This document shows, piece after piece, positions 1-64,000 of a DNA stretch of 64,000 nucleotides; position 1 is the stretch's first letter, and every line of letters begins with the position of its first letter. The notes under the pieces are model-generated. The model was not told the origin of the DNA and ran no database searches. It saw nothing but the letters and a program-made list of their open reading frames with translations. A program made the position numbers and the translations under genes. Source of the DNA: Lachnospiraceae bacterium AC2029 (GTDB lineage: Bacteria > Bacillota > Clostridia > Lachnospirales > Lachnospiraceae); assembly GCA_000703065.1 (NCBI GenBank), contig JNLK01000001.1, positions 310,001 to 374,000 on the forward strand, written 5' to 3'.

Positions 1-474
1 TCCGCTGATATACACCTGATTATCCGTTACTTCTCTCAGGTCCGCAATGGCCTTCATGGTCTCATCCGAGGACATGGTGGAGTCATATACGGCGATCATC
101 AGTGTGGCGTCCCCGTTCTTCAGCATGTCCGTATACTTGGACGGAAGAAGCTCCACGGGAATGGACACATCGAGAAGAGTTCCGTACCAGATGACCTTCG
201 TCACATGGTCCACAGCTTCCATCTTCTCTGCCATGGCCTTGATGTCTTTCTCCTTCATCCCCTCAACGACGATCAGGGAGAATGCCCCGGTTCCGAAGTC
301 CTCCGCAAGAATATCCTGGCCCTGCATGGTCTCGATCTCCTTCGGAAGGTACGTCAGAATGTCATAATTGGTTCTGGTATTCAGGTACCCGATCGCAGCG
401 GGGATCAGAAGGATGACCGCCAGGATCAGGATCGGAATCCGCAGTCTTACGACCGCTCGTCCAAAGCCTTTCAT
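1..474 (-). CDS. MMPL/RND-superfamily exporter, N-terminal part (runs off the window)
   Basis: The first 158 codons are visible. The start is ATG at 474, eight bases after a clear GGAGG. The protein begins MKGFGRAVVRLRIPILILAV, a short basic cytoplasmic tail followed by one membrane helix (about residues 10-30). A long extracytoplasmic segment follows, containing a repeat-type motif ending DYD/ILTYLPKE and a region about substitution of moving lipids or drugs in the known MMPL family (family knowledge, not seen here). This arrangement matches the N-terminus and first porter-like domain of MMPL/YdfJ transporters, which usually have about 700 or more residues and 12 helices; the remainder lies outside the window. 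It is downstream of, and co-oriented with, a TetR gene, with a 25-bp palindrome between them, so repression by that regulator is likely. Confidence 0.75.
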   Translation of the reverse strand, partial: MKGFGRAVVRLRIPILILAVILLIPAAIGYLNTRTNYDILTYLPKEIETMQGQDILAEDFGTGAFSLIVVEGMKEKDIKAMAEKMEAVDHVTKVIWYGTLLDVSIPVELLPSKYTDMLKNGDATLMIAVYDSTMSSDETMKAIADLREVTDNQVYISG

Positions 475-505
475 ACAAAAACACCTCCAATTTAAACAAA
501 CATTC

Positions 506-530
506 AGCCGAAACAATGATTATTTCGGCT
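506..530. promoter_or_regulatory. Near-perfect 25-bp palindrome, candidate TetR operator
   Basis: The arms are AGCCGAAA (506-513) and TTTCGGCT (523-530); 11 of 12 arm positions pair around the central base. It lies between the TetR gene and the exporter start codon, about 30 bp upstream of the exporter ATG. A second inverted pair, TTGTC/GACAA at about 574-590, lies further upstream. The position is typical for a TetR-family operator; binding is inferred. Confidence 0.45.
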
Positions 531-618
531 CATGTATACTATAAATCCGGAGGTGTATTTATTCATTATACAATTGTCGGGAAATGACAAGATTTTTTAC
601 ATTTTTAGAAAATTGTCG

Positions 619-1218
619 TTATAAATTCTCGTTCCGCTGACGGGAAACCTGCTTATATGCCAGTTCCTTACAGGTATCCAGCAGCATCCGCATCCGGGTT
701 GCAACCGTCCGGGAGTCTTCCTTCATCCCCCGTTCGATCCATTCGATCAGCATTCCGCAGACGCCATACGCAAAGAATCTGGCGATAAACCGCTGCTCCT
801 CCTCTTCTACCAGGCTCAGGGTTCTTTCATTATCCACGGACTGCACCCGGAGATACTCGATGGCCGAGGTAAAGATTGCTTCCGTATCCTGCAGAAAGAT
901 CTCCTTTACGTCCGCTTCCGTATGGCGGATGGTATTGATACTGAAGGCGCGCTCCCTGCTGATGGCATCCAGGAGCCCCTCCAGACAGGTATCCCAGTTA
1001 TCCATGGAGATATCCGTCAAGTAGGGAAGAAAAAAATCCTCCTTGTAGATCCATTTTAAAAGGTCGTATTTATCCTGAAAATGATAGTAAAATGTCTGAC
1101 GGTTCACATTGCTTTTTGCGGCGATCTCTCCTACCGATATTTTATCGAAAGGTTTTGTTTCCGAAAGTTCCTTCAGACTCTGAGCTATGATCCTTTTTGT
1201 ATTTAAAACCTCTGACAT
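619..1218 (-). CDS. TetR/AcrR-family transcriptional regulator
   Basis: A 199-residue protein. Residues about 10-55 form the TetR DNA-binding domain, with the characteristic segment VNRQTFYYHFQDKYDLLKW (recognition helix, YYHF and the following helix). The C-terminal half is helical and hydrophobic in patches, as in ligand- or dimer-forming TetR domains; the family member type resembles the DhaS-like TetR_C_8 group. The start at 1218 was chosen over an in-frame ATG at 1233 because the sequence GAGAGGG, which spans the earlier ATG, gives a good ribosome site 6 bases before 1218. It is upstream of and in the same direction as the MMPL exporter and probably represses it. The ligand is unknown. 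Confidence 0.85.
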   Translation of the reverse strand: MSEVLNTKRIIAQSLKELSETKPFDKISVGEIAAKSNVNRQTFYYHFQDKYDLLKWIYKEDFFLPYLTDISMDNWDTCLEGLLDAISRERAFSINTIRHTEADVKEIFLQDTEAIFTSAIEYLRVQSVDNERTLSLVEEEEQRFIARFFAYGVCGMLIEWIERGMKEDSRTVATRMRMLLDTCKELAYKQVSRQRNENL

Positions 1219-1255
1219 GGGTTTCCCTCTCATCGTTGTAATTTATATATCATCA

Positions 1256-1332
1256 CTATTCACGTACCTGCCTATTCGATCACGAACCTTCCGCGCGCCG
1301 CGCGTAAGCATTTTTATGATATACGTGAATAG
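1256..1332. repeat. Dispersed intergenic repeat, copy E1, with 11-bp inverted ends
   Basis: The 77-bp segment is bounded by CTATTCACGTA (1256-1266) and its exact reverse complement (1322-1332). The interior (TTCGATCACGAACCTTCCGC) is also found, diverged, at 2640-2689 and 8738-8790. It lies between the divergently transcribed TetR and LemA-like genes. Confidence 0.5.
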
Positions 1333-1409
1333 TTGCCAAAAATCTATTCTATTCTACCGAAATATGTGTTAAAATTCAAGGAAATAATACGTTTGAAGGA
1401 GGTATCCCC

Positions 1410-1940
1410 GTGGGTATCGCTGGTCTTATCGTTGTTTTGATCATTCTCCTGGTGGGAGGTTTCTATATTCATACCGTAAACCGCGTCAACCGGCTTGACG
1501 GTTCCGCGCGGACTCTGGCCGGAGATATCGATACGATCATCTGGGACAGGAACCATGTCTGGGAGATGATCGTCGCATTTCTGGAGAAGAAGGGCATCAC
1601 ACTGGACGAAGAAATGACGAAGAAGCTCCCTCTCTCCCTGGGGATGCCGGTGTCTCTGCAGATGTCCAATCATACGATCCTGCAGACACGCAGTAAAGCT
1701 CTGGAAGGGATCCTGGAGGAGCATCCGGAGCTGAAGGAGGACGAGGAGCTCAAGTCTCTGACCACACGGCTTGAACAGCTTCGGGTGGACATCATTTCCG
1801 CATCCTCCAAATACAACGCCTCCGCGCGTGTATTCAACGGATACGTGGAAGGCGGTTTTGCCAGCTTTGTAGCAGCCCGTAAGAATAAGATCGCGCGGCC
1901 TTATTTCAGTCATGAACTTGCGGAGGTAGGTATCAAATGA
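1410..1940 (+). CDS. LemA-family membrane protein
   Basis: A 176-residue protein starting at GTG 1410 behind a textbook AAGGAGGT. Residues 3-20 form a single N-terminal membrane helix with almost no cytoplasmic tail, followed by a long alpha-helical region. The C-terminal segment SASSKYNASARVFNGYVE has the YNxxxxxYN-type pattern of the LemA family (helical-bundle proteins anchored outward by the N-terminal helix; function not well defined). The last four bases overlap the start codon of the response regulator (ATGA), so the two are translationally coupled. Its placement at the head of a two-component operon suggests an accessory role in sensing or in the envelope stress that the system monitors, but that is inference. 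Confidence 0.75.
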   Translation: MGIAGLIVVLIILLVGGFYIHTVNRVNRLDGSARTLAGDIDTIIWDRNHVWEMIVAFLEKKGITLDEEMTKKLPLSLGMPVSLQMSNHTILQTRSKALEGILEEHPELKEDEELKSLTTRLEQLRVDIISASSKYNASARVFNGYVEGGFASFVAARKNKIARPYFSHELAEVGIK

Positions 1941-2608
1941 GAATTCTTGTGGTTGAGGACGAAAAACGCCTGGCGGAGACCATCGCCGACATTATCGAAG
2001 AGGCCGGTGATACGGTGGATGTTCAGAATGACGGAGAAGACGGTTATTACGACGCAGTCTCCGGCATTTATGACGCCATTGTTCTTGACGTCATGCTTCC
2101 GGGCATGAACGGCTTTGACATCCTTCAGAAGATCCGGGAGGAGGGAATCTCCACTCCCGTTCTGATGCTGACCGCACGGACCGAGCTTACCGACCGGGTG
2201 CAGGGACTGAACCTGGGCGCCGACTACTACCTTACCAAGCCCTTTGAAAATGAGGAGCTGGTGGCAACGCTTCACGCCATCATGCGTAGAAAGAGCGATT
2301 TTGTTCCGGACAATGTCACCTTCGGTGATCTGACGCTCTCCCCTTCCTCCTGCGAACTTACCTGCGGAGGAAAGTCCATCAAGCTGAACGCCAAGGAATT
2401 CGAGCTGATGCGTTACCTTATGATCAACGGCAAGACCATTCTTTCCAAGGAAACCCTGATCAATAAGATCTGGGGCTATGATTCCGATGCCGGGGACAAC
2501 AACGTGGAAGCTTACATTTCCTTCCTTCGCCGGAAGCTGAACGCGCTGAAATCCAGGGTATCCATCGTTGTTGTTCGTAAGGTCGGATATCATCTGGACG
2601 AATCCTAG
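1937..2608 (+). CDS. OmpR/PhoB-family response regulator
   Basis: A 223-residue protein. The receiver domain (about residues 1-115) has the acidic pair EDE at 7-9, the phosphoacceptor Asp51 in VLDVMLPGMNG, Thr in MLTARTE and Lys in YYLTKPFE. A winged-helix DNA-binding domain follows (about 125-220), with KEFELMRYLM and VVVRKVGYHLD, typical of OmpR/PhoB. It overlaps the LemA-like gene by 4 bp and is followed, after a 93-bp gap containing a dispersed repeat, by its probable cognate kinase. Its targets cannot be read from the sequence; the neighbouring ABC exporter or M23 peptidase are possibilities only. Confidence 0.93.
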   Translation: MRILVVEDEKRLAETIADIIEEAGDTVDVQNDGEDGYYDAVSGIYDAIVLDVMLPGMNGFDILQKIREEGISTPVLMLTARTELTDRVQGLNLGADYYLTKPFENEELVATLHAIMRRKSDFVPDNVTFGDLTLSPSSCELTCGGKSIKLNAKEFELMRYLMINGKTILSKETLINKIWGYDSDAGDNNVEAYISFLRRKLNALKSRVSIVVVRKVGYHLDES

Positions 2609-2627
2609 TATTCTTTTTCTTACGAAA

Positions 2628-2689
2628 GGTAACATTAACATACCCTTCCATTCGATCAGGGACCTTCCGCGCTTTGCACGAAAGTTACC
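2628..2689. repeat. Dispersed intergenic repeat, copy E2
   Basis: The 62-bp segment between the response regulator and the kinase is bounded by GGTAAC and GTTACC. It shares the interior string ATTCGATCA..GACCTTCCGCGC with copy E1. It fills most of the gap inside the two-component operon and ends about 12 bp before the kinase start codon. Confidence 0.4.
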
Positions 2690-2701
2690 CCAAGAGATAA
2701 T

Positions 2702-4201
2702 ATGAGCGACAAAGACAACAGGAAAGAAAAGAAAGAGAAAAAGACGAACCCGGTGATCCGACGTCTCCGGATCGAATTTATCATCACGATGATGTCCATT
2801 GTGGTGCTTTTTCTGTTGGCCATTTTCGGCTTTCAGTACATTTCCTCCAAACGGACCATGGAGTCGGACTCTCGGGTCGCACTGACGAGGGCACTGAATA
2901 CGACCATCTTCCCCTGGGAGATCTCTGTCTTCCAGTTCGAATTTCCCGGGTCTCCCGACCGACCCGAAGATTCATCCGAGTCAGGTTCCACCGAAACTCC
3001 GCCGGATCTTCCGGAGAATGACGGCCGGGATAGCAAGGGCGAACGTGACGGTCAGGGTGGCCAGGGCGGCAGAGGCGGAGGAAGGATCGAAGGCTACCGG
3101 CTTTCCGAGGTCACCGATCAGCAGGACCGTGTGGCGATCCTGGTTGCATACTATGCTGCGGACGGAACCATCACCATCGCGCGAAACAACATTTTCTTCA
3201 TCGACACCTCGGATGTATCCTCCATCATGACCACGGCCATAGCCAAGAGAGAAGACGACGGAACCATCGATGACCATAATCTTCGCTTTATGAAGAAGCG
3301 GCTGAATGACGGGACCACCGTGGTGGCCTTTGCCGACGTCTCAAGCGAGCGGTCCATCCTGAACGCCGAACTGATCCGCTCTGTCTGGATCAGTCTCGGG
3401 GTCATCGTTGTCATGTTCATTCTGAGCTTCTGGCTTTCCCGCATCACCACCCGCCCGGTGGAACGTGCCTGGAACGACCAGCGGCGGTTTGTGGCGGACG
3501 CATCCCACGAGCTGAAGACGCCGCTTACCGTTATCATGTCGAATACCGATATGGTGGAACGATCGCTGCAGGAGCTGGTGGATGAGACCGAATCTGATAC
3601 CGAAGAAACCACCATTTCCGTACGGAAGCTGCAGCGGAATCTGCACCGCATGGATAACGTGAAGGAAGAAAGCCTTCGAATGAAGGAACTGATTGGCGAG
3701 CTTCTTGAGGTTGCCCGCGGAGACGTGGGACAGCATCCGGAGAACTTTGTGGATCTCTCTCTCAGTGAGATCGCAGAGGACGCTCTTCTGTCCTGGGAAT
3801 CCGTATTCTTTGAAGCCGGAAAGACACTGACCGGCGATATCGATCCCAACCTTACCATAAACGGCGACCGGACCCTGCTCCGGAGACTGATCGAGATCCT
3901 TTTGGATAACGCACTGAAATACAGTAAAGAGAAGTCGGAGATCACATTTTCCCTCAAAAAGGAAAAAGCCCATGGCGGGCGGCGGCAGATCCATCTTTCT
4001 GTGGCGAACGAAGGAACGCCCCTCACCCAGGAGGAACTCTCCCATCTCTTCGACCGGTTCTACCGGGCGGACAGTTCCCGTGAGAAAACCTCCGGCTACG
4101 GCCTGGGACTCTCCATCGCCGAAAGCATCGTGGAGGCACACCACGGCCGGATCTGGGCAGAACCCACGGCAGACGGAAATGCCTTCCATATCGCATTCTG
4201 A
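2702..4201 (+). CDS. Sensor histidine kinase, partner of the adjacent response regulator
   Basis: A 499-residue protein. TM1 is about residues 25-48. The extracytoplasmic loop (about 50-225) is rich in Pro, Ser, Gly and Asp (for example GQGGQGGRGGG), suggesting a flexible stretch rather than a compact ligand pocket. TM2 is about 230-250 and is followed by RITTRPVERAW. The H-box FVADASHELKTPLTVIMSN carries the predicted phosphorylated His269. The ATPase domain has an N-box (LLDNALKYS) and a GYGLGLSIA G-box; the G1 region reads NEGTPL, as in many kinases of this subgroup. It is a class I (HisKA/HATPase_c) kinase, most likely acting on the response regulator just upstream. The start has only a weak ribosome site (AAGAGA), so translation may depend on coupling. 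Confidence 0.9.
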   Translation: MSDKDNRKEKKEKKTNPVIRRLRIEFIITMMSIVVLFLLAIFGFQYISSKRTMESDSRVALTRALNTTIFPWEISVFQFEFPGSPDRPEDSSESGSTETPPDLPENDGRDSKGERDGQGGQGGRGGGRIEGYRLSEVTDQQDRVAILVAYYAADGTITIARNNIFFIDTSDVSSIMTTAIAKREDDGTIDDHNLRFMKKRLNDGTTVVAFADVSSERSILNAELIRSVWISLGVIVVMFILSFWLSRITTRPVERAWNDQRRFVADASHELKTPLTVIMSNTDMVERSLQELVDETESDTEETTISVRKLQRNLHRMDNVKEESLRMKELIGELLEVARGDVGQHPENFVDLSLSEIAEDALLSWESVFFEAGKTLTGDIDPNLTINGDRTLLRRLIEILLDNALKYSKEKSEITFSLKKEKAHGGRRQIHLSVANEGTPLTQEELSHLFDRFYRADSSREKTSGYGLGLSIAESIVEAHHGRIWAEPTADGNAFHIAF

Positions 4202-4577
4202 GTGCAATACAGGGACGTGCAATACAGGGACGGTTCTGATTCGATCAGAACCGTCCCTATCTGTTCACACCTGTCCCCGGTTTGACGGAACCGACCTTGG
4301 CCTGCAATTCGGTGACGGTTCTGCATGCCCGATTTGTGGAGCAAATCGGGCGCCTGCACAAACGCCCTGGCGTTTGTGCTATAAGCATATCAGCTCGGTA
4401 AAGCGCCGTAAGGTGCTATACCGAGCTGATTGCGTCTATGGTCTGTGCAATTCGGGGACGGTTCTGATCGAATCAGAACCGTCCCTGGCTGTTCACACCT
4501 GTCCCCGGTTTGACGGAACCGACCTTGGCCTGCAATTTGGGGACGGTTCTGATCAAATCAGAACCGTCCCTGGCTGT
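4202..4577. repeat. Array of perfect hairpins including three REP palindromes
   Basis: No gene is present. The segment contains REP palindromes at 4226-4258, 4455-4485 and 4540-4570 (AGGGACGGTTCTGAT/ATCAGAACCGTCCCT). It also contains a GCCCGATTTG hairpin (4328-4352), a GCACAAACGCC hairpin (4356-4379) and an ATCAGCTCGGTA hairpin (4389-4430). Two copies of a spacer unit, CCTGTCCCCGGTTTGACGG, lie between them. Both flanking genes point into the array, so some hairpins may also end transcription. Confidence 0.8.
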
Positions 4578-6239
4578 TCACTCTCCCACGTGGAGGACAT
4601 TCTCCAGGCCCCGTGTCATGGATCTTCGGTAGAACCATGCAAAGAGGAGCACCAGCAGCACCAGCATTCCGACTCCCATCAGGGTGACGGACAGTCCAAG
4701 AACCACATGTCCCAGCACAGCAAGGCCGCCCAGCACGCCTGAGATCACTATTGCGATGGCCATGGCGAAGAAGGTGTTGTAATTCTCCCGGAGGGCCGTC
4801 AGTGCATCCTCCCACACCAGCTTCGGATTCACCGAATCCATCATCATTCCCATGTAGGTCACCACAGCCGAACCCGCCGCCGAGAGCAGCACGTACAGCA
4901 GGATCTGCAGTACCGGCACTCCGGCGTAGATCCCGAAGAACAGGAAGAATGGCGCCGTTCCGAAGAAGCAGACCAGGATACTGATGGCTGCCTTCGCATT
5001 CCACTGGTCCCGGACCGCCACCGGAAGGAACTGGATCACTTCATAATGCTTTCCTTCTCTGGAAAATGCGTTCGAGCCCAGGCTGTTCATTCCTCCCATG
5101 ATCAGCGGGACTGCAACCGCCGCGATCATCACTCCCAGGGCAAATCCGGTATCTCCGTCTCCGATCCTCTCCCGCAGATCCGAGGGCGCCATGGAGGTTC
5201 CCGTGATGGCCGCCGTGATCACCACGAACACCGGCCAGATCAAAGTGATCAGAATGCAGTTCGTGAAGAACACCGGTGTCCTCCGGAGGATCTTCCACTC
5301 TTTAAGCATATAGCTCTTGAATGCACTTCTTTTCTTCAGCGCCTTATCCAGATAAACTGTACGGTTCTTCGCCCGATGCGTTCCCTCTCCCAGCCGGCTC
5401 ACGGAATTGATGTAGAACCGGTCCGCCACCAGCAGGAAGATTCCCAGAACCGCCAGATGCAGTCCTGCATAGATCAGAATGGATAGCACATTTCCGCCGT
5501 TCAGGAAGTCCACCATCAGTGTATTCTGATAGAACACCACATTCATCACATTCAGGAAGGGGATATCCTGACTCGCCGCGCTGACCACCCAGTTATACAC
5601 ATCCAGATCCTTCAGGGACGCCAGGGCAACGCCCGCCAGCGCAAAGACCACCAGCATGAAAATGACGGAGATCCGCCTTACGGTATCCTTCGACTTCACG
5701 ACCCTGGTAAACGCCATCAGCAGGATTCCGATGATCGCGCAGTACAACATCGGGATCAGGGACAGTGTAAGTCCCAGCAGAATGGCGATGGGCCATTTCC
5801 AGATGGGCATCCCGATACTCACGCCGAATCCGATGGTACAGGAAAGGATCATGATGAACTGCATGATATTTTCCATCCGGTACGCCGCGGAGAACTTCGC
5901 AGCCGCAATCTCCCTTCCCCGGATCGGAAGCGGCAGCAGCCGGTCAATATCCGTGGAAAAATAAAGTTCATTGAAAATGACATTGATCCCGAAGACCATG
6001 GTAAATATCCCGATCAGGTGATACATGACCAGAAGTCCGAAATCCGTATGCCCCACCATTTCCAGTGAATCCGTCATCAGATAGGTAAAATACCCGCTGC
6101 CGAAGGCCACCGGGATCATAACGCAGACCACCGCAAATATGGTGAGCGCCAGGATCTGGATCTTCCTCACCTTATCCTTTGGAGGGTCGTATGCGATATC
6201 CTTCATAAACACCTTAACAAGGCGACGATAATTCTTCAT
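4578..6239 (-). CDS. ABC transporter permease (ABC-2 type)
   Basis: A 553-residue protein with about 12 predicted membrane helices in two groups, separated by a cytoplasmic stretch around residues 280-330. The start at 6239 (MKNYRRLVKVFMKDIAYDPP) was chosen because GGGGAGAG sits just upstream; an earlier in-frame ATG lacks one. It lies downstream of, and co-oriented with, the ATPase gene, with a 150-bp gap. Long, poorly conserved permeases of this kind work with a single ATPase as exporters of peptides, lipids or antibiotics. The substrate is not evident. Confidence 0.85.
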   Translation of the reverse strand: MKNYRRLVKVFMKDIAYDPPKDKVRKIQILALTIFAVVCVMIPVAFGSGYFTYLMTDSLEMVGHTDFGLLVMYHLIGIFTMVFGINVIFNELYFSTDIDRLLPLPIRGREIAAAKFSAAYRMENIMQFIMILSCTIGFGVSIGMPIWKWPIAILLGLTLSLIPMLYCAIIGILLMAFTRVVKSKDTVRRISVIFMLVVFALAGVALASLKDLDVYNWVVSAASQDIPFLNVMNVVFYQNTLMVDFLNGGNVLSILIYAGLHLAVLGIFLLVADRFYINSVSRLGEGTHRAKNRTVYLDKALKKRSAFKSYMLKEWKILRRTPVFFTNCILITLIWPVFVVITAAITGTSMAPSDLRERIGDGDTGFALGVMIAAVAVPLIMGGMNSLGSNAFSREGKHYEVIQFLPVAVRDQWNAKAAISILVCFFGTAPFFLFFGIYAGVPVLQILLYVLLSAAGSAVVTYMGMMMDSVNPKLVWEDALTALRENYNTFFAMAIAIVISGVLGGLAVLGHVVLGLSVTLMGVGMLVLLVLLFAWFYRRSMTRGLENVLHVGE

Positions 6240-6389
6240 ATAGTCTCTCCCCGGACATGTCGCCGATCCGCTGTACACATCCGAATATCATTCCGGCTTT
6301 CCGGTATTTCCGCTTCCGGCAATTCCTCTCTCCGGCTTTCCCGTTTCCTTCTCCCAGCGCTCTCTCCGGTATTCCATCCGAATCCCGGA

Positions 6390-7121
6390 TCACACCTCTT
6401 CCGTATCCTTCATCAGTTCAAGGAATACCTTCTCCAGGTCCTCCTCCTTGTGACCGCTCTTCAGCTCCTCCAGCGTTCCGTAGAACCTTTCCTTTCCGCC
6501 GGAAATGATGATCACCCGGTCGCACAGCTTCTCAGCCACCTCAAGCACATGGGTGGAGAACAGCACACTGTTCCCCTTTGCTGCATGCTCCCGCATCATC
6601 CGTTTCAGGTTGAAAGCAGACTGGGGATCCAGACCGATCATCGGCTCATCCAGGATCCAGACCGCCGGATCATGCACCAGTGCAGCGATGATCATGGCCT
6701 TCTGACGCATTCCGTGGGAATAGCTCTGCATCCGGTCCGCCAGCGCCTCCGTCATCCCGAACTGCTCCGCAAAATACGCGGTTCTTTCCTTCCGGTCCTC
6801 TTCGGACACCCCGTAAATATCCGACATAAAGCCCACAAATTCGTACCCCGTCAGCTTCAGGAACATATCCGGATTGTCCGAAATGTACCCGATGATCCGC
6901 TTCGCCTCCAGCGCATCCGGTGCCATCGGCATCCCGTTGATCTTGATCTCGCCCGCATCCGGCCGGAGGATCCCGGTCAGCATCCGGATCGTTGTGGTCT
7001 TCCCCGCCCCGTTCGGCCCGATAAAGCCGACGATCTCGCCGTCCTGAACGGTAAGGGACAGATTGTCCACCGCCGGAGCAGCCTTTCCGTAGGTTTTCGT
7101 TACATGCTTCATTTCAATCAT
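6390..7121 (-). CDS. ABC transporter ATP-binding protein (exporter type)
   Basis: A 243-residue protein. Walker A is GPNGAGKTT, the signature is YSHGMRQK (a variant of LSGGQ), Walker B is AVWILDEPMIGLD, and the switch His is in STHVLE. The start at 7121 (MIEMKHVTKTYGK) gives the normal family length; AAAGGGG lies 12 bases upstream. An upstream in-frame ATG at 7229 would add 36 residues without family resemblance. It forms a transport pair with the downstream permease. The gene is divergent from the M23 peptidase, with about 230 bp between the start codons. Confidence 0.9.
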   Translation of the reverse strand: MIEMKHVTKTYGKAAPAVDNLSLTVQDGEIVGFIGPNGAGKTTTIRMLTGILRPDAGEIKINGMPMAPDALEAKRIIGYISDNPDMFLKLTGYEFVGFMSDIYGVSEEDRKERTAYFAEQFGMTEALADRMQSYSHGMRQKAMIIAALVHDPAVWILDEPMIGLDPQSAFNLKRMMREHAAKGNSVLFSTHVLEVAEKLCDRVIIISGGKERFYGTLEELKSGHKEEDLEKVFLELMKDTEEV

Positions 7122-7248
7122 GGTCGAGTCGGTCCCCTTTCCGTCGGTACATTTCACTCCTGTTTCAGGCCCGAAAGCCCTACATTTATTGTAACAATTT
7201 TCACAAAGAAGTACAGATAATTTATCCAACGTTATAGTGAAAAAAAGA

Positions 7249-7277
7249 TTTACATAACTACTCTCTTGTGCTATAGT
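7249..7277 (+). promoter_or_regulatory. Sigma-A promoter of the M23 peptidase gene
   Basis: TTTACA (7249-7254), a 17-bp spacer and TATAGT (7272-7277). Transcription would start near 7284, leaving an A/T-rich leader of about 65 bp with the ribosome site AAAGGAGG. A direct repeat TGTTAC (twice, about 7283-7300) follows the -10 box. Confidence 0.7.
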
Positions 7278-7348
7278 ATAAATGTTACGAAAATGTTACA
7301 TCATATTTTATTATAAATTCAGAACATATCTCCAAAAGGAGGCATAAA

Positions 7349-8668
7349 ATGCGTAAGATCAAGCGGGTTTTCACAGCCTGTCTTCTGGCGGCTGCATTTG
7401 CAGTTCCCACGTTACCTGCGCTCCCGTCAGATGCCGCAGTCATTCTGGCCGACGAGTCCATTTCCGATATCAAGGAGAAGAATGCGGAACGGGAAGCGAA
7501 AAAGAAGGAAGCCGAGAGCAAGCTCAACAACCTGAACAGCAAAGCGGACGATATCCGTGGCGTGATCGAAGAGCTTGATGAAGAGATCGCACAGTATCAG
7601 GATGCCATTAATGAACTGACGGCGAAGCGAAATGCTCTTCAGGCCAAGTCTTCCGTTACCAAAAATGAACTCCAGATCGCAATGATCGCACAGGAGAATC
7701 AGTACGACAGAATGAAGGAGCGTATCGCCTACTCCTACGAGAACGGCGAGATCCATTATATGGATGCCCTCATCGCTCTGGAAGATTTCTCGAATATCAT
7801 CAATCAGTCCGAGTATGTGGAGCAGGTTTCCTCCTACGATCAGCAGCAGCTGAGCGAACTGATCCAGATCTCCAAAGAGGTTGCCGAGAAGAAGGCTCTT
7901 CTCGCAGAGCAGCTTGAGGAGACGGAGAAAGCCAAAGAGGATACCGAAGCCGAGCAGGATGCCCTCCAGGTGATGCAGGACGGCAAGAAGGCCAAGCTTC
8001 AGGAATACTCCGAAATGATCTCAGAGACCGAGGGTGAGATCAATGAGATCGAAACTCTGATCGCAGAAGGAAATGCCGAGATCGAGCGTCTCGAAGAGGA
8101 ATACAAGCGGAAGCAGGAAGAAGCAAAACGTCAGCGTGAAGAAGCAGCCAGAAAAGCGGCAGAATCTTCTTCCTCATCTTCCTCATCCTCCTCTTCTTCG
8201 GAGAGCTCCGGCAGTTCCGGCAGCTCAAGCAGTGCTGAAGAGAAATATGAGGAACCCGAACCCACCTACAACGACACCGGCTGGGTATGGCCCTGTCCGG
8301 CAAGCCACAGCATCACCTCTTACTTTGGTAACCGGTCCGCTCCGGTGGCAGGTGCAACCACCTATCACGAAGCGATCGACGTAGGTGTTGGAATCGGAAA
8401 TTCCGTAGTGGCCATGGCAGGCGGAACCGTCATGTACACCAGCTCCAGTGGTGCCCGCGGCAACTACATCCGTATCGACCACGGCGGCGGGATCACATCC
8501 CTGTACCAGCATCTTTCCGGCTTCGGAAGCTACAGTGCCGGCGACCATGTAAATGCAGGTGACGTGATCGGATATTCCGGAATGACCGGTATCTGCTCCG
8601 GCCCCCATCTCCACTTCGAGATCTGGGTAAACGGAACACCGGTAAATCCGCTGAACTACGTAAGCTAA
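7349..8668 (+). CDS. Secreted coiled-coil M23-family metallopeptidase (murein hydrolase)
   Basis: A 439-residue protein with a signal peptide (about 1-30, ending near PSDAAV). A long charged coiled coil covers about residues 35-260, a poly-Ser/Gly linker about 272-298, and a C-terminal peptidase M23 (LytM) domain about 310-438. Zinc ligands are visible: His340 and Asp344 in HEAIDVG, and the GPHLHFEIW motif with His420 and His422. This is the architecture of EnvC/PcsB-like division-associated activators or endopeptidases; because all M23 ligands are present, it is probably an active endopeptidase. The ribosome site is AAAGGAGG, 7 bases before ATG. A strong sigma-A promoter precedes it and a terminator hairpin follows, so it is a single-gene unit. 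Confidence 0.92.
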   Translation: MRKIKRVFTACLLAAAFAVPTLPALPSDAAVILADESISDIKEKNAEREAKKKEAESKLNNLNSKADDIRGVIEELDEEIAQYQDAINELTAKRNALQAKSSVTKNELQIAMIAQENQYDRMKERIAYSYENGEIHYMDALIALEDFSNIINQSEYVEQVSSYDQQQLSELIQISKEVAEKKALLAEQLEETEKAKEDTEAEQDALQVMQDGKKAKLQEYSEMISETEGEINEIETLIAEGNAEIERLEEEYKRKQEEAKRQREEAARKAAESSSSSSSSSSSSESSGSSGSSSSAEEKYEEPEPTYNDTGWVWPCPASHSITSYFGNRSAPVAGATTYHEAIDVGVGIGNSVVAMAGGTVMYTSSSGARGNYIRIDHGGGITSLYQHLSGFGSYSAGDHVNAGDVIGYSGMTGICSGPHLHFEIWVNGTPVNPLNYVS

Positions 8669-8691
8669 TATGATATAGAAGCAAATAAACG

Positions 8692-8722
8692 CCCGGCGGC
8701 TCATATGAGTCGCCGGGTTTCT
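8692..8722 (+). terminator. Intrinsic terminator after the M23 peptidase gene
   Basis: A 12-bp stem, CCCGGCGGCTCA/TGAGTCGCCGGG with one mismatch, a 2-base loop, then TTTCTT. It lies 24 bp after the stop codon. Confidence 0.8.
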
Positions 8723-8737
8723 TGTTGTCGTTTTGTC

Positions 8738-8790
8738 CATTCACGTACCTGTTAATTCAATCACGAATATTTCGTGCTTCGCGCGAAGAT
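8738..8790. repeat. Dispersed intergenic repeat, copy E3
   Basis: It begins CATTCACGTACCTG, as in copy E1, and continues with a diverged ATTCAATCACGAATATTTCG core. It contains the inner palindromes CACGAA/TTCGTG and CTTCGCGCGAAG. It lies between the converging M23 and 8812-9450 genes. Confidence 0.45.
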
Positions 8791-8811
8791 TGCGCCTTAC
8801 GCACCTTTTTC

Positions 8812-9450
8812 CTACATGGTCCCCTGGTTCTTCTGTGTCTGCTCCCACATGGTTTTCATGTACTCTCTGTAGTTCAGATTCTCCTGGGAATGTCCAACCT
8901 TTACGTAAGGACAAAGCGGTGTGAGGATCTGAACGCTGCGGCTGATGAGTTCTTCCTGTTTCTTGGTATACGGAATGCTGACCGAACCGCGTACCGTATC
9001 CACCACCCAGAAATACATGGTGGTGAGATTGGTGGTCACCACTCTCTTGTACATGAGGAGAACCTCCTGCACCGGGATCACCGCGGAGATATCACTCTTC
9101 GGTGCAAAGAAATTCGGTGAAATGATGAGGATCTCATCCTGATAGTTCATATTTGCGATCATCCAGTCCGCCTGCTTCAGGAGCACCGGGTTCTTCTTCA
9201 AAGGATTACACTTCATGGGATGTGTGTACCGGACGATGAAAATGATCATAAAGATCAGCGGGATCCACATGAACATGATTGCGACCGCAACCAGCACGTA
9301 GTTCTCAATGATAAATCCTACTACTCCCAGCAGAAATAAGATTGCCGTCAGGACCGTGAAAACGATCATCCCCGGCTTCTGCCTTTTCTTTACCGTCTGA
9401 AGGACGAGTTCACTCCCCTTCATGGTATTTGTGTACTGTATATCTTCCAT
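8812..9450 (-). CDS. Conserved membrane protein of unknown function
   Basis: A 212-residue protein. The start at 9450 (MEDIQYTNTMKGSELVLQTV) follows AAAGGGG by 6 bases. Two adjacent membrane helices (about residues 28-48 and 52-78) are followed by a soluble C-terminal region of about 130 residues rich in beta-type segments (EILIISPNFFAPKSDISAVI, MYFWVVDTVRG). The two-helix hairpin plus beta domain recalls YcxB/bPH-like membrane proteins, but no diagnostic motif settles this. No operon partner is evident: it converges with the M23 gene and is separated from ridA by a tandem-repeat spacer. Confidence 0.7.
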   Translation of the reverse strand: MEDIQYTNTMKGSELVLQTVKKRQKPGMIVFTVLTAILFLLGVVGFIIENYVLVAVAIMFMWIPLIFMIIFIVRYTHPMKCNPLKKNPVLLKQADWMIANMNYQDEILIISPNFFAPKSDISAVIPVQEVLLMYKRVVTTNLTTMYFWVVDTVRGSVSIPYTKKQEELISRSVQILTPLCPYVKVGHSQENLNYREYMKTMWEQTQKNQGTM

Positions 9451-9538
9451 TATTTCCCCTTTATACCCCATCAAATCCATAGAGACGGGGTATGCGTATT
9501 ATTATTCATATTTGCGGTTCTACACCGTTCGCTCAGCG

Positions 9539-9676
9539 CCGTTCATTCCGCGACACCGCTCCGTGCCGTGCCGCTATGCCTGGACCGCTTCCTTCCACGA
9601 TGCCGCTCTGTTCCGCGCCTCTGCACCTGTCCGCTTCCTTCCGCGATGCCGCTCTGTTCCGCGCCGCTGCGCCTGC
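9539..9676. repeat. Three tandem copies of a 46-bp unit
   Basis: Copies lie at 9539-9584, 9585-9630 and 9631-9676. The last two differ at only a few positions; the first is more diverged. The unit begins CCGCTTCCTTCCGCGATGCC. It lies about 20 bp beyond the ridA stop codon, in the spacer before the next gene. No spacer sequences separate the copies, so this is not a CRISPR. Confidence 0.8.
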
Positions 9677-9695
9677 CCCGCGTCGCTCAGCAGAT

Positions 9696-10076
9696 TTACT
9701 CCGCCTCCGCAACCGCCTCGATCTCGATCAGCACATCCTTCGGAAGGCGTGCAACCTCCACACAGCTTCTGGCCGGATAATCACCGGTGAAAAATGTGGC
9801 GTAGATCTCATTTACCTTTGCAAAATCATTCATATCCTTGATGAAGACAACGGTCTTCACCACCTTATCGAGGCCGGAACCGGATGCAATGAGAAGCTGC
9901 TTCAGGTTCTCAAACGCACGTGTTGCCTGTACCTCGATCCCGCCCTCTACGAGGGTATTTGTCGCCGGATCGATGGGGATCATTCCCGATGTGAAGATCA
10001 GGTTGCCCGTGCGGACTGCCTGAGAATAGGGGCCGATGGCCGCCGGTGCCTTGTCTGTTGCGATGATCTGTTTCAT
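9696..10076 (-). CDS. ridA: RidA-family enamine/imine deaminase
   Basis: A 126-residue protein of normal RidA length. It opens MKQIIATDKAPAAIGPYSQA, carries LIFTSGMIPIDP and ends with the conserved ARSCVEVARLPKDVLIEIEAVA segment, whose Arg binds the substrate carboxylate in the family. Members hydrolyse reactive enamines and imines released by pyridoxal-phosphate enzymes, such as 2-aminoacrylate. The ribosome site is GGAGG, 7 bases upstream. It follows the S1-domain gene with a gap of only 5 bp, so the two are one transcript. Confidence 0.93.
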   Translation of the reverse strand: MKQIIATDKAPAAIGPYSQAVRTGNLIFTSGMIPIDPATNTLVEGGIEVQATRAFENLKQLLIASGSGLDKVVKTVVFIKDMNDFAKVNEIYATFFTGDYPARSCVEVARLPKDVLIEIEAVAEAE

Positions 10077-10081
10077 TTTTG

Positions 10082-10921
10082 TTACCTCCGTATATCACTA
10101 TCCTTCAACGTGATCGTCTTCTCTCCAATCTCGATCCGGCCCTCCTTCAGGAGTCGTCCAACCGCCCTCTTGAAGGCGTTCTTGCTGAGTCCGAATTCAT
10201 CCCGGATCCGTTCCGGATCGGCTTTATCCGTAAATGGAAGGGTTCCGCCGTAGCTGCGGATCACGTCCGCAACCATTTCCGCATCCTCGGACATCTGTTT
10301 GGGGATCGCATCCCTGAGGGACAGGTCCATCCGTCCGTCATCCCGGACATGGATCACCCGAAGCTCCAGATTGTCTCCCACCGCGACTCTGTCATAAAGC
10401 TCGCTGGCATGCACCAGTCCGCTGAACCGGTCGTCCACCGCCACAAATGCGCCGAAGCCCGGTCTCACCTGGTACACCGTTCCTCTGACATGATCCCCCT
10501 TCTTGTAGGGAGGATCCGTCCTGAGATACTCATAGATCCGCATGGATGCAGCCAGGCGTCCCGTCTTATCCACGTACATCCGCACGGGATAGCTCCGTCC
10601 CTTCTGCACCTTCGCGGTCTGCTCCTTAAAGGGAAGGAAGAGGTCTCTCTCCAGCCCGCAGTCCAGGAAGGCTCCGATGCCGGTCACATCCTTCACCGGG
10701 AGAGACGCGATCTCCCCGACGGTGATCAGAGGCTTCTGCAGGGTCGCTATCAGCCGGTCATCCGAATCCCGGTATACAAAGCAGGACAGCGCATCTCCGA
10801 CCCTGGCATCCTTCGGGACCTGCTTCCGCGGAAGCAGCACGTCCTCACTGCCATCGGTAAGATATGCGCCGAACTCCTTCATATGATCGATCTTAAGTTC
10901 ATTCCATTTTCCGATTTCCAA
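10082..10921 (-). CDS. CvfB/YitL-like S1-domain RNA-binding protein
   Basis: A 279-residue protein of the usual CvfB length. It has an N-terminal S1-like segment (about 1-65), a second (about 70-135), a clear third S1 domain (about 145-215: GDHVRGTVYQVRPGFGAFVA, LVHASELYD, MDLSLRD) and a C-terminal winged-helix region (about 225-279). The family binds RNA and affects virulence-gene expression in Staphylococcus aureus. The start appears to be TTG at 10921 behind AAGGA; no closer ATG fits the N-terminal S1 fold. It is co-transcribed with ridA downstream. Confidence 0.87.
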   Translation of the reverse strand: MEIGKWNELKIDHMKEFGAYLTDGSEDVLLPRKQVPKDARVGDALSCFVYRDSDDRLIATLQKPLITVGEIASLPVKDVTGIGAFLDCGLERDLFLPFKEQTAKVQKGRSYPVRMYVDKTGRLAASMRIYEYLRTDPPYKKGDHVRGTVYQVRPGFGAFVAVDDRFSGLVHASELYDRVAVGDNLELRVIHVRDDGRMDLSLRDAIPKQMSEDAEMVADVIRSYGGTLPFTDKADPERIRDEFGLSKNAFKRAVGRLLKEGRIEIGEKTITLKDSDIRR

Positions 10922-10952
10922 TTTTCAAGGTCCTTCCGTTCTATAGCGCGGC

Positions 10953-11300
10953 CTACACAGCCTCGCTGATCTTCAATACTTTTCTCCGGATAAATGTGCG
11001 CTCCTGCTCCTCCGCAGGTTCATATCCGAGGCCGGTGAGCCGGCTTGAGGAGTTCGTAAAACGAACCACTCTTACATTTTTCTTCGTCTCCTCCGTGAAC
11101 CGGTAGCCGCCGTACACATCCAGGATCACATACAGATCTCCGCTGCTCTTATCAGGGCTCGGGATCACCTCCCGTACGGTCCAGTCATCCACAGCCGTTC
11201 CGGGAACGAGCTCAGCCGTCCCGTCATTTTCGGTCTTCCGAATATATACATTGTCCGTGTCGCAAATGGCCCACGGAACCACATACACGATGCTGTTCAT
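10953..11300 (-). CDS. Small conserved hypothetical protein
   Basis: A 115-residue soluble protein without signal peptide or membrane helix, starting MNSIVYVVPWAICDTDNVYI behind GGAGA with 8-base spacing. It contains short beta-type stretches (DLYVILDVYGGYRF, NVRVVRFTN) and a charged C-terminus. I do not recognise the family. It is co-oriented with the CvfB-like gene, 31 bp upstream of it, and may be in the same transcript. Confidence 0.6.
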   Translation of the reverse strand: MNSIVYVVPWAICDTDNVYIRKTENDGTAELVPGTAVDDWTVREVIPSPDKSSGDLYVILDVYGGYRFTEETKKNVRVVRFTNSSSRLTGLGYEPAEEQERTFIRRKVLKISEAV

Positions 11301-11383
11301 TCAGGTAGTCTCCTATGTCGTGCTTGCCCGTCTTCGGGCTGCATGGAAGATAATAGCATCGCGGGAAATACTTTGTCAATCAT

Positions 11384-11690
11384 TTATTCCGGGATCAGAC
11401 TCTCCAGGGTCTCAAAGAGGATATCGGGCTCCACGGGCTTGCTGAGATGGGCATTCAGGCCAGCCTGAAGACTTCTCTGAACATCCTCGTCAAATGCATT
11501 TGCTGTCAGCGCAATGATCGGGATCTCCTTTGCATCCGCCCGTTCCATGGCACGGATCCGGCGGGTGGTCTCCACGCCGTCCATTTCCGGCATCTGCCAG
11601 TCCACCAGGATCAGATTGTAGGGCTCTCTTCTGGCATGGCGCAGGCGTACCATTTCAATGGCTTCCTCACCCGAGCCTGCCGTCTCCGCC
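11384..11690 (-). pseudogene. Truncated receiver (REC) domain, remnant of a hybrid histidine kinase
   Basis: The reading frame from about 11690 gives the middle and end of a receiver domain: a GWAAETAGSGEEAIEMVRLR segment, the phosphoacceptor motif ILVDWQMPEMDG, IIALTANAF and NAHLSKPVEPD. The first third of the domain (acidic pair) and any kinase are missing, and no ribosome site precedes the only internal ATG (11653). The C-terminal portion closely resembles the last receiver domain of the hybrid kinase at 30401-33535, so this is probably the surviving tail of a paralogous hybrid kinase. It overlaps, in another frame, the 3' end of the 39-residue membrane peptide gene at 11667-11786, which may mark the deletion joint. 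Confidence 0.7.
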
Positions 11691-11786
11691 GCCCATCCAA
11701 AAGAGGCCCAGTACGAAAACCAGTACCACGACCACGCTTCCGATGATTATAACCCATTTCAATCCTTTGTTTGCTGACTTCTCCAT
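11667..11786 (-). CDS. Predicted 39-residue single-pass membrane peptide
   Basis: The ORF begins ATGGAGAAGTCA behind GGAGAGG with 5-base spacing. It encodes a basic N-terminus (MEKSANKGLKW), one strongly hydrophobic helix (VIIIGSVVVVLVFVLGLFWM) and a short GGGDGRLG tail. The ribosome site lies in one of two tandem 29-bp copies. The 3' end overlaps the receiver remnant in a different frame, so this may be either a true small membrane protein or the start of a gene fused by deletion to unrelated sequence. No homologue is recognised. Confidence 0.45.
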   Translation of the reverse strand: MEKSANKGLKWVIIIGSVVVVLVFVLGLFWMGGGDGRLG

Positions 11787-11787
11787 A

Positions 11788-11845
11788 GAACCCTCTCCGG
11801 TCCTGTCGTAAATCCTGAACCCTCTCCGGTCCTATCATTAATTTA
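11788..11845. repeat. Two tandem 29-bp copies containing a ribosome binding site
   Basis: Copies start at 11788 and 11817 and share GAACCCTCTCCGGTCCT; on the minus strand this reads AGGACCGGAGAGGGTTC. The copy nearer the small peptide provides its ribosome site. The other copy overlaps the stop codon of the surface protein gene. Confidence 0.6.
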
Positions 11846-14090
11846 CAAGATATCCCTTTGAATTAAATTTGTACTTCACGCCGTCGATGATATAGGATGC
11901 ATTCTTTGCATACCAGCCGGAAGCATCGCCATACCACCAGCCCTTCTTGTCCTTATGCCAGGTGGACTTTGTGCCTACCTGCTGGCCCGTGGTCTTATCC
12001 AGCCACCAGCCCTCAACGAATTCGCCCTGGGCTGCATAGCCGGTCGCCTTGAAGTAGTAATATTTTCCGTTGATCATTGCCCACTGCTTTCTCAGCGGAT
12101 TATTAAAATAGATCAGATATGTCCAGCCCTTGGATGACTGCTTCCAGCCGATGGCCGTGGGATTCTCATCCCAGGCGCCGTCCTTCTTCAGGTACCAGCC
12201 GTAACGGTAGCAGTCCGTCTCCATATAACCCTGTGCATTGAAATAATACCAATGGGTGTCGATCCTTCTCCAGCCGTTCTTAGCGTACCAGCCGGAGGTA
12301 TCTCCGAACCACCAGCCCTTCTTGTCCTTATGCCATGAGCCCACAGGCTTGTAGGTCTGACTTCCGTCCTTGTTGTACCATTTTCCCTTGATCCACTCAT
12401 TTGCATACCACTGCTTGCCGATGCTCACCTTGATATAGGCAGGCTCGGACTGCGGCCGGTCGGCCAACCACTTTGCATAGAACCATACATAGTAGGTCCC
12501 TTCCGCCACCTTTGTCGGAAGCTCCGTGGTATATGCGCCGCTCTCCGGGGCCTTGTCCTTTTCGGTGCCGATCGCATAATACATGGTATATCCGCCGGGA
12601 AGCGGATCTGCCGGAGGTTCGATCAGCCTCTGCCTTCTTCCGATATAATGAAGCCCCTTCACAGCCGTCGGTTTCTGCTTTTCGGTCAGTACCAGAGTAC
12701 CCGCTGTTATTTTAAATGTAACGCTTGCAGTCACATTTTCCACAGTCACGGAAGCAGTGTATTCACCTACCTCCACCGGCTCACCCGATATTTTCTTTCC
12801 GTTCCGGAAGTAACGGATCTCTGCGTCCGAAAATACGCCCCGCTCATCATCTATCGTCAGGGATGCGGTCAGCGGCTTTCCGTTGTACGGGCGATCCGCC
12901 GGTGCCGTGATCGTCAGCGTCGGGTTCTTTGTCCGGTCACAGGGATTCGGTGAGTCGATACATTTCTGTGTGATCGTAGTCTTATCCTCACTGAGGGTGT
13001 ACTTAAATTCATGGTGATGTCCGATCACCATCATTAAATAATCTAAATACTGAACGCTATCACTCGGGGAAATGAACTTCGGCACTCCTGATCCCTTTTC
13101 ATCATCCCATCCATATCCCTGGTTCACACAAATAATATTAGCTATAACTGCACCACGGGATCCGGCTGCCGTCAGCTTCGCGTTCTTCCCGACATAACAG
13201 TATTCATTTGCAAGAATCCCGAAGCCATTCTGGCACCGGCACATTGCAAACAGCCTTCCGTCGATCATTCGAACTCTACCTTCTATCGCATAGCCGAGAT
13301 TGGACACCTCCGTTCCGGTATATGCGTACAGTGTTGCATTATCACGAACCTCCAGGATCGTCTCCAGTTCCGAAGTGTATTCCTTCAGCCTCAGTCCGAT
13401 ACTTTTGGTGGAACAGTCTCCTTCCAGCGTAACCTTTGCATTTCCGCCAATTTCAACGTGATCTGCTTCCATTCCGTAACTATATCCGTAACCATGCAGG
13501 TTTCCGCCGATCGCGTGTACTGTGGCGTAATCCTCAATCGTTGCTCCAAGTGCTCTCATGGCGATGCCTTCTGTATCGGCGTCGGCATTCGCGCATTCAC
13601 CGCAGGAAATCGTCAGATTCACATGATCGTTGATGGTCAGCTGACCCCAGCACATGAGTCCATAACGGTTAACGGGCCCACTGCCCAGGTCCACATTCAG
13701 GCTCCCATTTCCGGTGATGGAAAGATCCGAACCGATCATGATACAGACGCTTAATACACCACCTGAGTTGATCAGCTGATTTGTCCCTTTCAAAACCATG
13801 GTCAGTCCATCTTCGGAGCGAATATAGGCATCCATATTCTTCCATGCGTAGTTAGATACAAAGCCATCCAACGTCAGCGTATTATTCGCAGGATCATAGG
13901 TTGCCGATCCCGCTACCCCCGGGATATCCTCACTGTCGATCACAAGGTTTCTATCCGTCATCGCGACGCCGCCGATCGTCAGATACGTAGTCTCCTCCGC
14001 GTGCACATCCTTCCCGGTTCCCAGGATCATTGCGACGGCGATCATCATCATGATCAACGACCAGATCCGAATCCTCATTTTTCTTTTCAT
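11838..14090 (-). CDS. Secreted surface protein with beta-helix-like domain and cell-wall-binding repeats
   Basis: A 750-residue protein. The signal peptide covers about residues 1-31 (basic start, hydrophobic core, VHAEE). Residues about 33-330 contain beta-strand repeats with TLTLDGF, LVLKGTNQLI-type and SLNVDLGSG motifs, as in right-handed beta-helix carbohydrate-associated domains. Residues about 380-470 look Ig-like (PTLTITAPADRPYNGKPLTA). From about 545 to 750 there are aromatic choline/glucan-binding-type repeats (GWWFGDTSGWYAKNG, HWYYFNAQGYMETD, GKYYYFKATGYAA), which normally hold a protein on teichoic acids or glucans. No catalytic domain is visible, so an adhesin or structural role is likelier than a hydrolase. 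Confidence 0.8.
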   Translation of the reverse strand: MKRKMRIRIWSLIMMMIAVAMILGTGKDVHAEETTYLTIGGVAMTDRNLVIDSEDIPGVAGSATYDPANNTLTLDGFVSNYAWKNMDAYIRSEDGLTMVLKGTNQLINSGGVLSVCIMIGSDLSITGNGSLNVDLGSGPVNRYGLMCWGQLTINDHVNLTISCGECANADADTEGIAMRALGATIEDYATVHAIGGNLHGYGYSYGMEADHVEIGGNAKVTLEGDCSTKSIGLRLKEYTSELETILEVRDNATLYAYTGTEVSNLGYAIEGRVRMIDGRLFAMCRCQNGFGILANEYCYVGKNAKLTAAGSRGAVIANIICVNQGYGWDDEKGSGVPKFISPSDSVQYLDYLMMVIGHHHEFKYTLSEDKTTITQKCIDSPNPCDRTKNPTLTITAPADRPYNGKPLTASLTIDDERGVFSDAEIRYFRNGKKISGEPVEVGEYTASVTVENVTASVTFKITAGTLVLTEKQKPTAVKGLHYIGRRQRLIEPPADPLPGGYTMYYAIGTEKDKAPESGAYTTELPTKVAEGTYYVWFYAKWLADRPQSEPAYIKVSIGKQWYANEWIKGKWYNKDGSQTYKPVGSWHKDKKGWWFGDTSGWYAKNGWRRIDTHWYYFNAQGYMETDCYRYGWYLKKDGAWDENPTAIGWKQSSKGWTYLIYFNNPLRKQWAMINGKYYYFKATGYAAQGEFVEGWWLDKTTGQQVGTKSTWHKDKKGWWYGDASGWYAKNASYIIDGVKYKFNSKGYLVN

Positions 14091-14290
14091 ACCTGATATT
14101 TCCCCTTTTGTTATCCTGCAGAATGAGTGTGACCTGTGTGTAGCCTATGTGTAGTCTGTGTAACCCATGTGTATCCTATGTGTGTGGTCAGTAACCGATC
14201 ATCCTGCCGTGTCAATACTGCTTTTTCCATTATAACACGAACCGTTCCATTGGGGATATGGATTTTGAAGTTTACCAAAGCTTTACCAAA
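14091..14290. other. Spacer with short degenerate TGTGTA repeats
   Basis: Upstream of the surface protein gene, positions about 14128-14186 hold five degenerate 10-12-bp repeats built on TATGTGTA. No gene is visible. Confidence 0.5.
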
Positions 14291-14377
14291 GTCGGTTCCT
14301 GCAAATCGGGGACAGGTCTGATCAGACAGGGACGGTTCTGATCAAACCAGAACCGTCCCTGTATTGCCGGAACCGAC
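14291..14377. repeat. REP palindrome nested in an outer inverted repeat
   Basis: The inner palindrome AGGGACGGTTCTG..CAGAACCGTCCCT lies at 14328-14360. Outer arms GTCGGTTCC (14291-14299) and GGAACCGAC (14369-14377) enclose it, and the spacer between carries the CGGGGACAGG half-unit. It lies just beyond the stop codon of the lipoprotein at 14387, so it may also terminate that transcript. Confidence 0.8.
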
Positions 14378-14386
14378 TATGTATTG

Positions 14387-15439
14387 TCATATCAGCTCCA
14401 CCATATAAAATTGTTTCAGCATATCGTTTCTTGCCGTTTCGTCCTTCTCGGGATAGAACACGGTGATCACGTATTTCTTTCCGCCTTTCTCGAAGTAGAA
14501 GGCTTCTGAGTAATATGGGTTGTCCTTGATCCTGGAGATCAGACGATATACCCGGACTGACGCAAGGTCGGCATCCTTGCATTCGGTCCAGATATCCCCG
14601 AGACGCAGCTCGCTGTAATCTCTGTCGACCTCTTCATTGTTCAGGGAGTCGGCGCGTTCTTTTGCGATCGCCGCAATCTCCCGCTCATCCTTCAGGCAGG
14701 AGATCTTGAAATACGAGTTTCCCCTGTCAACGGTGGGCGCCGCCTTATAAAACACGGAGACAAATTCCGATTCGAACCGGTACACGCCCTGATCATCCAG
14801 CCTGTCTTCCATTCTCTGGGGACTGTCATAGTCCGCTCCCACATGGATCCGATAATCCGATGTCTCGATCACGTAATCCTTTTCTATGGCCTTAAATGTG
14901 CCCGTATATTCAGCGGTTTCGGCCATCCGTGTGACCTCCGTACGGATCGTATCCAGATCCAGGCTCATCGAGCCCTCTGTGACGGAGATCTGACTGTCTC
15001 CCGCAAAGACCACGCATGCTCCGTTATTAAATGCCGTTCCCTCCTTCGCATATGTCCAGGAGAGATAATACCGGTCAGACCCGATCTCCTCTCTCTGGAT
15101 GGAGGACGACTCGATCCCGTAGCTGCCGGCCAGGTTGTCACACAGAAAATCAACGTTCGCCAGGTGACTGGCGTTATTCGAAGAGGAGGTCCGGATCATC
15201 AGAATGGTCTCTCCTTCGTCCTTTTTGTAGTATCTCAGGTACTCGTCATTCGGCTGATCCTCTGCCTTCTGATAGGAATCATAGATTCCCATTCGGAAAT
15301 TCCAGAGTTCCACTTCGATCCTGTTGTCACTCGTCAGTTCGGGAACCTTCGAGCCGCATGCCGTCAGAAGCATTACCGGCATGAGCATACATACGATCAT
15401 ACAAATGAGTCGCCTGTTACTTCTTCCTGCTTTCATCAT
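14387..15439 (-). CDS. Predicted lipoprotein of unknown function
   Basis: A 350-residue protein with a lipoprotein signal peptide (about 1-27) ending in the lipobox LTAC. The mature part is soluble, acidic and beta-rich, without recognised catalytic motifs. Two halves seem to repeat a theme (GESTILMIRTSS-like then FYFEKGGKKYVITVFYP), suggesting duplicated NTF2- or DUF-like sensor folds, but this is weak. The ribosome site is CAGGA, 7 bases before the ATG. It stands alone, bounded by a REP palindrome downstream. Confidence 0.7.
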   Translation of the reverse strand: MMKAGRSNRRLICMIVCMLMPVMLLTACGSKVPELTSDNRIEVELWNFRMGIYDSYQKAEDQPNDEYLRYYKKDEGETILMIRTSSSNNASHLANVDFLCDNLAGSYGIESSSIQREEIGSDRYYLSWTYAKEGTAFNNGACVVFAGDSQISVTEGSMSLDLDTIRTEVTRMAETAEYTGTFKAIEKDYVIETSDYRIHVGADYDSPQRMEDRLDDQGVYRFESEFVSVFYKAAPTVDRGNSYFKISCLKDEREIAAIAKERADSLNNEEVDRDYSELRLGDIWTECKDADLASVRVYRLISRIKDNPYYSEAFYFEKGGKKYVITVFYPEKDETARNDMLKQFYMVELI

Positions 15440-15542
15440 TCACACATCCTGCAAATTCATTTTCTATAATGTCGCGACTGTCGCCGGCACTGTCCCAAAC
15501 AGCAACACCTGCTTGCCTATCCGGCGGATGCCACATGCACTG

Positions 15543-17021
15543 TCAATACGCCAGCGTATCCAGCTTCTCCGTCAGCTCTCTGATCTTCTCCAGATACCGT
15601 TCGATATCCTGCTGATCCTGCTCGGACAGTGTCTTCTGCTTCCGGATCTTCCGGATCAGGCGAAGGTAGCACAGCAGCGATGCCTTCTCCTTCACCTCGT
15701 TCAGACGCTCCTCATCCTTCGTTCCCAGATAATCCTCCAGGAAGAACCGGAAGAACCGGTTCGCGGTCTCATAGGAGAAGCCCATGAAGTCCTCCACCAC
15801 CTTCGGCTCATCGATTCCCAGGATCTCATAGAAATAAAGCAGGTCGCTGATCTCCACGATCGGGTGTCCCATGGCCACACGGTCCATATCGATCAGGATC
15901 GGTTCCCCGCCATGAAGGAACACATTTCCGCTGTGGAAATCGCCATGAACCAGATGATTGGTAACCGGGATCGTGCTTATCAGAGCGTGGCACTTCTCCT
16001 CCAGATCCGAATGCTCGCCTACGAAGCAGTCGGACACTCTTGCATGCAGCGTACCCATGACTGACGGGAAGCCGTCCTCCTCCGAAGCCTCCACGTCGTG
16101 GATCACATGCGCCAAATCCGCCATGATCTTCGCATAGTCGTCGACACGTCCCGGGTCCTTCTCGATACAGGCGGAAACCGTATCCGCATCTACCAGCTCG
16201 AACATGGCTCCGTACTGCTTACCAACGGATACGATACCAAAGGAGATCTCCGTCGGTATCCCCAGGATGAACGCCTTTCGGCTGAGAGCGATCTCCCGCT
16301 CCACATCCCGGTAGGTGTTATTTCTGTTAAATACCTTGATGACCAGCTCATCGTCGTAGCGATATACATCGCCCTTCGCGCCCCTGCCCAGCAGCTTGCA
16401 GCCGTCGATGGATACTTCACGGTATTTCTTATATTTGGACTTCTCCGTGTCAAATGTACCGGGCCAGATGGAGTTGATATGCTTGATCAGCTCCTTGAAG
16501 GCGCCGGTCTTATTCAGCTGCAGCTCCACGATCTCGGCAACGCTCTTGTAATACCAGCGCTGCTCGTCCGGATCACTTTCGTGAAGCATGGACCAGAGCT
16601 TGTCCCCGCTTTCGGAGTAGATCCGCGCCAGGGAGCGCATATTTGCCAGCTTGTCCGCCAGCCAGAGCATCTGAACTCCGATATCCTCACTGTTCTTCAA
16701 GACCTTCAGGGATTCCTCCTTGCGGCGCTTCCAGGTATCCCGCGGATCCTCGCCCGGATAATCATTTTCGGACTCGGAGGACACCAGCATGGCCACCCTC
16801 TTTCCAAAACGATTCTCGATCTCACCCAGCGTTCCGTCCGTATCCTCCACGATATCATGCAGGATCCCGGCGGAAATGATCTCCTGATCGTCCGTCATCG
16901 TAGCCAGGATCTGCGCCACCTCCATGGGATGCAGAATATATGGTACACTCTTAAACTTCCTTACCTTTCCCTGATAAAGAACCGTTGCGTTAATGATCGC
17001 CTCTTCCAACATATTCATCAT
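15543..17021 (-). CDS. HD-domain (alarmone-hydrolase-like) protein fused to an APH-type kinase
   Basis: A 492-residue protein. Residues about 10-190 form an HD phosphohydrolase domain closely following the RelA/SpoT hydrolase pattern: HPMEVA, the HD pair in ILHDIVEDT, FGKRVAMLV and LADKLANMRSL. Residues about 215-440 form an aminoglycoside-phosphotransferase/sugar-kinase-like fold with a glycine loop (LGRGAKGDVYRYDDELVIKVF), the catalytic HGDFHSGNV and the metal-binding LIDMDRV. The start at 17021 has AGGAAG nearby; longer in-frame starts read into repetitive, non-family sequence. Each domain is known separately. The fusion suggests a regulator or enzyme that acts on a phosphorylated small molecule, possibly (p)ppGpp; no synthetase domain is present. 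Confidence 0.82.
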   Translation of the reverse strand: MMNMLEEAIINATVLYQGKVRKFKSVPYILHPMEVAQILATMTDDQEIISAGILHDIVEDTDGTLGEIENRFGKRVAMLVSSESENDYPGEDPRDTWKRRKEESLKVLKNSEDIGVQMLWLADKLANMRSLARIYSESGDKLWSMLHESDPDEQRWYYKSVAEIVELQLNKTGAFKELIKHINSIWPGTFDTEKSKYKKYREVSIDGCKLLGRGAKGDVYRYDDELVIKVFNRNNTYRDVEREIALSRKAFILGIPTEISFGIVSVGKQYGAMFELVDADTVSACIEKDPGRVDDYAKIMADLAHVIHDVEASEEDGFPSVMGTLHARVSDCFVGEHSDLEEKCHALISTIPVTNHLVHGDFHSGNVFLHGGEPILIDMDRVAMGHPIVEISDLLYFYEILGIDEPKVVEDFMGFSYETANRFFRFFLEDYLGTKDEERLNEVKEKASLLCYLRLIRKIRKQKTLSEQDQQDIERYLEKIRELTEKLDTLAY

Positions 17022-17203
17022 AATGTTTCTTCCTGCCCTTCTTGTTCTGTAGTTCTCTGAAGTACATCGCACACAGTGTGCATGCTGCGTTTGCATGGAC
17101 TGCATGTGCAATACAACAATGCGTACATAACACACGTCATGTGCATGCTGTATATCATCAGCCGGGGACAAAATCCCCGGCATCATGATCCGAAAATGTA
17201 TCT

Positions 17204-18676
17204 CTACCTCAGCTTCCACGCCAGGTCGTTCAGGAACAGCTGCTGCTCCAGTCCCTCCACCGTGGTATCTGCGGAAATGTGCACGTATTCGATGTCCATC
17301 ATCTTGGCCCAGTCCTTCATCTGCTCAGCGGTCACATCGAAGGTGAGCACCGTATGATGCGCTCCGCCCGCCGTGATCCAGCACTCCACGCCCGTGGTAA
17401 GATCCGGCATGGACTTCCACATGACACGCGCCACCGGAAGATTCGGCATGGGCAGGATCGGCTTCACCGCCTCGATATCCTGCACGATCAGACGGAGACG
17501 TCCGCCCATATCCACAAGACTTACAACGATCGCCTTTCCCGCATGCCCTTCAAATACAAGGCGCGCCGGCGCTTCCCGGTCTCCGATCCCCAGCGGATGT
17601 ACCTCGATCCTCGGACGCTCCGCTGCCACGGAGGGGCAAACCTCCAGCATATGTGCACCCAGGCTGTATTCCTGTCCCGGTACCAGATGATAGGTATAAT
17701 CCTCCATAAATGCAGAGCCGCCGGTCTGTCCCTCGCTCATCGCCTTGATGATGGCGGTCATGGCCGAGGTCTTCCAGTCACCCTCCGCGCCGTAGCCGTA
17801 GCCCAGCGCCATCAGATGCTGGGAAGCCAGACCCGGAAGCTGCTTCATCCCATACAGATCCTGGAAGGTATTCGTAAATGCAAGGCAGCCTTCCTGATCC
17901 ATCATTTTTCGGATGGCGATCTCTTCCCTTGCCTGATAACGGACCGTTTCCATATCATCCGTTGCAAAATCATAGTTCTCGCGATAAACGGCCATCAGTT
18001 CGTCGATCTCCTGCTCCGTCACCGCATCCATGAACTCAACCAGAGTTCCCACGGGCCAGGTATTCACCTGCCAGCCCAGCTTTGCCTGTACCTCAACCTT
18101 ATCGCCCTCGGTCACGGCAACCTCTCTCATATTGTCACCGAACCGCATGACCTTCAGGCTCCTGCTGACAGCCACGCCCACTGCGGTACGCATCCAGCTT
18201 CCGATCCTTTTCTGAACCGCCTCGTCCTTCCAGTAGCCTGCGATCACCTTCCGGGCCATACGCAGTCTTGCTCCCAGGAAGCCGTGCTCTCTGTCTCCGT
18301 GAGCCGCCTGGTTCAGGTTCATGAAGTCCATATCGATCTCTTCGTTCGGGATCTCCAGATTGTACTGGGTCGCAAAATGACAGTAGGGCTTCTGCAGATC
18401 CGTAAAGCCGTTGATCCACATTTTCGACGGGCTGAAGGTGTGACACCAGGTGATGATGCCGGCACATTTCTCATCATAATTTGCCTCACGCACCACATCC
18501 GTGATCTCCCGGTTCGTCTTCGCCGTCACCTTATAGACCAGGCGACAGGGCAGATTCCCCGAAGCATTCAGTTGCTCCGTCATTTCCTTTGCTCTCTGTT
18601 CCACGGTCTCCAGAACCTCCGGACCGTACAGAAACTGACTCCCCACTACAAACCAGAATTCAAAATCCTTCAACAT
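17204..18676 (-). CDS. araA: L-arabinose isomerase
   Basis: A 490-residue protein, the normal length for AraA. It begins MLKDFEFWFVVGSQFLYGPE, contains the conserved WCHTFSPSKMWI segment and GFLGARLRMARKV, and continues with GYGYGAEGDWKTSAM and the C-terminal ITAGGAHHTVLT. It converts L-arabinose to L-ribulose in the cytoplasm. The ribosome site is GGAGAAGG, 4-7 bases before the ATG. No araB, araD or araR homologue lies in the window; the downstream neighbour (on this strand) is the HD-APH fusion. The upstream GH3 glycosidase could release pentoses. Confidence 0.96.
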   Translation of the reverse strand: MLKDFEFWFVVGSQFLYGPEVLETVEQRAKEMTEQLNASGNLPCRLVYKVTAKTNREITDVVREANYDEKCAGIITWCHTFSPSKMWINGFTDLQKPYCHFATQYNLEIPNEEIDMDFMNLNQAAHGDREHGFLGARLRMARKVIAGYWKDEAVQKRIGSWMRTAVGVAVSRSLKVMRFGDNMREVAVTEGDKVEVQAKLGWQVNTWPVGTLVEFMDAVTEQEIDELMAVYRENYDFATDDMETVRYQAREEIAIRKMMDQEGCLAFTNTFQDLYGMKQLPGLASQHLMALGYGYGAEGDWKTSAMTAIIKAMSEGQTGGSAFMEDYTYHLVPGQEYSLGAHMLEVCPSVAAERPRIEVHPLGIGDREAPARLVFEGHAGKAIVVSLVDMGGRLRLIVQDIEAVKPILPMPNLPVARVMWKSMPDLTTGVECWITAGGAHHTVLTFDVTAEQMKDWAKMMDIEYVHISADTTVEGLEQQLFLNDLAWKLR

Positions 18677-18739
18677 TTTCCTTCTCCTCTCCTGTATCCT
18701 TCTTCATACACCCCATCGCCCGGATTTCCTCCGTGACAT

Positions 18740-18840
18740 CCGGTATCCCTCATACTTTCTTACTTTCTGCCTTACTTTCCTTCCTGCTTTCCGCCTCTCC
18801 TTCTGCCCTGCTTTCTATCCTTCTGTCTTACTTTCCGTCT
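18740..18840. repeat. Polypyrimidine/polypurine spacer with short repeats
   Basis: Between araA and the next gene upstream the plus strand is almost pure C/T, with recurring TACTTTC and CCTTCTG units. No gene is visible. On the transcribed strand this is a purine-rich leader upstream of araA. Confidence 0.5.
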
Positions 18841-19328
18841 TCCTCTCCCAGCATCTGCAGGATCCGCTTCATCCTCTCATCCTCCACATGCCACACGTCC
18901 GTCAGCGGCCAGGGCAGATCCAAAATGTATTCTCTGTCGGACGCGGAAAGCCTCTCCAGCCTTTTCAGGAATGCTTCCCTGTCTCTGTACAGCTCTCTTC
19001 CGAAGGAACACCGGACATACCCCTCTGCCGGAGCGGGAATCTCCTCCACCACCTGCCGGAGCGAGGTCTTCCCGAAGCTCCCCTCCTCCGTAACATAGGA
19101 CACCTTCCGGACCGTGCCGCCCGTCGGCTCCTCAAGCCGGATCCGTCCGGTATTCAGATAGTGTTTCCAGACCATTTCCGTCACCAGTTCCTTCTTGGTG
19201 GGAAATGCCAGCTGCGCCGTGATCTCCGTCACGGTCAGGCCCCGGTCCGCCAAATGCCGCACCGCATCTCCGCTGGCAAGGTCGTTGGCAAAATTTCTGA
19301 CCGCCTGTTGAAATGTGTTCTCTTCCAT
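18828..19328 (-). CDS. Conserved hypothetical protein, possible helix-turn-helix
   Basis: A 166-residue soluble protein. Residues 20-60 (GDAVRHLADRGLTVTEITAQ, FPTKKELVTEMVWKHY) have the spacing of a helix-turn-helix, followed by a conserved-looking middle (GSFGKTSLRQVVEEIPAP) and a C-terminal helical region ending PLTDVWHVEDERMKRILQ. I do not recognise a named family. It sits between the GH3 gene and araA on the same strand, so a role in regulating pentose use is possible but unproven. The ribosome site is weak. Confidence 0.6.
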   Translation of the reverse strand: MEENTFQQAVRNFANDLASGDAVRHLADRGLTVTEITAQLAFPTKKELVTEMVWKHYLNTGRIRLEEPTGGTVRKVSYVTEEGSFGKTSLRQVVEEIPAPAEGYVRCSFGRELYRDREAFLKRLERLSASDREYILDLPWPLTDVWHVEDERMKRILQMLGEEDGK

Positions 19329-19345
19329 TCATCCCGTGCCTCTGT

Positions 19346-19555
19346 CAGTATCTGCAATCCGACCTGCTCTCCACCTCCGCGCCCGGCTCCACATCACCCA
19401 GCCGTCCGAAGGCCATAAGTCTGTATCCGGCCGGATCTCCGCGCCCGGCTCCACATCACCCAGCCGTCCGAAGGTCATAGTTCAGTACCTGCAATCCAGT
19501 CGGAGCTCCACCTCCGCGCCCGGCTCCAAATCCTTCAGCCGTTCGAAAGCGGTCA
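19346..19555. repeat. Three tandem copies of the GH3 gene's 3' end
   Basis: Copies of 62-76 bp cover about 19346-19417, 19418-19479 and 19480-19555. The last is the true 3' end of the glycosidase gene. The other two follow its stop codon. Each contains CGCGCCCGGCTCCA and CCAGCCGT, and the most distal copy again ends with the codons for DCRY and a stop. Confidence 0.7.
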
Positions 19556-21911
19556 GTCTGCAGCCTGGCTCGCTTCTGTCCTCAAACAGACGGTAGTCAC
19601 CCGAAGGTCTCTTATAGACCTGCACCACATGGTCGGATACCCGATCCCCGGTATTCCGTACGCGAACGGTCACGGAGCCTGCCTCCTGCGCCACGATCTC
19701 CTCTTCAAATGTGGTATAACCAAGCCCGTAGCCGAAACGGTACAGAGGCTCATCCTCCATGAAAATGTATGTGGTTTTGTTCTTCTCGATATCGTAATCC
19801 GTGATGGCCGGAAGCTGATCGTCGCTCCGGTACCAGGTCTGGCAGAGTCCTCCTGCAGGACTCACTCTGCCGAAGAGCACGTCCGCAAGCGCATTTCCGT
19901 ACTCCTCGCTTCCCGTGGCCATCCAGAGGATCCCGCGGATCTCCTCCGCCTCCTGCTCCTCCACGATGGCAATGGGGGAATTCGTATGCAGCACCAGGAT
20001 CACCTCCGGATACGCCTCCCGGATCTTCCGAAGCATGATGCGCTGGAAGGGCGGCATATCGATGGTGGTGCGGTCTCTCTCTTCCTTCCCGTTCACCATG
20101 GGATGAAGGCCGAAGGCTGCGATCACCCGCTTCGCATCCGAAGCCTGAACTGCCTGTTCCAGCAGTTTCTCCGGGGTCGTTACGGTCTCAAAGGTCATGC
20201 CCATGGAACCGTCATGATTCCGGATACCTGCGATCCTTTCGTCCTCCCAGAAATGCAGTGCATTTTCTTCTGTAAAATGTATCGTCTTCCCGTCAGCATC
20301 GATCAGCTGAAAGACCTCCTGCAGAAACCAGCTGAAAGCATCTTCGCTGTTTGCATGAAGCTCGAAGCTCTTCTCCGGGATCTCGGAATTGATGATCTTC
20401 TGACTCGGATTATGGCTGGTCAGCAGCTTGCCCGATGTGACGGAACGAAGGGTGATACGGGAATCATCCCACAGCATGATCCGGAATATCTCCGCCTTCT
20501 CCTTCTCCACGGGAACCATCCTTGTCCCGTCCAGGCCTGCGTAGTATGTTTTATCCTGACCAGAGTAGGCGCTTTTGTTCTGACCCGCACAGGCAGTTTC
20601 ATCCCTGTCCGCACCGGCTGTTTCATCCCGGTCCGCACCGGCTGTTCCATCCCGGCCCGCACCGGAAGCTTCACCCAGCCGGATCCGGACATAGGGATAC
20701 AGTGCTTCCGTAACCGCCGCATTTTCACCGAGACCTTCTTTCAACGTCACCTGATGGCTGGTGATCCCGCTGTACCAGTCCATGGGACAGCGATCCGCAA
20801 AGGGTCCCAGCAGCAGTACCTTCTCTTCCGAAAGCGGAAGGATCCCGTCTTTATTCTTCAGGAGAACCGCTGCCTCCGAGGATGCCCTGCGGGACAGTGC
20901 ACGTCCCTCTGCCGTGTCCACTCTGGAAGGATCGTACTCTTCCTTCGAGAAGGGCTCCTGTCCGGGGAACAGGCCCAGCATGGAGTAAACTGTCAGCCGG
21001 GTCAGAACCACCTGATCCAGTTCTTCCTCCGCAAGCATTCCCGATTCCAGAGCCTCCCTCAGGCCTGCGCGCACATTTCCCTGATTTTCGGGGAAGGAAT
21101 CCATACCGGCACGGATGGCCCGGGTCAGCGCCTCCGCCATGGAGGATGCCTCCTTCTGCTTCTCAACCGAAAGCGAGATCACACCGCCGTCCCCGGATAT
21201 GTAGGGGAGCCCGCGTTTCTTCAGGCGCATGTTCAGTTCGGGATTGAAGGTGTTGGGAATTCCGTTGACATAGTTATACGAAGACATGACGCCCAGCGGA
21301 TCGGCATAATCGATAACCTCTTCAAAGACGTGGATATAATAGCTGTCCTTCAGATGCTCCGGAATATTGCTGTCCGAAAGACTCCGGTCATCCTCCACAT
21401 TATTTCCATAAAAATGTTTCAGCGTGGCACCGCACCGCACAAAGGTCGGGTCTTCTCCGGCCATACCCAAAATGTACTCTCCGGCCATGCGCGACGTAAG
21501 ATGCGGATCCTCTCCGTAGGCCTCTTCGTTCCTGCCCCACCGGGGATCCCGTTCCATATCGATGGTCGGTGCAAGCATGCAGACTGCTTCGTGTCTGCCG
21601 TGAAGGAAGAGGCTTCTGGCCTCCGTTCCCGTCACCTCGCCGATCTCGCGCATCAGGCTCTTATCCCATGTAGCCGCAAAGCCCACCGGGTTCGGAAATA
21701 CCGTAGTGTACTCCGGTATCCCCAGGTCGAAGCTCTGGTCGTGGCGGGCCTGAACCCCGTGCGCCGCCTCGCCGAAGCCGTCAAATGGCGGCAGACCTGC
21801 TGCCTGCCTTTCCTTCATGGTTCCGCTGATCACAAGGAGCTTCTGCTCCCTGCTGAGTCCCTTCAGGAACTCCTCTGCCATCCTTCTGTGATAGGTTCTG
21901 TCCCGCTTCAT
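19482..21911 (-). CDS. Glycoside hydrolase family 3 enzyme (beta-glucosidase/beta-xylosidase type)
   Basis: An 809-residue cytoplasmic-type protein without signal peptide. The N-terminal GH3 barrel (about 40-330) has PPFDGFGEAAHG, the family signature DMERDPRWGRNEEAYGEDP, KHFYGNN and a candidate nucleophile Asp in ISGDGGVIS. The GH3 C-terminal domain starts near LLKNKDGILPLSEEKVLLLGP. It is interrupted by an inserted region of about 150 residues containing a low-complexity GADRDETA repeat and a fascin/PA14-like segment. A fibronectin III-like tail ends the protein. The start at 21911 follows AAAGGA; longer starts are not supported. With araA nearby, release of plant glucosides, xylosides or arabinosides is likely; the exact specificity cannot be read. 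Confidence 0.9.
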   Translation of the reverse strand: MKRDRTYHRRMAEEFLKGLSREQKLLVISGTMKERQAAGLPPFDGFGEAAHGVQARHDQSFDLGIPEYTTVFPNPVGFAATWDKSLMREIGEVTGTEARSLFLHGRHEAVCMLAPTIDMERDPRWGRNEEAYGEDPHLTSRMAGEYILGMAGEDPTFVRCGATLKHFYGNNVEDDRSLSDSNIPEHLKDSYYIHVFEEVIDYADPLGVMSSYNYVNGIPNTFNPELNMRLKKRGLPYISGDGGVISLSVEKQKEASSMAEALTRAIRAGMDSFPENQGNVRAGLREALESGMLAEEELDQVVLTRLTVYSMLGLFPGQEPFSKEEYDPSRVDTAEGRALSRRASSEAAVLLKNKDGILPLSEEKVLLLGPFADRCPMDWYSGITSHQVTLKEGLGENAAVTEALYPYVRIRLGEASGAGRDGTAGADRDETAGADRDETACAGQNKSAYSGQDKTYYAGLDGTRMVPVEKEKAEIFRIMLWDDSRITLRSVTSGKLLTSHNPSQKIINSEIPEKSFELHANSEDAFSWFLQEVFQLIDADGKTIHFTEENALHFWEDERIAGIRNHDGSMGMTFETVTTPEKLLEQAVQASDAKRVIAAFGLHPMVNGKEERDRTTIDMPPFQRIMLRKIREAYPEVILVLHTNSPIAIVEEQEAEEIRGILWMATGSEEYGNALADVLFGRVSPAGGLCQTWYRSDDQLPAITDYDIEKNKTTYIFMEDEPLYRFGYGLGYTTFEEEIVAQEAGSVTVRVRNTGDRVSDHVVQVYKRPSGDYRLFEDRSEPGCRLTAFERLKDLEPGAEVELRLDCRY
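20596..20666. repeat. In-frame 24-bp tandem repeat inside the GH3 gene
   Basis: Three copies of a 24-bp unit (GTTTCATCCCGGTCCGCACC plus 4 bases) encode the 8-residue repeat GADRDETA in the insert of the glycosidase. The copies differ at few positions and keep frame. Confidence 0.75.
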
Positions 21912-21981
21912 TTGCGCACCATCCTTTCTACTCACAAAACAACCTCGAGTAAATGGTCCGTAGAGTGCAGCCTGTCGAAGC

Positions 21982-22521
21982 TTATTTCTGTTTTGTCGGA
22001 TCCTTATGTGTAAATGCACCATTATGGTTTCTCAGGAAGAAGAGAAGGGAAATGAAGGAGGACTTGTACAGCACAAACTCCTTCTGCTTCATCATTTCCA
22101 GGATTTCTTCCTCCGTGGCCCAGCGTACCTCCGCAACCTCCGAGGGCTGCAGCTGCAGGCTGTTGATATCCACATCCATGTTCACGGTATAGATATCGTT
22201 GAAGCCTCCGTCAAAGTAAATGGTCATGGCCGGTCGGATCCCCTCCAGGGAGTAATCGATGCCGATCTCCTCCAGGAGTTCACGAGAGGCTGCCTGCTGG
22301 CTGGTGTCTCCTGCAAGAGCACTTCCTCCGGAGGAAATGTCCCACATGCCGGACCAGCCGCTCTTGGTCGCCACTCTCTTCTGAATCAGCATTTTGCCCT
22401 CGCTGTTGAAGATGCAGGCATGGACCACAAGCCTGTAGAGCCCTTCCGGGACCTTATTGCCTCTCTCCAGGGTCTTTCCGGTCTTATTCCGGTTCACATC
22501 ATATAAATCAAAGCTTTCCAT
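21982..22521 (-). CDS. Nudix hydrolase, isopentenyl-diphosphate-isomerase-like subgroup
   Basis: A 179-residue protein. The Nudix box is present at about residues 64-87 (GGSALAGD..SRELLEEIGI), with Asp in place of the first box Glu, as in the YfcD/IDI-like subgroup. The start MESFDLYDVNRNKTG (the substrate strand of that subgroup) follows GGAGG. Members hydrolyse nucleoside-diphosphate-linked compounds; the substrate is unknown. The gene ends 70 bp before the GH3 start and could be co-transcribed with it. Confidence 0.88.
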   Translation of the reverse strand: MESFDLYDVNRNKTGKTLERGNKVPEGLYRLVVHACIFNSEGKMLIQKRVATKSGWSGMWDISSGGSALAGDTSQQAASRELLEEIGIDYSLEGIRPAMTIYFDGGFNDIYTVNMDVDINSLQLQPSEVAEVRWATEEEILEMMKQKEFVLYKSSFISLLFFLRNHNGAFTHKDPTKQK

Positions 22522-22684
22522 ATCCGGCCTCCTGCATTCCTGTAATCAACATACTCCTAATTATACACCATCTCCGCAACTCAGCAAACCAGCAACTGTC
22601 CCCTAACTCAGTCAAGTAATCGTTGGCACGATTCCTATCACATAATTTGTCCTCGGCACTATGGCCTGGTCAATGATGTTTTTT

Positions 22685-23665
22685 TCACACCATAAGATCT
22701 CTCGCCGCCGGGTATCCGTAGGCGCCTTCCGCGCTTTCCACGGCCCGGAGGATGGCCTTGCTCACCACCTCTGCCGCAAGGGATCCTACAAGGTCCATAT
22801 CGGCGGCCACGGTTCCCACAGATACGGCGTAAATGCTGTCTCCGTCGGCAGTGGTGTGCACCGGACGGATCGTTCGTGCGTAGCCGTCATGTGCCATCCC
22901 TGCGATCTTGCAGAGCTGAGCCTTGGTGAAGTCTACGTTTGTAAGTACACAGGCGAGTGTGGTGTTCCCGGTGAATTTATTCTCCACCGGTTGTGTCATT
23001 GCCTGCATGAATTCCATCGTGTTGCGGAAGCCCTGCCTGTCCTCCGTCAGGAGTCCTGCCACCTTCTTTCCCGTCTCCGGATCATAGATGTCTCCCAGGG
23101 CGTTCAGCACCACGACCGCTCCCAGCTTCAGTTCTCCCAGTTCGATCGCATAACTTCCGATCCCGGTCTTCATGCAACTCTCCATGCCTGCGATCTTTCC
23201 GACGGTTGCGCCGCAGCCTGCTCCGTAATTTCCGTCCCGGTAGTTCGGAGCTTCCATGGCGGTCTTTGCCGCGGTGTAGCCCATTTCCGCATCGGGTCTT
23301 ACCGAGGGATCTGCAACCGTCAGGTCGAAAATGTCGGACTGCACCACCAGCGGAACCTTTGTGACGCCCACATCGAATCCGATATCCTGCTCTTCCAGAT
23401 ATCGCATCACTCCGTTTGCAGCTCCCAGTCCGAAGGCGCTTCCTCCTCCCAGGACCACCGCATGGATCCTCTCCGCTGCCATCAGCGGATTCAGCAGCTG
23501 TGTGTCTCTCGAGGCGGGTCCTCCGCCCCGGACATCCAGTCCGGCTTTCATTCCCGTCTTCATCTTATCCGTACAAAGGAATACGGTGCAGCCGGTACCG
23601 GCTTCTTTATTCTCACACTGGCCGATCCCGATTGGGCCGACCTCTGTAACTGGTATTTCTCTCAT
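22685..23665 (-). CDS. P1-family peptidase (DmpA-type N-terminal nucleophile aminopeptidase)
   Basis: A 326-residue protein. It contains GCTVFLC, HAVVLGGGSAFGL, NYGAGCGATVGK and GNTTLACVLTNVDF; in the family the peptide bond before the Thr in this last motif is cleaved autocatalytically, giving alpha and beta subunits with a catalytic N-terminal nucleophile. Members act as D/L-aminopeptidases or amidases. The ribosome site is GGAGG, 8 bases before ATG. It follows the PP2C phosphatase gene by 26 bp with no terminator, so it may be the last gene of the signalling transcript; a peptide-processing role there is speculative. Confidence 0.88.
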   Translation of the reverse strand: MREIPVTEVGPIGIGQCENKEAGTGCTVFLCTDKMKTGMKAGLDVRGGGPASRDTQLLNPLMAAERIHAVVLGGGSAFGLGAANGVMRYLEEQDIGFDVGVTKVPLVVQSDIFDLTVADPSVRPDAEMGYTAAKTAMEAPNYRDGNYGAGCGATVGKIAGMESCMKTGIGSYAIELGELKLGAVVVLNALGDIYDPETGKKVAGLLTEDRQGFRNTMEFMQAMTQPVENKFTGNTTLACVLTNVDFTKAQLCKIAGMAHDGYARTIRPVHTTADGDSIYAVSVGTVAADMDLVGSLAAEVVSKAILRAVESAEGAYGYPAARDLMV

Positions 23666-23691
23666 ATTTTCATTCCTCCGATACGTAGCGC

Positions 23692-25401
23692 CTACGCATT
23701 TCCCAGATAGGTGAAGCTTACCAGCGTGATATCATCATACTGTGCCGCTTCTCCTACGAAGCTGTCCACATGAGCCTTCACCCTCGCGATCAGCTCTTCA
23801 TCCTTTGTCGTACAGTCTTTATTCAGCGCTTCAAGCAGTCGGTCGTTTCCGAACCGCTCGCCGCTCAGGGCCTTCGCCTCCGTCACACCGTCCGTATACA
23901 GGAAGATCCTGTCGCCGGGTTCCAGACGGAAATGATACGGCACATGTCCCATTCCCGGAAGGAAGCAGATGGCCGGACCATGCTCGGTCTTTTCGATCCG
24001 GTACTTTTCATCCACGGACTTCTGCAGGATCGCCGGGAACTCATGTCCTGCGTTGCAGACATCCACCTCGCCGGTGGTCAGATCCACGATACCCAGCCAT
24101 GCAGTGACAAACATTCCCGCATCATTTGTTTCGGACAGCTTTTCCTCGACGAAGGTGATGATATCCACCGCACTGCCTCCCATAACGGTACGTGCCTTCA
24201 GAATGGTTTTGGAGATTGCCATGAAAAATGCGGCTCCCATGCCTTTATCGGATACATCCGCGATCAACAGGACCAGATGGGTATCATCCAGCATAAAGAA
24301 ATCATAGAAATCCCCGCCCACCTCTCTGGCCGGATGCATTATGGCAGCCACATCAAATTCTTTTCGTTCGGAGATAATGTCTCCCTTGGGAAGGATGCCT
24401 TTCTGAATATCCGACGCCAGGGAAAGCTCCGTCTCCAGTCGTTCGCTCTCTCTGGACATCTGCGCGATCTCGTCCATATTCTTCAGGGTATCCTCTTCCA
24501 TCTTATCGATGGATTCCGCCAGTACACGAAGCTCCGTGACATTGCCGACCGAATCGGTCAGATTTCCTTCCGCCTTGGCATTTTTGATTGCAAAACGATT
24601 TGCTTCCCTTGTCACATTCTTCATGGGTTTTACAACTCTGAGCCTGAGATACAGTCCGATGAACACTACCCCGGCCATAGCCATGCCCATACCCATGATG
24701 GTGATACCGATCAAATATCGCTGCCATGCGTCAACCATTCCCTGGATGGAACTTGTTATCACAAGAATGCCCCTTGGCGCATCTCCTTCAACTCCCAAAG
24801 CCCTGTAAAGGGTCATTGTGGCTCCGCCGTCCTCCTTATCCAGGTACCGATATATGACCCCTTCCTTCTCCTCAGAAGTCCAGAGGTTTTTAAGTATCGC
24901 GGTCTCCTCTTCCGACCCTGTCCGGAGCTCCTTTCCGAGCTCCGCTACCTCCAATATACCGTCCTCCGATACAAGCTCACCGAAAACGATATTGAAGGTG
25001 GAATAATCGGTTTCCTCCTTCGGAACGATGATCCGGAGCTCCCTGAGTTCCTGGGTAAATACGATACGGCTGAGGCGTGATGTAAGCATTTGATAGTAGT
25101 TGAAGGTCAGAACATCATCATCCGCCTCCCTTTGCTTAAGCTCATAAGTATCGGTGTGCCCCAGCTTATCCATCCTTTCCTTTCCCATTTCCAGGTAGGC
25201 GGAAAAATCCCAGTCCATTGAATCAGTAAAGGCTGCTTCCGCAACACGCCTCAGGAAAGCGGCATTCTCCTTCTTCATGGTCTGCGTAAAAACCTGATAA
25301 CCGAAGAATCCGATCATAAGCGTCAGGAGCGTCACCAGAATAATGATCGAGACAATGATCTTAATTGATAATCTGTTAAAAAAACGAAATACTTTTCTCA
25401 T
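23692..25401 (-). CDS. Membrane-bound SpoIIE-type PP2C serine phosphatase with HAMP domain
   Basis: A 569-residue protein. TM1 (about 13-35), an extracytoplasmic sensor region (about 36-235), TM2 (about 237-258), a HAMP domain and coiled coil (about 260-330), and a C-terminal PP2C/SpoIIE domain (about 340-569) with HPAREVGGDFYDFF, LLIADVSDKGMGAAFFMA, NAGHEFPAIL, FLYTDGVTEA and QYDDITLV. The metal-binding Asp residues are all present. Such enzymes dephosphorylate STAS anti-anti-sigma proteins in partner-switching pathways. No STAS or anti-sigma gene occurs in the window, so the substrate is encoded elsewhere. The start codon overlaps the stop of the permease-kinase gene (TAATG), indicating coupled expression. 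Confidence 0.92.
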   Translation of the reverse strand: MRKVFRFFNRLSIKIIVSIIILVTLLTLMIGFFGYQVFTQTMKKENAAFLRRVAEAAFTDSMDWDFSAYLEMGKERMDKLGHTDTYELKQREADDDVLTFNYYQMLTSRLSRIVFTQELRELRIIVPKEETDYSTFNIVFGELVSEDGILEVAELGKELRTGSEEETAILKNLWTSEEKEGVIYRYLDKEDGGATMTLYRALGVEGDAPRGILVITSSIQGMVDAWQRYLIGITIMGMGMAMAGVVFIGLYLRLRVVKPMKNVTREANRFAIKNAKAEGNLTDSVGNVTELRVLAESIDKMEEDTLKNMDEIAQMSRESERLETELSLASDIQKGILPKGDIISERKEFDVAAIMHPAREVGGDFYDFFMLDDTHLVLLIADVSDKGMGAAFFMAISKTILKARTVMGGSAVDIITFVEEKLSETNDAGMFVTAWLGIVDLTTGEVDVCNAGHEFPAILQKSVDEKYRIEKTEHGPAICFLPGMGHVPYHFRLEPGDRIFLYTDGVTEAKALSGERFGNDRLLEALNKDCTTKDEELIARVKAHVDSFVGEAAQYDDITLVSFTYLGNA

Positions 25402-28310
25402 TAACCACGGTCCTCCGCAGTCTGCCCCGCGATGAGACGCGCTATGGTCTCATACAGACGCTCCGGTTCAACGGGCTTGGACAGATGTGCATTCATTCCC
25501 GCCTGAAGAGAGCGTTCCACATCCTCATCGAAGACATTTGCCGTCATGGCAATGATGGGGATTGTTCCTGCATCCGGACGATCCATCGCCCGGATCGCCT
25601 TCGTTGCTTTCAGTCCGTCCATTACAGGCATGCGGACATCCATCAGGATAGCGTCATAATAGCCGGCCTTATTTTCAGAGAACTGCCTGACTGCTTCTTC
25701 CCCGTTGGTGGCGTGCTCGGCTTCAATCCCTTCCATTTCCAGAAGATCTGCCAGGATCTCCGCATTCTGCTCCACATCCTCCGCCATAAGAACTCTCCTT
25801 CCGGCAAGACCTGTTGCGGGAGAATCCTCCGGGATCCTCAGGCCATGCTCCGCATGCGCACTTCTGTGCGAGGTTTTCAGGCTTACGATCACCGTAAATG
25901 TGGTTCCCGATCCCTTCACGCTGTCCACCTGGATCTCGCCGTTCATCATTTCCACAAAATTCTTAGTGATGGCCATTCCCAGTCCGCTTCCGCCATACTT
26001 GTTCGTGGTGCCGGCGTCCTCCTGGGAGAAGGTCTCGAAGATCTTCGGGATATATTCCTCATCCATTCCGATCCCCGTATCACGCATGACGAACTTCATG
26101 GTACAGTGTCCCTCATATTCCGCCAGCTGTTCCACGGTCAGGGTCACACTGCCCGGAGGATCCGTAAACTTCACGGAATTGCCCAGGATATTGATCATCA
26201 CCTGCTTCAGCTTCATATCATCGCCATAATAATAATCGCTGACATGTCCCACGATATTGCATTCATAATGCAGTCCCTTATCCTGGCACTGGCCATTGAT
26301 GATGATATTGATCTGCTCCAGGAACTCGCGGAAGGAGAACTCCTCGTTCTTCAGCACCATCCGTCCGGATTCGATGCGGCTCATATCCAGGATATCGTTG
26401 ATCAGACCAAGCAGATGATTTGCGCTGGCGCCGATCTTCTCCAGGTGCTCCCTTGTCCTCGGCGTAAGCTCCGGATCCCTGAGAGCGATATTGTCCAGGC
26501 CGATGATGGCATTCATGGGCGTACGGATCTCATGACTCATATTGGACAGGAAGCTGGTCTTCGCCCGGCTGCTCTCCTCTGCCAAAGCCTTTTCAACCTC
26601 TATCTGTTTCTCGCGCTCCTGCATGATACTGTAGATCCGGAGAAGGATGATGAGGGAAATAACCACAAGTCCGATCTGGATGTAACTTGCAACATGCATC
26701 GACTGATCCACCCTGTCCAGCTCCGTCCGGATAAACTCTGCATGAGACGTATCCGGAAAAACTCCTGGGTCATGAGACGTATGGAAATCGTACAGAGTCT
26801 GTGAGGTCTGTTCTATCGCCTTGTCCGTGGTCTGATACATCCACACACAGGAGGTGAAAATGATAAGCCCCAGAAGAACCACCCACGCCACGATGGACCG
26901 GCCCAGCCGGTGCTCCTTATCCTTCCGGAGGAACAGACGGAAATACAGGAATCCGCCGATACTCCATACTGCCAGGATCAGGTACGACTCCGTAGAAAGT
27001 GTACTTACATCTATGATGTTGGGTATCAGGAATTCCAGTGCAAATAGCAGGGAAATGATCAGCCCCGCCATACCTGCGATCATATATTTCCTGTTCTTCT
27101 CCAGCCGTGCGGTCTTCCATGCCGAAGCCGAAGCCAGCGCATATGCTATGGTTGCACCAACCGTCGTAACATCCACGATCCAGCTGATGGCAGTCCTGCC
27201 AAAGAAGGGAAGGATCACTGAGACAGCAAGGATGCCCAGGATCGCATTTTTCGGAACAAATCTCCGGTTCGTCCTGCCGATCCACGCCGGGAACAGTCCA
27301 TCCCGGGAAAGAGAAGTAAGAAGACGGCTAAGCGCAATGTAATTGCCCACAAGACCGGTGAAGATCGCACCCAGGGCAGCCACGCCGAGGATCAGGCTTC
27401 CCGTGTCCCCGAGAGCGCTCTCGGCGGCATTGAAGGTCGGCTGGGATGCCGTACCGCTATAGTTCCCCAGATTTGACGTATAATCCACCCAGCTGCCGGT
27501 GCCCTCCGGATGAGCCGTAACCGCCAGCAGGGAAAGGAGGATATAAGCGACCGAAGCCATGATCACGGCTACAGCCATGATACGGAAGGATTTCTTCAGG
27601 GAGAATTTTGCTTCCGATGCTGAATGTGTAATGGACTCAAAGCCTACAAAGGCCCAGGGAGCCAGTGCGAAAATGGTGAAAACCCCGCTTCTGGCACTCT
27701 TGTCCGGTGAAAAGGCCGGTTCAAAACCATCGGTTCCGTTCTTTCCCACGGCGAATGCAAAGACGATCACAACGCCCACGAAAAGCAGGGCTGCCATAAT
27801 GATCTGGGTCCAGGCCGCAGGCTTCCGGAAAAAGCAGACCGATGCTGCAAGCACCAATGCTCCTATAGCCAGAAGGATCTCTCCAAGATAGATATCAAAG
27901 CCGGCGATCTGATATAGATATCCGAATTTGAAGGTGTCGCCTATAACCGTCCTCGCGATCAGCGGAAGCGCCGTGGCATTTGCCCAGATGATGGCAATGT
28001 AGGTGAGGATCAGGAACCATGCACTGAGGAACCCATGGTCATAGCCGAAGGCCTTCTTGGTGTAGGTGTAGATACCGCCACTATCCGGATATTTATTCAT
28101 CAGATAGTTGAAATTCACTGCCAGTACCAGCATCACCAGGCCGCCAAGTCCCAGACCGACGGCGGTTCCTATGGGACCTGCCACCGGTAAAAATGTATTT
28201 CCGGGCATCACAAAGGAGCCCCAGCCCACACTGCAGCCGAAGGCAAGGGCCCACGCCCCTGCCGCACCCAGGTATTTTCTTTTCTCATAGCCTGTATTTT
28301 CAGCACTCAT
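25401..28310 (-). CDS. Amino-acid permease fused to a hybrid histidine kinase (permease-HK-REC)
   Basis: A 969-residue fusion. Residues about 10-460 form a full APC-superfamily amino-acid permease with 12 helices (GAAGAWALAFGCSVGWGSF at helix 1, PWAFVGFESITHSASEAK near helix 6). Two further helices (about 470-490 and 545-565) enclose a loop of about 50 residues. HisKA (about 583-650) has the predicted phosphorylated His593 in NMSHEIRTPMNA; HATPase (about 690-810) has an intact N-box and GGSGLGMAI. A receiver (about 835-960) carries ILMDVRMPVMDG with the acceptor Asp near 890. The start at 28310 follows AAGAGG and lies 1 base after the HPt stop codon. This looks like a transceptor that signals transport or amino-acid availability; the substrate is not determined. 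Confidence 0.93.
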   Translation of the reverse strand: MSAENTGYEKRKYLGAAGAWALAFGCSVGWGSFVMPGNTFLPVAGPIGTAVGLGLGGLVMLVLAVNFNYLMNKYPDSGGIYTYTKKAFGYDHGFLSAWFLILTYIAIIWANATALPLIARTVIGDTFKFGYLYQIAGFDIYLGEILLAIGALVLAASVCFFRKPAAWTQIIMAALLFVGVVIVFAFAVGKNGTDGFEPAFSPDKSARSGVFTIFALAPWAFVGFESITHSASEAKFSLKKSFRIMAVAVIMASVAYILLSLLAVTAHPEGTGSWVDYTSNLGNYSGTASQPTFNAAESALGDTGSLILGVAALGAIFTGLVGNYIALSRLLTSLSRDGLFPAWIGRTNRRFVPKNAILGILAVSVILPFFGRTAISWIVDVTTVGATIAYALASASAWKTARLEKNRKYMIAGMAGLIISLLFALEFLIPNIIDVSTLSTESYLILAVWSIGGFLYFRLFLRKDKEHRLGRSIVAWVVLLGLIIFTSCVWMYQTTDKAIEQTSQTLYDFHTSHDPGVFPDTSHAEFIRTELDRVDQSMHVASYIQIGLVVISLIILLRIYSIMQEREKQIEVEKALAEESSRAKTSFLSNMSHEIRTPMNAIIGLDNIALRDPELTPRTREHLEKIGASANHLLGLINDILDMSRIESGRMVLKNEEFSFREFLEQINIIINGQCQDKGLHYECNIVGHVSDYYYGDDMKLKQVMINILGNSVKFTDPPGSVTLTVEQLAEYEGHCTMKFVMRDTGIGMDEEYIPKIFETFSQEDAGTTNKYGGSGLGMAITKNFVEMMNGEIQVDSVKGSGTTFTVIVSLKTSHRSAHAEHGLRIPEDSPATGLAGRRVLMAEDVEQNAEILADLLEMEGIEAEHATNGEEAVRQFSENKAGYYDAILMDVRMPVMDGLKATKAIRAMDRPDAGTIPIIAMTANVFDEDVERSLQAGMNAHLSKPVEPERLYETIARLIAGQTAEDRG

Positions 28311-28311
28311 A

Positions 28312-28680
28312 CTAATCCTCTTCGTACTGCCGGATTCCCTCTGCTGCTGTAGCATACATCTTTTCAATGGATGCGATCTCTGCCTTTATCTCTTCGTCCG
28401 AAAGCTTCCGCGGATTGCCGGGACGGAATTCCTCCGTAACCCTTGACGCCGCATCCGAAAGTGCGGTCAGACCCAGATTTGCACATACGCCCTTCATGGC
28501 ATGTCCCTTCTCAAAGAGTTCCGTCGGGTCCATGGTCTTTCCCGCTTCGATCAGGCCTTCCACTACTCCGTTCTTCGTAAGCTTACGGATATGCTTGTCC
28601 ACCAGCTTCTCCACCCGGAGAACCCGGAGTGCCTGATCGTAATCTCCACCGATATTTGCGTATAATTCCTGAAGTGTCAT
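28312..28680 (-). CDS. Stand-alone histidine phosphotransfer (HPt) protein
   Basis: A 122-residue helical protein. The HPt motif GHAMKGVCANLGL places the phosphorylated His at residue 60. It has no kinase or DNA-binding domain. It begins behind AAAGGAG with 9-base spacing and its stop codon is 1 base before the permease-kinase start. Such proteins shuttle phosphate between the receiver of a hybrid kinase and another receiver. Its position between two hybrid kinases makes it their shared relay partner; the final response regulator is not in this cluster. Confidence 0.92.
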   Translation of the reverse strand: MTLQELYANIGGDYDQALRVLRVEKLVDKHIRKLTKNGVVEGLIEAGKTMDPTELFEKGHAMKGVCANLGLTALSDAASRVTEEFRPGNPRKLSDEEIKAEIASIEKMYATAAEGIRQYEED

Positions 28681-28725
28681 AATGTCTAACTCCTTTTCTG
28701 TAAAATAAACCAGCGTATACTAAAT

Positions 28726-30294
28726 CTATGTCTTTGATCTTCTGATCCATTCAATAAGTGTTGCATAAAGGAGATCAGAATCTATGGGTTTTACCAGATG
28801 GGCGTTCATGCCTGCATTGGCGGAATTCTCGATATCTACGTCAAATGCGTTCGCCGTCAGCGCGATGATGGGAATCCTCTTCACATCCTCCCGTTCCAGC
28901 TCCCGTATACTCCTGGCGGCCTCCAGCCCGTCCATGACCGGCATTCTGAGATCCATGAGGATGGCATCGTAAAAGGACTGCGCGGACCTCTCTATCATTC
29001 CGAGAGCGATGAGACCGTTCTCCGCATGCTCTATAACGGCACCCTCCAGCTCCAGAAGATCCCTGACGATCTCTGCATTTTCATCCACATCCTCCACTAC
29101 AAGGATGCGGAAGCCTGAAAGAGACCCGGCGTTCTCCTCTGTCCCGGCATATTCTTCGACTATGGTGCTGCCGGCATTCTCCTCTTTGCTGCCGGCCTTC
29201 TCCTCTTTGCTGCCGGCATTCTCCTCTTTGCTGCCGGCATATCCTTCCTTCGGTGCAGCATAGGAGAAGGGAACCGTGATGGTAAATGAGGATCCCTCAC
29301 CCTGTTTACTTTCGACGGAAATACTGCCCTTCATCAGTTCCACTTCCTGTTTCGTTACAGCAAGCCCCATGCCGCTTCCGCCGTACCGGTTCGTAAAGCT
29401 TTCGTCCTCCTGCGAGAAAAGATCAAATACCTTCGGAAGATATTCCTTACTGATGCCGAGACCGGTATCCTTCACCGTGAAGCGCAGCAGGCAGGATTCC
29501 CCGTCACCCTTGATCCGGTCCACCAGAAGACTCACATCTCCCGGAGCCGGCGTATACTTGATTGCATTGTCCAGCAGGTTCATGAGGGCCTGCTTCAGGA
29601 GCATACTGTCTCCCCGCAGTCCGTCATCCGCCTCCTTTGCGGTCACCATATGGAATCTTAGGCCCTTCTCCTCACAGAGAGTACGGGCCATGGCATCGAT
29701 CTGTTCCAGGTTCTCCCGGAGCGAGAAGGGGTCATCCTTCAGACTTCTCTTCCCCGATTCGATGTTCTGCATTTCCAGCGTATTATTGATAAGTCCCAGC
29801 AGATGTCTGCCGCTGCGTCCGATCTTTACCAGCTGTACCCTCGTCTCCTCCGGAAGATCCGTCCGGCTCAGGGCCAGCTGATCCAAGCCCAGGATCACAT
29901 TCATGGGCGTCCGCATTTCATGACTGATGCTTGCAAGAAATGCGTTCTTGGAACGGTTACTCTCCTCCGCAGCCATCAGCTCCGCCTCCAGGCGTTCACT
30001 CTCAATGATCTTCCGGGTAACCCGGCTGAGAAGGATCAGCATGATAAAGACGAAGATACTTCCTCCGAAGAGGATCCCGGCCATGACCAGATCCGGCTTG
30101 CCGAAGATCCCGACGACAAGATATCCCACAAGAAAGAAGCTGAGAAGAACGATCGGAATATACAGGATTGCTCTCCCCTTCTCCCATTTTCTCCGGGTAT
30201 CGACAAAACGGGCATACCGAATAAAGCCATAGATGTTATATACCATCAATGCACTTCCGAGAAATATGAGTACGTAGATCAGTAACTCGATCAT
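28726..30294 (-). CDS. Hybrid histidine kinase with C-terminal receiver domain
   Basis: A 522-residue protein. Three N-terminal membrane helices (about 4-20, 40-60 and 68-92), with almost no extracytoplasmic domain, lead into a coiled coil. HisKA has His125 in SISHEMRTPMNVILGL; HATPase (about 230-350) has NLLDNAIKYT and GGSGMGLAV. A low-complexity linker built on the repeat AGSKEEN (about 355-390) joins a receiver (about 397-517) with MDLRMPVMDG. The start at 30294 follows GGAGG by 8 bases; a longer frame has no site. It lies 45 bp upstream of the HPt gene in the same transcript. The small membrane part suggests it senses the membrane, or couples to another protein. Confidence 0.9.
   Translation of the reverse strand: MIELLIYVLIFLGSALMVYNIYGFIRYARFVDTRRKWEKGRAILYIPIVLLSFFLVGYLVVGIFGKPDLVMAGILFGGSIFVFIMLILLSRVTRKIIESERLEAELMAAEESNRSKNAFLASISHEMRTPMNVILGLDQLALSRTDLPEETRVQLVKIGRSGRHLLGLINNTLEMQNIESGKRSLKDDPFSLRENLEQIDAMARTLCEEKGLRFHMVTAKEADDGLRGDSMLLKQALMNLLDNAIKYTPAPGDVSLLVDRIKGDGESCLLRFTVKDTGLGISKEYLPKVFDLFSQEDESFTNRYGGSGMGLAVTKQEVELMKGSISVESKQGEGSSFTITVPFSYAAPKEGYAGSKEENAGSKEEKAGSKEENAGSTIVEEYAGTEENAGSLSGFRILVVEDVDENAEIVRDLLELEGAVIEHAENGLIALGMIERSAQSFYDAILMDLRMPVMDGLEAARSIRELEREDVKRIPIIALTANAFDVDIENSANAGMNAHLVKPIDSDLLYATLIEWIRRSKT
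29168..29240. repeat. In-frame 21-bp tandem repeat in the kinase linker
   Basis: Three and a half copies of CTGCCGGCATTCTCCTCTTT plus one base encode the heptad AGSKEEN between kinase and receiver domains. Copy number could change linker length without breaking the frame. Confidence 0.75.
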
Positions 30295-30400
30295 ATACAC
30301 GTCCTCCGTTCTTTCCGACAGGCCAAAAACCACCTGTCTCCCGGGTCACATACCTATCCTCTCCGGCTCCTTATGGTCTGCCGCATGCCCCCACCGGGTT

Positions 30401-33400
30401 CTATACTCCCGTCATCTTTTCTTCAGCTTCATAAATCAGCTCGCCCAGGGTCCGGATCAGAAGCTCCGCCTCCACAGGTTTATTCAAATGTGCGTTCATT
30501 CCGGCCTGCATGGAACGCTGGACATCTTCATCAAAGGCATTGGCGGTAAGTGCGATGATGGGGATCCGCTTTGCATCCTCCCTGTCCAAAGCGCGGATCG
30601 CCTTTGTTGCCTCCAGACCATCCATTTCCGGCATTCGTACATCCATCAGGATCGCGGAGTAGATTCCCTCCGTACTCTCCCTAAAGAGATCCAGGGCAAT
30701 CCTTCCGTTCTCCGCATGATCAACCTTGATATTCTCCAGCTCCAGCATATCCATCAGGATCTCAGCGTTCAGCTCCACATCCTCTGCCAAAAGGAGACGG
30801 CGCCCTGTCAGTCTTGCCTTCTTCTTCTCCTTGAAGATCGCCAGGTTGCTCCGACGTGCGATCCGTTCGATATTCTCAATGATATTTGATACAAACAGCG
30901 GCTTGGCAAGGAAGTTTTTCACACCGACACCTTCGGCTTCCTCACGGATGTCCTCCCAGCTGTATGCCGTCATGGCAACAACCACACACTCATCTCCATA
31001 GAGCTTCAGGATCTCCGCGGAAGCTTCCGGTCCGTTCATGCCCGGCATGTTCCAATCCATCAGAACCATATTGTAGTTCTGCTTTCTTGCATGCTGAACC
31101 TCCAGTCGGCTGAGTGCTTCCTGTCCGCTGGTGCAGGCATCCGCACGGATCCCCACCTCCTCCAGAACACTTCTGGCATGCTCTGCCTCAATGGGGTTAT
31201 CATCCACCACCAGGGCATAGATCGCATTGGGATCGATCTCGCCGGTATGCTCCGCATCCTTTTTCTCACTCTTTCGAAGCGTCACGACCACGGTGAATTC
31301 CGTACCGACGCCCTTCTCGGATTCCACACTGATGGAACCGTTCATCAGTTCCACAACGCTCTTCGTGATGGCCATGCCGAGACCGCTGCTTCCGTACTTC
31401 GAACCGTTTGCAACATTTTCCTGGGAGAAGGCTTCAAAGATCCTGGGCAGATATTCCTTATCCATTCCGATGCCGGTATCCTTAACGCGGAACTGAAGCG
31501 TTGCCTGATCCTCATACTCGGAGGTCTTGTCCACCGTCATCGTAACGCTGCCCGGCTCCTCGGTGAACTTGATGGCATTTGACAGAATGTTGAGGAGCAC
31601 CTCCTTCAGCTTCACATCGTCACCGATGTAGGAATCGTCCGCTCCATTCAGTACCTTGCACTCATACTGAAGTCCCTTGTCTCTGCACTGTGACATGACC
31701 AGTGTATTGATCTGCTCCAGCAGACTGCCCAGAGCAAATTCGCCCTTATGGAGGAGGACCCGTCCGGACTCGATCCGGCTCATATCCAGGATATCATTGA
31801 TGATGGAGCGAAGGTGCTGGGCACTGTCTCCGATCTTCTCCAGATATTCCCGGGTATCTGTATCGATATTCTCCTTCTTCAGTGCAAGTGTGTCCAGTCC
31901 GATGATGGCATTGATCGGCGTACGGATCTCATGACTCATGCCGCTGAGGAAGCTGGTCTTTGCCTGATTTGCCGCCTCCACCGAGGAAAGGGCATCCGCC
32001 AGGGCTTCACTCTTTGCCATGGCCTCACGCATCTCCGCATCCACATCCGTAAAGCCTATGATAATGTAATTCTCGTCACTCTCCATGCGGGAGACCTTCA
32101 TGCTGACATAGACCGGCTTCTCCCGGACCATACGCCGATAGGTCATGATGTAGGTATCCTTGCGGTCAAGGGTCTTCATCAGCTTCTTCCGGTTCATGGC
32201 CTGCAGGAATGCTTCCCTGTCCTCAGGGAAGACGTTTTCGGCGAGCTCCTTTTTGCAGTCGCTGAAGAAATGCCATCCGCGCCGTATCTCGGAAAGAGGG
32301 CTTCCCTCATCTCCCTTTCGGTACTCCGTGAATTCCTCCGTGTTTGTGTTGACACGGAACAATTCTGTATAATCCCGGGCCAGTGTCTGGGCGATATGAT
32401 TATACATAAGTCCTGTGGAGACGGCAGTTTCATAGGCCTCCTTCGTCAGGGCGTGTTCATGTTGGATCCTCACCAGATCCGTGATATCCTGACACATACC
32501 CAGGATACAGAGTCTTCCTGCAGTATCCGTATATTTCAGCTTTGTGGTCTGCAGCTGCAGCTGGTTACCCGCAGCATCCGGAACGTCTTCATAAAAGACA
32601 TAGGGCTTGGTGAGTGAAAGTGCGATCCTGTCATCCTCCCTGAAATGTGCTGCAATCTCAGGATCAAAGATTTCATCATCCGTTCGTCCGATCACACCCT
32701 CCGGAGTATCCTTACGGGCATACTCGGCAAAGGCCTGATTGCAGGTGAGATATTTTCCGGTCATGGCATCCTTCGTGAAGGCCATCCCGGGCATATTATC
32801 AATAAGAGACAGGAATCTGTCCTTCAGTTCGACGACCTTCTCCGCCTCCTCCAGTTCTCTTTTATGATCATCCTTTTCATCATTGATAACAAAGGCATGC
32901 AGCAGGCAGGTCCCCAGCATGTATGCGATGGAATACAGCGGAAGATACGGGAACCAGAGCTGAATCAGAAGACAGAGGACCATGATGATCCCAAAGGACG
33001 CCAGGATACGGAAACGCACACTCTCTCTTGTCCGGACTCCCACCCGGATCATGGACGCGATCGAATGAAGTACGATCATGCTCAGGAAGAGAATCTGACA
33101 AATCAGCATGACATAACGTGCCGGCAGCGCGGTATATACCGACTTCTTATCCACGGTAAAGAGCACCGGTGTGAAAATATTGACAATGGCCAGACCTGCA
33201 GTCAGCGTAGCGATGATACGTCCCAGTATGATCAGGAAATGCCCGTACGCATTGGATTCATGCAGATAGGCAACCGCATATTCCGCCCAGAAGGAGATTC
33301 CCACACCCATGACGATGAAATAAATGGTCGTATCGGAGAAAAGCGCCTTTGCCAGCTTCAGTTCCTCCAGGATTCCCCATAGAACATCCGTAACATAGTA

Positions 33401-33535
33401 CGCCAAAACCGCAAACAGAAATCTTCTGTACACGTTCCACGCGGCTTTCTCGTAAATCCGCGCATCATACAGAATATCCCAGTTCACTATAAAAAGTATC
33501 AGTATTGCAAGCAGACCTATCGCAGAATAATACAT
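30401..33535 (-). CDS. 7TM-PAS-histidine kinase with two receiver domains
   Basis: A 1044-residue protein. Residues 1-225 hold seven membrane helices. A PAS domain (about 245-360: LIDNMPGMAFTKDAMTGKYL, LCILGMCQDITD) is followed by a second sensor-like segment (about 365-500, with RRGWHFFSDC). HisKA has His535 in GMSHEIRTPINA; HATPase (about 625-745) has GSSGLGMAI. REC1 (about 765-885) contains VLMDWNMPGMNG and REC2 (about 905-1030) ILMDVRMPEMDG. The PAS plus second segment is closely similar to that of the neighbouring GGDEF protein, so the two proteins share an input module. The ribosome site is AAGAGGT, 8 bases upstream. It lies 29 bp after the GGDEF gene in one transcript. Confidence 0.93.
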   Translation of the reverse strand: MYYSAIGLLAILILFIVNWDILYDARIYEKAAWNVYRRFLFAVLAYYVTDVLWGILEELKLAKALFSDTTIYFIVMGVGISFWAEYAVAYLHESNAYGHFLIILGRIIATLTAGLAIVNIFTPVLFTVDKKSVYTALPARYVMLICQILFLSMIVLHSIASMIRVGVRTRESVRFRILASFGIIMVLCLLIQLWFPYLPLYSIAYMLGTCLLHAFVINDEKDDHKRELEEAEKVVELKDRFLSLIDNMPGMAFTKDAMTGKYLTCNQAFAEYARKDTPEGVIGRTDDEIFDPEIAAHFREDDRIALSLTKPYVFYEDVPDAAGNQLQLQTTKLKYTDTAGRLCILGMCQDITDLVRIQHEHALTKEAYETAVSTGLMYNHIAQTLARDYTELFRVNTNTEEFTEYRKGDEGSPLSEIRRGWHFFSDCKKELAENVFPEDREAFLQAMNRKKLMKTLDRKDTYIMTYRRMVREKPVYVSMKVSRMESDENYIIIGFTDVDAEMREAMAKSEALADALSSVEAANQAKTSFLSGMSHEIRTPINAIIGLDTLALKKENIDTDTREYLEKIGDSAQHLRSIINDILDMSRIESGRVLLHKGEFALGSLLEQINTLVMSQCRDKGLQYECKVLNGADDSYIGDDVKLKEVLLNILSNAIKFTEEPGSVTMTVDKTSEYEDQATLQFRVKDTGIGMDKEYLPRIFEAFSQENVANGSKYGSSGLGMAITKSVVELMNGSISVESEKGVGTEFTVVVTLRKSEKKDAEHTGEIDPNAIYALVVDDNPIEAEHARSVLEEVGIRADACTSGQEALSRLEVQHARKQNYNMVLMDWNMPGMNGPEASAEILKLYGDECVVVAMTAYSWEDIREEAEGVGVKNFLAKPLFVSNIIENIERIARRSNLAIFKEKKKARLTGRRLLLAEDVELNAEILMDMLELENIKVDHAENGRIALDLFRESTEGIYSAILMDVRMPEMDGLEATKAIRALDREDAKRIPIIALTANAFDEDVQRSMQAGMNAHLNKPVEAELLIRTLGELIYEAEEKMTGV

Positions 33536-33564
33536 AAACTGTACCTCTTATTTTCCTTACGTTA

Positions 33565-36500
33565 CTAATTCTTCTTTCTTGCCTTCAGATTGCTCTTGTT
33601 CTCATACATCAGGTGATCCGCACGTTCATACACCTGGGCCACCTTCTCATCATGATCGAACCTGGACATTCCGATAGCAATGACGATACCGCCGTTCTCC
33701 ACTGCATCGTCATTGTGTTCATTCATCTGCTGTACCAGACTGTCGAGACGCGCGAAATCATCTCCCTGTGCAAGTGCCACGAACTCATCTCCGCCCACAC
33801 GGAATACGGGGCTTCGTTTAAATGTGGTACAGATGATCCTGCAGGCATCCCTAAGATACTGGTCTCCTGCTTTGTGTCCCTCGTTATCATTGACCTTCTT
33901 CAGATCATTTACATCCAGGAGCACAATGGCGAATTCAGGCGCACGATCCATCTCGATCTGTGCGTTCAGACGTTCTTCATATACACGGTATGCGTTTCTG
34001 TTCTTTACACCGGTCAGGGCATCGATATTCGCCTCGATCCTTGCCTGTGCCAGACGTCTGCCGTATTCCTCCTCCTGACGAACCTGTGCATCGATATCGT
34101 TGACGCCGACGACCATGCGCCGTCCGTCCTGCTCCTCCACCAGAGCAGCCTTCAGCTGTACATAGCACGGCTCATCCTCCTTCATCAAACGGAAGGTCAG
34201 GGTGAAGATGCCGTTATTGTCGATCTCGGAAAGCGCATTTTCCATGGTAAGCGCCGTAAATACCCTGTTCTGATCCTCCGGATAAACCACCTTGATGATG
34301 CTTTCACGGAAGGCCGAGAAGAAATTCGGTCCCTCCTTCGGCATGGAAAATGCATCGAAGCCTGCCGATGAGCTGTATTCACGGTAAAGTCCGGTCTCAG
34401 GTACCGCAACATAGATGCAGAGGAATTCTCCGGCCAGCGCACTGACTCTGTCGTAGGCGGTCTGCTCCTCCAGCATCCGCTGTGCGGCCTGACGATGCTT
34501 CACCTGCTCATCCACATCCGTGATGCTGAGGATCAGATACCGTTCATCCTCCTGCATCCGGTTCACCTTCATGCTGACATACCTGGTTTCCTGACCCAGG
34601 TTGACCCGGAAGGTCATCGTGAAAATGCGCTCCTGATCCAGGGTGGCAACCAGTGTCTTCCGATCCAAGGCCCGACGCACTTCATCCAGGTCCTCCGGAA
34701 TCACATACTGCTCCGCCACATCCAGACATTCCTCGAAGAAATGCCAGCCCCTTCTCGTCTCTGCAAGACTGCCGTCCTCGGGATTCGTCCGGTATTCTAT
34801 GAACTCTTCCGTATTCACGTCGATATAGTACAGTTCCAGGTACCCATTTGCCAGTGCCTGTGCGATATAGGTGAAGATGACCCCGTCGGCCCGGGCCTTC
34901 TCGTAGGACTCCTTTGTTCCTGCATTCTCTCTTGAGATGCGGACACTGTCCGAAACATCCTGGAAGATTCCCAGCACACAGAGCCGTCCGTTGGGATCCG
35001 TATACTTCAGTCTGGTGGCCTTTACCTTCAGCAGATTGCCCTCGGCATCCTTCATATTGTCATAGAAGATCAGAGGCTCCTCCATGGTGAGCGCCGTTCT
35101 GTCGTCCTCCATAAAACGCTTTGCCGTCTCCTCATCGAAGAGTTCCTCCGTCGTGAGGCCCGCCACCTCGGAGGGATCCTTCTTCTTCACGTAATCCGCA
35201 AAGGCCTGATTGCAGACAAGGTATTTCCCGGTCTCCGCTTCCTTGGTGAAGTAAAGCCCCGGCATATTATCAAGAATGGAGGACACGGTCTGTTCCAGTT
35301 CCTCTATCTGTTTTGCTTCCTCCAGCATCTGTCTCTGCTTGCTGGCCAGACGTTCCACCCTGAGCTTCTGTCCCAGCAGGAAAAGGATCACCACGAAGAC
35401 TACCGTTAAGACAGCCAGAACCAGAAGCCAGTTATCCTTCAGAAACTGCCAGACGGAGGTCTTTCTCTCCGTGATCATATAAGAAGCCAGCGACGAATCC
35501 ATTTCCTCTCTTCTGGTGGTCAGTACGGATTTGTTCATCAGGAAATACACATCCTGATCCGACTTTCTGACTGCAAATGAGAATGGCAGTGACTCACCTG
35601 TCGGAACCGAATAAAGGTTCAGCTTATTCAGTGTTTCCTCCTCGGAAGGGATCCTGTAATTGCTGACAAGAGCGGCGTCAGCCTCTCCGTTTGCCACCGC
35701 CTCATAGCAGGCCGGAAGCCCCTGATAGGACACTCTCTTCGATTCCGGATAATAATCCATGATGAAGGACTCGATATTGTACATATTTGCATTGACTGCA
35801 AAGGTAAGCTTGCTTTCCTCGGAAAGCGTCTGACGGTCGGAGACACGCATGATAGCGTTCATTTCCGTCTCCATGGCGGGATCGGTGAGACGCATCCCCC
35901 GCCGGTCCGCATCAAAGGTGCTGACATATACCGGGAATACACAGTCAACCTCCCCTGCCTCCAGCGCCTTCAGCGCATCCTCCAGAGTATCGTAGGGAAC
36001 CGGCTTGAACTCCAGCTTCGGACTATTCAGATTATTCTTGGCCCGGGCCAGATAATCCTTCAGCGCTCCTGTCAGTTCTCCCGTCTCCTCGTCCGTTCCG
36101 CAGAAGGGGAGATAATCATCCCGATATCCGATCCGGATCTCACCATGCTCGGCGATCCAGTCCTCCTGCTCCGGTGCCAGCATCGCATGTGTCCTTGTGT
36201 TATACAGACGTTCCCTGGATATTTTCTCGTTGAAATACGGATCCGCGTCCTGAATCTCTGCCATGGCCATGTTCAGTTCATCCAGAAGATCCTTCCGGTT
36301 CTTGTTCACGGCATAGAAATAATCCGATCCTCCGATCCGGCTGACAGGGAGCACTGTCTGGTCAAAATCATAGGAGAAAATGGAGGCATATCCGTCCAGT
36401 TCCTTCTTAACGATCATATCCATGGACTCAGCCTCGGAAACCGTCAGTTCTACGATCTCAATATTAAGCCCATTCTTCTCGGCCCAGTTCTTCAGGAAAT

Positions 36501-36972
36501 CCTCCTGAATGCTGCCCTTATTCACACCGATCCTCTTCCCGTTGAAGGTGGAAAGGTCAGATGCCGCGATCTCCCGGTTATTCTTCGCGGTGAAGATATA
36601 GTACGCCTCGGTTCCCATGGGAAGATCGGAGAAATACATATACTCCTCCCGATCCTGCTTGTAGGATACATCACTGAGAAGATCGATCTCTCCGTCCTTC
36701 AGCTTCTGCAGAAGATTCGGCCAGCTATCCTCTACGTATTCAAAGGTCCAGCCGGTATAGGCAGATATCTTCTGATGATATTCGTAGTCGATCCCGCAGC
36801 GTCTTCCGAACCGGTCATAGTAACAGAAGGAGGAATCAAACCACCCCACGCGGACCACCTTCTGATCCTTTTCTTCCTCCGCAGACACCCGAAGCGGCAT
36901 AAATAATCCTGCAATAAAAGCAACCAGCAGGAGTAATATTATCATTCGTCTCGTATTTTTTTGTAGTCTCAT
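33565..36972 (-). CDS. Double solute-binding-protein/PAS/GGDEF diguanylate cyclase
   Basis: A 1135-residue protein. Signal peptide or TM1 (about 10-28); two consecutive type 3 periplasmic solute-binding domains (about 35-265, VVRVGWFDSSFCYYD; and about 275-500, IRIGYRDDYLPFCGTD), as in amino-acid-binding sensors; TM2 (about 513-535); PAS (about 560-680); the RRGWHFF segment (about 690-820); a third sensor segment (about 830-960); and a GGDEF domain (about 970-1130). The active-site GGDEF (residues 1060-1064) is intact, but the RxxD inhibitory site just before it is absent. It should make cyclic-di-GMP in response to an external ligand, probably an amino acid. It has its own promoter after a terminator and heads the six-gene transcript. 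Confidence 0.93.
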   Translation of the reverse strand: MRLQKNTRRMIILLLLVAFIAGLFMPLRVSAEEEKDQKVVRVGWFDSSFCYYDRFGRRCGIDYEYHQKISAYTGWTFEYVEDSWPNLLQKLKDGEIDLLSDVSYKQDREEYMYFSDLPMGTEAYYIFTAKNNREIAASDLSTFNGKRIGVNKGSIQEDFLKNWAEKNGLNIEIVELTVSEAESMDMIVKKELDGYASIFSYDFDQTVLPVSRIGGSDYFYAVNKNRKDLLDELNMAMAEIQDADPYFNEKISRERLYNTRTHAMLAPEQEDWIAEHGEIRIGYRDDYLPFCGTDEETGELTGALKDYLARAKNNLNSPKLEFKPVPYDTLEDALKALEAGEVDCVFPVYVSTFDADRRGMRLTDPAMETEMNAIMRVSDRQTLSEESKLTFAVNANMYNIESFIMDYYPESKRVSYQGLPACYEAVANGEADAALVSNYRIPSEEETLNKLNLYSVPTGESLPFSFAVRKSDQDVYFLMNKSVLTTRREEMDSSLASYMITERKTSVWQFLKDNWLLVLAVLTVVFVVILFLLGQKLRVERLASKQRQMLEEAKQIEELEQTVSSILDNMPGLYFTKEAETGKYLVCNQAFADYVKKKDPSEVAGLTTEELFDEETAKRFMEDDRTALTMEEPLIFYDNMKDAEGNLLKVKATRLKYTDPNGRLCVLGIFQDVSDSVRISRENAGTKESYEKARADGVIFTYIAQALANGYLELYYIDVNTEEFIEYRTNPEDGSLAETRRGWHFFEECLDVAEQYVIPEDLDEVRRALDRKTLVATLDQERIFTMTFRVNLGQETRYVSMKVNRMQEDERYLILSITDVDEQVKHRQAAQRMLEEQTAYDRVSALAGEFLCIYVAVPETGLYREYSSSAGFDAFSMPKEGPNFFSAFRESIIKVVYPEDQNRVFTALTMENALSEIDNNGIFTLTFRLMKEDEPCYVQLKAALVEEQDGRRMVVGVNDIDAQVRQEEEYGRRLAQARIEANIDALTGVKNRNAYRVYEERLNAQIEMDRAPEFAIVLLDVNDLKKVNDNEGHKAGDQYLRDACRIICTTFKRSPVFRVGGDEFVALAQGDDFARLDSLVQQMNEHNDDAVENGGIVIAIGMSRFDHDEKVAQVYERADHLMYENKSNLKARKKN

Positions 36973-37019
36973 GACAGGCCCCCCGAAAATACAGATTTGA
37001 ATAAAATAAGCCAAGATAT

Positions 37020-37048
37020 ATTATAGCATTTTTCCAATAAAGTGTACA
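37020..37048 (-). promoter_or_regulatory. Sigma-A promoter of the six-gene signalling transcript
   Basis: On the minus strand, TGTACA (37048-37043), a 17-bp spacer and a perfect TATAAT (37025-37020). It lies about 50 bp upstream of the SBP-PAS-GGDEF start codon and overlaps the edge of the preceding terminator hairpin. Confidence 0.7.
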
Positions 37049-37093
37049 TGAAAAAGAGGTGACTTCTCTGCGGAAAATCACCTCTTTTTCATG
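37047..37093. terminator. Strong hairpin terminator separating the LytS-type PP2C gene from the downstream operon
   Basis: A 16-bp perfect stem, CATGAAAAAGAGGTGA (37047-37062) paired with 37078-37093, and a 15-base loop. The arms contain A5 and T5 runs, so it could act in either direction. It lies 80 bp after the PP2C stop codon. Confidence 0.8.
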
Positions 37094-37172
37094 ATATGCT
37101 ATTTTATGGCTTTCCACCCGAAATTGCCCGCTGCTGTGCCGGGTTTTCGGCGGATATGAAGGATCCCTGTAC

Positions 37173-39281
37173 TCACTCCGCCGGTTCCCGGTTCTCTCCG
37201 TAATATACGAATCCCAGCATGGTAATATCGTCAAACTGGTCAGCCTCTCCGACGAAGTCTGCGATGTTCTTCCGTACTGCAGGAAGTGTATCCGCAATGG
37301 TGGCGTCCTTCAGCGTGTTCAGTACATTTACGAGACGCTCCGACCCATACTGCACCAGATCCCGGTCGATTGCTTCCGGGATACCGTCCGTATAGACGAA
37401 CAGCCTGTCCCCGGGGTTCAGCTGCAGCTCATACTCATGATACTTCCTTCCTTCCATGACAGCCAGCGGAACGCCGTGCTTATCCTTCACATAATTATAA
37501 TCACCGCCGGCAGGCATCAGCACCGGATACTCGTGTCCGGCATTGGCGCACATCATTTTGCCGTTGGTCAGGTCGATGATACCCAGCCAGACCGTAACGA
37601 ACATCTCCGCCTCATTTCCCTCACACAGCGTTTCATTGGCACGCTCCAGGATCTCCGCGGTGGTAAGACCGGATTCCGCAAATCCTCGAATGGCGGTCTT
37701 GGCACGCATCATGAACAGCGCGGCGGGAATTCCCTTTCCGGACACATCCGCGATAACCAGCGCCATCTTGTGCTGATCCACGAAGAAGAAATCATAGAAA
37801 TCACCGCCCACCTCCTTCGCGGGATCCATGGTTGCATAGATCTCAAAGTCATTGCGGGGAAAGGTGTAATTCGTGGGCAGAACGGACGCCTGAATGGTTC
37901 GGGCAAATTCCAGTTCCTGCTCAAAGCGCTTCTCCGCAGCCTCGATATATCCCTTCAGCACGGTCACCGTCTGGTTGATATCATCGGACAGCGAAGCAAA
38001 TTCCGAGGAATTCCGGACGCTGACCACCTCGTTCAGATTACCCTGGGTGATACGACCCAGCGACTCATTTACCAGCTCCAGATTGTTCACGACGATTCCC
38101 TGAACCAGCATGGAGATCAGGACATAGACTACGGCGAAAAGGATGATCGCCGCAAAGACGGACTCGTAGGTCTGGGCATCCCTGTCGGCGTATACCTCTT
38201 TGACAGGAAGAGTGACCATCAGAGTATGACCGTCCTCCCAGGTCTCATAACGACAGAAGGATTCAAAACCGAAATAATTCCCCCTGTAGACCTCGTTCGG
38301 ACCCTTTTCCTCCATGAGCTTTTTGTCGTTGGTAGCCAGAGAGATCCCCTCATGGGTTCCGGAGATGATCTTCCCATCGGACTGGATCAGATCGAAGGTT
38401 CCGGAGGTTCCCACATGGAAGTACGACAGAGACTCGCTGAGCTCCGGCACGGCCTCTCCTATGATATCCACATCGTCCTCGATCTTCTGCAGCTGCTGAT
38501 GGGTCTGCCGGATATCCGCGGAGGCCGCGATCAGCGTATTTGCCGCATTTTGCTCCGCCGTTCTGGTCTGGACACTCAATGTGAACAGAAGATTCAACGT
38601 CAGGATCGTCAGGGTCACGCCGAACAGCCAGATCTGGAACTTCCGGGAAACCGGGATCTCCTCCTTCTGGATCTTACGGAAGGGATTCCGCCACTCTCCT
38701 GCACTGATCTTCAGGGCAAGGGCGGTCGCCACCATACCGAGGCCGGTGAAAATGATCATCGGCGGCGAGCAGGTCTTTACCACGTAAAACGCCATGCTCA
38801 TGTCGTCCCGGTGCGTGATGAAGACCACGTACATATGGAAGACCTCCATCACGGCGCCCATGAAGAATGCGTAGACCGCAGAGGGCTTCTTCCGCTTAAA
38901 GAGAACGATGCTCATCGCCGCGGCGATGAAGCCGGCCAGACAGGTGGACACACTGCAGGCGATACGGGTGTAGCTTCCCACGCCCCAGTAGGTTCCCGCG
39001 ATGAAACGCTCGATTCCGCCGATCAGGCCCGCCAGGATACCTGAAACAGGATCAAAGAACAGACCCGCCGACAGCGGTCCCATATCTCGTACGTTCAGCA
39101 TCATATCGCTGTAATCCACTCCGAAATGGGTGGACAGGATGGCGCATCCGCCGTAGATCACGCCTATGATGATCTTGCCGGGCACGGAAATGCGCTTCCC
39201 CCTGGTCCGTCTCCAGATCAGGGTTGTAAGCAGCACGTACAGCGCCGTGACCAGCGTCATTTTCAATATCATTGAAACCAT
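37173..39281 (-). CDS. LytS-type 5TM sensor fused to a SpoIIE-type PP2C phosphatase
   Basis: A 702-residue protein. Residues about 1-195 carry six hydrophobic helices with the 5TM-5TMR_LYT signature (NVRDMGPLSAGLFFDPVSGI, GGIERFIAGTYWGVG). TM (about 213-235), an extracytoplasmic sensor (about 236-370), TM (about 375-398) and a HAMP domain (about 400-450) follow. The C-terminal PP2C/SpoIIE domain (about 470-695) has MDPAKEVGGDFYDFF, LVIADVSGKGIPAALFM, NAGHEYPVL, FVYTDGIPEA and QFDDITML. All metal ligands are present. It resembles the phosphatase at 23692-25401 only in the catalytic part, so two different inputs would converge on STAS-type substrates. The ribosome site is TAGGAGA. A terminator follows it, making it a separate transcription unit. 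Confidence 0.92.
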   Translation of the reverse strand: MVSMILKMTLVTALYVLLTTLIWRRTRGKRISVPGKIIIGVIYGGCAILSTHFGVDYSDMMLNVRDMGPLSAGLFFDPVSGILAGLIGGIERFIAGTYWGVGSYTRIACSVSTCLAGFIAAAMSIVLFKRKKPSAVYAFFMGAVMEVFHMYVVFITHRDDMSMAFYVVKTCSPPMIIFTGLGMVATALALKISAGEWRNPFRKIQKEEIPVSRKFQIWLFGVTLTILTLNLLFTLSVQTRTAEQNAANTLIAASADIRQTHQQLQKIEDDVDIIGEAVPELSESLSYFHVGTSGTFDLIQSDGKIISGTHEGISLATNDKKLMEEKGPNEVYRGNYFGFESFCRYETWEDGHTLMVTLPVKEVYADRDAQTYESVFAAIILFAVVYVLISMLVQGIVVNNLELVNESLGRITQGNLNEVVSVRNSSEFASLSDDINQTVTVLKGYIEAAEKRFEQELEFARTIQASVLPTNYTFPRNDFEIYATMDPAKEVGGDFYDFFFVDQHKMALVIADVSGKGIPAALFMMRAKTAIRGFAESGLTTAEILERANETLCEGNEAEMFVTVWLGIIDLTNGKMMCANAGHEYPVLMPAGGDYNYVKDKHGVPLAVMEGRKYHEYELQLNPGDRLFVYTDGIPEAIDRDLVQYGSERLVNVLNTLKDATIADTLPAVRKNIADFVGEADQFDDITMLGFVYYGENREPAE

Positions 39282-39658
39282 AACGATCTCCTACCGATTG
39301 AATCTGTATTTCATATCCTCAGTTGAGAGGAATTATTATCTATCGTCTTATCTTAGTATCTTACCATAGGCAATAGTTTTTTTCACTATCGGATTGTGCT
39401 ATCACAGGTACTGCGCGAGTGCTATACGGGAACATAATAAGGCTGCGCGCGGGATCATGATATCTGCCCAATGCGAAGCGTAGTGTTTCTGCCCTGCACT
39501 CTTATTGTGTAAATGACAAGAAGCCCGAAACGGTGTCGGGCTTCTGTCTGTGTCATATTTTCATGTAAGTTAACCCCCGGTCTCTTCCGGAACATGCCTA
39601 ACCTGCGACCGGTTACCCGATACTATCCGGGATATGCCTATGCCCCGCCACGGGCCGC
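39282..39658. other. Intergenic region between VanY-like and PP2C genes
   Basis: A 377-bp region without a supported gene. It holds the leader of the PP2C gene, a hairpin at 39520-39544, and about 39555-39655 a diverged tandem pair of 40-46-bp units following the VanY-like stop codon (each with GGCAT and CCGG blocks). I see no riboswitch pattern. Confidence 0.5.
39520..39544. terminator. Hairpin, probable terminator of the VanY-like gene
   Basis: A 9-bp perfect stem GAAGCCCGA/TCGGGCTTC with a 7-base loop, followed on the minus strand by TTGTCATTT. The T tract is imperfect and the hairpin is about 115 bp from the stop codon. Confidence 0.5.
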
Positions 39659-40459
39659 TTACTGGAGCTTGCCCAGGTATTCCTCAAGGGTGATCCCCTT
39701 GTCCATGATCTCCTTTGCGATCTCAGGATTGTCGATGTATCTGAAATGCCAGGGCTCATAGCTATAACCGGTCTCGGCATCCTTACCCTCCAGATAACGA
39801 AGGATGAACCCATACTTGGCAAGCTTCTCATGAACCTTTGCGAAGATCTCGCGCTCAGCGATCATTTCATCATTGTCATCGATCCGCTTTCCGTCCTTAT
39901 CCAGGCAGACATCAATGGCAAGTCCTGTATGATGCTCGGAGTATCCGGGAACAGCCACGTACTGCTTTACGTAATCCTCGCCCTTCTCAACGGTCCAGTC
40001 ATCCCAGAGCTTCTGCTGCTCTGCTACGCTTCTTGTGGTGCTGTCCAACTCGATGTAGATTCCCTCGTCCGCCAGCTCCTTCTGCAGCTTCAGGAACTGC
40101 TCCAGCGCCTTCTTCTCAACCTTATAGGTCTCGCCATAGCGGTTGGTTGCTTCCTCAAGAACCACCTTGCTCTCCCAGTCATCCGGAAGCTTATTTTTCT
40201 TATTTACAAGAACCATATAATCATATGCAGCCGCTTCCGCTTCTGTTGCCGCCTCGGTTGCTGCACCTGTTCCTGCTTCCGTTACTGCCTCGGTAGCCGC
40301 ACCTGTTCCTGCTTCGGTTGCTGCCTGCGTTGCCGCACTTGTAGCTGCCTCCGTAGCTGCAGTTGTGGACTCGGACTTATTTCCGCATCCTGCAAGCATG
40401 GAACAAGACGCTACAACCAGCGCTGCCGATACTACTCCTCGATAAATCCTCTTTCTCAT
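39659..40459 (-). CDS. VanY-like D-alanyl-D-alanine carboxypeptidase lipoprotein
   Basis: A 266-residue protein. The lipoprotein signal peptide ends in the lipobox LAGC (Cys near residue 25). A Thr/Ala/Glu-rich linker (about 28-78) with imperfect TEAGTGAATEA repeats follows, then a VanY domain (about 80-265) with the zinc motif YSEHHTGLAIDV and the C-terminal EPWHFRYI motif. It should trim the terminal D-Ala from peptidoglycan stem peptides at the outer face of the membrane. No vanHAX genes are near, so this is a housekeeping or remodelling enzyme rather than a glycopeptide-resistance gene. The start at 40459 follows AAAGGAGA. Confidence 0.9.
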   Translation of the reverse strand: MRKRIYRGVVSAALVVASCSMLAGCGNKSESTTAATEAATSAATQAATEAGTGAATEAVTEAGTGAATEAATEAEAAAYDYMVLVNKKNKLPDDWESKVVLEEATNRYGETYKVEKKALEQFLKLQKELADEGIYIELDSTTRSVAEQQKLWDDWTVEKGEDYVKQYVAVPGYSEHHTGLAIDVCLDKDGKRIDDNDEMIAEREIFAKVHEKLAKYGFILRYLEGKDAETGYSYEPWHFRYIDNPEIAKEIMDKGITLEEYLGKLQ

Positions 40460-40507
40460 TTTGTCTCCTTTCCCGAGTAAAAAATTTTCGAAACCCAAAA
40501 AAAGTAC

Positions 40508-40536
40508 TTGCTTTTTGAATGGTTATGTAATATAAT
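40508..40536 (+). promoter_or_regulatory. Sigma-A promoter of tRNA-Gln
   Basis: TTGCTT (40508-40513), a 17-bp spacer and TATAAT (40531-40536), 21 bp before the mature 5' end of the tRNA. Confidence 0.75.
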
Positions 40537-40557
40537 GACATGCGTTGTGAACAACTT

Positions 40558-40629
40558 TGGGGTATCGCCAAATGGTAAGGCAACGGACTCTGACTCCGTC
40601 ATTTCAAGGTTCGAATCCTTGTACCCCAG
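40558..40629 (+). tRNA. tRNA-Gln (anticodon CTG)
   Basis: A 72-nt cloverleaf. Acceptor arms TGGGGTA/TACCCCA, D arm TCGCCAAATGGTAAGGCA, anticodon stem ACGGA/TCCGT with loop CTCTGAC (anticodon CTG), T arm CAAGG-TTCGAAT-CCTTG, discriminator G. CCA is not encoded. The 3' half is duplicated at 42966-43011. Confidence 0.95.
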
Positions 40630-40631
40630 CT
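40586..40631. other. attL-like site: tRNA-Gln 3' half
   Basis: The 46 bp from the anticodon arm to two bases past the tRNA end are identical to 42966-43011. This is the usual geometry for an element integrated at a tRNA 3' end. Confidence 0.7.
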
Positions 40632-40632
40632 C

Positions 40633-40670
40633 AGAGGACTTCAGATAATTCTGAGGTCCTTTTTCTATTT
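40633..40670 (+). terminator. Intrinsic terminator after tRNA-Gln
   Basis: Stem AGGAC-TCAG/CTGA-GTCCT with one bulge and a 6-base loop, followed by TTTTTCTATTTT. Confidence 0.75.
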
Positions 40671-40802
40671 TACCCTGAAAAATCAAGGGTTCTCAGCCAA
40701 TGACGGCGTCAATTCTTAAACTATTTCTTTACCTCATGTTAGAGGACTATCTCGACTTATTTCCGTGTTTTTCCGTTCTTTTACTGCTTTTTTCGGAATG
40801 TA

Positions 40803-40819
40803 TTATCACACTGTGATAA
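40803..40819. promoter_or_regulatory. Perfect 17-bp palindrome upstream of a small ORF
   Basis: TTATCACA-C-TGTGATAA, about 30 bp before the ATG at 40851. It looks like a dimeric-repressor operator; the regulator is unknown. Confidence 0.35.
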
Positions 40820-40850
40820 TTGGGTTGTGTCACCACTAAGGAGAAATCAT

Positions 40851-41015
40851 ATGCAGGTAACACATCTTCAAAAAAATCTTCTCTCTACCAACTTACAGTA
40901 TCATAATGTTGCTTCAGCTGCAACGGGATTTTCTATTGATAAAGCGCATAACGTTCGAAAAATCGGTTGGCCGCTATTGCTATCACGCCAGCGAATTAGT
41001 ACAATAACGGTGTAG
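40851..41015 (+). CDS. Putative 54-residue protein of unknown function
   Basis: ATG at 40851 is preceded by AAGGAG with 7-base spacing. The product (MQVTHLQKNLLSTNLQYHNV...) has no membrane helix, and no family is recognised. It could be a small island gene or the 5' remnant of a larger, deleted gene; only the ribosome site and the palindrome upstream support it. Confidence 0.3.
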   Translation: MQVTHLQKNLLSTNLQYHNVASAATGFSIDKAHNVRKIGWPLLLSRQRISTITV

Positions 41016-41057
41016 ACCAGTAGTCAATTTGATGGATGGAAGAATAGGGGAATAGAA

Positions 41058-42218
41058 ATGAAGAAACAAACCAGAGCCGGAATATATGCAATGTTATTAT
41101 TTTCAGCTGTTCTGTTATGCATATTTGCAGCTTCGTGTGCAAAGGGCGGCAATGAGCCAACCGAAGATGATACGATCGCATTAAACGACTACAAGATCGA
41201 GCATAACGAGGAAAAAGGTGGTGTCTATATAAAATGTCCGATCGAGGAATTCCAACAGCTGGGATTCGAATACGGAGACAGTGTAAACATTATCTTTTCT
41301 AACGAGTACAGCATGAACGATGTTCCATATCACACCGGAGATTACGTGGATATGGGTAATCCTGTGCTTGTTGCATATCCGGAGCACTCCGAAATCGAAG
41401 TACATATTTATCACGGAGATGACATATGGAAGATAGCCGGTCTGGATGATTCCATGACAGCATCTGTTGTATTGAATGAAAAAGGAAAGTATCAGGACGA
41501 ACAAACCATCAACGGCCTCACATACACTTATGAGCAGGGAGATCTGCCGGATGCGGTCTATGCAAATTTCCGCGCAGTCAACGTCGGCAATTTAAAAGAG
41601 AACATATTATACCGGTCCTCATCTCCTGTTGATAACCAGATCAATCGTGCTTCAGTGACAGATAAACTATGTCAGGAAGCAAATATCCAGTATGTCATCA
41701 ATATGGCAGATGGTAAAGACGATATTGAATCCTTTATTGACCAGGATGGTTTTGATTCTCCATGGTATTCAGAATTATATGAGAGGGATCAGGTTTGCGC
41801 GTTAGACATGGATATCAATGTCAATACAGAGCAGTTGTTCCAGAAGCTTGCTGAAGGGTTCACAAATATGGCACATCACGATGGTCCTTATCTGGTCCAT
41901 TGTCTGGAAGGAAAAGACCGCACCGGTGTTGCATGCATGTTGCTGGAGGCTTTGGCAGGTGCGTCTGAGGACGAGATCATACAGGATTACATGAAAACTT
42001 ATGATAATTATTACTCCGTTACAGAGGATACGGATGCAGAATTATATTCAAAAATACGCGCTGCCAATATTGATAAGATGATCACATTTATTACGGATGG
42101 GGAAAGTGTAGATCCCGCCAAGCCCGACCAGCTCAGCAAATATGCAGAAAAATTCTTGGTCGATCAGGGAATGAAGCCTGATGATGTACAGGCTCTGAAA
42201 GACAAATTGTGCCGGTGA
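41058..42218 (+). CDS. Exported lipoprotein tyrosine phosphatase (DSP-like) with N-terminal SAM-hydroxide-adenosyltransferase-like region
   Basis: A 386-residue protein. The lipoprotein signal ends in AASC (Cys about residue 27). Residues about 45-155 (IKCPIEEFQQLGFEYGDSVN, MGNPVLVAYPEHSEIEVHIY) resemble the beta-barrel domain fused to such phosphatases in clostridia. Residues about 160-385 form a protein-tyrosine phosphatase with VYANFRAVNVGNLKENILYR at its start and the P-loop HCLEGKDRTG (nucleophile Cys282, Arg288). It probably acts outside the membrane, on phosphoprotein or phosphoinositide-like substrates. Base composition is more AT-rich than the genome around it, and it is the only apparently intact gene of the tRNA-linked island. 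Confidence 0.8.
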   Translation: MKKQTRAGIYAMLLFSAVLLCIFAASCAKGGNEPTEDDTIALNDYKIEHNEEKGGVYIKCPIEEFQQLGFEYGDSVNIIFSNEYSMNDVPYHTGDYVDMGNPVLVAYPEHSEIEVHIYHGDDIWKIAGLDDSMTASVVLNEKGKYQDEQTINGLTYTYEQGDLPDAVYANFRAVNVGNLKENILYRSSSPVDNQINRASVTDKLCQEANIQYVINMADGKDDIESFIDQDGFDSPWYSELYERDQVCALDMDINVNTEQLFQKLAEGFTNMAHHDGPYLVHCLEGKDRTGVACMLLEALAGASEDEIIQDYMKTYDNYYSVTEDTDAELYSKIRAANIDKMITFITDGESVDPAKPDQLSKYAEKFLVDQGMKPDDVQALKDKLCR

Positions 42219-42251
42219 TCAGATCAAAGCAAGGGCCGTAAATATGACACA

Positions 42252-42580
42252 CTATATGCAAAGCACAGGTATTATCTTTTCTGAGATTTCTTCCTCTGCA
42301 TTGTGATTCATAACTGTCCAAACGACAACATCAGGTAAATACGATCCAATAATCCTCACTACTTCTTGAGAATCCATGACATCAAGCTTTAAAAAATCAT
42401 TCTGTTTTTATGATTGTTGTATGTGCCAAGCACATCAGCACCAGCTATCTTCAATTTGTAAAATATTGTTCCGCCAAGAAAACCACTGGCTCCTATTATC
42501 AGCACCTCTTTATCGGGCAACTGCAACTGGTATTGTGAAACCATCATCGGTGACATGGTTCTGCTCATGGCGTATTCCAC
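42252..42580 (-). pseudogene. Frameshifted remnant of an NAD-dependent epimerase/dTDP-4-dehydrorhamnose reductase-like gene
   Basis: The first frame gives the Rossmann start KEVLIIGASGFLGGTIFYKL, ending at a stop at 42389. A shift at the T6 run near 42390-42400 restores LDVMDSQEVVRIIGSYLPDV and a following segment, which stops at 42252. The C-terminal two-thirds of the usual protein is missing. It is thus broken by both a frameshift and truncation. Confidence 0.7.
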
Positions 42581-42837
42581 GACTTCATCATTTTTGGTAG
42601 CACATAGGAATCGAGGAACGGATTTAATTCTGACTTGATCTTTTCCGGCAGAAGCTTTTCTTTGGAGAGCACATATCGCTCATAATATACGCTGTCCATC
42701 TGGCGTTCAAGTTCCCGTTTACTATATCGTTCCTTAATCGCCAAACGCATATAGAATTCTCGTTCTTCGTCAGATTTACAGCCAGACATAATCAGCAGAT
42801 GATTTGTCCAGCTTAATTGTGTCACCAGCGGTGACAC
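42565..42837 (-). pseudogene. Fragment of a DUF1016/YhcG-type nuclease gene (N-terminal domain)
   Basis: The frame encodes VTQLSWTNHLLIMSGCKSDE, EFYMRLAIKERYSKRELERQ and DSVYYERYVLSKEK, the core of the DUF1016 N-terminal domain (a family associated with restriction and defence islands). The C-terminal PD-(D/E)XK nuclease part is missing; the frame instead runs into the epimerase remnant. The true start is also not evident. It marks the island as a former defence or mobile-element locus. Confidence 0.65.
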
Positions 42838-42965
42838 TTTTGAGATGCCGGCTATCTACTCACCATCAGAGCCGCCATTCAGTTTAGATAAGCCAATGAT
42901 AACATTCAGAAATGAAAAGCCCAGGAACACTGATAAATACAGAAGATGCATTACCTACTGTAACT

Positions 42966-43011
42966 GACTCTGACTCCGTCATTTCAAGGTTCGAATCCTT
43001 GTACCCCAGCT
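42966..43011. other. attR-like site: duplicate of the tRNA-Gln 3' half
   Basis: Identical over 46 bp to 40586-40631; it includes the anticodon loop, T arm and acceptor 3' strand but no 5' half, so it is not a tRNA gene. Confidence 0.7.
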
Positions 43012-43237
43012 AAGCATCGATTGCAAAGCAATCGAATGTCCGAACGAAGTGAGGATGCGTTACGCGAAGCGGAACACATGTCTTGCTTTTTTTTGCAAGG
43101 CATGCAAACCCGCATAGAATATGCGGGTTTGGCACAAAAGCATCGATTGCGAAGCAATCGAATGTCTGAACGAAGTGAGGATGCGTTACGCGAAGCGGAA
43201 CACATGCCTTGCTTTTTTTATGCAAGGCATGCAAATC
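43012..43237. repeat. Tandem duplication of a 126-bp hairpin-rich unit
   Basis: Copies start at 43012 and 43138. Each has CGATTGC..GCAATCG and a CATG(C/T)CTTGC..GCAAGGCATG hairpin separated by GAACGAAGTGAGGATGCG. A CCCGCATA..TATGCGGG hairpin sits between the copies. It lies directly after the attR-like site. Reading frames across it are artefacts of the repeat. Confidence 0.8.
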
Positions 43238-43244
43238 CAAAGCA

Positions 43245-43619
43245 TCAGTCATGGTCTTTGATGTGCTTGACAATGTCGATCGCAAATCCGGACGGCGAAG
43301 CCATCAGAACCGACTTGGAAGAGCTTGTCACGGAATCGCTGCCGTCAACAGCCTTAAATCCGCGAGAAGTCAACAGGGCAAATGCCTCATCCAGGTTATC
43401 CACGTTCATGCGGATGATAGTCATATCACGGTCCAGCTTTGCCACGTTGGTAACATCCACATGGAATCCATTTGAATCCTTCATCCGTACAGTGTTGATA
43501 TCCTCGCTTACGCCACTCACTTTGTTGTGGCGTTTTTCGAATCCCAGTTCCTCAAAGAGCTTAATAGTATCGTCCGCTTTCGTTGTCACGATCAACGGAT
43601 TAAATGATGTGATCTTCAT
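43245..43619 (-). CDS. VOC-superfamily (glyoxalase/dioxygenase fold) protein 1
   Basis: A 124-residue protein with a single VOC module pair: MKITSFNPLIVTTKADDTIK, LFEELGFEKRHNKVSG, FHVDVTNV, MTIIRMNVDNLDEAFALLTS and SVLMASPSGFAIDIVKHIKD. It is a paralogue of the protein at 54183-54566, with the same first and last motifs. The metal ligands of classical glyoxalases are not clearly conserved. The IS200/IS605 element at 43641-45628 sits 22 bp upstream of its ATG and separates it from its probable promoter near 45660-45740, so expression is likely changed. Confidence 0.85.
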   Translation of the reverse strand: MKITSFNPLIVTTKADDTIKLFEELGFEKRHNKVSGVSEDINTVRMKDSNGFHVDVTNVAKLDRDMTIIRMNVDNLDEAFALLTSRGFKAVDGSDSVTSSSKSVLMASPSGFAIDIVKHIKDHD

Positions 43620-43697
43620 AAGTAAAACCTTTCGTTTGATGTAGGCGGAAACCCACTGCCCTCGGGCGGTGGGAGGAGCCTTGTAAATCCGTAGCCA

Positions 43698-44102
43698 TTA
43701 ACCTTGACTTTCGATGTACTTTTGTATAGTAGCTGATGATACTTCGCCAATGCTACAGGCAAAATACCCGTCAGACCAAAATATCTTATGCTTCCAATAG
43801 CACTCAGACAGAAAACTTGGATATTTCTGCCATAGATAATACGTTGTTTGCTGTTTAATCAGCTTAACAATGTCGCATACTCTATCCGTAGTATCGTAGC
43901 TTATCAGAAAGTGTATATGGTCTTTGTCGGTTTCCATAGCAATGATGCCATATCCTTTGGAATTGCAGATATCGTAAATCTTTTGTTTTACATCGTCCGC
44001 AATAGAACTTTTAAGTATTTGTTTGCGGTACTTGGTGACAAGGACAATATGTACTTTTAGACTATACTTACGCCTGTTACGGCGATTATATCTGTTATCC
44101 AT
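43698..44102 (-). CDS. tnpA: IS200/IS605 Y1 transposase TnpA
   Basis: A 134-residue single-strand transposase. The HUH motif is DHIHFLI (His62, His64) and the catalytic tyrosine is Tyr129 in YIESQG. Length and motifs are complete, so it should be active: it cuts and joins single-stranded element ends at the subterminal hairpins. It starts 3 bp after the stop codon of the 56-residue ORF upstream, in one transcript divergent from tnpB. Confidence 0.93.
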   Translation of the reverse strand: MDNRYNRRNRRKYSLKVHIVLVTKYRKQILKSSIADDVKQKIYDICNSKGYGIIAMETDKDHIHFLISYDTTDRVCDIVKLIKQQTTYYLWQKYPSFLSECYWKHKIFWSDGYFACSIGEVSSATIQKYIESQG

Positions 44103-44105
44103 AGG

Positions 44106-44276
44106 TTAATCGCTTTCGTTTGGATTACCCTTAATCTTGTGGATATTTTTAACAACCTCCTCCACAAACCATTCTGCATCAAGTTTATTTGTATTTGCCA
44201 CATCTATTAAGTTCTTAACAAAATACTCAGCTTCGGATTTTGCTAATTCCTTCGCATCTTTGAGCCAGTCTTCCAT
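44106..44276 (-). CDS. Small 56-residue acidic protein encoded with tnpA
   Basis: ATG at 44276 behind AAGGAG with a 7-base spacing. The product is helical and acidic (MEDWLKDAKELAKSEAEYFV, DAEWFVEEVVKNIHKIKG). The stop is 3 bp before the tnpA start. It has no membrane helix or recognised domain. Location between tnpA and tnpB suggests a regulator or partner of transposition, but no function is known to me. Confidence 0.6.
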   Translation of the reverse strand: MEDWLKDAKELAKSEAEYFVKNLIDVANTNKLDAEWFVEEVVKNIHKIKGNPNESD

Positions 44277-44352
44277 AAAATACTCCTTGCATATTGACTT
44301 TCACTAACAGCTATTATATCATATTCTTAGTGAATTATCAATGAGGTGCATG

Positions 44353-45492
44353 ATGGAACAGATGACAGTTACAGCTAAAATTCAGATTGCAGCCACGCCA
44401 GACAGTAAGGTTCTACTTGATGAAACTATGTCTGTTTATTCTGATGCATGTAATTATGTATCTGACTATGTGTTCCATACTCACGACCTGAAACAGTTCT
44501 CACTTAATAAGGTTTTATACTCCACACTTCGAGAGAAGTTTGGGCTTAAATCTCAGATGGCACAGTCTGTATTTAAGACTGTTATCGCAAGATATAAGAC
44601 TATTCTCGAAAATCAGAAAGAGTGGATTCAACCATCTTTCAAGAAGCCTCAGTATGACCTTGTTTGGAACAGGGATTATTCCCTTACGCAAAACTGTTTT
44701 TCAGTCAATACACTGAATGGTCGTGTCAAGTTACCTTATTTCGCCGAGGGTATGTCTAAATATTTTGACCACACAATCTATAAGTTCGGCACAGCCAAGC
44801 TCGTAAACAAGCATGGTAAGTATTTTTTGCATATCCCCGTTACTTATGATATCGAGGAAAGTAATGTTTCCGATATCTGCAATGTTGTAGGTATCGACAG
44901 GGGTATCAACTTTGTTGTTGCCACCTATGGTAGTAGGCACAAGTCTGGTTTTGTAAGCGGTAAAGCCATCAAGCAGAAACGTGCAAGCTATGCCAAACTT
45001 CGAAAGGAACTCCAAATGCGTCAGACTCCATCATCAAGACGTAGGCTTAAAGCTATCGGTCAGCGAGAAAACCGTTGGATGCAGGATGTTAACCACCAGG
45101 TATCAAAGGCACTCGTTGAGAGCAATCCGAAGCATACGCTCTTTGTTCTTGAAGATTTGTCGGGCGTTCGCAACGCTACAGAGCGTGTCAGGACTAAAGA
45201 CCGCTATGTTTCTGTATCATGGTCTTTCTATGACCTTGAACAGAAGCTTATCTACAAGGCTAAACAGAATCAGTCTACTGTTATTAAGGTTAATCCTCGT
45301 TATACGAGCCAGTGTTGTCCTGTATGTGGACACATTGAAAAAGCTAACCGTAACAAGAAGATGCATCTGTTTGCCTGTAAAAACTGTGGCTATAAATCAA
45401 ACGATGACCGCATTGGAGCTATGAATCTGTATCGCATGGGAATCAACTATCTTGAAGATAACCAAGTACCTGATACAGATACGGCAGAGTAA
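44353..45492 (+). CDS. tnpB: TnpB RNA-guided nuclease (IS605 OrfB)
   Basis: A 379-residue protein of usual TnpB length. The RuvC catalytic residues are present: Asp182 in VGIDRGINFV, Glu267 in FVLEDLSG and Asp352 in KSNDDRIGAMN. The zinc ribbon has Cys322, Cys325, Cys342 and Cys345. The start at 44353 is placed 6 bases after GAGGT; ATGs at 44341 and 44350 are alternatives. TnpB uses an omega RNA made from the right end of the element to cut target-adjacent-motif-flanked DNA, which favours retention of the element. With the TTGAT insertion site here, the predicted motif is TTGAT. All motifs are intact. Confidence 0.93.
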   Translation: MEQMTVTAKIQIAATPDSKVLLDETMSVYSDACNYVSDYVFHTHDLKQFSLNKVLYSTLREKFGLKSQMAQSVFKTVIARYKTILENQKEWIQPSFKKPQYDLVWNRDYSLTQNCFSVNTLNGRVKLPYFAEGMSKYFDHTIYKFGTAKLVNKHGKYFLHIPVTYDIEESNVSDICNVVGIDRGINFVVATYGSRHKSGFVSGKAIKQKRASYAKLRKELQMRQTPSSRRRLKAIGQRENRWMQDVNHQVSKALVESNPKHTLFVLEDLSGVRNATERVRTKDRYVSVSWSFYDLEQKLIYKAKQNQSTVIKVNPRYTSQCCPVCGHIEKANRNKKMHLFACKNCGYKSNDDRIGAMNLYRMGINYLEDNQVPDTDTAE

Positions 45493-45648
45493 ATCTTTGT
45501 CGTAAGGGGCGGTGTCAACCGTCCCATGATGCGACCCCACGGAAGTTACACCGACAAAATGTAGGAGTTATTGCAACGAACTACAGGGGAGTCGCAAGCC
45601 ACGTACCTTTAGGTGCGTGGTAGTTGACAGTTCTGACCTCCAAAAAAA
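45480..45648 (+). ncRNA. Predicted omega RNA (reRNA) at the tnpB 3' end with its guide
   Basis: The noncoding right end folds into several stems: GGGGCGGT/ACCGTCCC after the tnpB stop, TGTAG/CTACA, GACCCC/GGGGAGTC and the terminal CCACGTACC hairpin. By analogy with other TnpB systems the scaffold ends at the TTGAC element end (45628), and the following about 16-20 bases (starting AGTTCTGACCTCC) serve as guide. The 5' end is uncertain and may lie inside tnpB. Confidence 0.55.
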
Positions 45649-45713
45649 CTCCTGTCTTCCATTTTCCTGATTCTTCAGAAGACTCTTATATTTTATCATA
45701 GATCATAGATAAC

Positions 45714-45735
45714 GAACGTTCCATATTGGCACACT
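45714..45735 (-). promoter_or_regulatory. 22-bp element shared with the VOC2 promoter region
   Basis: Identical to 54629-54650; core GAACGTTCCATATTGGCAC. In both places it precedes an A/T-rich -10-like region (here ATGATAAAAT) reading towards the VOC gene. It contains the half-palindrome GTGCC-N5-GGAAC. Here the IS element has separated it from its gene. Confidence 0.55.
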
Positions 45736-46004
45736 CTTCTTTTCATTACACATGATACAGGGACAGCCCCTTTTTACGCAAGACTGCAAACTGCTTTTGT
45801 CAAGAAGTTGTAAAGAACAGGGATATATAATACACACTGAAGAAAAACAGCAACCGGCCCGAATTCCTTCTCCGCAAAGGTTCCCAAAGCGATCCGGGAC
45901 TGGGCAAAAACAGATGCACAACAGTATCTCCGGAACAGTAAGGTCCGCAAGTACAACGAAGCATAACCGGTTTGTGACCGGACAGAATCATACGCGCAGT
46001 CGCC

Positions 46005-46062
46005 ATGACATTAGGACGGGTTCACTGTCGCGCTCCTGACATTGAACCCGTCCCCATGTCAT
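46005..46062. repeat. REP variant with ATGACAT outer arms
   Basis: Arms ATGACAT-ta-GGACGGGTTCA (46005-46024) and the matching TGAACCCGTCC-cc-ATGTCAT (46043-46062). It lies 37 bp beyond the stop codon of the gene at 46100. Confidence 0.75.
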
Positions 46063-46099
46063 ACTCCCCAGCTCATCATTGATTGAGAAGCAATCCTTC

Positions 46100-47236
46100 T
46101 TACTGTTGTCCGTATTCACCATATTCACAGCCGATATGAGTGGCTTCGATCTCATCCACCAAAGTCAACTGTCCCTCCTTCTTATCAAAAAGGCGAACAG
46201 TTCCCCAGCCATTTCCGCCATTCCAGAGTCTGTTATGCTTTTTCGTTCCGTCCGGGGCTTCATAATTGACCAGCAGCATATCCTTCTTCCGGCAGAAAAC
46301 CTCTGTCTCCATAACAGCGTGGACATTTTCCTGTCTTACATGCCAGACAACAAGCTCCTCCTGCTCTTCAAAAGAAAAGTCCGTTTTCACCTTCAGATGC
46401 AGCTTTGAGAAGTTGAAATCATATTCTTTGCCCTCGTAGTAAAATACACCAAGGAGCCGACGGTCCAGCGGGACAAAATAAACCTTCGGACGTCCGCCTC
46501 CGATATCAAAGACACTGCTTTGCAGCTGCTTGCCGGTCTTTTTACTGAAGAGACAGTTGGACGACAGCCAAACCCAAGGGCTGGTAAAGTCACGCCCCCA
46601 GTTCTTATCTGCATATCCATAGCATTTTTCCGGTGTGACGATATATTTCCTACCATTATAAGTAATCGTTCCTTTATAAGCACTCTTCATACCCTCAGCG
46701 TGCCAGTACATGGCAAATGCTTCTATATCGCGCAGCGCTTTACTCGCACCATATCCTACATTGAATGCGATCTGTTTTTTAACAAGCAGATCCCAGGTCA
46801 TCTCTCCGGAATCACACATCCACTCCGGATGTGCGGCCACCTCCTCAGCAGTGATCCTGATACTTCCTGTCAAATGCTTTTCCGAGGCCTGGCAGTCTTC
46901 TGCCTTGATACGATATGGCCCGTCCGGATGAAGGTGTACCTTCTTCCATCCAAAAAAGCGATGGAGCTGGCAATGATCCTCACCCCAGGTACCGGCCTTC
47001 ACCATCAGATAGGACGGCCGCTTGCCGGCAGCCTGATTCTCCGGCAACTGCCCAAGCACCGGTTCCTCTTCTCCCAAGGCAGGATTACAGATAAAATACT
47101 CAATGAAAAATGCCTTGTCCTCCCCTGTCTCCGCATCCTGCGCAGTAAAAGAATGCCACCACCAGTCATATCCGAGATGTGCTAAAGGCCCTCGAAGCAT
47201 ACATGCATTTCTTGTAATATCATGATGATTGAACAT
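46100..47236 (-). CDS. Tocopherol-cyclase-like / lipocalin-type protein
   Basis: A 378-residue protein without signal peptide. Features include LAHLGYDWWWHSFTAQDA at the start, GYADKNWGRDFTSPWVWLSS in the middle (the EKNWG..P..W pattern of the tocopherol cyclase/CrtC-like fold) and alternating beta strands elsewhere. Bacterial members are of unknown function and are not expected to make tocopherol; lipid binding or modification is a reasonable guess. The ribosome site is GAGAGGAG, 9 bases upstream. It is separated from the giant protease gene by about 90 bp on the same strand and may be co-transcribed. Confidence 0.65.
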   Translation of the reverse strand: MFNHHDITRNACMLRGPLAHLGYDWWWHSFTAQDAETGEDKAFFIEYFICNPALGEEEPVLGQLPENQAAGKRPSYLMVKAGTWGEDHCQLHRFFGWKKVHLHPDGPYRIKAEDCQASEKHLTGSIRITAEEVAAHPEWMCDSGEMTWDLLVKKQIAFNVGYGASKALRDIEAFAMYWHAEGMKSAYKGTITYNGRKYIVTPEKCYGYADKNWGRDFTSPWVWLSSNCLFSKKTGKQLQSSVFDIGGGRPKVYFVPLDRRLLGVFYYEGKEYDFNFSKLHLKVKTDFSFEEQEELVVWHVRQENVHAVMETEVFCRKKDMLLVNYEAPDGTKKHNRLWNGGNGWGTVRLFDKKEGQLTLVDEIEATHIGCEYGEYGQQ

Positions 47237-47326
47237 AATACTATTCTCCTCTCTCCCGCAGGACGTTTATATCCACGCAGGCGATTCCGAACTGTCCAGA
47301 ACCGCCCACGTTATGTGACTGCAAAA

Positions 47327-50300
47327 TTACGGTAAAATCCTTATACATGGACGAATTGATGCCATGACATAGTCTTCAAGACCACGTTCGAATCCACCCT
47401 CATCATCGACATATTCAGCATCTGCATCAGTATCAGAAGAGGATCTTTCCGTGCGTAACCACCACCACGGTTTCCAATAGTTTTCTGCCAGGTAAGAAGT
47501 AACTTCACATTTTCTATCATCATTGCCATTAAAGTATTTTAAAGCCTCATCCTTGCTTAACATGAACACCTTATCCGTCGTTTTTTCCAACCCTGTTTCC
47601 TGAATCAGCTTTTGCTCATCCGCACTGAAAGCTTCACTCAGGAACGTGCTATTCGCCCACTCACGCATTGCACTCTTCGACCAGTTTCTGCTATTCTTCA
47701 GCAACTGATCGGTCGATCCCTCCAGGGCGTATTTGCTGATCAGCAGAAGGCTTCCGTCCTCGCCCTTATCCAGAACACGCCACTCAATCGGCTCCTTTCC
47801 GTTATCTGAAGAATTATCCTGTTCATAACTGCCAAATGTAACGATATCCCCGACCTTGGCATCCTTAAGAGGATTCCCGGTGTTAGCCTCTTTCGGTTCG
47901 ACGGTTTCTTCCTCCTCATAATCAAGGCATTCATAAACTGACCAGAATGTGATACCATCCACAGTCTTCAATTCCAATTTTGCCTTCATACTACCCAGGA
48001 TTTCCGGATTGTCCGAGAAATCACTGTCACGTTCATTTACAAGATCGAACGTCACATAATAGTATTTTCCGGATTTTCGGATTTTAATACTATCACTCTT
48101 TGCAACAGTCATTCCTCCGTTCCAACCTTCACGGGTTTGCAACTGCTCTACCCGATAGTAATATCCTTCATACTCATAATAACCAGCGCCATTATAGTCC
48201 CTGGTAAGTCCTTCCTCTCCAAATATATTGTTAGCATTCTTTATAGCTTTATCGGACATATTGAATATGTTCTTCTCCATCCATTCGATGCCTTCAATCT
48301 TCACGCCCCAACCATCAGCCACTTTCTTCTCCTGAGAGTTAAATCCTACCGATGTTTCGATTTGTCTGGGATTTCCTTTTATTATATCTGCATTTGGGAA
48401 CTTGAACTCTATCGTTTTTCCATCCACATAGTATCCCCGAACCCCGCTGGTATCAAAAATACGATCTCTGTTGTTATTTATAAAGGCATTATCCGGTGTT
48501 TCTTCGATACTTTTCATATCATATCCCAAATAATAGGTTCCAAATAACCAATTAAACATCTCCTTCTCAGGCAGATCATCAAAGTTGATCTCCTCCACCT
48601 CTGCCGAGAGCACGATCTCAATCTTCTCTACCGTCTTTCCGGCTTCTACCACCACATCCTTCACTTCAAAGGGCTCAAAGCCATCCATCGAAGCTGTGAT
48701 GGTCCAGGTTCCTTCTTCCAGGGTAAGTGTGATGGATCCGTTTGCATCCAGCTTTCCTGTCACATCATCCTTCCCTTCGCAGGATGCCTTTACTGCAACC
48801 GCAGTAGGCTCATCAATCTCTGCAAGCAGTTCTTTACTCAGAGCAAGCTCAACGATTCCACCCTTCGGCTGATTCTCTTCGATCTCCTTCTGCATCTTAT
48901 CCCTGATACCGGAAAGATCGCCGGAATCCCGCTTCGCCCTTGCGGCTTCCACCGCCATGTAAAGGTTCAGATAACCGCGCTCAATTGTTGCATCGTCCAC
49001 CTTTGTTCTCACGGTATAGTAGCAGTTATCCAGCACGATCTGCTTCACATCGAGCATGGAAATGTCGGGCAGTATGCCCATCACAAGGGAGCATCCGCCT
49101 GTTACAAAGGCTGTTGCTTCACTGGTACCGCTTCGCTTCTCCGTCCGGTCTCCGGGAATGTCGGAAAGCACATCGTGGCCGGGAGCGAAAATGTCGATAC
49201 GCTCTCCATAGTTTGTGGTTTTTGTTTTCGTATATCCTGTCAGTTTGGCACCTTCATATACACATTTAGCACCGCCTACTACAACGATACGGTCACGTAC
49301 CGTTTCATTCTCGATACCGCTGAGGAAGTTCTTCTTGAGGTCAGTAGCACCTTTATTTCCCGCAGATTTGATGATCAGGAAGTCCCATGGCTCCTCGCCT
49401 TCTTCGTCAACCTCCAGGCAGTCAAGGAAGAATTCCTCCATCTCCTTGTTCATCCGGGCGATCATGTCTGCCTGCTCCTGCTTTCCTTCCTCACTATCCG
49501 CATCTTCGAACAGGGGATCCAGATCCATGCTGACGTTGATAAGGCGCACGCCGTTCTCCTTCATGATGGTCAGCGCATACTTGTATGCAAAGATGGATGT
49601 CAGTGCTTTTCCGCCCTCATAGCTTTCGTTGGGTGTACTTGCATAACCGTAGAGGTTTGCATTCTGTGCTACTCCGGCGATACCGAAGCTATCCTGCAGA
49701 TTTGCACCGATGATGCCGGCGATATGGGTACCATGGGAGAGTCTCTTCTCTTCTATCTTCTCCGTATCACTCATATCCTTTGATCCATATCGTCCGGTGT
49801 AGGGCGCATAATCGTCTTTTACAGAAATCTGGCCGGAGGCATCCGTCGGGTCGCCCTCAACTGTTTGGGAAGAGGTAACCTCTTCACCGTCTTCATTCCA
49901 TGTTTTGAAGGGAACAAATTTGTCTGTCAGATCCTTATGGGTCGGATCAATGGTGGAATCGAGGATTCCCACATTTACGCCGGAGTACTCACTTGCAGCA
50001 CCCGAGGACTGTCTATCTTCGATGTCCTGCCAGATCTTCGGAGCCCAAACGGACTCTACCGCCCAGTTATTTCCGTCAGGCTGGTAAATGTTCCACTCAA
50101 GATCCGAACCGTAGGGCTCATCCTCATTATTATCATCCTTCCAGGGATTGTCCTCATAGAAGAATCCACCATGGCTACCGAAGACATAGTGCAGCTTCAC
50201 AGACGCAACCAGATCGTTTCCGTTCCATTCGTCAATGATCCGATCCAACTGATCCTTGCTTGTCACATCGGGAAACTCAATCTGATAATCCCTGCTGATG

Positions 50301-51199
50301 GGGATAGAACCGACGACGGAACCATTCTTTTCCTTCACAAGCTTCTTGATCTTACTCTCGGTAGCATCCTTCGTACCATGGATCAGAAGCTGGTTCTTTA
50401 CATAGAGTGCGCGTCCGGTCATCCCCACATCCTTATTCAGGAACATCTTGAAGAACGGAGTATCCTTCCTCTTGTTCATCATGGCACGGATAGCAAAGAC
50501 GCTTCCCAGAACGATCCCCACCAGAAGAACACCCAGCACCGAAAGCTTCAGGGCCAGATTCTTAGGTTTCTTCTTCACCTTGAATTTCTTCTTTTCTGCC
50601 CGGTTCCGATCCGGTCCCTCAGGTATGGATCCGGATTTCGTACCGGGAGAGGCGAGGTCGCCCGTGTCACCGACGGTTACCCTTGTAGTAGGACGTTCCG
50701 TTGTCGGAATACGGCCGAAGGTTCCGTTCTCGCCTGTGGGCTGATTGGTGGGCGTTCCGCCCTGCATCCCGGTGGGCTGACCGGTTGGCATTCCGCCCTG
50801 CATCCCGGTAGGCTGTCCGGCGGGCATTCCGCCCTGCATCCCGGTGGGCTGACCGGTGGGTGTTCCGCCCTGGATCCCGGTAGGCTGTCCGGTGGGCATT
50901 CCGCCCTGCATCCCGGTGGGTTGTCCGGTAGGCGTTCCCCCCTGCATCCCTGTGGGCTGGCCGATAGGAGTTCCGCCCCGCATCCCTGTGGGCTGGCCTT
51001 GAGCATTGGGTCTGATGAGAACTGTGGGGCGCTCCGATTCCGGGATCTGCTCCTGCGGGATTCCCCCGCCCTGTGCACTTCCCGGCATACCTGTCGGAAC
51101 ATTTCCCTGTGCATCCACATAGCCGGTCGGCCCACCACACACCGGACATATACTGACCATCATTTTCAGTTCATATCCACATGAATTACAATACGCCAT
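47327..51199 (-). CDS. Giant zinc-ribbon, membrane-anchored subtilisin-like protease
   Basis: A 1290-residue protein. N-terminal zinc ribbon (CNSCGYELKMMVSICPVCGG), a low-complexity region of 12-residue repeats (PTGMQGGTPTGQ, about residues 68-155), one membrane helix (about 215-240) and a subtilase domain. The triad is complete: Asp near 411 (VGILDSTIDPTH), His near 490 (LSHGTHIAGI) and Ser near 692 (KRSGTSEATAF). A PEGA-like beta domain (about 805-870) and a DUF6273 domain (about 1110-1285, WRVLDKGEDGSLLLISKYAL) follow. The start at 51199 follows GGAGAG by 7 bases and overlaps the nucleotidyltransferase 3' end by 14 bp, so the two are coupled. The zinc ribbon would be cytoplasmic and the protease outside. 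Confidence 0.88.
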   Translation of the reverse strand: MAYCNSCGYELKMMVSICPVCGGPTGYVDAQGNVPTGMPGSAQGGGIPQEQIPESERPTVLIRPNAQGQPTGMRGGTPIGQPTGMQGGTPTGQPTGMQGGMPTGQPTGIQGGTPTGQPTGMQGGMPAGQPTGMQGGMPTGQPTGMQGGTPTNQPTGENGTFGRIPTTERPTTRVTVGDTGDLASPGTKSGSIPEGPDRNRAEKKKFKVKKKPKNLALKLSVLGVLLVGIVLGSVFAIRAMMNKRKDTPFFKMFLNKDVGMTGRALYVKNQLLIHGTKDATESKIKKLVKEKNGSVVGSIPISRDYQIEFPDVTSKDQLDRIIDEWNGNDLVASVKLHYVFGSHGGFFYEDNPWKDDNNEDEPYGSDLEWNIYQPDGNNWAVESVWAPKIWQDIEDRQSSGAASEYSGVNVGILDSTIDPTHKDLTDKFVPFKTWNEDGEEVTSSQTVEGDPTDASGQISVKDDYAPYTGRYGSKDMSDTEKIEEKRLSHGTHIAGIIGANLQDSFGIAGVAQNANLYGYASTPNESYEGGKALTSIFAYKYALTIMKENGVRLINVSMDLDPLFEDADSEEGKQEQADMIARMNKEMEEFFLDCLEVDEEGEEPWDFLIIKSAGNKGATDLKKNFLSGIENETVRDRIVVVGGAKCVYEGAKLTGYTKTKTTNYGERIDIFAPGHDVLSDIPGDRTEKRSGTSEATAFVTGGCSLVMGILPDISMLDVKQIVLDNCYYTVRTKVDDATIERGYLNLYMAVEAARAKRDSGDLSGIRDKMQKEIEENQPKGGIVELALSKELLAEIDEPTAVAVKASCEGKDDVTGKLDANGSITLTLEEGTWTITASMDGFEPFEVKDVVVEAGKTVEKIEIVLSAEVEEINFDDLPEKEMFNWLFGTYYLGYDMKSIEETPDNAFINNNRDRIFDTSGVRGYYVDGKTIEFKFPNADIIKGNPRQIETSVGFNSQEKKVADGWGVKIEGIEWMEKNIFNMSDKAIKNANNIFGEEGLTRDYNGAGYYEYEGYYYRVEQLQTREGWNGGMTVAKSDSIKIRKSGKYYYVTFDLVNERDSDFSDNPEILGSMKAKLELKTVDGITFWSVYECLDYEEEETVEPKEANTGNPLKDAKVGDIVTFGSYEQDNSSDNGKEPIEWRVLDKGEDGSLLLISKYALEGSTDQLLKNSRNWSKSAMREWANSTFLSEAFSADEQKLIQETGLEKTTDKVFMLSKDEALKYFNGNDDRKCEVTSYLAENYWKPWWWLRTERSSSDTDADAEYVDDEGGFERGLEDYVMASIRPCIRILP
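50744..50999. repeat. In-frame 36-bp tandem repeats in the protease gene
   Basis: About seven copies of a 36-bp unit containing CCGCCCTGCATCCCGGTGGG encode PTGMQGGTPTGQ-type repeats. Copies differ by a few bases, so copy number may vary between strains. Confidence 0.8.
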
Positions 51200-51932
51200 C
51201 CTCATTCTCTCCATTTTTATTATTTCCAGACTTATTTCGATTTGTAAGCATATTAATTATTTCATCTTCATTTGCAAGGTTGATCGTGTCAGGATATTTC
51301 TGTTCAAAATCTATAACCGTTTCTTTGATTCCCCTCTCCGCCTCGATTGTTTCAACATATCGTTCAGCAAGTTGTTCATCCTCTGCTAATCCATTGACAA
51401 ACAAACGCGAGTCTTCAGGAAGTTCATTCCAATCACCATACAATTGCTCATAAGCCTCTCGAATGTCATCAGGCAATAATGGATTTCCTTCCATTCGATG
51501 CGTCATCAAGATACCGACAATGTCTGACAGATCGTGTTTATACTTACGTCCGGATCGCAGTTTCATCGCCACCAGGTATTGTCCGACAATTGTACGAACA
51601 GTCATTACGTTTGCATATGTACGATAGTAGCTGGAATACTTATACAACTTCGGTGTATAGGATGGGGTAATTTTAAAATCCTCATTTATCCATCCCATGG
51701 GCAGATCCAGCCGATCGCGAACATTGTTGACCGCATCTCTTATGGCTGTTGGTGCCTGAATCAGGGCATCAAAATCAGCTGTTGTATTTCTAAAGCCATA
51801 ATTAAGAACTATAGAAGCTCCGCCTACAAGCACAATTTCAGCCTCGGCCTTCCTATGTGTCAGTCTTTTGAATTCCCTGGCCAACTCCAGCAGGTAGTAA
51901 TTCATGTCATCTTTTTCAAATTCCTTAGGCAA
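51186..51932 (-). CDS. DUF6036/AbiEii-like nucleotidyltransferase, probable toxin
   Basis: A 248-residue protein. The nucleotidyltransferase core is visible: VLVGGASIVLNYGFRNTTADFDAL, giving the GG-S helix and the D-x-D metal pair. DLSDIVGILMTHRMEGNPL and helical C-terminal segments follow. Relatives act as toxins in toxin-antitoxin or abortive-infection pairs (AbiEii type) or as antibiotic-type transferases. Its start (TTG 51932, or ATG 51905) overlaps the HTH gene by 8 bp, and its end overlaps the protease start by 14 bp. Both overlaps point to tightly coupled translation of three genes. Confidence 0.8.
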   Translation of the reverse strand: MPKEFEKDDMNYYLLELAREFKRLTHRKAEAEIVLVGGASIVLNYGFRNTTADFDALIQAPTAIRDAVNNVRDRLDLPMGWINEDFKITPSYTPKLYKYSSYYRTYANVMTVRTIVGQYLVAMKLRSGRKYKHDLSDIVGILMTHRMEGNPLLPDDIREAYEQLYGDWNELPEDSRLFVNGLAEDEQLAERYVETIEAERGIKETVIDFEQKYPDTINLANEDEIINMLTNRNKSGNNKNGENEDGVL

Positions 51933-52485
51933 CCGATTCCACCTCTCCCTCTACGATATTGTGCCTCATAAACTCCGGAATCGCACTCTTTCTTGCCTCT
52001 TCAAGCGCACGATCACCAACCACCAGAGACAATGCAAGGACACTTTGGGGATATATGGGCTGCTCAAGCTTCTTATATCGTAACGATTCATACGTCTCGC
52101 ATAACGGAAGTCCTCTTTTTCTACATATATAATCAAGCATCGCAAGCAGATAAAGGGCTTCTGGATACCATGTCCGTTCCCAATACTTTACTATGGTTTT
52201 ATCTTTTATGGTATCTATAACAAACTGTTCTTCATTTCTCTTTACAGCCTGGCAGATATTGCTTTTATAATTCTCAAAATCAATCCTGGGATCCATAGAC
52301 TGTTCCAGCATCTCTTCCATGGAAACGCCTAGGGTCTTACAAATACGGTACAATGTACCGGCGTTGCATTTTTCCAACGACGTTTTGTTATTGCATAGTT
52401 CGTTTAAGGTAGCATATGGAACGCCCGACAATTTGGAAAAACGGTATACTGACATATTCTTTTTCTTCAGATAATTTCCTATCAA
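51925..52485 (-). CDS. Xre-family HTH regulator, probable antitoxin
   Basis: A 186-residue protein with an N-terminal HTH_3/Xre domain (about 3-60: MSVYRFSKLSGVPYATLNEL, TLYRICKTLGVSMEEML) and a helical C-terminal domain (about 70-186) that resembles accessory domains of antitoxins paired with nucleotidyltransferases. It starts with TTG at 52485 behind GGAGG with 9-base spacing. The sigma-A promoter just upstream is strong. The pairing with the next gene suggests repression of this operon by the HTH protein and neutralisation of the transferase. Confidence 0.82.
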   Translation of the reverse strand: MIGNYLKKKNMSVYRFSKLSGVPYATLNELCNNKTSLEKCNAGTLYRICKTLGVSMEEMLEQSMDPRIDFENYKSNICQAVKRNEEQFVIDTIKDKTIVKYWERTWYPEALYLLAMLDYICRKRGLPLCETYESLRYKKLEQPIYPQSVLALSLVVGDRALEEARKSAIPEFMRHNIVEGEVESVA

Positions 52486-52508
52486 ATGTCATCACCTCCA
52501 TCAGTTCG

Positions 52509-52537
52509 AATATAACGGTTCTCCGATATATTGTCAA
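52509..52537 (-). promoter_or_regulatory. Consensus sigma-A promoter of the HTH operon
   Basis: On the minus strand, perfect TTGACA (52537-52532), a 17-bp spacer and TATATT (52514-52509). It lies about 24 bp before the TTG start, so the leader is very short. Confidence 0.8.
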
Positions 52538-52747
52538 CCTCGTTAATGGAAAATCGATGTACCCAAAAAGGACAACCCTCGCATACACAAAAGCCGTCCT
52601 CCCTGTATGTCCTGCATCGGCTGTTTTTATTTGCCTTTCGGCTTCCTGTTCCTTACAAGTATGTTTTAACACATGTGTACCGAAACATTTTTTGCACAAC
52701 CAATCCGGAACTGTATCCACAACCGAACACCGTCCAATATAGGCAAA

Positions 52748-52770
52748 GCGCCGGAGATATCTCCGACGCC
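52748..52770 (-). terminator. Hairpin terminator after the methyltransferase gene
   Basis: Stem GGCGTCGGAGA/TCTCCGGCGC with one mismatch and a two-base loop, followed on the minus strand by CTTTGCC. The T tract is short; the plus-strand side (TCGTTTTA) is equally weak. Confidence 0.5.
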
Positions 52771-52843
52771 TCGTTTTATCGTGTTCAAAACATGATAATC
52801 AACTATGATTTAGTCCATCTTTACGCTTCTGAAAGAAGGATCA

Positions 52844-53512
52844 TTATTTTATCGCCCAAAATCCTGCCTGCAGGTATGATGACCATAGAATATTTACAGA
52901 TCTAAAGCCAATCTTCTTTAGAAGCTTAATATGTTTCTCTATCGTTATCGGAAAGACCTCCACTCCGCGTCTTTCAATATGCATTCGAACATCTTCCGAC
53001 GAATTACCATGCTCTTCAAGGTATTTGACCCAGCGCTTTAACGCAATAGCATCGCTTTCATCCGTGTCCATTCTGATATTCTCGAAAGTCATGAAAACGC
53101 CGCCTTCTTTTAAAGCTCTGTAGCAGTTTTTAACAGCATGCTCTCTTCCGGCTTCATCAAAATAGTGATGACTCTGTATCGCTGTTACCACATCGAATTC
53201 ATCATTGAATTCAAGCTTGTCCGATGGAACGTTAAGGAATCTGATATTCCGGTTCTGAAGCTTTTCTTTGGCCTGAGCAAGCATATTTTCTGACGGATCG
53301 CATAAAGTAAAACGGGCATCCGGAACAACTTCTAGTGCTTTTGCAGCAAGCGTGCCTGTTCCGCATCCGGTATCCAACCACTGCGGTGCCTCAAATCCCA
53401 TATTTTTCACAACGTCAATTACCTGTTTGTGATACTCCCTGTAATAGGGAAGCACATTTACTATATGTTCATCATAAATTCCTGAGTTGTAAGCAGATTT
53501 GTTATCGTTCAT
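52844..53512 (-). CDS. SAM-dependent class I methyltransferase
   Basis: A 222-residue protein. Motif I is WLDTGCGTGTLAAKAL, motif II FTLCDPSENML, and motif IV VVTAIQSHHYFDEAGR, followed by ALKEGGVFMTFENI. This is the Methyltransf_11/25 class acting on a small molecule. The start at 53512 follows GGGGGG. The substrate is unknown. It lies between a zinc-ribbon protein gene and the HTH operon, in its own terminator-bounded unit. Confidence 0.88.
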   Translation of the reverse strand: MNDNKSAYNSGIYDEHIVNVLPYYREYHKQVIDVVKNMGFEAPQWLDTGCGTGTLAAKALEVVPDARFTLCDPSENMLAQAKEKLQNRNIRFLNVPSDKLEFNDEFDVVTAIQSHHYFDEAGREHAVKNCYRALKEGGVFMTFENIRMDTDESDAIALKRWVKYLEEHGNSSEDVRMHIERRGVEVFPITIEKHIKLLKKIGFRSVNILWSSYLQAGFWAIK

Positions 53513-53578
53513 ATATCCCCCCATCAGCCACTAAGATTATATCGAATTTCACGAGAAAAAACAGATGGCCCGTGAGCA

Positions 53579-54082
53579 TCATTCCAAATCGGATCCCCAT
53601 CGCTCGTATTTCTGACCAGCATCCCTCTTTCCGCAACGACTGCAGGTTTTATACACCATACGGGCATAGTAATGGTTCTTCTCATCTTCCGTCAGGATCT
53701 CTTCCTCGGGAACCGTGTAGTTATGAACCTCCATACCACATGCACAGCTACATTTTTCCAATTCTTCCGGCGTGAACTTCTTCCCGCATTTAGCACATTG
53801 GAACTGACCCATCAGCACTTCTCTTCTTCTGTCACGCACATCATTTTTGAAGAATTGATCCTCGTTTTCCTCAATGATTTTGTCCAGAAGGGAAATGTCG
53901 TAAATTCCGTTGATCGCCGTTTTTTTCATCACCATGATCTTTTCCTTCATGGTAATGTCATACAGCAGCCGTTGATTTCGAAGCCTCTGAATGGCATGAA
54001 ACCTACGATCCGAATCAGAGTCATTCACTGCAATGTATTCCAGTTCTGATTGCGTCATTTCCGCAAAAGATTTATCCGGCAT
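53579..54082 (-). CDS. Zinc-ribbon protein of unknown function
   Basis: A 167-residue soluble protein. The N-terminal half is helical and charged. The C-terminal half has one CxxC-CxC cluster (FQCAKCGKKFTPEELEKCSC) and a second CxxC (YKTCSRCGKRD), enough for one or two zinc sites. The start at 54082 follows AGGAGAGG with 8-base spacing; the ATG 6 bases upstream is too close. No family is recognised; nucleic-acid or protein contact is the usual role of such ribbons. Confidence 0.65.
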   Translation of the reverse strand: MPDKSFAEMTQSELEYIAVNDSDSDRRFHAIQRLRNQRLLYDITMKEKIMVMKKTAINGIYDISLLDKIIEENEDQFFKNDVRDRRREVLMGQFQCAKCGKKFTPEELEKCSCACGMEVHNYTVPEEEILTEDEKNHYYARMVYKTCSRCGKRDAGQKYERWGSDLE

Positions 54083-54113
54083 GAGCATTCCTCTCCTTTT
54101 ATCTTTCCATAAT

Positions 54114-54180
54114 ATGACACAGGGACAGGTTCAATGTCACGATCATGGTTCTCGTGATAATGGACCTGTCCCCGTGTCAT
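54114..54180. repeat. REP variant with ATGACAC outer arms
   Basis: Arms ATGACAC-a-GGGACAGGT (54114-54130) and the matching ACCTGTCCC-c-GTGTCAT (54164-54180). It sits 2 bp beyond the VOC2 stop codon, so it may double as that gene's terminator. Confidence 0.75.
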
Positions 54181-54182
54181 CC

Positions 54183-54566
54183 TTACTCATGGTCTTTAAT
54201 GTGCTTTACAAGCGAGATACGGAATCCGGAAGGCGATACCATCGTTGCCGCCTTTGCGCTCTTGGTATCGATCGTGTCATCGCCCCTGGTATTCTTGTAC
54301 CCACGCGCTGTCAGGATATTATACGCTTCCTCAAAATCATCCACGTTCATTCTGATCTGCATTTCATCTCTTTCGATCTCTCTTGCAGATGAAACAACAT
54401 CCACATGATATCCGGCCTCATGCTTCATTCGGAAGATGTGTGCATCACCGACTTCGGTTGTCGTAACCGGCGCATGGGTAACCTGGAATCCGAGATCTGC
54501 AAAAACCTTTTTCACTGCTTCGGCGTCAGGTGTGACAATAAGTGGATCAAATGTTGTAATCTTCAT
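54183..54566 (-). CDS. VOC-superfamily protein 2, paralogue of VOC1
   Basis: A 127-residue protein sharing with VOC1 the opening MKITTFDPLIVTPDAEAVKK, the DEMQIRMNVDDFEEAYNILT block and the ending SPSGFRISLVKHIKDHE. The start at 54566 follows GGAGG; an upstream in-frame ATG has no site. The 84-bp upstream region keeps the 22-bp element also found near VOC1, so both genes probably answer to one regulator. Related small VOC proteins handle reactive carbonyls or bind drugs; the substrate is unknown. Confidence 0.85.
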   Translation of the reverse strand: MKITTFDPLIVTPDAEAVKKVFADLGFQVTHAPVTTTEVGDAHIFRMKHEAGYHVDVVSSAREIERDEMQIRMNVDDFEEAYNILTARGYKNTRGDDTIDTKSAKAATMVSPSGFRISLVKHIKDHE

Positions 54567-54628
54567 AGCGAACCTCCAATAATACATTTTTTCTGTTGAT
54601 AGTTATTGTATCATAGAACAAAGGGAAA

Positions 54629-54650
54629 GAACGTTCCATATTGGCACACT
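54629..54650 (-). promoter_or_regulatory. 22-bp element in the VOC2 promoter region
   Basis: Identical to 45714-45735 (core GAACGTTCCATATTGGCAC). It overlaps the region where a -35 box would lie for the ATGATACAAT -10-like sequence of VOC2. Confidence 0.55.
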
Positions 54651-54668
54651 TTTTCGACTCTTCAATGA

Positions 54669-55385
54669 TCACGCAAATGTCAGCACCGCAAGGATCCACA
54701 CATAGCAGACCGTCTTCGGTATCATCAGCATGCCCAGCTTCGGATTCTCCTTTCCGAAGACTGCCACCGGAAGGTAGGTCAGGAAGCTGAAGGCCACTGC
54801 CGCAATGATCTGGATATACATTGACGGATCATAGTTTGATGCATTGCTGATCACCCGGAAGTAACCGATGATCGTCAGCATTCCGATCATGGCAAATGGC
54901 ACGTTCCGGATGACGGCCCATTTCCTGTTTCCCTCCGGGGTGAACCATTTATTTTGCGGGAACAGAAGCAGCGCGATCCGGATCACGGTCAGCCACAGGA
55001 TTGCCTGCTCCACCCACAGATTATAGGCTTCGTAATGATACTCCATCCCATCGCCGACCTTCATCAGCAGATTGTAGAATATCGTCATGGTGATGGAGGA
55101 AATGATATTTCCGAGTCCCAGATAAAATGCCTGCCGTTCCATCCGGCCCTTCAGATTCTCGATGATCCGGGGGATCAGGTGAAATGAGTCTCCGAGCAAA
55201 AGCAAAAGTGTAAGGAGAAATGCGAAACGATAACGCACAAACTCCGGGTTATACAGAGAGTCGTTATCCGCGGCGACCCATTTGCCCCTGATGATAAAAA
55301 GGAACAGGATCAGAGTGACAAGGTAGAGAATGCAGAATCCCGCCTCTCCCATCCTTGCTCCGAAATGCTTGTCATTTTCTTTCAT
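54669..55385 (-). CDS. Multi-pass membrane protein of unknown function
   Basis: A 238-residue protein with about seven predicted membrane helices (for example FVRYRFAFLLTLLLLLGDSF, FYLGLGNIISSITMTIFYNL, AVIRNVPFAMIGMLTIIGYF). The start at 55385 follows a perfect AGGAGGT. The frame is open upstream through a 30-bp repeat array, and an ATG at 55571 would add 62 repetitive residues, but that ATG has no ribosome site. No family is recognised. It follows the DUF3137 gene on the same strand by about 200 bp. Confidence 0.75.
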   Translation of the reverse strand: MKENDKHFGARMGEAGFCILYLVTLILFLFIIRGKWVAADNDSLYNPEFVRYRFAFLLTLLLLLGDSFHLIPRIIENLKGRMERQAFYLGLGNIISSITMTIFYNLLMKVGDGMEYHYEAYNLWVEQAILWLTVIRIALLLFPQNKWFTPEGNRKWAVIRNVPFAMIGMLTIIGYFRVISNASNYDPSMYIQIIAAVAFSFLTYLPVAVFGKENPKLGMLMIPKTVCYVWILAVLTFA

Positions 55386-55390
55386 AACCA

Positions 55391-55560
55391 ACCTCCTGAA
55401 TGTCGATCTGTTCGCCGGCCGCCTCCCGAATGTCGATCTGTTCGCCGGCCGCCTCCCGAATGTCGGTCTGTTCGCCGGCCGCCTCCCGAATGTCGATCTG
55501 CACGCCGGCCGCCTCCCGAATGTCGGTCTGCACGCCGGCCGCCTCCCGAATGTCGATCTG
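55391..55560. repeat. 30-bp tandem repeat (5.7 copies) immediately upstream of a ribosome binding site
   Basis: Five full copies (55411-55440, 55441-55470, 55471-55500, 55501-55530, 55531-55560) and a 20-bp partial copy (55391-55410). On the minus strand each unit contains ATTCGGGAGGCGG; in the partial copy next to the gene this becomes ATTCAGGAGGTTGG, the actual ribosome site. The copies are contiguous, so this is not a CRISPR. Confidence 0.9.
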
Positions 55561-55589
55561 CCGTCAGTCATGCAGATGCGTTACAGATC

Positions 55590-56474
55590 CTAGACGGATC
55601 TTGAAACCTCATAGGGCGTCAGCATCACTGTAATAAACGCCTTGATATCATCAATCTCCGCCTGAACCTTCTTCATCTCCAGATCGATATCCACCTTTCC
55701 GATGGAAATGTTTGAGTCAAATGCATTCTTACCCGGTTCATGGAACGCCAGCACCACCCGGCTCCCGGTCACGTTCATGGCGATGCCCTGATATTTGGCG
55801 GACAGCGCCTGCAGGCGCTCCATCACCGGCGGCGTAAGCAAATAAAATGCGTCATGCTGGTCAGGTGCATACACTTCGAAATCCTTGTTGAACTGCACAG
55901 CCTCAAGCACCACCGCATCCTTTTTCACTTCTTTCTTTTTGATGGCTCTGTTCTTGAACTTATGGTCATAAATGATAACGGAAGTAACCAGCTTGTTCGG
56001 AAAATTGAACACCATCATCCTGCCGTCAAAATAGGTTTTCGAATAGGAACTGTCTCCTGAATTATCCACATATCCCACAAATACCTGAGCCACCTCAAAG
56101 TTAACGCCCTGATAATCTGCTCGGATGTAATCCTCCGAGTAGAACCTATTTCCCGTCGTGCATAGCTGGAAATTCTTTACGCTGTCCAACGAAAAACCAC
56201 TGCCCGGCTGGTAGATCACATTTTCAAAATTATTGGCCAGCGGCTCACGAACAAAGGCGTCCTTATACAGCGCCTTCATGTCCTTCTGTGCATCCTTCAA
56301 TTTGAAATATCCGATAAAGATCAGAGCTATGCCGACGGGCGGGATGATCAGGCAGAACGCCCCTATGATGACGAACCGCATTGCTTTTGCGACATCATCA
56401 CGCCTTTCCTGAAGCCGAAGAACCGCTTCGTTCGAATAACCGCTTCCCGATTTGTAATCCGTTGTTTCATTCAT
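55590..56474 (-). CDS. DUF3137-family membrane protein
   Basis: A 294-residue protein with one or two membrane helices near residues 33-58 (FVIIGAFCLIIPPVGIALIF), followed by a soluble domain containing RFYSEDYIRADYQGVNFEVA, FDGRMMVFNFPN and DQHDAFYLLTPPVMERLQAL. This is the DUF3137 pattern (bacterial membrane proteins of unknown function). A GGTGA ribosome site is 7 bases upstream. It is the first gene of a probable pair with the multi-pass protein downstream. Confidence 0.75.
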   Translation of the reverse strand: MNETTDYKSGSGYSNEAVLRLQERRDDVAKAMRFVIIGAFCLIIPPVGIALIFIGYFKLKDAQKDMKALYKDAFVREPLANNFENVIYQPGSGFSLDSVKNFQLCTTGNRFYSEDYIRADYQGVNFEVAQVFVGYVDNSGDSSYSKTYFDGRMMVFNFPNKLVTSVIIYDHKFKNRAIKKKEVKKDAVVLEAVQFNKDFEVYAPDQHDAFYLLTPPVMERLQALSAKYQGIAMNVTGSRVVLAFHEPGKNAFDSNISIGKVDIDLEMKKVQAEIDDIKAFITVMLTPYEVSRSV

Positions 56475-56640
56475 AATAAATCACCATTTAAAAATCCGAA
56501 AATGTAGTGCTTCCGTTTAGATAAATGTACCACATACGATTGAAATATACCATGATTTCGTTTTACGAAATCATGCATCTGTTTCACAGATGTACGCTGC
56601 TTCGCTTCGCTCGCATCGTGTATCCCTCGCTTCGCTCGGG

Positions 56641-56754
56641 GCCGACATTTCCTTCGATGAGCAGGACAAGGATTTCTCCGGCCTCCTGCTGCACAAGCTT
56701 CTGAAAAGCCAGCCCGATATCGAACCCGGCGTCTTCAAACTGACGATGTCATAA
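56641..56754 (+). pseudogene. C-terminal remnant of an unidentified plus-strand gene
   Basis: An open frame begins abruptly after a repeat and encodes ADISFDEQDKDFSGLLLHKL and a short tail ending FKLTMS, then TAA. It has high-GC codon usage like the core genome but no start codon or ribosome site. No family is recognised. Confidence 0.4.
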
Positions 56755-56783
56755 CGCCGTGCAATACAGGGACGGTCAATTCG

Positions 56784-56872
56784 GGGACGGTTCTGATTCG
56801 ATCAGAACCGTCCCTGTATTGCACCTGTCCCCGCAAATCGGGGACGGTTCTGGTTTGATCAGAACCGTCCCC
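56784..56872. repeat. Two REP palindromes
   Basis: Palindromes at 56784-56814 (GGGACGGTTCTGATTCGATC core) and 56840-56872 (GGGGACGGTTCTGGTTTGAT core). The first is enclosed by an outer GTGCAATACAGGGAC/TCCCTGTATTGCAC inverted repeat. They lie just beyond the stop codon of the AAA-CYTH gene. Confidence 0.85.
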
Positions 56873-56898
56873 CATCGATCACACCTGTCCCTCCTTGA

Positions 56899-57987
56899 TC
56901 ACACCTTCGCCAGCGACGCATTTTTGTAGGATTCATCATCTGTAACTTCTTTGATCACCTTGATCTGTTCCGGAAATACGATCTCTGCATTCTCATCACT
57001 CAGTTCAATTTCCGCTATCGCCCTATCGTTCCAAAACGGATATACATCAATCTCAAAGTACTGATTCTTATATGTAAGGCAGTATCGATCCTTTCGAATC
57101 TGCCTTTTTGTGGTATCAGCATTCATAAGGAGACGGATATACTCACTTTCTGAGAGCCTTCGCTCAATTTCCACCCGCCGGATATCACTGACCTTTCGCT
57201 TCGTGGTCTGGAAATAAATGTAGTGTCCGTCATATCCCCGCTGCCGAACCCGAACCTCCTCGTCGTTCTCCGACTTCAGATAGGTCTGTATGATCTCAAC
57301 ACGCTGACAGTTCGGAATAGATTCCAGCCATTCGAGATCCGGATATTCGATGAGATATTTTCGTTCGATCTCAAAGGGCTCCGGTTCACCGAGAAATGAA
57401 GAAATCTCCGCAACCAGTCGTTTCATTTTCTCCTCAAAAGAAGCCGAATTATCAATCACACGCAAATGTGGGTGTCCTGTCCATGCTGAGATCAGCTTAT
57501 CATCAAGCGCTGCCGCTTCATCAAGTGTTTCCGTCCTTGCAGCGTTGTTGGCAGTTGTGTAGAACTCTTCTGCTCCCTTTGCAGCCGTTACAAGGTGAAA
57601 TACCGCATCATAGTTATCACGGAGCTCGATCTCATTTGTCCCAAGGAATTCCAACACCTGCGAAAACTCCGTGTCATTCATATAGGCCTTGTTGTCCAGG
57701 GCTCCCCTGTCACAAACGATCAGAACCTTTTCCGCAGCCATCGTCATCGCGGCCTGCTCAAAAACCGCCTCCTTATCAAGCTGCAGTTTCAGCTGACACT
57801 TCTGATAATCCCCGTTCGCCCCACAGGTCCACGGGGCAACGCCGCCTGTGATCAGCTCCGTTGCCGTTTCCGGAACAAATAAAACCGAGTATCCCATTTG
57901 TGTAAAGGCCTTCTGTACCCAGCTCATTGCAGTAGATTTCCCGGCACAGGGCCCGCCTGTGATCACTATCTTTGTTATTTCCTTCAT
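56899..57987 (-). CDS. AAA-type NTPase fused to a CYTH domain
   Basis: A 362-residue protein. Residues 1-185 form a P-loop domain of the AAA_28/kinase-like class (Walker A GGPCAGKST, Walker B VLIVCDRGALD). Residues about 195-350 form a CYTH/triphosphate-tunnel domain beginning with the signature FEIERKYLIEYP, with EEVRVRQRG and KRKVSDIRRVEIERRLSE. CYTH enzymes bind triphosphates (thiamine triphosphatase, class IV adenylyl cyclase, inorganic triphosphatase). The fused P-loop may act as a kinase for the same substrate. The ribosome site is GGGAGG. It stands alone between REP clusters. Confidence 0.88.
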   Translation of the reverse strand: MKEITKIVITGGPCAGKSTAMSWVQKAFTQMGYSVLFVPETATELITGGVAPWTCGANGDYQKCQLKLQLDKEAVFEQAAMTMAAEKVLIVCDRGALDNKAYMNDTEFSQVLEFLGTNEIELRDNYDAVFHLVTAAKGAEEFYTTANNAARTETLDEAAALDDKLISAWTGHPHLRVIDNSASFEEKMKRLVAEISSFLGEPEPFEIERKYLIEYPDLEWLESIPNCQRVEIIQTYLKSENDEEVRVRQRGYDGHYIYFQTTKRKVSDIRRVEIERRLSESEYIRLLMNADTTKRQIRKDRYCLTYKNQYFEIDVYPFWNDRAIAEIELSDENAEIVFPEQIKVIKEVTDDESYKNASLAKV

Positions 57988-58016
57988 ATGCTCATCCTCC
58001 CTAACTGTGCAATTTG

Positions 58017-58047
58017 GGGACGGTTCTGGTTTGATCAGAACCGTCCC
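58017..58047. repeat. REP palindrome
   Basis: GGGACGGTTCTGG..CAGAACCGTCCC, followed at 58059-58084 by the companion unit CCTGTCCCCGGTTTGACGG. It lies in the leader of the AAA-CYTH gene. Confidence 0.85.
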
Positions 58048-58114
58048 TCCCCGATCACACCTGTCCCCGGTTTGACGGAACCGACCTTACGTCTGACCTG
58101 TCCCCGCAAATCGG

Positions 58115-58123
58115 GGACGGTTC
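58115..58123. other. Left target-site duplication of the IS4 element
   Basis: GGACGGTTC, repeated at 59779-59787 on the other side of the element. Both copies belong to one split REP palindrome. Confidence 0.75.
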
Positions 58124-58173
58124 CAATGTCATTTAGATAAGAAATATCTCCATCAATAACACAATATACTATC

Positions 58174-58207
58174 AAAATCAGAGGTGAAAAAACCTCTGAT
58201 TTTTTTG
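58174..58207 (+). terminator. Hairpin terminator inside the IS left end
   Basis: Stem AAAATCAGAGGT/ACCTCTGATTTT followed by TTT, about 85 bp upstream of the transposase start. It should block transcription entering from outside, limiting transposase expression. Confidence 0.7.
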
Positions 58208-58293
58208 CGCTTTTTTTGCAAAAAAAGCTTGACAAATCGCCGAAAATGTGCGGCGCCGCCTGATTATAGAGTTCTTTTTTGGGAGGTACCGTC

Positions 58294-59604
58294 ATGTCAC
58301 ACATTTCTTCTGAACAGATTAAAAAATCTCTGTTTTCTTCGATCGATTCGCTGCTGGATCGTCGCGATGAATTCCTTTATAACCCTGAGTCAAGTTTCAA
58401 ACGTACTAAGAAAATTTCCTTTTCCCAAACAGTTCTTTTCCCGATGATCGCTGGATCTGATAATGTTGCTACAGAACTGCTGGATTATTTTGGAGAGGAT
58501 TACCTTCCTCTTCCTTCTGCCATGATCCAGCGCAGAAACCAGATCAAACCGGACGCTTTTATAGAACTGTTTGATCAGTTTTCGAAAAAGATACCGGTTA
58601 AGAATACTTTTCACGGCTATCAGTTGGTGGCCTGTGACGGCACAAGACTGAATCTGCTCTATAATCCTTCGGATTCTGATAGTTTTATCCAGTGTATCGA
58701 AGGCCGCAAAGGCATCAACCAAATCCATATGAATGCGCTTTATGACATCCTGAACGACGTGTTCCTGAATGTTGAACTCCAAAATATAAAACAAATGAAT
58801 GAAAAGACTGCATTCTGTAACTTTCTTGATCAGGATAATAGCACGACATCCGGAGCAAAGCGAATCTATATCGCGGATCGCGGTTATGCTTCATATAACG
58901 ACTTTGCCCATGCGATTCATAATAATAAACTATTCCTCATCCGTGTATCTGAAAGCTTTGCAAAGGGCATCTGCAAAGGACGCGTCGACTGGTTAAAAGA
59001 CTCATGTGTTGATGAAAATGTAACTGTTCACATTATCCGTAAAAGAAACCGGATGCTTTACGCGTTGGAGAACCATCACCTTGTGCCCCATGCCAGCTGT
59101 TATGACTATGCGACTAAAGGAACTAATGAATATGATCGGCTGAGTTTCCGGGTTCTCAAATTTCCGGTGGGCGATAACAATACTCCTGAATATATCGTGA
59201 CAAACCTTCCTGCATATGGTTTCTCGTCATCAACGATCAAGGAACTATACCGCCTGCGATGGGGAGAAGAGACTGCTTTTCGCCATCTGAAATATGCTGG
59301 AAACATGGTTCATATTCATTCATTAAAGAGAGCATTTCTCATACAGGAAATCTATGCAAAACTGACTCTTTACAACTTCTCATCATACCTTGCCTCCGCG
59401 GTTTCGACTCCTATCGAAAGCACGGAGATGTATTCGTATGCGATAAATCATACGCAGATGCAGAAGATTGTTATTCGATTTATAAAGGGAATCATAGAAG
59501 ATGTAGGTGCCCTGATATCCAGGTTTAGAGTACCGATCCGATTGGGTCGTAAATATGAAAGAAATCTACGACGCCAATCGGCCGATACATTGGCATACAG
59601 ATAA
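58294..59604 (+). CDS. IS4-family DDE transposase
   Basis: A 436-residue transposase. The catalytic triad is complete: Asp115 in ACDGTRLN, Asp195 in IADRGYASY and Glu326. The IS4 YREK signature is exact (Tyr319, Arg322, Glu326, Lys333 in YRLRWGEETAFRHLK). The start at 58294 follows GGGAGG. The gene is intact, its ends are identical and its target duplication is unaltered, so the insertion is probably recent and the element may still move. Confidence 0.95.
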   Translation: MSHISSEQIKKSLFSSIDSLLDRRDEFLYNPESSFKRTKKISFSQTVLFPMIAGSDNVATELLDYFGEDYLPLPSAMIQRRNQIKPDAFIELFDQFSKKIPVKNTFHGYQLVACDGTRLNLLYNPSDSDSFIQCIEGRKGINQIHMNALYDILNDVFLNVELQNIKQMNEKTAFCNFLDQDNSTTSGAKRIYIADRGYASYNDFAHAIHNNKLFLIRVSESFAKGICKGRVDWLKDSCVDENVTVHIIRKRNRMLYALENHHLVPHASCYDYATKGTNEYDRLSFRVLKFPVGDNNTPEYIVTNLPAYGFSSSTIKELYRLRWGEETAFRHLKYAGNMVHIHSLKRAFLIQEIYAKLTLYNFSSYLASAVSTPIESTEMYSYAINHTQMQKIVIRFIKGIIEDVGALISRFRVPIRLGRKYERNLRRQSADTLAYR

Positions 59605-59778
59605 ACAAACCAACAACTAAATACCCTTTAGTAGGCAGCCTCCCCAGACTGCCTGTTTGCCTTTTTCAAAAATAAAAGTTTTTGACCGTAAACACGAGAA
59701 CTGGATGTATAACGTGCGGGTTTGTTATAAAATATATAATACACTATTTCGATGCGTTTGCATATCTAAATGACATTG

Positions 59779-59809
59779 GGACGGTTCTGGTTCGATCAGA
59801 ACCGTCCCT
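59779..59809. repeat. Right target duplication and right half of the split REP palindrome
   Basis: GGACGGTTC (59779-59787) repeats the left duplication. Together with 58112-58114 and 58115-58123 it completes GGGGACGGTTCTGGTTCGAT.. CAGAACCGTCCCT. It lies 7 bp beyond the RAYT stop codon. Confidence 0.8.
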
Positions 59810-59815
59810 CCCTGA

Positions 59816-60574
59816 TCACACACCCTCCTTCAGAGTTTTGTTGATACACCTGTAGGAGAGTCCGGTGCAACGATTGATCTGGGCCTTTGTGAGCCCCGCC
59901 TCATAAAACTGTTTTACGTACTTCACCCTCTCTTCATACGGCAGCAGGAGAAAATCATCCAGTGAATCCATTTTCGTAATCTCCAATGCAATCTTCATCG
60001 CCTGCATATCCGTCAGTCGAATGATGACATTGTCGATGTCCATGCACTCGTCATCCGTCACCTCACTATGGAACTCATAGAACTGCTTTTCGGAAATGTA
60101 GTGCAGGATCATTCTGCTGTCAATCAGCGGCTGGTTCGTGAAGTAGCCCGGGTAACTGCTAAATGGATACCCATCCGGCTCCTGTACGATCATGGACTTT
60201 ACAGGATTCTGATGAATGTACCGGAGCACTGTCAGAAAATACCGCTCATCTTCTACCGCCTCGCTCTTGAAACGGTCCTGGAACAAATGTCCCACGCGCT
60301 CATTTTTACGATTGAACCAGGTCGCATACTTGGTCCCGATGCTCTGCATGACGTGACTGAGCCTGTCAAAATCCGTCCGCATAAGCAGGTGCACGTGATT
60401 CGGCATCAGACAAAACGCATACAGCTGAAATGGCGACTCCTCCTTACATTCCTCGACAATTCTGAGGAAGTAATGATAGTCATTGGTCTCCTGAAAAATA
60501 AGTTGTTTGTTCACTCCACGTACCATCACATGATACACGCCGGTGGAGCTTTCCTTCCGAGGATGTCTCGGCAT
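59816..60574 (-). CDS. REP-associated tyrosine transposase (RAYT)
   Basis: A 252-residue Y1-type (TnpA_REP) protein. It starts MPRHPRKESSTGVYHVMVRG, has the HUH motif PNHVHLLM (His60, His62) and the catalytic Tyr119 in RYIHQNPVKS. A C-terminal extension (about 185-252) ends with a helix-turn-helix (GLTKAQINRCTGLSYRCINK), absent from IS200 TnpA. REP palindromes lie immediately beyond both ends of the gene, as expected for a RAYT and its cognate REPs. The family cuts REP hairpins as single strands and is thought to spread them. The ribosome site is GGGGGG. All motifs are intact. Confidence 0.93.
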   Translation of the reverse strand: MPRHPRKESSTGVYHVMVRGVNKQLIFQETNDYHYFLRIVEECKEESPFQLYAFCLMPNHVHLLMRTDFDRLSHVMQSIGTKYATWFNRKNERVGHLFQDRFKSEAVEDERYFLTVLRYIHQNPVKSMIVQEPDGYPFSSYPGYFTNQPLIDSRMILHYISEKQFYEFHSEVTDDECMDIDNVIIRLTDMQAMKIALEITKMDSLDDFLLLPYEERVKYVKQFYEAGLTKAQINRCTGLSYRCINKTLKEGV

Positions 60575-60802
60575 TTAATCCCCCCTTTTCTGAAAGAAAA
60601 AAATGGTCAACGGGTAACAAAGAGAACTATCCAACCGAGAAATTAGAAACCTAAGATACCAGAATAATCATACGCATAAGACAATGGTTGGAAGTTGATA
60701 ATAACAAAACCCGGTCGGTATTTCAAGAGCATCAGCGCATTTTCCATAAAAAAAAGAACCGAAAGTCGGTTCCGTCAAACCGGGGACAGGTCTGATCAGC
60801 CA
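60575..60802. other. Leader region of the RAYT gene
   Basis: No gene is visible. The segment is AT-rich next to the start codon and ends at the REP doublet; a GTCGGTTCC arm occurs at 60765-60773. Confidence 0.4.
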
Positions 60803-60893
60803 GGGACGGTTCTGATCGAATCAGAACCGTCCCCGATTTGCGGGGACAGGTCTGAACGACCAGGGACGGTTCTGATCAAACCAGAACCGTCCC
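60781..60893. repeat. REP doublet upstream of the RAYT gene
   Basis: Palindromes at 60803-60833 and 60863-60893 in the same orientation. Each is preceded by CGGGGACAGGTCTGA (60781 and 60841), a 60-bp repeated composite unit. It is also just beyond the stop codon of the lipoprotein at 60908. Confidence 0.9.
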
Positions 60894-60907
60894 CGTATTG
60901 ACAGCTG

Positions 60908-62458
60908 TCATTCATTGTATTCGATCTTTATAATACTTCCGTCCATGGCGTTCAGTGTCACCTGTCCCACAAAATAATACTCATTCGTCCAGATGCTCAG
61001 GACCCACACCGGGATGAAGGTATACTCTCCATCTTTCTCCGGCGAAGGCATGGGATAGTACGCCAGACAGGCCTGTTCAAATGTGGCCTCGCTTCCGGGC
61101 ACCTTCGAAATGTCCAACTGATCGGCGATCCCAACCTGAAGGGCCTCCATTACCTTTTCAAATGGCAGAATCGCCACCTGATCTGAAAGCTTTTCCTCAA
61201 AATCGTAATAAATGTGGAAATCCGCCGCCACGATTCCCTTCTTCGTCCAGCTGACAGCGCCGGAATTCTGTCGGATAACGCTGGTATCGCCCAGCTCCAA
61301 GTAGTAACTCTGATGACCGATTCCGTACTCCGTCCCCAGGTCATAACCGTCCAGGATCACATTTGTCGGATTTGCCTTTTCCAGCTCGCCCTCCGGGTAG
61401 GAAAGAATCTCTGACACTTTTCGTCCAAATGCCCTTTCATCCTTGAATGCCGGCTCCGGAAGCTTCAGAAGCAGTACATTTTCAGCAAAATGCGACGCCT
61501 CCGTCTTCATAGCATCCGTATCCGCACCCGCCCGGTTCTTAAGTTCAGGAAAGAATTCCTCGATCTTCTGTGGCTCGAAGGTATCCGCCTTGTCCCTGTC
61601 TGGCAGGAGCAGTTTCCCGTCGTCCGTTGCCTGATACTGGTTGTATCCCGGCTCCTCCACTACATCTTCCCATTTCTTCGGGCCAAATGTGATGACCTTC
61701 CCCAGGAGATCCTTCCGGTAGTTGATCACCAGCTGGGTATCAATGCCGTTGTATTTCCCCTCGTAGGTATGAAGTGTATACATGGGGTCGTCAACCCAAG
61801 CCGTGAACTCCTCCGGCTGGTCCTTCTCCGGATCGACATTTTCAGCGAGCAGATACAGATTATAGGTGTCCTGAGCCGCAGCCACTGCTTCCTGCGCATC
61901 CCCGTTCTTCACACTGATATTCCGGTGCACCTCCGTGGCCGTATCCCCCAGGATGTTCTTTACAACCTCCTGCTCATGGACCTTATCCTCCGTGATCTGT
62001 GTCACACGATAGGACGGCAGGGTCTCCGTTTCATAAATCAGAGTTTCTCCCTTTGCCAGGCCTTCCATGGCCTCCTTCTCATATTCCTCTCTCTTATCCG
62101 CAGCCACATTTGTATAATCCAGGATCCGTGCCTTGACCTTCATCCTCCCCGCCTTGGACTGGATAGTGAAAATGTCCTCGCAGGTAAGCTCCGTTCCTCC
62201 CAGCTGATCCGACAAAGTCCGCCCTTTTCGTGCCCCCGGCTTTTCCGAAGTCTTCTCATTTCCCGGTTCCGTATCCGTATTCTTCTCATTTAAGGCTTCC
62301 GTGTCCGTCCTGCCCTCTACGGTCCCGGTTCCTTTCTCCGCTGTGGCCAGCTCCGTACCGTAGCCCGTCACTGCTTCCGCACCCTTGCCGCAGCCCGCGC
62401 CGAGGAGCGAAAGGCAGAGACCATATGCCAGGATCCGGATAGATTTCCTCATTTTCAT
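60908..62458 (-). CDS. Predicted lipoprotein, paralogue of the next gene
   Basis: A 516-residue protein. The lipoprotein signal ends in GAGC (Cys about residue 23), followed by a Thr/Glu-rich linker (about 28-75). The mature part starts with the SDQLGGTELTCEDIFTIQ block and ends with VSLWTNEYYFVGQVTLNAMD-like and DGSIIKIEYNE motifs. The latter two and an LPFEKVMEALQ segment are shared with the gene upstream, so the two arose by tandem duplication. No catalytic signature is seen. The start at 62458 follows GGAGGAG with 7-base spacing. An envelope or ligand-binding role is inferred from the lipobox only. Confidence 0.8.
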   Translation of the reverse strand: MKMRKSIRILAYGLCLSLLGAGCGKGAEAVTGYGTELATAEKGTGTVEGRTDTEALNEKNTDTEPGNEKTSEKPGARKGRTLSDQLGGTELTCEDIFTIQSKAGRMKVKARILDYTNVAADKREEYEKEAMEGLAKGETLIYETETLPSYRVTQITEDKVHEQEVVKNILGDTATEVHRNISVKNGDAQEAVAAAQDTYNLYLLAENVDPEKDQPEEFTAWVDDPMYTLHTYEGKYNGIDTQLVINYRKDLLGKVITFGPKKWEDVVEEPGYNQYQATDDGKLLLPDRDKADTFEPQKIEEFFPELKNRAGADTDAMKTEASHFAENVLLLKLPEPAFKDERAFGRKVSEILSYPEGELEKANPTNVILDGYDLGTEYGIGHQSYYLELGDTSVIRQNSGAVSWTKKGIVAADFHIYYDFEEKLSDQVAILPFEKVMEALQVGIADQLDISKVPGSEATFEQACLAYYPMPSPEKDGEYTFIPVWVLSIWTNEYYFVGQVTLNAMDGSIIKIEYNE

Positions 62459-62612
62459 TCTAATTCTCCTCCACCCAAACGCCGGTATGTAACAGAGGGC
62501 AAGTCCCTGCGCCATATGAAAATGTGACGCATGCGAATAATCAGGCGGTACATTTCCGTATTATCCGAATCGCCCTCGACTTTTCACCTGCGACTCTCAG
62601 ATTCTCCGTCAC

Positions 62613-64000
62613 CTACTCCATGTAGTTAATGGCAAGGATGCTGCCGTCCATGGCGTTCATCAGCGCCTCACCAATCGGGGCGTTGTTTCCGGAATAGACG
62701 GTGAAGTACCATGCCGGAATGTAGGTCAGGTCATCTGCATTCTCCGGCGATGCGACCGGATAATATACAATCTGCGCATCGCGGAACTGAGCGTCGCGCC
62801 CCTTCAGCTTCGTGGTGTCGAAATCCTTCTGCACTGCCTCCTGGAAAGCCTCCATGGCCGTCTCGAAGGGAAGGATCGCAACCTGCTCGGAAATGCATTC
62901 CTCGAAATTCAGTGACAGGATAAGATAGAAGCCTGCCACATCCTCATTCACCACCTGGAAATTCCCGTAATTGTACCTTACATCATTCCCTCCGAATTCG
63001 GAAATATGACAGGGCTGGTTGCTGATCAGGCCGCTGATCTTCAGAATATAACCGTTGATCTCGGCACCGGACAGGCCCTCCGCCTCCAGTGCATTTGTGG
63101 GATAGAACAGAAGCTTCGAGCCCTGTTCCTCTTCGTTTGCAGCCGCATTTGAATCCTCGTATGCCGAATCATACTGACTGTAGGAGATTCCGTCGTTCTG
63201 GACCTTAACATGAAGCTTTGTCTCCAGGAAGTCCTGCACCTTGGACTTCGCGTCCTCAGCACTGATCTTCGCATGATTTTCCTGATCGGAAATGTCCGAC
63301 ATTTTCTTCAACACATAATCCGATGTAGCAGGGTTCTGGATGTACAGCTCTCCGTCGCCGGACTTTGACATATCCATGATGTACATGGTTTCCGTCCTGC
63401 CGATCACCTCTCCCCAGTTCTTCGGGCCGAGGGCCATGGTGCAGGCATGCTCGTCCTTCAGGTAACAGATACTGAGCTGGCTGTCCACACCGTTATACTT
63501 TCCTTCGTAGGTATGAATCCATGCCTTCTCTCCGTCTGCCCAGGATTCCACCTCCGCCTGGATATTACCCATATCCGGGTCCCCGTCTCCATAATTGAAA
63601 TAGTAATCAAAGCATGCGGTCACCGCCTTATCGGAATCACCGGCCGAAGCGCTGAGCGTCCGCTTTACCTCCTGAGCCGAATCCCCGAAAATCGCCTTCA
63701 CGATCTCATCCTCATGAAACCTGTCCTCCGTAATGGAATGCAGCCGGTAGGATTCCAGGGTTGGCGAATCATTTACCGTATAAGACACATCCAGCTTTGC
63801 GGCAGTCTGACCGATCTGAAAATCCGCCTGATATTCCAGATTGGTGCCTCCCAGCTGATCCGACAGGGTGCTGCCGTTCCGGGATTTCCTGTTCTTTGCG
63901 TCCGCCGCCTTCTCCGTGGAACCGGCCTCCGTTCCCTTGTCAGCCCCTGCCGCACTTCCGGCCCCAGTCCCTGTCGCGCTTCCGGCCCCGGTCCCGTCCG
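62613..64000 (-). CDS. Second paralogous lipoprotein-like gene (5' end outside the window)
   Basis: About 462 codons are visible. The frame is open to the window edge; GTG at 63788 is internal, not the start. The visible N-terminal part has a Gly/Ala/Thr-rich linker with a GAGSATGTGA-like repeat, then LSDQLGGTNLEYQADF, matching the paralogue's LSDQLGGTELTCEDIF. The C-terminus has LPFETAMEAFQEAVQ and NAMDGSILAINYME. It probably carries a lipoprotein signal beyond the edge. It lies 154 bp upstream of its paralogue on the same strand. Confidence 0.78.
   Translation of the reverse strand, partial: DGTGAGSATGTGAGSAAGADKGTEAGSTEKAADAKNRKSRNGSTLSDQLGGTNLEYQADFQIGQTAAKLDVSYTVNDSPTLESYRLHSITEDRFHEDEIVKAIFGDSAQEVKRTLSASAGDSDKAVTACFDYYFNYGDGDPDMGNIQAEVESWADGEKAWIHTYEGKYNGVDSQLSICYLKDEHACTMALGPKNWGEVIGRTETMYIMDMSKSGDGELYIQNPATSDYVLKKMSDISDQENHAKISAEDAKSKVQDFLETKLHVKVQNDGISYSQYDSAYEDSNAAANEEEQGSKLLFYPTNALEAEGLSGAEINGYILKISGLISNQPCHISEFGGNDVRYNYGNFQVVNEDVAGFYLILSLNFEECISEQVAILPFETAMEAFQEAVQKDFDTTKLKGRDAQFRDAQIVYYPVASPENADDLTYIPAWYFTVYSGNNAPIGEALMNAMDGSILAINYME

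Follow-up and report, generated by a model that had tools for sequence, protein, structure and literature searches.

A predicted hybrid histidine kinase gene (K) and the adjoining putative diguanylate cyclase gene (C) of Lachnospiraceae bacterium AC2029 encode a common cytoplasmic cassette of two domains, PAS1 and PAS2/X. The favoured reading, which is given a probability of about one half, is that this tandem-PAS module was duplicated from cyclase to kinase, that it has been inherited as a K-C pair, and that one shared PAS1 cue would tune both outputs.

The two genes are on the same strand of the window, the whole 64,000-nucleotide stretch that was analysed, with 29 bases between them (Table 1). 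The host is a rumen gut bacterium. In K the H box (SHEIRTP), the N box, G1, G2 and both receiver aspartates are intact, and with its HisKA domain it would be a hybrid histidine kinase. C has a GGDEF domain with an intact GG(D/E)EF motif and would by this motif be a diguanylate cyclase. The RxxD inhibitory site of such enzymes is not a defining feature, and a motif scan of C found none: FKRSPVFRVGGDEF is without RxxD. The 7TM region of K has no Pfam match at E<=1, and no PilZ match was found in the genome at E<=0.001. The permease-kinase adjoins the K-C pair in 17 of the 48 loci of the window type, the window counted.

Table 1. Genes and domains of the K-C locus, in window positions.
Feature	Position	Strand	Basis
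Gene K: 7TM - PAS1 - PAS2/X - HisKA - HATPase_c - REC - REC hybrid kinase, 1044 aa	30401..33535	(-)	ORF, Pfam, motifs
Gene C: SBP - SBP - TM - PAS1 - PAS2/X - X2 - GGDEF cyclase, 1135 aa	33565..36972	(-)	ORF, Pfam
Upstream gene: 5TM-LYT - SpoIIE phosphatase, 702 aa	37173..39281	(-)	Pfam
Downstream gene: second hybrid kinase HisKA-HATPase-REC, 535 aa, without cassette	28726..30333	(-)	Pfam
Downstream gene: free-standing HPt, 122 aa, HxxKG motif	28312..28680	(-)	Hpt E 4.7e-6; motif
Downstream gene: amino-acid permease (APC) fused to HisKA-HATPase-REC, 988 aa, without cassette	25401..28367	(-)	Pfam
K N-terminal 7TM region, residues 4-217	32885..33526	(-)	hydropathy; homologous 7TM on relatives' cyclases
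K PAS1, residues 247-355, first half of cassette, conserved Cys265 and Cys343	32471..32797	(-)	PAS_4 E 3.5e-9; AF2 model; conservation
K PAS2/X, about residues 380-502, second half of cassette, contains RRGWHFF and YVSMKVSRM	32030..32398	(-)	AF2; VIA
K HisKA, residues 525-591	31763..31963	(-)	Pfam
K HATPase_c, residues 638-753, deleted or degraded in many orthologues	31277..31624	(-)	Pfam; orthologue comparison
K two receiver domains, about residues 768-885 and 915-1028	30452..31234	(-)	Response_reg, 2 stretches; first boundary approximate
C two SBP_bac_3 domains, about residues 48-242 and 265-500	35473..36831	(-)	SBP_bac_3 E 7.1e-26, 2 stretches; second boundary approximate
C PAS1, residues 569-677	34942..35268	(-)	PAS_4 E 1.1e-9; aligned to K PAS1
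C PAS2/X1, about residues 702-824	34501..34869	(-)	K-C alignment; X profile E 9.1e-51
C X2, about residues 840-962, extra second-domain copy absent from K	34087..34455	(-)	X profile E 5.6e-47; within weaker BLASTP match
C GGDEF domain, residues 981-1128, GGDEF motif at residue 1060	33589..34032	(-)	Pfam E 3.3e-22; motif

By BLASTP, K 224-512 and C 546-834 align over 289 residues with no gaps (139 identical, 48%; 200 similar; 293 bits, E 4e-87), which bears out the near-complete alignment reported in an earlier note on this DNA. A second, weaker match (K 351-610 with C 817-1084, 74/280 identical, 26%, E 3e-15) takes in the further second-domain copy in C, at about 840-960. The DNA of the two genes has two alignable stretches, with 67% identity over 338 columns and 70% over 81. 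The earlier note had also proposed a comparison with unrelated PAS domains, and the resemblance is specific: at E<=1e-12 the K PAS1 (115 aa) matches three places in the 3.86-Mb genome, which are K itself, C (57%) and an unlinked kinase at C1:2595081 (55%), and it has no match in any of 397 other genomes sampled across the phylum. PAS domains occur widely and are divergent, which would favour a chance or generic likeness, but this is refuted by the gapless alignment and by the small number of PAS1 matches. The single cassette of about 250 residues that had been described is indeed common to K and C, but it is really two domains, the second of which also occurs in places that lack the first; 11 of its 14 matches within the genome cover the second half only.

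PAS1 belongs to the PAS_4 family (PF08448), scoring 37.3 bits in K and 38.9 bits in C, both above the gathering cutoff of 23.1, and a PAS_4 match at E<=0.01 is found in 125 of 126 cassette relatives. The second domain of K has no match above cutoff to the Pfam PAS families; PAS_3 is matched at E<=0.01 in 4 of 66 relatives, and a sequence search for solved relatives gave one match, at E 0.97. Its AF2 model (pLDDT 90.3, pTM 0.80), with the core order EEE HHH EEE, is predicted to be a PAS fold in the structural sense, resembling by VIA the LOV-HK PAS 6ph4 (Z 10.7, 128 residues, rmsd 3.1) and the diguanylate-cyclase PAS 3h9w (Z 9.2, 93 residues, rmsd 3.0). It would be a PAS-fold domain mostly missed by Pfam profiles, and it occurs in arrays in the host genome and in relatives. 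The second domains have diverged more than PAS1 between K and C, with a mean identity of about 46% vs 57.5%. In a set of proteins in which the second domain is down to 19-25% (L011, L033, L034, L051, L052 and L053), PAS1 is on average still 57-68% identical to that of K.

Of the 71 loci from related, mostly rumen, genomes that could be tested, 70 have C beside K. C is found without K at L135-L137, and also in G099, G344, G366 and G414, genomes with a single cassette match at E<=1e-30. Both N-termini are readable in 67 pairs (two copies within one genome, L130 and L131, occur among the loci), and these show three combinations of input: SBP on C with 7TM on K (48), 7TM on C with permease on K (13), and SBP on C with permease on K (6). 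The 7TM input is carried by 54 K and 14 C, and the permeases of 22 kinases and of a single cyclase (L135) belong to one branch. The GGDEF motif is present in the cyclase of 65 of the 67 pairs, L072 and L081 being without it. At the fewest, seven N-terminal module changes are counted on the tree of X2 and GGDEF. The N-terminal inputs (7TM, dual SBP and amino-acid permease) have been exchanged in front of a constant cassette, and the proposal of domain shuffling within the operon is well supported. An identical N-terminal input on both K and C was not seen in any of the 67 pairs. The suggestion that the same input serves kinase and cyclase is therefore limited to the cytoplasmic cassette, where a common cue is plausible.

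The cassette could instead be a ligand-free connector, a dimeric PAS-PAS relay from any N-terminal sensor to any output, ahead of which inputs would be swappable because the relay lets any sensor drive any output. The variety of input modules before a constant cassette fits this, and PAS domains often dimerise and transmit signals. In C, moreover, PAS1 is kept no better than the first SBP (mean identity 0.63 and 0.67) and less well than GGDEF (0.79). However, in K at matched loci PAS1 (0.74) is better kept than the 7TM region (0.62), the kinase core (0.58) and the receivers (0.68), these averages, like those for C, being from 35 hand-picked loci of the 48 of the window type. Linkers with no sensing role usually drift, yet two cysteines are near-invariant in K and C, with C265 (C587 in C) kept in 152 of 152 rows and C343 (C665 in C) in 151 of 152, a count over the K and C rows among 160 that leaves aside 8 whose type is different or unclear. 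The connector is considered rather unlikely.

A tree of 160 rows joins the 79 K cassettes, of the 7TM and permease types, in one clade with a support of 100 and leaves the paired C cassettes in two groups, of 5 and 61, which meet K at an open fork. Another four kinases whose PAS1 is related (L011, L033, L034 and L053) are far outside K. In a 60-row tree, made by a quick method with no outgroup, the paired C cassettes are one clade of 31 rows with a support of 96, and six cyclases without K fall between these and the K cassettes. From the separation of the K and C clades by unpaired cyclases the duplication is old, and it probably ran from cyclase to kinase. In cyclases with the 7TM input, PAS1 is closer to K and the second domain closer to C; a crossover inside their cassette may be the cause, and the AU test does not reject a tree constrained to group these cyclases with K (p-AU 0.177).

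Recent gene conversion between the K and C cassettes was considered and rejected, same-locus identity (0.618 for the PAS and 0.473 for the second domain) being about that across loci (0.606 and 0.470; 56 pairs). The same figures, and the overall K-C identity of 48%, would suit paralogues that have become sub-functionalised to sense different cues, their likeness being due to ancestry alone. At three positions (H/R359, D/G388 and S/E425) K and C have each settled, at >=85%, on a different residue, as this would predict, but 26 cassette positions hold one residue common to K and C at >=95% in each group, and such a division of cues is judged unlikely.

The earlier note held that the shared input probably feeds a phosphorelay. 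This agrees with the intact motifs of K in the window, but the ATP-site motifs are lost or degraded in 16 of 50 assessable 7TM-type kinases in which the cassette is still conserved; the other 34 keep all six ATP-site residues. The 16 include L081, where the contig is probably rearranged, the cyclase is broken inside the cassette and K has no first helices (excluding it gives 15/49), and L115, where the adjoining GGDEF is only a fragment at a contig end. Set aside as not assessable were L067, which has an in-frame stop, L058 and L095, which run into a contig or frame end, L124 and L126, in which K stops after a stub, and the permease-type L082. The ATP site of L093 passes the test although the phospho-acceptor histidine is gone, and L101 passes it though its boxes look eroded. 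ATPase loss is recurrent within one orthologous group, strain AC2031 having one of the orthologues without ATPase. Since the cassette has outlasted repeated losses of kinase output, autokinase control alone cannot account for preservation of the cassette in species with a lost kinase.

No such loss is found in 22 permease-type kinases. The idea that these were spared as the sole kinase of the operon is only suggestive, and was not retained: the difference from the 7TM type has a Fisher p of 0.0016, but the chance of zero loss given branch length is 0.05-0.20.

The K cassette may also have been kept for heterotypic pairing with that of C, in which case K, whether or not it is still a kinase, would serve the cyclase or the other kinase of the operon as a co-sensor subunit. 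K is nearly always accompanied by C while C is found without K, although co-occurrence is expected from co-transcription too. At the 26 invariant positions of the cassette, kinases with a dead ATP site still conform, with 3 violations over 10 rows vs 10 over 30 rows. In the sister rows L124 and L126, K stops after a degenerate DHp stub and is reduced to 7TM and cassette beside a cyclase with the GGDEF motif, but the partner in L124 could instead be a downstream kinase without a cassette, 52% identical to the C-terminal half of K. Given also that most 7TM-type kinases have the full ATP site, such pairing is judged not very probable. It is doubtful, further, that the cassette is a module for both assembly and sensing that links K to C, in which the 7TM-cassette protein would be kept by heterotypic PAS pairing as partner of the cyclase and of the phosphorelay of the permease-kinase, coupling c-di-GMP synthesis to the phosphorelay; the kinase domain of K would be dispensable and repeatedly shed, in the two sister rows until only 7TM and cassette are left, because the protein is retained as a partner.

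Under the favoured reading of a shared PAS1 cue, the module of PAS1 and PAS2 would have arisen on a cyclase of the form 7TM-cassette-GGDEF and been copied onto a neighbouring hybrid kinase, the K-C pair being inherited since. The membrane or extracellular inputs ahead of it (7TM, dual SBP and permease) have since been exchanged. PAS1 may bind the same cue in K and in C, either a small molecule or a redox cue, which is suggested because of the two near-invariant cysteines and because the solved relatives closest to PAS1 in sequence include the small-molecule receptor VqmA. This one intracellular cue would adjust both the phosphorelay (K, HPt and permease-kinase) and c-di-GMP synthesis by C, and each protein would combine it with its own outside signal. 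In relatives where K is without ATPase, the permease-kinase would feed K by way of HPt, and K would be a co-sensor that accepts phosphoryl groups. The loci are a natural operon series in which the sensor pair is constant, outside inputs are permuted over two outputs and the kinase output has been repeatedly removed. This makes it possible to test what a cytoplasmic PAS pair common to a phosphorelay and a c-di-GMP enzyme does, and whether a hybrid kinase survives as a non-catalytic co-sensor.

The invariance of the cysteines and other positions equally fits a structural or dimerisation role. VqmA of V. cholerae (6ide, 6ugl), a PAS_4 receptor of the autoinducer DPO, is the best sequence match of PAS1 among solved structures (profile E 4e-4) and among the best by fold (VIA Z 13.0-13.4 for its chains). 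The likeness is of fold with weak sequence resemblance alone, and VqmA is a transcription factor, unlike K and C. The redox cysteines C48-C63 of VqmA (PMC7387800, in excerpt) were rejected as a model for C265 and C343, C265 being aligned to a non-cysteine of VqmA.

A published description of the K-C pair was not found in the open-licence papers searched. BifA is a phosphodiesterase. In excerpts of PMC6669338, similar and reportedly functionally interchangeable sensory domains are described for two proteins of Pseudomonas aeruginosa, the hybrid histidine kinase SagS and the c-di-GMP enzyme BifA. In K and C, likewise, a kinase and an enzyme of c-di-GMP metabolism have by sequence one type of sensory domain, but the domain shared by SagS and BifA is periplasmic, whereas the K-C pair has a cytoplasmic tandem PAS, adjoining genes, a cyclase and changing N-terminal inputs. 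We know of no cyclase that shares the PAS pair of CckA of Caulobacter. CckA is, like K, a hybrid kinase that has a pair of PAS domains in the cytoplasm, and one of the CckA pair mediates c-di-GMP control (PMC4853435, in excerpt). DivL, also of Caulobacter, is described in part of PMC4211667 as a PAS-bearing kinase homologue without kinase activity and a phosphorelay sensor. It is in this like the ATPase-less K, except that in K the ATPase loss recurs among orthologues. The permease-kinases resemble CbrA, in which a transport protein is fused to a sensor kinase (PMC7096432, in excerpt), although the transporter is an APC-type amino-acid permease here and SLC5 in CbrA. C has two SBP_3 domains, a TM segment and PAS, much as in BvgS and EvgS, but its output is GGDEF where theirs is a kinase. 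Sensors of the BvgS/EvgS type consist of two Venus flytrap domains, a PAS domain and a kinase, and the PAS structure of BvgS (6zj8) ranks with the best matches of PAS1 by fold (Z 12.7).

The gene for the SBP-SBP-GGDEF cyclase (C) and that for the 7TM hybrid histidine kinase (K) lie head to tail in this order, with a gap of 29 bases.

Coordinates of the two cassette-bearing genes in the window
Gene	Position	Strand	Length
C	33565-36972	minus	1135 aa
K	30401-33535	minus	1044 aa

By BLASTP, residues 224 to 512 of K and 546 to 834 of C are identical at 139 of 289 positions (48%) with no gaps (E 4e-87). At the DNA level there are two aligned stretches, one of 338 columns with 67% identity and one of 81 columns with 70%. 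With the PAS domain of K (115 aa) as query at E<=1e-12, the own 3.86-Mb genome has no more than three matching places, which are K, C (57%) and one unlinked kinase (55%), and 397 further genomes from throughout the phylum have none. The alignment is therefore above the level of unrelated PAS domains. An earlier note had proposed a sensory segment common to both proteins, and the alignment does extend nearly throughout, but the unit is two domains rather than one PAS domain and a following segment. There are 14 cassette matches in the own genome at E<=0.001, of which three are whole-length.

The first domain, PAS1, has a Pfam PAS_4 match in K and C, and also in 125 of 126 relatives. No Pfam match was found for the second domain of K (RRGWHFF to YVSMKVSRM), and among the relatives PAS_3 was matched at E<=0.01 in 4 of 66. 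Structure prediction for this segment gave an AlphaFold2 model (66 sequences; pLDDT 90.3, pTM 0.80) with the PAS order of three strands, three helices, and three strands. Its best match among solved PAS structures is that of a LOV-histidine kinase (Z 10.7 over 128 residues, rmsd 3.1), followed by matches at Z 9.4 and then 9.2, a diguanylate-cyclase PAS; Foldseek against the PDB also places PAS/LOV proteins on top (best E 8.9e-5). The second domain is thus a PAS-like domain mostly missed by Pfam. In the model of both domains (pLDDT 81.9) the relative placement is not trusted because pTM is 0.48.

The second domain moreover occurs in repeats, with an extra copy, X2, in C. It is found without PAS1 in other own-genome proteins: L015 and L016 have one copy, L012 two, and L013 and L014 three. 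GGDEF is also present in L012, L013, L014, and L016; from their sequences, we read L012 to L014 as probably containing EAL and L015 as a probable kinase. The GGDEF/EAL proteins with two to three tandem copies are at 1265000-1272000 (L012), 1097500-1105000 (L013), and 137500-144500 (L014). An unlinked hybrid kinase (G000:C1:2595093-2595830, in L011) has a PAS1 55% identical to that of K and a very different second domain, thus PAS1 also travels alone. In L011, L033, L034, L051, L052, and L053, the mean identity to K cassettes is 57-68% for PAS1 and 19-25% for the second domain.

Conservation was assessed on 79 K and 73 C rows, leaving out 8 of 160 of other or unclear type. At 26 cassette positions there is at least 95% identity in both groups, Cys265 (K numbering) being kept in 152 of 152 rows and Cys343 in 151, and three positions are fixed differently in K and C (at least 85% in each). 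Across 35 of the 48 window-type loci, mean pairwise identity in K is higher for PAS1 (0.74) than for the receivers (0.68), 7TM (0.62), and kinase core (0.58); in C the order is GGDEF (0.79), first SBP (0.67), PAS1 (0.63), and second SBP (0.59).

Cassette matches at E<=1e-20 were present in 29 of 61 genomes (37 from the genus, 24 from the order's other families), every one in the genus and many to the second domain only. Within the family, 11 of 397 sampled genomes, own genome counted, matched at E<=1e-30, with up to six candidates scored per genome. When 299 genomes sampled from the phylum were searched with the second-domain profile alone (E<=1e-8), 7 matched, counting the own genome; four of the 7 belong to this family. 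A scan of genome contigs provided the best 80 of 451 relatives (L058-L137), a sample skewed to K-like cassettes because K led the query. These are mostly rumen MAGs and isolates (Eubacterium ruminantium, Lachnospiraceae bacterium AC2031, NE2001, YSB2008, LC2019), with several MAGs titled, as deposited, as other families.

In the 81 loci compared, these 80 and the window, K is present in 78. C adjoins K in 69, and also in L075, in which a frame break interrupts C. At seven more loci a contig end lies within 1500 bases of K, and L133 is the only locus with room but without C; K is beside C in 70 of 71 testable loci. Some cyclases stand without K: none is present on the DNA fetched for L135-L137, and in each of four genomes of the family that have 7TM- or permease-cyclases (G099, G344, G414, G366) the cassette matches just once at E<=1e-30. 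One cyclase, from a record of an uncultured isolate (L072:4123-7203), is without a GGDEF core between start and end motifs.

The domain shuffling around the cassette that had been suggested is borne out by three input combinations among 67 pairs with both N-termini readable: SBP on C with 7TM on K (48), 7TM on C with permease on K (13), and SBP on C with permease on K (6). None of these pairs has 7TM on both. On the X2+GGDEF tree, the N-terminal module changed at least seven times. A permease-kinase without the cassette is also found in 17 of 48 window-type loci, window counted, and for 13 of these the fetched DNA includes an HPt gene. The one in the window (25401-28367, minus strand) joins an amino-acid permease (APC) to a receiver-bearing hybrid histidine kinase. 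The permease of the permease-type K is on a different, distant branch; from the midpoint there are 2.4 changes per column to one side and 2.6 to the other. In this permease tree the K-form branch also includes one cyclase, L135; cyclases L049 and L056 match the permease probe too, and neither is in the tree.

In a tree of 160 cassettes, made by a quick method that gave long-branch warnings on outlying rows, the 79 cassettes from 7TM- and permease-type K group in a single clade (support 100), as fits an old duplication. Four other kinases with related PAS1 (L011, L033, L034, L053) are far outside it; cyclases are paraphyletic around K, and the paired ones sit next to it in an open fork. A second tree, of 60 rows and with no outgroup, separates K (23 rows, 100) from paired C (31 rows, 96), with six K-less cyclases between. 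Given the probable root, an origin of the cassette on a cyclase followed by a single copying to a kinase would produce this pattern. Identity between K and C across 56 pairs is no closer within a locus than between loci (0.618 vs 0.606 for PAS; 0.473 vs 0.470 for the second domain), thus nothing points to exchange that is still going on. The kinase-core tree sets 7TM- and permease-type K only partly apart, with a supported 29-row set combining the permease type and seven of the 7TM type.

The six ATP-site residues are intact in 22 of 22 assessable permease-type K and in 34 of 50 of the 7TM type; the window K is intact at the ATP-site and phospho-acceptor motifs. Nine of the 16 non-intact kinases (L073, L094, L110, L115, L119, L123, L127, L130, L131) lack the ATPase block, with the DHp stub leading to the receivers in one frame; in the other seven the block is present but degraded. 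Absence was displayed by tblastn for L073, L119, and L127, and the records of L110, L119, L127, and L130/L131 (one genome) carry no MAG label. In L124 and L126, K stops after a degenerate stub, beside a cyclase with the GGDEF motif. All 16 keep both receiver aspartates and 14 keep the phospho-acceptor His, while the H, N, D, and G residues are present in 18 of 18 permease-kinases tested. Set against branch length, the excess of loss in the 7TM type is no more than suggestive.

On the 7TM+cassette tree, the intact or lost state changes at least 10 times, six of these forced by well-supported branches. The changes are probably losses, although the kinase may instead have been regained from a neighbouring kinase. 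Alongside recurrent loss, the GGDEF motif is kept in the cyclase of 65 of 67 pairs, and the cassette invariants are as well kept in dead as in intact K, with 3 violations in 10 rows versus 10 in 30 (non-duplicate cassette rows under the locus name, for 10 of 16 dead and 30 of 34 intact K). At L124:7254-8981 and L126:4467-6140, the 'kinase' consists of 7TM, cassette, and degenerate DHp stub, and a different sensor kinase gene is directly next.

The shared tandem-PAS module, its old duplication, the linkage, the swapped inputs, and the intact output motifs in the window are established. PAS1 probably senses a common cytoplasmic cue in both proteins. In the window, K would add this cue to the 7TM signal and C to the two-SBP signal; the two receivers of K and the free HPt are consistent with a phosphorelay of several steps in which the permease-kinase also takes part. 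A dead K could still be phosphorylated at its receivers, or work through pairing. PAS1 resembles VqmA in fold and, weakly, in sequence: the only PDB matches of the cassette profile at E<=1 were to three VqmA sequences and to one HD-domain sensor protein, each of them within PAS1 (E 4e-4 to 2e-3), and VqmA chains are among the best fold matches of PAS1 (Z 12.8-13.4). A DPO-like ligand is offered as a lead only.

Parallels are described in three published accounts. As in K and C, a sensory domain is common to a kinase and a c-di-GMP enzyme in SagS/BifA (PMC6669338); CckA (PMC4853435), like K, is a tandem-PAS hybrid kinase tied to c-di-GMP; and DivL (PMC4211667), like the dead K, is a pseudokinase. 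As far as searches of open-licence papers show, what is new is the combination of two adjacent genes that keep the cassette with inputs that are permuted and a kinase that is lost repeatedly. The own genome has no PilZ match (E<=0.001) and 40 GGDEF matches. SpoIIE-type phosphatases flank the kinase/cyclase cluster (37173-39281 and 23692-25401, minus strand), one with a 5TM-LYT sensor, and a tRNA gene is nearby (40558-40629, plus strand).
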